Part shown: in pieces, positions 1 to 20,863 of the stretch | Numbering within the stretch: position 1 is the first letter of the stretch | How the letters are laid out: each line of letters starts with the position of its first letter | DNA from: Bifiguratus adelaidae | Taxonomy: Eukaryota > Mucoromycota > Endogonomycetes > Endogonales | Assembly (NCBI GenBank): GCA_002261195.1 | Contig: MVBO01000199.1 | Location: forward strand, 1-20,863 | DNA: 20,863 nucleotides | Direction: 5' to 3' | Made by a program: the position numbers and the translations under genes | The notes under the pieces: generated by a model | Databases searched by the model: none | Seen by the model: only the letters and a program-made list of their open reading frames with translations | Told to the model about the DNA's origin: nothing

Positions 1-913
1 GAGACGGAAGGACGATGCGTATTCATTGATCCAGGCAGAACGGATCTACTGTATTGCCTTGGAGAAAGAAGCACACCAGAGGTCCCCAAATTTATCGCTT
101 TACCAGAATGCAACAGAACAAAGAATCCAACCGGACAAAATACGCCGAAATACGTTGCCAGTTGAAACCATCATATGTCAAGGATTGTGAGGACCTCCTG
201 TCGACCGCAAGGAAAACGACCTGCTTCCAATAAGTTTACGACAGCTATCTTGAAATTCTCCGAAGCGTCAACCTCGTCATGCTCAACTACTATCAATCAA
301 TCCTCTGTTTCGCAAGCTTCGCCTTTGTGCATTTTTCAGAGAGCGAGAAATGGATGCTCGACTCTGCAATGGGTTGAGACGGAAATTCGAGGACCCAATC
401 CTCATTATGGGGTAAGTGCATTTTAATGACTCGAGAGAACGCGTCTGACTCTCGCCTCCGTTGTCTAGGGATTGGTCTGCACCAAACACGAAGTTTCACG
501 AGCCCATCCGAGGCGTAGCGATGAGGTGTATGCTGCGTCGAAACGGTATTCCGGTATTCCTAATCGACGAGTGCAACACCTCCTTCTTCTGTCCTTCCTG
601 TGCGTCTCCTGTCTCAACCTTCAAGACGGTCGCGAACCCTTGCTTCAAACAACGTGAGAGGTACTCGACAGTAGTGTGTCACGGCTTGTTGAGGTAGGTA
701 TTCAATGTGATTTGGCTTTTCCAATACTCACTAGAATTGCAGGTGCTCAAACCCAATTTGCCTGCAAGCCGAGCACACCACGCCGCAGCCTCAAGCAAGA
801 AGGCTTTGGAACCGCAACCGTTTGGCGACGGTTAACTTCCGTCTCATCCTCCCGAGAGATGAGTGTCCAAAAAACGGCCGCCAAGGTTCATGAGGATGAA
901 GAGGAAGGCGTAG
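1..913 (+). pseudogene. Fanzor (TnpB-like RNA-guided nuclease), C-terminal half, decayed and cut by the window edge
   Basis: RuvC and zinc-ribbon part of a eukaryotic Fanzor protein, an RNA-guided DNA nuclease carried by transposons. The frame at base 1 reads VFIDPGRTDLLYC, the RuvC-I region with its Asp at 28-30. The frame then steps by one base near the C run at 84-87, meets TAA at 231-233, and steps again at the GGG at 371-373 to give LRRKFEDPILIMG. A 57-nt intron (412-468) joins this to DWSAPNTKFHEPIRG and FLIDECNTS. The zinc ribbon follows: Cys codons at 590 and 599, then, after a 49-nt intron (694-742), Cys codons at 744 and 759. The last RuvC motif reads LWNRNRLATVNF, with Asn at 816-818 where NRD is expected. 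A final one-base step near 870-875 leads into RPPRFMRMKRKA and a TAG at 911-913. Family recognition rests on the ordered motifs. Three frameshifts, one stop and the lost Asp indicate an inactive copy. Confidence 0.8.
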
Positions 914-1221
914 ATGGAATTTAACGGTGCATTGTTTATCGCTTTGTACACCCTAGATACACATTGTAGGATCTGTAAGGGTAAATAGCATGATACTCTC
1001 CGTGGGAGGAAGTACGGACCATGACACCAGCTCGGGGAAGCACTACCTGTTGCCAGCTAATGCGCCTTCAACAACGACAAGCATCTCGCGAGCATGTACG
1101 CCTTCCAGCAAGCGTGAACGTAATAGCATATACGCTTTGTCTCTACGTTCTTCTTTATTGCTTCCATCCTCACACATTAAAGGTTTCAAACACTGACAGA
1201 CTTAGGCTTATCGTATTCCTT
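914..1221. other. Intergenic: Fanzor 3' flank
   Basis: This 308-bp gap lies between the Fanzor stop and the stop of the convergent MCT transporter. Both genes end here, so it holds 3' UTRs. In active Fanzor/TnpB loci the guide (omega) RNA and the element's right end lie just after the ORF, so this is where a relic would be expected. I see only weak structure: CCTA/TAGG arms (952-955 and 967-970) and a CTCC/GGAG stem with a 3-base loop (998-1008). I cannot define an element end or a terminal inverted repeat. Confidence 0.35.
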
Positions 1222-2707
1222 CTATACAGCTCTTAGGGATCGTGGTCGAAGATACAGTGTGACAATGCTCAGAGCGCTAAGCACCATGCAAGCACCTGTA
1301 AAAATCACCACTGCCTTGTACTTCATACCATATCCAAAGCTAGTCGCGTTTGATAAAAGACCAGCGCTGATTGGGCCCGCTAGAACATTGCCTACTCCCT
1401 GGCCAAAGGAAAAGATGCTAAAGGTCGCAAGCGCAGACGTTGGATCCTCACTTATCGCTGTGCCCATTCTTACCCGCATGGACGCATAACCGGAAGCGAA
1501 GAAGCCGTATACAATAGAGAAGACTACAAGGGGCGCCATAGAGCGGGCCAGGCCCCATAGAGTAAGCGATGCTGTAGCCGCTACAACCGTGGACAAAATT
1601 GCGAGGAAATTAAGCGGAAGTCGACCGTCAGACAGGTAACCGAAGGTGAATTGCCCCCAAAACTGCATCATACTCATCAAAGCCAGCAGTAAAGCGCCTT
1701 CCGTTGCACTGAGGCCAACCGACGTTGCGTAAGATGGTAAATACAGCGAGGGGAAGTAGAAGCCGAGTCCTTGCATGACATTGGAGACGCAGTATACCCA
1801 AAAGAGTGAGCGTTTTATAAACGACCAATTTGTTCGAGCTAGAGAGCCCTGCTCTGCAGCTGGCAACCGGCCTTTGAACAGTGGGACGAGAGGCCCCGTG
1901 AGGATCGTCAACGCGATAGCGATAGCTCGGAGAGTGGTCTTGTAACCGTATCGCTCGAGCATCGCCTCGACAATAAATGGCATGAAAGTTCCCGAGAGGC
2001 CGGAAGAGCTGGTAATGATCCCCCAAGCCATCCCACGCCGAGCTATCCACCATTCGTTCACCATACTGATAATGGGGTAGTAGAATATAAGACAGCCGCC
2101 TGGCGTGAGATTAGCCAACGTGATTTGCTTCAACCAAGAGCACTACTCACCACCGTACATGACCCCCTGAGTGACCACGAGAGCGCCGAGTGTATTGGCA
2201 AACGAGCCTGCCACGAGCCCAAGGATACAAAAGGACAAGCCTACGTATATCATATGCCGTCGATACTTTGGATACCTTTTCACAAGGGCAGCGATGATAG
2301 GCATTCCAAGATACGGTATTCCAGACGTGACACTACCGATAACTGGAACATAAGGGTTACCAGCAAACTCGGGAAGCTGAGAATAGTAGTTTTGAAAGAC
2401 ACCATACGAGAGTGTAAAGCCTAGGACGTTGTCAATGACTGCGCCTATTCGCCAGCACGATAAAACGATGCTTACCCCATAAAAGAGCCTCGAAAACAAA
2501 CGTTGCCCAGACCAATCTCCAAGCTGCTGGACCCCCGTCGGCGGGTTTTAGCTGCTGACTAACGCCACCGGCACCTTCCAAGCTCGTGTTCATTTCATCT
2601 GGCAATAACTCAGACACCGTCCGTGCAGGAGTCGAAGGTCCTAGCGTTGATGACGATCCATCTTGCACCTCGAGTTCGAAAGTGGTCTCATCATCTGTAG
2701 TAGACAT
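1222..2707 (-). CDS. MCT-type (monocarboxylate porter-like) MFS transporter
   Basis: Plasma-membrane transporter of the major facilitator superfamily, most like fungal monocarboxylate porter homologues (Mch/MCT group). The substrate cannot be told from sequence. Exons on the minus strand are 2707-2476, 2420-2151 and 2099-1222, with introns of 55 and 51 nt. They join in frame to 459 residues, a normal length. The first splice restores LLWGFTLSYGVFQNYY, the typical TM1 motif of this family, and the second restores YGGGCLIFYYP. A hydrophilic acidic N-terminus of about 55 residues precedes the membrane part. The start at 2707 (MSTTDDE) was chosen because upstream codons do not look like protein. 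A 31-nt alternative for intron 1 is also in frame but adds non-family residues and is unusually short. No lesions were seen. It is divergent from the A-T-R gene and convergent with the Fanzor relic. Confidence 0.85.
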
Positions 2708-2843
2708 TAGATTGCGTTGCAAGGGACGATAACAAGGAGCTGGAAGTGGATGAACAGCGAATGTCAGCACCAAGACCGGTTAATTTAGACTGCTGAGCAA
2801 GCCCATCCGATCCAGATAATGGGATTTTGAGACTCTGACATTC

Positions 2844-2851
2844 TCACGTGA
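2844..2851. promoter_or_regulatory. TCACGTGA palindrome (E-box-like site)
   Basis: An 8-bp perfect palindrome containing CACGTG, about 140 bp upstream of the MCT start and about 500 bp upstream of the A-T-R start. CACGTG is bound by bHLH factors in fungi (Cbf1-type). One copy may be chance, so a regulatory role is inference. Confidence 0.25.
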
Positions 2852-2924
2852 GATTGATGAATGAGCCCTTTTCCGGTTATGGGAAAACGTGTAGTGACAA
2901 TATTAGCTTCCCTACGATAAGTAG

Positions 2925-2937
2925 TATTTATATAATA
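2925..2937. promoter_or_regulatory. AT-rich TATA-like box in the divergent intergenic region
   Basis: TATTTATATAATA is the most TATA-like stretch between the divergent MCT (start 2707) and A-T-R (start 3355) genes. It is far from both starts, so its use as a core promoter element is uncertain. Confidence 0.2.
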
Positions 2938-3119
2938 CGTAACTTAATAGTTCAAGTGATGCGGCCAAAGCCCTGTCTAACCGGTCTATGGGATGGGACT
3001 CGCCACCGGCTTAGCTTCCGGTTCCGCATGAGTAATACAGGTAACGTGCCAGTATGGGCAAATGACCAATCTGTACGGGAGCCAAGTATCCTCTGTGTAA
3101 TTTGCACCATGGTTCGTTT

Positions 3120-3300
3120 AGCCGCGGCATGTTCATAAGGTCCTTGATGCCGACGCTCATATCATCATCACAAATGTAGACTGCTTCGGTCTCCAGATTG
3201 CTGACAGGGTTAAAACGGTTGTAGCTCATGAGCAAGAAGATAACTTGTACGGTAAAACCGTACTCGTACAAGCCCCGACAAAAACGTGCACCAAGAATTG
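3120..3300 (-). pseudogene. Possible GT64 (exostosin-like) glycosyltransferase relic
   Basis: On the minus strand one frame reads NRFNPVSNLETEAVYICDDDM. This resembles the GT64 block in which NNRF is followed by an IETEAV-type segment and the metal-binding DDD. Just upstream a second frame reads VRFYRTS, the segment that normally precedes NNRF in this family, so a one- or two-base frame change would be needed. No further GT64 sequence is visible on either side, and the fragment lies in the upstream region of the A-T-R gene. It therefore looks like a short decayed fragment rather than a gene. The match is short and the call is tentative. Confidence 0.4.
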
Positions 3301-3354
3301 GGATCACTCAAGGGCAACATAAATTCCCCACCAAACAATGATCCTACATTCATC

Positions 3355-6300
3355 ATGTTTGCTGCGAAGCACGCAAAGTCTACACCGGAAGAGTTGAGCA
3401 CGTTGTTTAGCCAGCCCGACTTCTACATTAATCTACATCATGTTGACACCGTTGTCGAAGCTTTTGAACTTCGAGCAAAGTATACGCCCAAGCAGGTGTA
3501 CATGCTTTGCCCAAGCGTCAACACCTATGTGCCAGCTACATTTAGCGAGGTCTTTGATACGGTCGAACGATTCGCTGCTGAATGGAGCGTCAAGTTATCG
3601 CCATTGATTGAGCAAGCCAATGCCACTGGCGTCAAGCCATGTGTAGCCTTACTGGCGGAAGGTAACCTCACGTACATTGTTACTTGTTTGGCGCTTGCGA
3701 GACTGAATGTTACTATCAATCTTATCTCGACCCGAGCTAGCACTGCCGGTATGGTCCATTTGCTTCAAGAAACCGACAGCAAGGCCATCATTGTTGGTCA
3801 AGCTTACGAACAGCATGCGGCTCGTGTACGTGAGGAAATAGGCGAAGAGATGGTGCAGGTCTTCTCACTTTGCGAGATCCACGAAATTGCCGGTAAACAT
3901 GCTACGAAGACGTATACGCCTTTCAGCGACCCGGAACCCTTGACATCTGTCGGTAAGTGAATTTACTTGTTCCTGAACGCGCAACCTGACCAGAGAATAA
4001 TCTGTGGGTACTGCAGCCTTTGTGCTTCACAGTTCTGGTTCTACTGGACTGCCTCATCCAATCCGGTTGAGCAACCGATTCATGATCAACAATGGGATTG
4101 CATTTCCCAAGCATGGTGTTGACCTTACGTCACCGGGAGGTGTTTTGATGCAAGGGGTTCCATTGTAAGCAGATGAATGCCTATATACGGAAACTCGCTC
4201 ATTCATATATCTGATATAGGTTTCACGTTCTAGGTGTGTAGCTTGCGCTTCATAATGCAAAGTCATTGTTGACGATCCAATTAGGCTTTATCAATGGTGG
4301 AATGGTTAGAGCAATCTTGCAAAATGCGCCGTTTGCACTCCCGCTCACCAAAACATTGCTCGTATCTGACAATGACTTATTGCGTTCGTTGGAATTGGCC
4401 AAAGCGCAGGTTCTCTTGACCGTTCCGAGCACTGTGGACAATCTCGTCAAGCATCTAGAGCAAGTGCCCGCACGATGGAACGTACTATCCAATATGGAGT
4501 ATGGAATTTTTTATGCTGGCGCTAGTTTGAGAAGAGCTACGGCAGAAGCTCTTTTTGGGCATGGCGTACCGCTGGTGAGTCCATAGTCCCGCATGTGATG
4601 TGTGATTGACTGATGCATGATAAGCGCATGGGGTATGGAACTACGGAGACCGGCGTGCTCGCCTTTGGAGACCGCACATTGAGCGTGGATGATTATACCT
4701 CGGTCAGGACAGTCAAGGACCTCCATGTCGTCCTTGAACCCAAAGGAGACGACGTGTTCGAGGTTTTCGTGCCACGTTCGAATCCCAATGTATCCGAATA
4801 CGTATTTGCAGTGGGTCAAGATCTTTACGCAACCAAGGACTTTTTTAGAGCTGTTCCTGATCGAAAGGATTACTATGAAATTGTGGGCCGAAGTGATGAT
4901 ACTCTCGTGCATGTCAACGGCGAGAAGACGTCTCCATTGATATTGGAAGAGATCATCGAACGGTCGCCTTTGATCCGCAAAGTAGCACTCTTCGGCGCTG
5001 GACAACTTTATACTTCACTTGTGGTCGAGCTGGATCGATCCGCAACGTCAGTCCCCATCTATGAGATTGTGCAGGAAGTGGAGGAAAGCGTTGCCAATGC
5101 GAACAAGGTTGCTCCAAAGCAGTCACGTATTCTAAAGCCTTTGGTCCATATCCTGCCATTCGATGGTCCGACTATTCCGTGTTCTGACAAGGGCAACATG
5201 TAAGTGACGGATCCGCTCTTCAACGATGAATCGTTTTAACCAAAGATCAAGATCTCGAAAGAAGGCAAATCAAACGTTTGCTTCAGTAGTTGAAGCTATG
5301 TACAATCGTTTCGCTACAGAGTCAACGTCACACGCACCGGTCGCTAATGGTACTCACGGTACTAACGGTACCAATGGCGCCAATGGAACCAACGGTATAG
5401 ACTTTTCTCTCGAACATGTGCAGCGACAAATTCAGCTAATTGTTGCACATCTCTTGCAAGTCACACCGGATGCCTTGAATGATTCGAAAGCGACGTTCAT
5501 GGACCTCGGCATGGATTCTATTTATATCGTCCAAATGACGAAAGCCATCCACGAGTCTATGGGCATCAACATCACACAGAGTTTGATCTATGAGCATCCC
5601 TCCGTCCATGACCTCGCTCAGGAGCTGGTTCAAATACACCAAGGTTCAGCCGTGCCCACCGTTCCGCTCAAAGTAGACGCGGCCAAGGTGAATGAAGTCA
5701 TTGACAAATTCACGCGCAGATTGCAAGATGTGGCGGTTGGAGAGTTACCTATTGCTCCGTCATCTCCGCAAGTAGTGCTCATGACGGGAGCGACGGGGAC
5801 CGTAGGAGTCAGGCTCTTGCATGAGTTGCTACAACAGTCGGACGTGTCCATGGTGTACGTCTTATCACGGAAAGATGAGGCTAACTTGAAACGCGAGTTT
5901 GAGAAGCGCAACTTGGATCCTGCCGTCATGAAGGAACGTACCATTTTTCTCAATTACGACATGAAAGATGAGCATCTAGGTCTGTCTATGGCTGACTACA
6001 ACCTTGTTTGTCGTACGGCAACATCGATCGTTCATTGCGCTTGGAAACTGGATTTCAATCAATCATTAACCTCGTTTGAAAACGACTGCCTTTTTGGCCT
6101 GGAGTCTCTGCTCAAAGTTGCGACTCGACAGCAATTGAAGGCATTTCACTTCGTGTCGAGTATTTCAGCATGTCTGAATTTTAGCCCTGGTAGGGTTACC
6201 GAAGATGAGTTACCCAACGACCCTACCATTGCTGCTACGATGGGCTACGGGCAAAGCAAATATGTTGGCGAGAAACTGGTTTCGATGGCATCACGTCTGT

Positions 6301-6845
6301 GGTTTCTTCCAGTGTATATTCATCGGCTTGGACAAATAACTGCGGACTCGAGCTCCGGACTTTGGAACAACCGGGAGGCCGTCCCAATCATGGTAAAGAC
6401 TGGAATCATGCATATGGGGAAAATGCCAAGCAAGGACGAAGCGATTACCTGGCTACCGGTGGATGTTTGTGCTAAAGCAATGTGCGACATTGTTACTCAG
6501 TCCAATCATTGTGCTGGCATCAATGTGTTCAACCTGGTCAATCCTCGCGAAAGCACCTGGAATCAGTTTCTAGGTTACCTGAGGGATGCTGGTCTGTCGT
6601 TTGACATTATTCCTGAACAAGCTTGGATCAATGAACTGCGAAGCAGTCTTTTCGCAGACAACAATCCGGGAAGCGTCCTGGCGGACTTTTGGGATCAGGA
6701 AGCGTCACAGACAGAGATTCAAGTGCCTGCCTTTGACACCGATCACGGGCAAATGATCAGCAATGCCATGAAAGAAGTAAAGCATTTGGATGTCGCCTTT
6801 GTGCAACGTGTGGTGGATCGATGGAAGGCGGACGGTTGGCTATAA
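3355..6845 (+). CDS. NRPS-like A-T-R enzyme (adenylation, thiolation, thioester reductase) with one in-frame TAG
   Basis: Carboxylic acid reductase-type enzyme: the A domain activates an acid with ATP, the carrier binds it on phosphopantetheine, and the NADPH reductase releases an aldehyde. Exons are 3355-3952, 4017-4164, 4220-4574, 4625-5199 and 5246-6845 (introns of 64, 55, 50 and 46 nt). They join in frame to 1092 codons, the usual size. A-domain motifs are HSSGSTGLP (about residue 204), GYGTTETG (370), YEIVGRSDD and the terminal SDKGN. The carrier LGMDS places Ser at about 650. The reductase has TGATGTVG (739-746) and YGQSK (Tyr893, Lys897). The start is the first ATG in frame; the frame upstream begins with GTG. 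TAG at 4239-4241 (codon 256) interrupts the segment after PLFH. A weaker donor at 4140 spliced to 4284 would skip it in frame but delete the PLFH motif. The acid substrate is unknown. Confidence 0.85.
5347..5398 (+). repeat. Asn-Gly-Thr-rich linker repeat between A and T domains
   Basis: A run of imperfect 9-nt units in the A-T-R gene encodes NGTHGTNGTNGANGTNG. It sits in the flexible linker between the adenylation domain and the carrier domain. Such short in-frame repeats often vary in copy number between strains without disturbing the folds on either side; that is a general property, not seen here. Confidence 0.7.
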
Positions 6846-7127
6846 GCGTCAGGGAAGCGGAAACACAAGGAAGGACGCCGGAGGTTCTTTTGATGGATCG
6901 CCTGACAGGTGTGGAAGAAGACGTCGGAAACCTTGCACCTAACAGTCGCGATTTCCATGCAAATAATGGAGACACTAATCCGGTGTCCGAAATTGATTAC
7001 TTCCTAGCTAACAGTCAACAGGTCTAGTCATTCATGTACGTCTTCGAAAACCTTTAGCCCGATCGGTCAATGCAGCGGCAGTTTGCGAACATACTTATCG
7101 AGACTGCAGTCTCTCTTCAGCCAATAA
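6846..7127 (+). other. Short intergenic region after the A-T-R gene
   Basis: It contains the A-T-R 3' flank. A frame stays open to 7027 but overlaps the end of the A-T-R gene in another frame and shows no recognisable protein motif. I regard it as noncoding. The retroelement-like fragment starts directly after a TAA at 7125-7127. Confidence 0.4.
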
Positions 7128-7511
7128 TTGACTCTCACCGACCGCGCACTCACCATCACTGACCTTGTTTTTCGTCGCGAAGCACTTGCATGGAGGCTGA
7201 ACACCTGGTCATCGGGCCGCAAGTGCGTCTGCGGTCAGCCCTTCCAACGTACCCACCTCGACAAGTGTTCCTTGCTGGGCTCCGAAACTCTGTCAAAAGA
7301 AGTCCTCGATATGTACAACCGCGACCTCACCAACATCTCACCTCACTACCGCAATCGCTATACCGTCTTGGACTCATTGCTCAACAATCAGCGTCACGAT
7401 GACTTCGCACACGCTTTGGCCAGTGTCAAGAAACGTTTGCAAGAGAAAACGCCGTCAATTTCAGTCCGCATCCCTCAAATACCCGTTTCGGACTTCGCAG
7501 TCTTGGAGTGA
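7128..7511 (+). mobile_element. Probable C-terminal fragment of a LINE-type (non-LTR) reverse transcriptase ORF
   Basis: A 127-codon open frame with no plausible initiator (it begins TTG right after an in-frame TAA), so it is a fragment. It contains LAWRLNTWSSGRKCVCG followed by a His and a Cys (RTHLDKC). This is a CxC..HxxxC-type knuckle like those near the C-terminus of fungal non-LTR reverse transcriptase ORFs, where a WRL..W..GR..C.CG pattern recurs. After it come a charged tail and a TGA. The reverse transcriptase catalytic part is absent, as expected for a 5'-truncated insertion. It lies directly upstream of a LIM gene missing its 5' part. The family call is from pattern memory only. 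Confidence 0.45.
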
Positions 7512-7933
7512 TGCAAGCTCAGGTTTACTTTAGTTATTTTGGCTCTATCTGGCTTTCTCCTAGTCTACCTCTCTCTACCTACATTGTCTCTATATGCATC
7601 TATCACCAGCCAGCAAGACCCCCGCGTGCCATACCTCCTTGCCCACACATTCGTCTTTGCAAGACTACCTGCTCCCTCATGGTGTCTCTGGCCCCTACAG
7701 GGCCTGTAGTAGTCTCTACGTAGCTTCTGGATCCAGTTTCTATGGATTTCCTGTCACACATAATCCGCTGCCTTGCTAAAAGGCAAACTTTATTGCTAGA
7801 AGACATGTACATGATTTATATTCTACTATGTAAAGCAGCCATGGAACCTAACCCTAACCACGCCCTCGTGGCTACAACTGTATAAAGCGCCGTGAAGCCT
7901 AAAACCTAAGCGCATGACTCATTCGTCGGATAG
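7512..7933 (+). other. Intergenic, possible 3' tail of the retroelement fragment
   Basis: It has no coding signal I can recognise, only pyrimidine-rich stretches (about 7555-7590). It holds a short telomere-like CCTAACCCTAACC (7847-7859), too short to mean a former chromosome end. The right end abuts the first base of LIM coding sequence at 7934. No poly(A) tail or clear target-site duplication was found by eye. Confidence 0.3.
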
Positions 7934-8215
7934 GAGTGCAAGAAGCCCTTCAACAACACAGCCTTCTATGTCCGGGACAACAAACCCTACTGTGACCAAC
8001 ACTACAAGCGAATCCTGACGCGCCAATGTGCAGCATGCCATGAACCCATTGATGGTCGAGCAGTGATGGCGTTTGCAAAAAGTCAATTCCATCCGCCCTG
8101 CTTCCAATGCTCACGGTGCGGCAAATCTCTATCGACCAATGTACCTGGATTATGGAAGGAGGATCCTGAGCATGCTGGTTTGCCTGTATGTATTCCCTGT
8201 GCGAGAACCCTGTGA
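7934..8215 (+). pseudogene. LIM-domain protein, 3' fragment (5' part missing)
   Basis: The frame encodes the last part of one LIM domain (ECKKPFNNTAFYVRDNKPYC then DQH) and one complete LIM domain. The complete domain starts CAACHEPIDG, has FHPPCFQCSRCGKS in the middle and ends CIPCART before TGA at 8213-8215. The zinc-binding Cys/His spacing is as expected. LIM domains are protein-binding zinc modules; the closest fungal types are paxillin-like or LIM-only proteins of the actin cytoskeleton. The frame is closed just upstream by TAG (7931-7933), which would also serve as an AG splice acceptor. However, no upstream exon with the missing Cys residues is visible, and the preceding DNA looks like retroelement. 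I read it as a 5'-truncated gene; an intact gene with distant exons is possible but unlikely. Confidence 0.7.
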
Positions 8216-8275
8216 AAAAGTGGCGCAGTATCGTTGTGTATAAAGCGCGCGTGTTAAGAGTCTTTCAGGTACAGA

Positions 8276-9090
8276 ATGAGCATTGTCAGTTTGCATGACC
8301 GACAGGTAATTCTCGACCTTCTGAAACATGACCCACAGCGGCATGTCTACCACATTGGTGATTTGGACGACGTTCAGTTCAACAAGACCATCTGGTATGC
8401 TTACTCGGAAACCGAAGGAGCCTAGCCCTCAGATCTGATCTTGATCTTTTTGGGCCTCCGTGCACCGGTAGTCCTCTCCACACATCTCGAAACAGCGCAC
8501 ACCATTGCATTTTACAAAGCTCTCGTTCCCCATTTGCCGCGTTCATTCTACGCCCACCTCGTACCCGCCTTTCGAGACGTTCTCAACGCTTTCACCATCG
8601 CGTCCCATGGACCCATTATCGCATGGCGCTTGTTGACAAGGATCACATCGCACAATTCGACACCAACGACGTCGTTGAGCTGACGATGGATAATGAGGCC
8701 GAACTCGCCGCGTTCTATAACGACCATTGCCCCGGAAATGCCTTCCATCGACGCATGCTGGAGACGGGATCGTTTTTCGGGGTGCGCGTTGACGGCACCT
8801 TGGCTTGTGCGGCTGGTCTGCATGTCATGTCACCTCGGTATGGTGTCGCGGCGATTGGTACAGTGACCACAAGTCAAGCCTATCGAAACTAGGGATTGGC
8901 TGCTAAAACGAGCGCGGCGTTCTGTCAATCCGCCTTGCAACGCGTGGAGCATATTGGACTCAATGTCCAATGTGGCAATGTGCCTGCGATGGCGTGCTAT
9001 CGTAAGCTGGGTTTCCAAGTGGTAGGCGAGTATGAAGAAGCCATGTGTTTTGGTAAAGAAGTAGAGGTGAATGTACAGGAGCGACACTAG
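8276..9090 (+). pseudogene. GNAT-family N-acetyltransferase, broken by two stops and a frameshift
   Basis: GNAT enzymes move an acetyl group from acetyl-CoA to an amine. ATG at 8276 opens a frame with LLKHDPQRHVYHIGDLDD, typical of the N-terminal half of a fungal/bacterial GNAT group. TAG at 8423-8425 interrupts it, and the same frame continues with LIFLGLRAPVVLS and LVPHLPRSFYAHL. Near the CCC at 8612-8614 the frame steps by one base; restoring one C would give a typical HGPHYRMALVD segment. The second frame runs through GTLACAAGLHV and the acetyl-CoA binding region, where TAG (8890-8892) sits inside YRN-stop-GLA. It then continues through IGLNVQCGNVPAMACYRKLGF to TAG at 9088-9090. Every expected segment is present in order, so the gene was full length. 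No short intron removes either stop in frame. The substrate is unknown. Confidence 0.75.
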
Positions 9091-9267
9091 ATCACGCTGT
9101 TGTAGAGGTAACTTATATAGCGCCTAGTGGATAAAACGAAAAGCACGCGAAACCCGATAGCGGCATGCTATATACTATAAACATATGGAGCAATGAGGCT
9201 AACGCTTACTCGAGGCGCGCATGGCTCATAGTGTCTCCTTCATTGCCACCGAGTACGATGCCCTCAT

Positions 9268-10596
9268 CTATTGAAAATATTTAGCATGTTCAGGAATAGG
9301 TGTGATCAAACGACCGCTTTCTAAGGCACATTCTACGTTGTCCATGACAAGCTTTTCCATCTTTATGGATGTTTCTATGGTATCCGTTCCTCGATGTGGT
9401 GATAATACCACATGTTGATTCTCCATCAGGTAGGGATGGATATGTGGTTCCTAAGACAATGATGAGACCGAGTCGCGCGGTGGAAACTTGCCTTTTCAAA
9501 GACATCGAGGCCACATCGCTTCACTTTGCCGCTCTTCAATGCATCCACTAAGTCATCCTCATTGATGACAGCTCCTCGAGCGGTGTTGACAATGATCACG
9601 CCATCTTTCATCTTGTCAAACTCTCTCTTGCTGAGCAATTGTCTTGTATTGGCCGATAATGGCACATTGACAGAGATGGCATCCGATATTTTGAGAAGCG
9701 TATCAAAGTCAACGTATTCAGCATGGTACTGACGTTCCACTGCGACCTTGTAAGCAAATGTTACATCATCAATCATGCGTACCTTCCGGATCAAGTCTAC
9801 GTCGATTGTGATAGACAATTTTCATGTCAAAGGCATGCATGCGTTTGGCAACCGTCTACCGTGATCATCAGTATGCACATCTAGTCATTGTCGGGTGCTC
9901 ACCTTGCCAATTCCACCCATACCGAGAATACCGAGCACCTTGCCCTGAGGATCATTGGTGTAGGGTAAATTGGTCTTGAAATTCCCTGCAAGGTATCACT
10001 ATGTGCGTGTCTCGGAATACGTGATGTGGGGCGCACAAACCTTGCCTCAAATTGACCGTAGCATAGTACGCATCCCGAAATGCGGCTAGTAGGAGCAAGA
10101 CATTCATATCCGCCGTACTCTAAGAAGATCAGCTTGGTTTCGAGCACATGTTGACTTACATCGTTGATCGCTCCAGGTGTATTGGAGACATAGATGCCTC
10201 GTTTTTCGCAGGCATTGACATCCGTATGGTCGTAGCCCGCTCCCATTTGACAAAGGAATTGGACCGATGAGGGAAGACGTGAGATTAATTCCTCGTCAAA
10301 TCGTCCAAGAGTCTACAAAGGTCTCATCCTTTAGCAGTGTACAGAGTGCACTTCTGCTATACTAGCCTTCATCGAGTCCCAGTGGCGATAAATGACCTTG
10401 ACTCCCTGATACTTCGTCTCCAGGTCACGGTAAAACTCAGCGCGGGAAGTCGCGGTCATGTACTGAGAGAGGGTCATTAGCGCTCGCTCTCGGCAAACGT
10501 ACAAGTATCAGCTACCTCAACAGAGTACTTGGCCTCGATCTCCTTCCATCTGTCAAACGCACCCTGAATGGAACCAAGGACAAGTATCGATGGCAT
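9268..10596 (-). CDS. D-isomer 2-hydroxyacid dehydrogenase (glyoxylate/hydroxypyruvate reductase-like)
   Basis: NAD(P)-dependent enzyme interconverting 2-oxoacids and D-2-hydroxyacids; glyoxylate or hydroxypyruvate is the likeliest substrate by family. Exons on the minus strand are 10596-10516, 10462-10367, 10312-10160, 10119-10041, 9985-9903, 9855-9783, 9739-9492 and 9450-9268. They join in frame to 331 residues, the normal length. Key parts are MPSILVLGSIQGAFDRW, MGAGYDHTDV, SNTPGA, the nucleotide-binding GILGMGGIGK, the catalytic Arg in NTARGAVI, Glu in GLDVFEKEP and His in LSPHRGTD. Introns are 40-55 nt. Two use GC donors: after 10367 (GCTAGT) and after 9492 (GCAAGT). The first intron donor (GTAGCT) is the least certain boundary. 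The gene starts 63 bp downstream of the QCR2 stop on the same strand and is convergent with the GNAT relic. No lesions in the reading frame. Confidence 0.88.
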
Positions 10597-10659
10597 CAAA
10601 AAGGAACATCTATTTAGGAAATGCCTATGCTTTTAGGGGGACGCGGTATGTTTACGCCT

Positions 10660-12172
10660 TTACAGCGAGAGCGAAGATAGATAGGGTAGTTTGTTCACAT
10701 TGCCATAGGCAACAGCGGTAGGTTTGCTGGAGAGTATGGTCTTAGCAACCTAGGATGGATGGTGAGCTGAATTGTCCCGATATCAAACGCTTAAACCTAC
10801 CTTCTTGACGGCATCAACCTTAAGATTGTCTAGGGCAACTGAAATGTCTAGTGCTGATGTTTGAGAGGCACCCAGTGCTTGTTGACCTAGAGTCACGAAT
10901 CTGTCTGCGCGGCTTTCTAGACCAGCGGCAAAGCCAAACTTGGCCTTGGCAACAGCCATCTTGAAATCTTCCTGGCTCAAGTTCTAGGCTGCAGATTGAA
11001 GAGCTTCAACACCAGCGTTAACAGCTTGATCTATATCGGAGCCACCAGACACTTGGATTCCAAAAAGACCTGCATCGGAGTAGCCGAGGTTGAAGGCAGT
11101 TATCTCGGTACCATGTGAGAATTTGGCAGCGGTTTGGGACAAGATGGACGTTCCCTTGGATCACTTGATATATTGCTCACCACCCAACACGTAGCGAAGC
11201 ACTTGAGAGGCGGCGTATTCCTCACTGTTCCACGCGGCGCCTTTGAAAGCGAGAAGGAAATGAGGTTTGCCGGTAGTGGACTCGATTCTCGTTTCGCCGC
11301 CATAATATTGCGACGCTTGGGTTGCAGGAGCGGATCCCGAGGCGAGTTGAAAGTTGGCTTCAACCACCTTTGTGAGTTCGTCATGTGAAATGCCGCTTCC
11401 AACAATGGCAACGTTCCCCGAGTGGAAAGCGGGAAAACGGATTTGGCGTAGTTCTTGACGGTGTCGACATTGACGTGACTTGTGGAGGAGGCAAAGAGAG
11501 AGTGACCGAGGCCTTTGTGGAAAGCTAATTGATGAGCAGCTTCCAAAGAGGCAATCCCAGGAGTGCTCTTGGCATAAGCGGTCTCGTTGTGTACGTGGTG
11601 CGCAATCTCAATAAGCTCGTGAGCTTGATATTTTGTGTTGGCGACAACATCGTGCAAGAGGTCGACGAAGTAGGGCCTACGCGGGTGAGGTGGGGATGAG
11701 CACGAACTAAGATAGAGAAGGTCAAACAGATCGATACGTACAGATCGCTCTTTAAAAACTCGGAAGAGATAATGAGCTGTTCGCGTGTCAAAGCCGAAGA
11801 AAGAGTAGCTCCCAGAAGTTCAGCCTCACGAGCAATACGGAAGGCAGTGCGTGAGTCAGTGTTCTAGAAAAATGTATCTCATTAGTCACAAGTCCTGACG
11901 ATGGTCCTCGACGTCCACTGTATACACAAAGGCTCATGTTGAACATGAATCTCGCTAGCAGTCAACGCACCTTAAAAGCAAAGATCTTGAGGTAGTGAGC
12001 GACGCCGACTTGATCCACACTCTCGAAGCGAGGTCCTGCATGGACCACTACGGCCAAACAAGCTGTGGGCGATTGGTCATCAACCGAAGCGATCTTCACA
12101 CCACTCTTGGCTGTCGATTGCTGTATGTTGGTAGCAGTCGCTGGGATTTTCCTGAAGAGTATTGAGAGCCAT
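10660..12172 (-). pseudogene. QCR2: Ubiquinol-cytochrome c reductase core protein 2 (QCR2), carrying frameshifts and two stops
   Basis: QCR2 is an M16-peptidase-like structural subunit of mitochondrial complex III on the matrix side. Exons on the minus strand are 12172-11971, 11863-11742, 11676-10801 and 10749-10660 (introns of 107, 65 and 51 nt), about 429 codons when frames are allowed for, the usual size. Recognisable parts are SGVKIASVDDQSP, HAGPRFE, GVAHYLKIFAFK, LAFHKGLGHSLFASS, GNVAIVGSGIS, ALQSAA and the C-terminal KPTAVAYGNVNKLPY. Lesions: the only nearby ATG is one base out of frame with the N-terminus; one base is missing near the CCC at 11431-11433; TGA (11163-11161) replaces a conserved Trp before SKGTS; TAG (10986-10984) precedes NLSQEDF. 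A single-copy respiratory subunit should not look like this, so it is a decayed paralogue or a consensus-error case. It starts inside the tail of the HPP frame. Confidence 0.8.
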
Positions 12173-13145
12173 CTCTTCGTCCTCCTTACCTTCACCTTCC
12201 TTCGGTCTTTCAATAGGGGTTAGCCACCACTTCGATTGTGGAGCCCACCAATAAATAGGATATCGGCGGCGCCCAAGATTATTGATGATGAGCGGCCCAA
12301 CCAAGCATGATTAGAGAAGACACGATAACAGTAGGAAGGTACCGCCACGATAGCGTGACGACTTGAGTTTGCACGGCAGCGTTCAGACCTGTAGCTCCAG
12401 CTCTGCAAGAGAAAAAAAAGGCAAAGGAGGTTAGCCACTCACGCATTGTATAAAGAACCGAGAATGGCTGCTTTCTCCTTACGGTGGATGGACAGCTCCA
12501 ATGCCGAGCTGCGCTAGAAGTGATGTCGCCATGGATAATCCACCGTTGACAAAGGTGTTTCCATGGAACGCCGAGTTGTCCAGAAATCCTTGGTAGCTGT
12601 GATTAAGAACGAACAGCCTCGTGATGCAAGTTCCAATTAGCGGAGACAAAATGCCCCAAAACGAAATTTCGAGGCTGGGCGAGTGGAGACTCGATTACGC
12701 CAAAGAGAAGGACAGCCGACGCGCCGAAAGAGGTGATAATGAATGGTACTCCGTAGACGTTACGAAAAGCAGTATTGGTGGACATGATAGCCTCGATTAG
12801 AAGGATGCCACCGAAAGCTCCTACCCAGGCAAAGATCCAGGCCCCGTACTTGAGGGGCAGCTCGGCGATTCAGGTGAAAGGAGGGAAAGGTAGGGGATCG
12901 TAGGGAGGTTTAGCATCAGGCGGGCGGTACCCTAAGAAGCGTGAAAAGTAATGAGAAAGCCCAGAACGGTAATCACGCTTGAATTTGAACCTCCCGTAGC
13001 GTTCTTGCTTATATTGAACAGGCTTTTTAGCCGTCTGGGAGAAATTTTTTTGCTGCGCAGGCGACACGGAGGAGTTTCCAGTCATGGGATTTGCGATTGA
13101 AATGGCGTGGCTGGCAGAAGCTCTCCAATTACTCTCTTGTTTCAT
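12080..13145 (-). pseudogene. HPP-family integral membrane protein, broken
   Basis: HPP proteins have four or more membrane helices and a conserved HPP motif; plant and cyanobacterial members transport nitrite, while the fungal role is unclear. ATG at 13145 opens a hydrophilic N-terminus leading to the conserved SRFLGYRPPDAKPPYDPLP. TGA (12872-12870) follows PPFT where homologues have Trp. The frame continues with WVGAFGGILLIEAI and NVYGVPFIITSFGASAVLLF to GHFVSA. The frame changes near 12637 (two bases missing or one extra) into IGTCITRLFVL. The motif HPPAGATGLNAAV is rebuilt across an 80-nt intron (12403-12482). Another one-base step near 12294 leads to LIINNLGRRRYPIYWWAP. The final frame runs to TGA at 12082-12080, overlapping the QCR2 start by about 90 bases. 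The true stop is probably hidden by a further indel, so the 3' end is uncertain. Confidence 0.75.
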
Positions 13146-13851
13146 TTGAGCGGGTAACGAGCAAAGATATGATTGCCATGCAAATACAATGGTTTTATAG
13201 GATCACACAATGATCTTAATTAGCCGTTAAAACTTGTCTATGGTATTTCGCATAAACAGTTGCGCAAAAACTCGGGGAATGGGGAGCCTCATGCTGCGTC
13301 GCCTTACGTAGTGGTGACCTCGAAGTGGCGATGGCCAACAATCAAAATAGTTCAAACTAGGACACGGATAATTGCTCAGAATTGGCAGTAGAGCGTTGCT
13401 CACTTCGGCTGCGACAGTCACTCGGTTTTGTTCCGTGGTATTTCCATTTTGGATAAAGAATCCAATCGGATGTTTGCCAAGTAACGGCGCTATTGACAAA
13501 ATGTGAAAATAGCTCGTGAGAATTTGTCGGACGATTTGTGGCAGAGCAACTCAATAAACTATAACTGGGGTGAAGGAGATATCTAATGGAAAACTTTTGG
13601 CAGCATAATCACTCTGCAACATCCGACACAGTGACCGTCTCTTAATCTACCCCAATATCCTGCTCGTGTTTCTCGGTCTCATTTTATAACTTCAGTTTAT
13701 TCTAAACCTCCCGCCTATCGCGAATGCGAGAGGTGTCCAAGCGTTCTATATCGGCAGCTCCGTGGATCAAGCGAGCAATGCGTAGGATCTAGATGCACAA
13801 TATAGTGCATCGGTGGTACCCTCTCCTCTTACTGACTCCATCACCTCTACG
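13146..13851. other. Divergent intergenic region between HPP and the membrane-protein ORF
   Basis: About 700 bp between an HPP gene read leftward and a small ORF read rightward, so it would contain both promoters. Open frames on the minus strand (13227-13554) overlap each other and show no recognisable motif. The only structural feature seen is the inverted repeat at 13792-13811, reported separately. Confidence 0.35.
13792..13811. repeat. Perfect inverted repeat GATGCAC-6-GTGCATC
   Basis: Two perfect 7-base arms (13792-13798 and 13805-13811) flank the spacer AATATA, 40 bp upstream of the ATG at 13852. It could be a binding site for a dimeric regulator or a small hairpin in the 5' UTR. One occurrence only, so function is inference. 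Confidence 0.4.
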
Positions 13852-14499
13852 ATGATACAAAATGCTGCATCTTATTTAGCAAAACATCATTGGTCACGAA
13901 GCCGCGTACGCATTTTTTGGGTGCCACCTTGTTTGTGCTCGCAGGAGTATCCTGTCCTAGTGGTGTTCAATTCGACTGCTACATGGCCCATTATTGGAAT
14001 CATACTGGTCGGCGCGGTGATTTTATGGTATGTTTTACACACACGAACTCACAACAGGACAGCCCCAACTACGCAAATACGACACCTGCCAGCGGCCAAA
14101 TATACCGCTTCCTACCCTATCAACGCAAACCTCATGATCACTCGTGAACCTGGACATGCGAATCTAGTCACCAAGATTGTCCATGTACCACCTGATTACA
14201 TGTTTGCGGCTCGGGAGCCATCTGAATATCTGGCTGATGCAGAGCTAACGATTGCAGGTGAAGAGCAAACCCCAATGTTGCATGAGATGCATGCCTTGCC
14301 GAATGGACTGGTGGATACCGGACAGGGGCAATCTCACGTCAAGTACCATCTCTTGCTCTTACTTCTGCCAACCAGGCAAATGTTCACGAAGTCGCTTGGC
14401 TTTCGAACCATAGCGAAATTTATCGATAGCTTTCTCGAAACATGGAGTGTTTTGGATGCTTGTAATAGTGGGATATCGAAATTGACTGGTGTACGATAG
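13852..14499 (+). CDS. Hypothetical single-pass membrane protein
   Basis: An open frame of 215 residues from the first in-frame ATG; the frame is open further upstream but only from a GTG. It has one clear hydrophobic helix, TWPIIGIILVGAVILWYVL, at about residues 56-74. Basic residues follow (HTRTHNR), and then a mostly hydrophilic tail with acidic stretches. A short leucine run (HLLLLLLPT) lies near residue 165. This resembles fungal cell-surface or sensor-like proteins with an extracellular stub, one helix and a cytoplasmic tail, but I recognise no family. An overlapping frame at 13890-14147 also has a hydrophobic stretch (FLGATLFVLAGV), so a lost base joining the two frames is possible. 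Its status as a real gene is unproven. Confidence 0.4.
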   Translation: MIQNAASYLAKHHWSRSRVRIFWVPPCLCSQEYPVLVVFNSTATWPIIGIILVGAVILWYVLHTRTHNRTAPTTQIRHLPAAKYTASYPINANLMITREPGHANLVTKIVHVPPDYMFAAREPSEYLADAELTIAGEEQTPMLHEMHALPNGLVDTGQGQSHVKYHLLLLLLPTRQMFTKSLGFRTIAKFIDSFLETWSVLDACNSGISKLTGVR

Positions 14500-14890
14500 T
14501 CGAAACAAAGAACCATGATATGGTTAGACACAGAGTAGACTGCTCCTAAATGATCTGCCTGGTGGACTACGCGACAGTTAGCTTTTGAAGCATAGGTGGG
14601 AAAAAGTATATTGACTGATCGGGGCCGTCTGGACAGTTGTCACTGGCGAAAAATTGTGTTGACGGACAACTTTGACTACCATAGGTTCGGTACCTGGCCA
14701 ACTATACTTTCGTATCACTGGAATGGTCGCGCCCGTAGGGATCTTTGCTATCCACACTACCCTAACCCTATATTTATCCTTGTAATATTGGGCACCGATC
14801 ACATGATGGTCTATATATATGCAAGAAACCATTAAACGTTGCATCTATACATGCCAGCTAATCAGGTTCAGTACACAGACAACAATATCA
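14500..14890. other. Convergent intergenic region
   Basis: It lies between the stop of the membrane-protein ORF and the stop of the conserved fungal gene on the other strand. I see no coding signal. A short CCCTAACCCTA (14760-14770) and AT-rich tracts near 14810-14820 are the only notable strings; the latter would suit 3' end formation. Confidence 0.3.
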
Positions 14891-16407
14891 TCACTGCAAA
14901 CTCTGGAGACCTTTGGATTGCGAATCTAACTCTCTTCTGGACGCCTCCGGAATTTCAGCAATCAGCAGATAGAGAATGTCTTCTTTCATCAACCTGTGAA
15001 TGATTCCCTATGGAACGACATATACAATTTCAGCGTCTCGCAATAGTGCAGCTTCATGAGCAAAGGATGTCTTACTTCTTTGCGAGGAAGACCAGCCTCT
15101 GCTCGACGTTGATCTCGACGCTGTCTACGTCGTTCTCTGCGCGTCAATCTCTCTGCACCTGTAACGCCGCGAATGACTGTTCCGAGAATCGTAGGCCGAT
15201 CTGTCTGCGGTTGGCCACGCTTTGTCAAAAACTCCGGTGCCGGCCCAGCCAATTGACTATCGGGGTTCTGATCAATATATTGTTGCCGGACTGTGTCGTC
15301 ATCATGTTAGGCGAAGTAGCATAGCAACAGGGATAGGTCATGTCAATACGCACCTCGACGATCCCCATAGTCTTGCACGAATTTATTTGCCCTTTTGAAA
15401 AATTGCTTCCTCCTTGTTGGTCTACGGGAATGGTGGGATACATGAGCGGACAACATGCGGGGAGCTCGATCGATATTGTTGCACGTTTCTTCTCGACCCA
15501 CTTCTCGGGCAGTAATTTTTCAAATTGCTTCGATAACTCGACCACCCTGGTGGTTAGGATCCCATGGGAGGTGTCGACCGGTTTATACGTCATGACGCAG
15601 GCGTGCAGTCCACGTGGGTTGAAGTAAGTGATGTTGGCGTTATCCAGGAATTTGTTAGCCTGGTAGCGTGACTGGATGGCAGATGCAAATCCTGCAGCAA
15701 ATCTGTCATGGAATACTGATCAATGTGCCATTCCACCTGCTGAAACCAGTGACCACTTACTGTACTGCTGTGCTCACGGCCATAGCAGTGACAGATGGAA
15801 CAAAGTCGACTGCGAAAGCGGCGACATTGATGACTGTAATGGCCTTTGAAGACTACGGCATGCGCAACTTGTTATGACGGTGAAATGGCCGAAACTATCG
15901 TACCTGCATAGCCTGAAATAGCTCCTTGTTAAATCTCAGAAAGTCTGCCTCGGTGACACCACATGCTAGAAGATCCGGAGCATACGCTCTCATAAATCCG
16001 CGCAGATGTGTTCCAGGACGTCGTTGGGGTATGATAACGGGAAGCGGCAAGGTCCCAACAGACGGACGAAAAGCGGGAGGAGGAGGCGCGCTAAATTTCA
16101 TCACACCTTCCTTGTGTGGTGTTTCCTGCTGATATAGGTTGTCTACCCCAGCAAGTTCCACCTCAAGTTCGTCGAGCTCCCAGTCCTCCTCATCTGCGTC
16201 GGAGTCGAAGTCATCCTCCTCATAATTTTCGTACTTGTCGTGCACTCGCACATGTGGACTCTGACTTTGGTTGTACGGCGGGGGCGCATCATTGCGGTTT
16301 TGCGAGTGGTGGCTGGCATCACTATTTGCGCGATGCCTTTGGACTGCCGCAATGGATTCGGATGTTAGACCGACCCCGTGATTGATAGCTTTGTTAATAA
16401 GACCCAT
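14891..16407 (-). CDS. Conserved fungal protein of unknown function (PVIIPQRRP / RGFxRAYAP family)
   Basis: Exons on the minus strand are 16407-15904, 15852-15761, 15702-15354, 15290-15076 and 15007-14891 (introns of 51, 58, 63 and 68 nt), about 425 residues. The N-terminus MGLINKAINHGVGLTSESI precedes a low-complexity acidic region (EEDDFDSDADEEDWELDE). Next come LPVIIPQRRP and RGFMRAYAPDLLACGV, an alanine/valine-rich helix (VINVAAFAVDFVPS), SRYQANKFLDNANITYFNP with RGLHACVMTYKP, ELPACCPLMYP, an Arg-rich stretch and KEDILYLLIAEIPEA. This order of motifs recurs in many fungal proteins without a known biochemical role. One base appears to be missing from the T run at 15398-15402: the frame before it reads VDQQGGSNF and the one after FFKRANKFVQDYGDRR. 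All exon phases fit if one T is restored. No other lesion. Confidence 0.75.
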
Positions 16408-18047
16408 GCAGACGATTGAAATTTCACCGTGACTAGTTCATCCATGTATTTATCTACGTCGAAAAAAGGCCCACTTTTGTACGGTTCTGCGTCCTTAGCT
16501 TGGCGAAATGCAATTTCATCTGTGACATCCCATTCAGAGCTGTGCATCAAATATACGAAAGGGTGCACATGCCTCAAGCCGTGAGTGCACAAGCATCCAA
16601 GAATGTGGAATATCCGCAATGGATCTTGTTGGACATGGTAATTAAATTCAAAGCCTCAGCCCGTTAGTGCAGAACCTAGGATGGGTGCTAGTCCCTTCAT
16701 GGATATGCTTGGTTGGCCATTTTGTAATTGTATATCATAGACGGCTGCACATGAATTGAGCTATCGTAGCGAGACTAGGATGAAGTTTTGCCAGGACCGA
16801 CGAGTTCTCGTAGGATGGAGTTGCTTGCCGAAAAAGGCGGAGTTAGCGCGGACTACCAGTAAAGGGAAGTCAGTTTCCATTTTGGGCGTAGCTGTTTGGG
16901 TATGCAACTGGCCTATCTTGCCACATCCGAGGGACCAAACCATATCCTCAGGCACGGCATGTGGTATATTAGGCATCTCGTTCTTGATCCTCCTCAGGGC
17001 AAAATAATTCTTGCCCACATTCGGAGACGCCTTAGAAATTTCGCAAGGTTACACCTCCCAGCCCACCAAGACGGCGGTTGCTACCTGATTCGCCTGTGGA
17101 GGCCTGCAACTGGACAGGTAAAATTGTTGCAGCTTGCTTCTCCAGTCACGGCTCGTTCGGTTTGCGGTGTTATCGCTGCCGTCTCTTGGTTGTCTTCGGT
17201 TGCATCTCTGTGGAGAGCTTTTAGGCAGTGCTATGGCCCCAACATCTCCATTGATCATATCGTCCATCAGATTGAAGATATCTTTAAGGCCCTCGAAGCT
17301 ACACCTTACGCCTTCACCTCGTGGGAAACAGGTCGACGTGTGGACAGGTGAGGTACACAGGCGAAGCGAGTTGCAGGAGTAGTGCATCATTTGTTGGCGG
17401 ACGCAGTTGGTCATAGAGTGGATTGCTGCCTGCGCAACTGTACGCAAAATCCTCCAGTACCGTTCAGGTCAAGCAAGAGAAAGAAAGAAGAGGCTACTGT
17501 GGCAATTGACCCTTCGTAGTTTACGGTAACCTGACGTGTACCGTTTCGGGGGATTGACTTTCATTCCTGGATCACATTTATCAATTTGTTATGGAGAAAG
17601 TGTACAGATGAACTCGCGTTCCAGCAGCGAGCCCAGGAACATGAAGCCAACTGGAGCTTAAATTTAGTAGTCGATGCACCGAGTAGTCTGATCACTGCGT
17701 AAGGCAACACGGGAGAAAGGACGGCATTCAGATACCTCCGAATCCGCTCCAATCTCGAATGGCAGTGACATTTACCCATAAAATTATCACTATCATCATT
17801 ACTGCCACGTTGGGCGGGAATGCACGGGCAACAATTGATAGCAGTCGTGTTCCAAGGTCATGTCACGTTTCCTCCTTTGTTAGCTTATCAAAAGTTCGGC
17901 GCTTCACCCAGCAGCGGAAATCGTAACGAAATTGCGCGAAGCACTAAAGCTCTTCAGCCGGGTCCGGTAACACTTTCTCGGCTATATATCTGGCCCTGAC
18001 CTCGTGCTCGCCTCATTAGAACGAGACCATTACATTGACCCCATACA
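16408..18047. other. Large unassigned region between divergent genes
   Basis: About 1.6 kb upstream of both the conserved fungal gene (minus) and the DUF924 gene (plus). It holds several open frames: minus 16365-16619 (contains HPFVYLMHSSEWDVTDE), minus 16761-17018 (contains MPNIPHAVPEDMVWSLGCG), minus 17049-17447 and plus 16896-17351. None has a motif I recognise, and the minus- and plus-strand frames overlap, so at most one strand can be coding. The minus frames could be pieces of one degraded or multi-exon gene, but I could not join them by plausible splice sites. 17450-17980 shows nothing coding. Confidence 0.3.
17983..17989 (+). promoter_or_regulatory. TATA-like box upstream of the DUF924 gene
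   Basis: TATATAT lies about 60 bp before the ATG at 18048. The position is plausible for a core promoter element, but there is no other support. Confidence 0.3.
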
Positions 18048-18985
18048 ATGACGATGACATCTGTGTCCAATGTCGACCTGACCGACATTCTCACGCCGGA
18101 GCTATTGGACAGTGTAAGTCGACTACACTTTCCATGGCCTGAACACGGCCCGCTAGACTTCAAGGCGGTATCCGACTATTGGTTCCAAAGATCACCTGAT
18201 TGGGCGGATAAATACTATCAACTCAGCTTTGACGCGGTGACTCGACCACTCTCTACAATAGGCGTTGACAATGTACCCGACCTGATGACTGTACTTCCTC
18301 CGCCTGAAGCGCCAGAATTTCCACAACGTGCGCTGGGTCTATTGCTGGTCTTGGATCAGGTGCCTCGAATGATCCTTTCTGGTATCAATGCTCGGTATAC
18401 AAGCAGCTACTTTGATGTCTGGGCCAAGTCTCTAGCAAGACGACTCTTAACACTACCTCCTACTCAAAGACCTGATAACATGAAGCGGTGGCTGGATCAG
18501 GGGTGGAGTTTCGAACAGGCAATCATTCGGCGAATGTGGTTCTACACGCCACTTGTACACTCGGAAGGCCTGTTTGATCATTGTTTGTACATGGCTTGAT
18601 CGAACAGATGCGTGCCGACACTGAGGATCACGTCGGCCAAATTGATCCCTATCGCAAGGTGTTGGCGCAGAATCCCCACGATATAGTTGCTTTTTCTCGG
18701 CTGGTCATTCAGGGACCACCAGTGAGTGCGCAATCTAGCATGGAGGGTTTTATGTTTTGGTTGACGCATCTCTTGGATGTACACACGCCTATTATCCGCA
18801 AATATGCATGTTACCCATATAGAAATGAACAGATGGGTCGGACTTTCAAGGCGGAAGAGAAGGAATTTATGAGATTGACCAACAATCTTGGTGCAAGCGG
18901 TCTATCCGACGGGGAAATTAAACACATTCGCCAGGACGTGGAAACAGGACGTTGGACAGCGTTGACCGCCGAGCATCAAGGCTAG
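18048..18985 (+). CDS. DUF924-family (TPR-like) protein with one frameshift
   Basis: DUF924 proteins are all-helical cytosolic proteins of unknown function related to tetratricopeptide folds. ATG at 18048 begins MTMTSVSNVDLTDILTPELL. Family motifs follow in order: VSDYWFQRSPDWADKYYQLSF, ALGLLLVLDQVPRMILSG, the PLVHSEGL block and, after a frame change, HTPIIRKYACYPYRNEQMGR. The family normally reads PLxHSEDLADQ here; restoring a G between 18580 and 18581 would rebuild Asp-Gln and join the two frames into about 312 residues, ending at TAG 18983-18985. No splice sites explain the shift. Apart from this one base the gene looks complete, with a slightly long C-terminal tail compared with bacterial members. 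Confidence 0.75.
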
Positions 18986-19446
18986 ACATGCCTGATGGCG
19001 TCTAGATCTTGGACCGGATAAATATATGACCGGCACCCCTATATGGTAATCATAACAGGCGAACGGCGTATCGATTGTACCGCCACTTGAGTGAATCAAG
19101 TAGTTCTAGGCATCTGTGTAGTTTTTCACGTGCAATACGTGCAATAGATCGATCATTATCCCGCATGTGTACACTCAGGAAATAAGAACAACTAACCCCG
19201 CAACGGCACCCCGCAAGGTTGTCTTTTTCCCCATGTAATTACCATGCATGTACGTAACATAGAATGCGGGGAGTTTTAATTATATCAGCGGGGAATGAAA
19301 ACCACCCGCCCAGGTCCCGCATTTGACCACAGGGCTTGACCAAACCGGGAAGTCAATCTATCGTGAGAAATTCGTCGGGTGTGGAAATTCGCCTTTACCT
19401 GGGATTGTTAAATACTCCACCTTCCGCCGGCAAAAATCGCGTAACC
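18986..19446 (+). promoter_or_regulatory. Upstream region of the ACS-type transporter
   Basis: Intergenic region between two rightward genes. It contains an E-box CACGTG (19127-19132) at the start of a tandem pair of ACGTGCAAT units (19128-19136 and 19137-19145), about 300 bp before the transporter ATG. The frame upstream of that ATG is open from a TTG at 19336, but it reads poorly as protein and I treat it as 5' UTR. Regulatory function is inference. Confidence 0.3.
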
Positions 19447-20863
19447 ATGTCCAAGCCAGCTGAAGAACGCGAGGAGATTACCTTGAGTGAGGATGAGCAA
19501 CGGAGGGCAGAGTTGCGACTCAAGCGAAAGGTTGACTTCCGGTTGATTCCTATGCTGGTGATCATTTATATTCTCAACTACATTGATCGCAATAATATCT
19601 CGGCGGCCAGACTCAAAGGGTTGGAGCAAGATCTTGCACTGACGGATCAAGACTATCAAACATCGCTATCTATCCTGTACGTTGGTTATATTCTCATGCA
19701 AGTGCCATCCAATTTGTTGCTTCACAAAATTGGTCGACCGTCCATCTACCTGCCAACGTGTGTCATTATTTGGGGCACTCTTTCGGCTCTTACCGCTGTG
19801 GCCAAGAACTATCGGGATATCATTGTTATTCGGTTCTTCCTCGGTTTTATCGAAGCTGCATTTTTCCCTGGTGCATTGTACGTCATGTCACGCTTCTATA
19901 CCAAAAAAGAGTACGCCACCAGAGTCACTTTGCTATACGCTGGTTCCATTTTGTCAAACGCTTTTGGTGGACTTTTGGCAGCTGGTATGTATCTTGATCT
20001 GTTGCTCGAGAAACAAGACTTATCCGGTTGTAGGTATTCTCAGCGGTTTGGAGGGCGCAAATGGCATTCGCGGATGGCGATGGCTATTTATCGTGGAAGG
20101 GTGCTTGACCATTCTTTCTGGGCTTATTGCCTTTGTGGTTCTTCCGGACTTTCCTGAGAACACACGATGGCTCACCGAGGAAGAACGTTTGGTTGCGCAA
20201 CGTCGATCCATACAAGATGCAGGTGAAAAGGACGATGATGAAGGAGTTTCCATGTGGAGGGCATTCGTAATGGCTATGACCGACATCAAAGTATGGATCC
20301 TGGCTTTCATGCTTACTGCAGCTGTTGTCGGCTTGTCTTTCAACGCGTTCTTCCCTACATTGACTGCAACTCTTGGTTACTCTTCGACAGTCACCCTTCT
20401 GCTCACTGCACCACCGTGGTTCTTTGCCTACTTGGTAAGTGATTTTGTACGTACATAGTTTTCCTTGCTGACCAGTTACAGGTCATGTTGACGAATGCCC
20501 TCCATGCTGACAAGACTGGTGAACGAACCATCCATGTCGTGTGGCCTTTCCTCGTTGCCATTGTTGGATTGATCATTGCTACTTCTACAAGTGCTTTGGG
20601 CGCCCGTTTCTTTGCGCTGTTCTTGCTCGCCCAATCATATGCCGGATTCGTCATTATTCTGACATGGATTAGCAATTCTATTCCTCGTCCACCTGCCAAA
20701 CGAGCTGTCAGTCTCGCCTTTGTCAACGCATTTTCTCAGCTCGGTAACATCGCCGGCTCCTACGTGTTCCCCGCAGCCTGGGGCCCTTCTTACAAGAACT
20801 CGTTTGCCATCTGCATTACCATGTTTGGACTGGCCAGCGTAATGGCGGTTGGCTATCGCTTCT
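19447..20863 (+). CDS. ACS-family MFS transporter (allantoate permease-like), 3' end outside the window
   Basis: Plasma-membrane proton symporter of the anion:cation symporter (Dal5/Tna1-like) branch of the MFS; likely substrates are organic anions or vitamins, not determinable here. Exons are 19447-19984, 20034-20434 and 20482 onward (introns of 49 and 47 nt). The start MSKPAEEREE gives a charged N-terminus leading to KRKVDFRLIPMLVIIYILNY with IDRNNISAARLKGL, the family TM1 signature. Then come SILYVGYILMQVPSNLLL and FLGFIEAAFFPGALYVMS. Across intron 1 the splice restores LLAAGILSGLEGANGIRGWR and FIVEG; across intron 2 it restores FAYLVMLTNALHADKTGER. About 460 residues are inside the window, nearly the whole protein; the last helix runs off the edge at 20863. 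No lesions. Confidence 0.88.

Follow-up and report, generated by a model that had tools for sequence, protein, structure and literature searches.

A most likely non-coding Fanzor1 fossil with two putative introns in the genome of the fungus Bifiguratus adelaidae

Fanzor1 is a eukaryotic protein related to the RNA-guided DNA cutters of CRISPR type. According to the literature, an intact Fanzor would act as an omega-RNA-guided RuvC nuclease: directed by RNA from the 3' end of the element, the protein finds a target that matches this RNA, and its RuvC domain then cuts the target DNA, an activity that passages of PMC10432273 propose to help transposons maintain copy number. Fanzor1 proteins occur in diverse transposons, as stated in parts of PMC3627910 and PMC10711439, the latter of which also gives DPG as a signature motif of Fanzors. 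Bao and Jurka (2013, PMC3627910) report Fanzor1 in Mucor, Rhizopus oryzae and Phycomyces, and in each of these one element that looks MuDR-type, its inverted repeats accompanied by 9-bp target duplications, which were not seen at the locus described here; the SPu-1 elements of Spizellomyces carry 33-bp inverted repeats and have their coding sequence in one open frame (same source), neither of which was found here. With regard to the third catalytic residue of the RuvC domain, part of PMC11423790 states that GtFz1 has a natural Asn at this site and is an active DNA cutter, and that the D606N substitution increased the activity of SpuFz1.

The stretch of DNA analysed here (the window) is 20,863 nucleotides long and is the entire contig C111 of a genome of 18.6 Mb in 286 contigs, that of Bifiguratus adelaidae (Mucoromycota, Endogonales incertae sedis). 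Judging from the sequence, positions 1-913 of its forward strand are the C-terminal half of a Fanzor1 gene, with the RuvC and the zinc-finger TNB domain (Table 1), and we hold with high confidence that they represent the decayed remains of a Fanzor1 gene from what was once a transposable element in the nuclear genome, and that this copy is by now most likely a non-coding fossil. In a search of PDB chains, the 82-residue frame-2 piece (449-694) matched the Parasitella parasitica Fanzor1 (9cf0) at E=1.5e-21 and the Spizellomyces punctatus SpuFz1 (8gkh) at E=6.8e-4; these two Fanzor1s were the sole chains matched at E 0.001 or better, also when the paralogue on contig C210 was the query, in a library that may or may not include a Fanzor2, and for the window piece the chains ranking after them were unrelated (E 0.043 or worse). 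All 15 Fanzor1 homologues tried with tblastn matched collinear pieces inside positions 1-851, not every one of them covering that whole stretch. Because of the E value to a solved Fanzor1 and of these 15 collinear homologues, a chance match can be excluded.

The motifs appear in translation as IDPGRTDLLYC, which contains the DPG signature (frame 1), then DWSAPNTKFHEP, FLIDECNTS and CPSC (frame 2), CSNPIC and LWNRN (frame 3), and lastly FMRMKRKA ahead of the terminal TAG (frame 2). An earlier note on this DNA had proposed a Fanzor from motifs in this order; all of them are present as ordered, and the identity can be narrowed to Fanzor1. In a Pfam profile search, the Cas12f1-like TNB model PF07282 matched the 82-residue piece with an E of 0.0061, a match that falls short of the curated cut-off of the model, and the 54-residue first piece matched no Pfam family. 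By homology over the RuvC and TNB regions, the locus belongs to Fanzor1, as does its paralogue on contig C210. The N-terminal half of the gene lies off the contig; because the window begins at the contig edge, its absence is a limit of the assembly and does not refute the identification.

Table 1. Pieces, putative introns and disruptions of the Fanzor1 locus in the window.
Feature	Positions	Strand	Evidence
RuvC-I piece, frame 1, catalytic Asp in IDPGR, 5' end cut by contig edge	1..87	+	translation, tblastn
RuvC linker piece, frame 3, in-frame TAA 231-233	84..305	+	tblastn (P0004, P0005, P0007, P0009, P0012, P0027, P0087), translation
Frame-2 piece PLFRKLRLCAF...ILIMG, up to putative intron 1	299..411	+	tblastn, translation
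Putative intron 1, 57 nt, GTAAGT...TAG, phase 2	412..468	+	coordinates; comparison with sister copies
Frame-2 piece with DWSAPNTKFHEP, catalytic Glu (LIDE), CPSC zinc pair, HGLLR	469..693	+	PDB 9cf0, 8gkh, PF07282
Putative intron 2, 49 nt, GTAGGT...CAG, phase 2	694..742	+	tblastn, coordinates, sister copies
Frame-3 piece with CSNPIC, which holds the other two zinc Cys, and LWNRN of RuvC-III, in which Asn replaces Asp	743..870	+	tblastn to 851, residue census
Frame-2 tail PPRFMRMKRKA, stop TAG 911-913	870..913	+	translation, by eye against the C210 tail

The Fanzor1 reading frame is not intact, owing to the in-frame TAA and to changes of frame: the sequence is read in frame 1 to about position 87, in frame 3 from 84 and in frame 2 from about 302. 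Besides these two clear frameshifts, a third near 870 was recognized by eye, no tblastn piece extending beyond 851. The decay that had been claimed for this copy is thus borne out, and it is deduced from the frameshifts and the stop. The Asn in LWNRN does not by itself show that the copy is inactive, as GtFz1 cuts DNA with Asn at that position. Most likely, this pseudogene member of Fanzor1 would have acquired its frameshifts and stop after it had spread.

A residue census was performed on an alignment of 85 of the 100 listed homologues of C210 with eight rows from the Bifiguratus genome. The window keeps the RuvC-I Asp (found in 91 of the 93 aligned rows), the Glu and all four zinc Cys columns, which form a C4 zinc finger between RuvC-II and RuvC-III; at the third catalytic column it is one of three rows with Asn (55 have Asp, four have other residues and 31 have none), so that its triad reads Asp, Glu, Asn, the D-E-N form, together with the DPG motif. 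The P. parasitica protein PpFz1 (PDB 9cf0-9cf3) is similar to the locus in its RuvC-TNB sequence and likewise has LIDE, two pairs of zinc Cys and LWNR, but in the window Asn replaces the third Asp and the gene is broken, and the roughly 100-residue insertion that PpFz1 has between RuvC segments is missing from the window in the alignments. SpuFz1 matches the same region and is more distant than PpFz1. GtFz1, from Guillardia theta, resembles the window by description in having Asn as its third catalytic residue, yet it is intact and active.

The coding pieces are interrupted by 57- and 49-nt GT..AG insertions, which, as read from the letters, are very probably spliceosomal introns. Each falls after the second base of a codon, and excising the second carries frame 2 exactly into frame 3 between the R and the C of HGLLRCSN. 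A transcript would need both removed, one just upstream of N/DWSAP, a conserved motif, and one inside the zinc-finger domain. Their sizes can be compared with those of two host introns, 51 and about 55 nt long, which are implied when the neighbouring MFS gene is set against its annotated protein. At the first site, the insertion is absent from the copies on C210, C1 and C28, and those on C59 and C209 carry what appear by eye to be decayed counterparts, 54 nt long, ending in CAG and with mutated donors (the end of the C59 insertion is placed slightly differently by MAFFT). At the second site, a well-formed intron is present in C1, the insertions of C28, C59 and C209 are decayed at their ends, and neither C210 nor C156 shows an insertion; the ends in C59, C209 and C28 were judged partly by eye. 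C210 has instead an AG/GT...AG insertion near its N-terminus, removal of which would give SRFIFLHEL as in homologues, again by eye. The earlier note had read two short introns here and had argued for a Fanzor residing with them in a nuclear genome; the GT..AG ends, the phase 2 and the sites shared with paralogues agree with the former, splicing being putative, and the latter is supported in that the genome is that of a fungus. Jiang et al. 2023 (Sci. Adv.) reportedly discussed introns in Fanzors, and for this reason we claim no novelty for them. The word "intron" is absent from the main texts of PMC3627910, PMC10711439 and PMC10432273.

Three queries were used to search the genome (the window piece, the C210 piece and the homologue P0087); counting every contig that any of them matched at E 0.01 or better, at least 14 contigs have Fanzor1 matches, such counts being lower bounds. 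Matches were strong for C210, C1, C28 and the window's own C111, and weaker for C27, C203, C229, C156, C162, C211, C59, C209, C251 and C124 (best E 2.6e-8 to 0.007). C210 is the best paralogue, matching the Parasitella Fanzor1 at E=1.2e-102, with 493 and 141 residues open on either side of one TAA, and it reads GTIHTDGVGV, to be compared with the TDG motif of the WED domain of Fanzor1. C1 has a frame change near its middle, C28 has several stops, and the copies on C59 and C209, which lie far from the ends of longer contigs, are likewise broken. An intact paralogue elsewhere in the genome, which had been thought possible, was not seen among the loci examined, where even the best full-length frame, that of C210, has one internal stop. 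A DNA search for near-identical copies of window positions 1-1200 returned only the window itself, and Fanzor alignments of at least 100 bases between copies ranged from 60 to 68% identity, the C27/C162 pair excepted. This pair shares about 650 bases at 95% identity, including a broken Fanzor N-terminal piece (positions 4767-5414 of region L035 of C162 and the end of region L032 of C27), and may be a duplicated or an allelic segment. Both contigs have Fanzor N-terminal pieces near an end and were considered, and rejected, as the missing half of the window: the end of C162 and the start of the window have no suffix-prefix overlap of 8-299 bases, no 15-mer from the first 60 bases of the window occurs in the C162 and C27 regions examined, and C162 ends in a part that looks like C203 sequence rather than Fanzor. 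On C229, the region with the Fanzor remnant (L033, reverse complement 1-1567 and 2219-3793) also contains two directly repeated stretches of about 1.6 kb that are 74% identical, which may have arisen by tandem duplication of a gene or may represent another element.

Among the 100 listed homologues of C210, every name that bears an organism is that of an early-diverging fungus, presumably of Mucoromycota or Zoopagomycota, and most are annotated with Pfam PF26935. None of these 100 names is a Bifiguratus name, and because of this the Fanzor1 loci of Bifiguratus may be unannotated. A first, quick tree was built from 87 rows (80 homologues and seven own copies), after rows of fewer than 80 residues, C229 among them, had been dropped. 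In this tree C1 grouped with Syncephalis and Mucor Fanzors (SH-aLRT 97), C210 adjoined Piptocephalis (SH-aLRT 85), and the window had no resolved place, its end branch measuring 0.97 changes per column against a median of 0.077. Such a tree suggests that Fanzor1 may have arrived in Bifiguratus several times. In a second tree of 80 rows, from which C156, C209, C59, P0023, P0059, P0068 and P0076 were left out, no own row fell in a starred set, the C1 grouping included. A single origin of the own copies was rejected neither for seven rows in the first tree (p-AU 0.322) nor for four rows in the second (p-AU 0.347), and C1 and C210 together were likewise not rejected in the second tree (p-AU 0.347).

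It could be argued that the gene is intact in the organism, and that its apparent stop and frameshifts stem from errors of sequencing or assembly near the end of a contig. The window does begin at such an edge, and its first catalytic Asp, its Glu and its four zinc Cys are kept; however, two frame changes and a stop fall between about 84 and 305, with a further change by eye near 870, the sister copies on C59 and C209 are broken far from any contig end of this kind, and the end branch of the window row is long, all of which leads us to consider errors of this type very unlikely. The retention of catalytic and zinc residues, save the Asn at the third site, would also fit a remnant that the host had domesticated or kept for a regulatory role, and Asn is functional in GtFz1 (PMC11423790, in the part cited above). 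Such a remnant is hard to reconcile with a stop and frame changes inside the RuvC region, and C111, C59 and C209 each have disruptions of their own, so that domestication appears extremely improbable.

Decay bears also on the two insertions, as a pseudogene might have gained them at random, and it is true that the intron calls come from sequence and that the insertion ends in C59, C209 and C28 were placed partly by eye. Random insertion, however, does not sit well with two sites that both have GT..AG ends and phase 2, with frames joined on removal of the 49 nt, with sizes like those of the MFS introns, or with insertions at the same place in diverged paralogues, and it is in our opinion very unlikely.

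A transposon context for this copy is something we infer only, because no inverted repeats above chance surrounded any of the four copies tested, the best match being equalled in 39, 27, 9 and 3 of 60 shuffles (the left side of the window is missing); a separate search around C210 gave nothing above chance. MULE transposase had one match in the genome, with no demonstrated link to Fanzor, and none of 21 DDE_3 matches was shown to be linked either, the nearest on a Fanzor contig lying about 5.5 kb from the C28 copy. At G000:C207:380413-382392, DDE_3 and MULE transposase matches occur within 2 kb of one another. As for an omega-RNA, the predicted fold of positions 820-985 was no better than those of shuffled sequences (z -0.85, 36 of 200 as good), and Rfam gave no match. 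Similarity to C59 continues for 67 bases beyond the stop, to base 980, and its end could mark the old right end of the element.

The rest of the window contains other genes. An MFS transporter gene, interrupted by two short introns and annotated as BZG36_04945, occupies positions 1222-2707 of the reverse strand; the protein read from 1225-2142 on that strand is 100% identical to it over 95% of the query, which supports B. adelaidae as the host, and two B. adelaidae paralogues are listed at 91% and 82%. Among the best 120 of 848 matches, those that are named and come from outside Bifiguratus look to us like Ascomycota, a pattern that might reflect gene transfer or sparse sampling. A long open frame at 5208-6845 of the forward strand resembles the C-terminal part of an NRPS-like adenylate/thioester reductase, and matches a short B. 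adelaidae protein, BZG36_05782, at 87% over 55%; the other named matches among the 20 listed, at 26-31%, again appear to be Ascomycota.

The locus is a genuine, if ordinary, Fanzor1 fossil of a familiar kind and, as far as its sequence indicates, would have no demonstrable function of its own. With it, Bifiguratus, which is an early-diverging fungus, joins the hosts of Fanzor1. The very diverged copies in this genome amount to a graveyard, and some wider interest lies in their having intron-like insertions at the same places, which could help to place the gain and loss of introns in time relative to the spread of RNA-guided nucleases among eukaryotes. Because an insertion in the same phase is found at the zinc-finger site of both C111 and C1, the latter of which groups with Syncephalis and Mucor Fanzors in the first of the two trees, we put forward, tentatively and as a rather doubtful possibility, that this intron predates the split of several fungal Fanzor1 lineages. 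If this were true, Fanzor1s would have travelled among fungi together with their introns, whose positions could help separate vertical descent from horizontal transfer.
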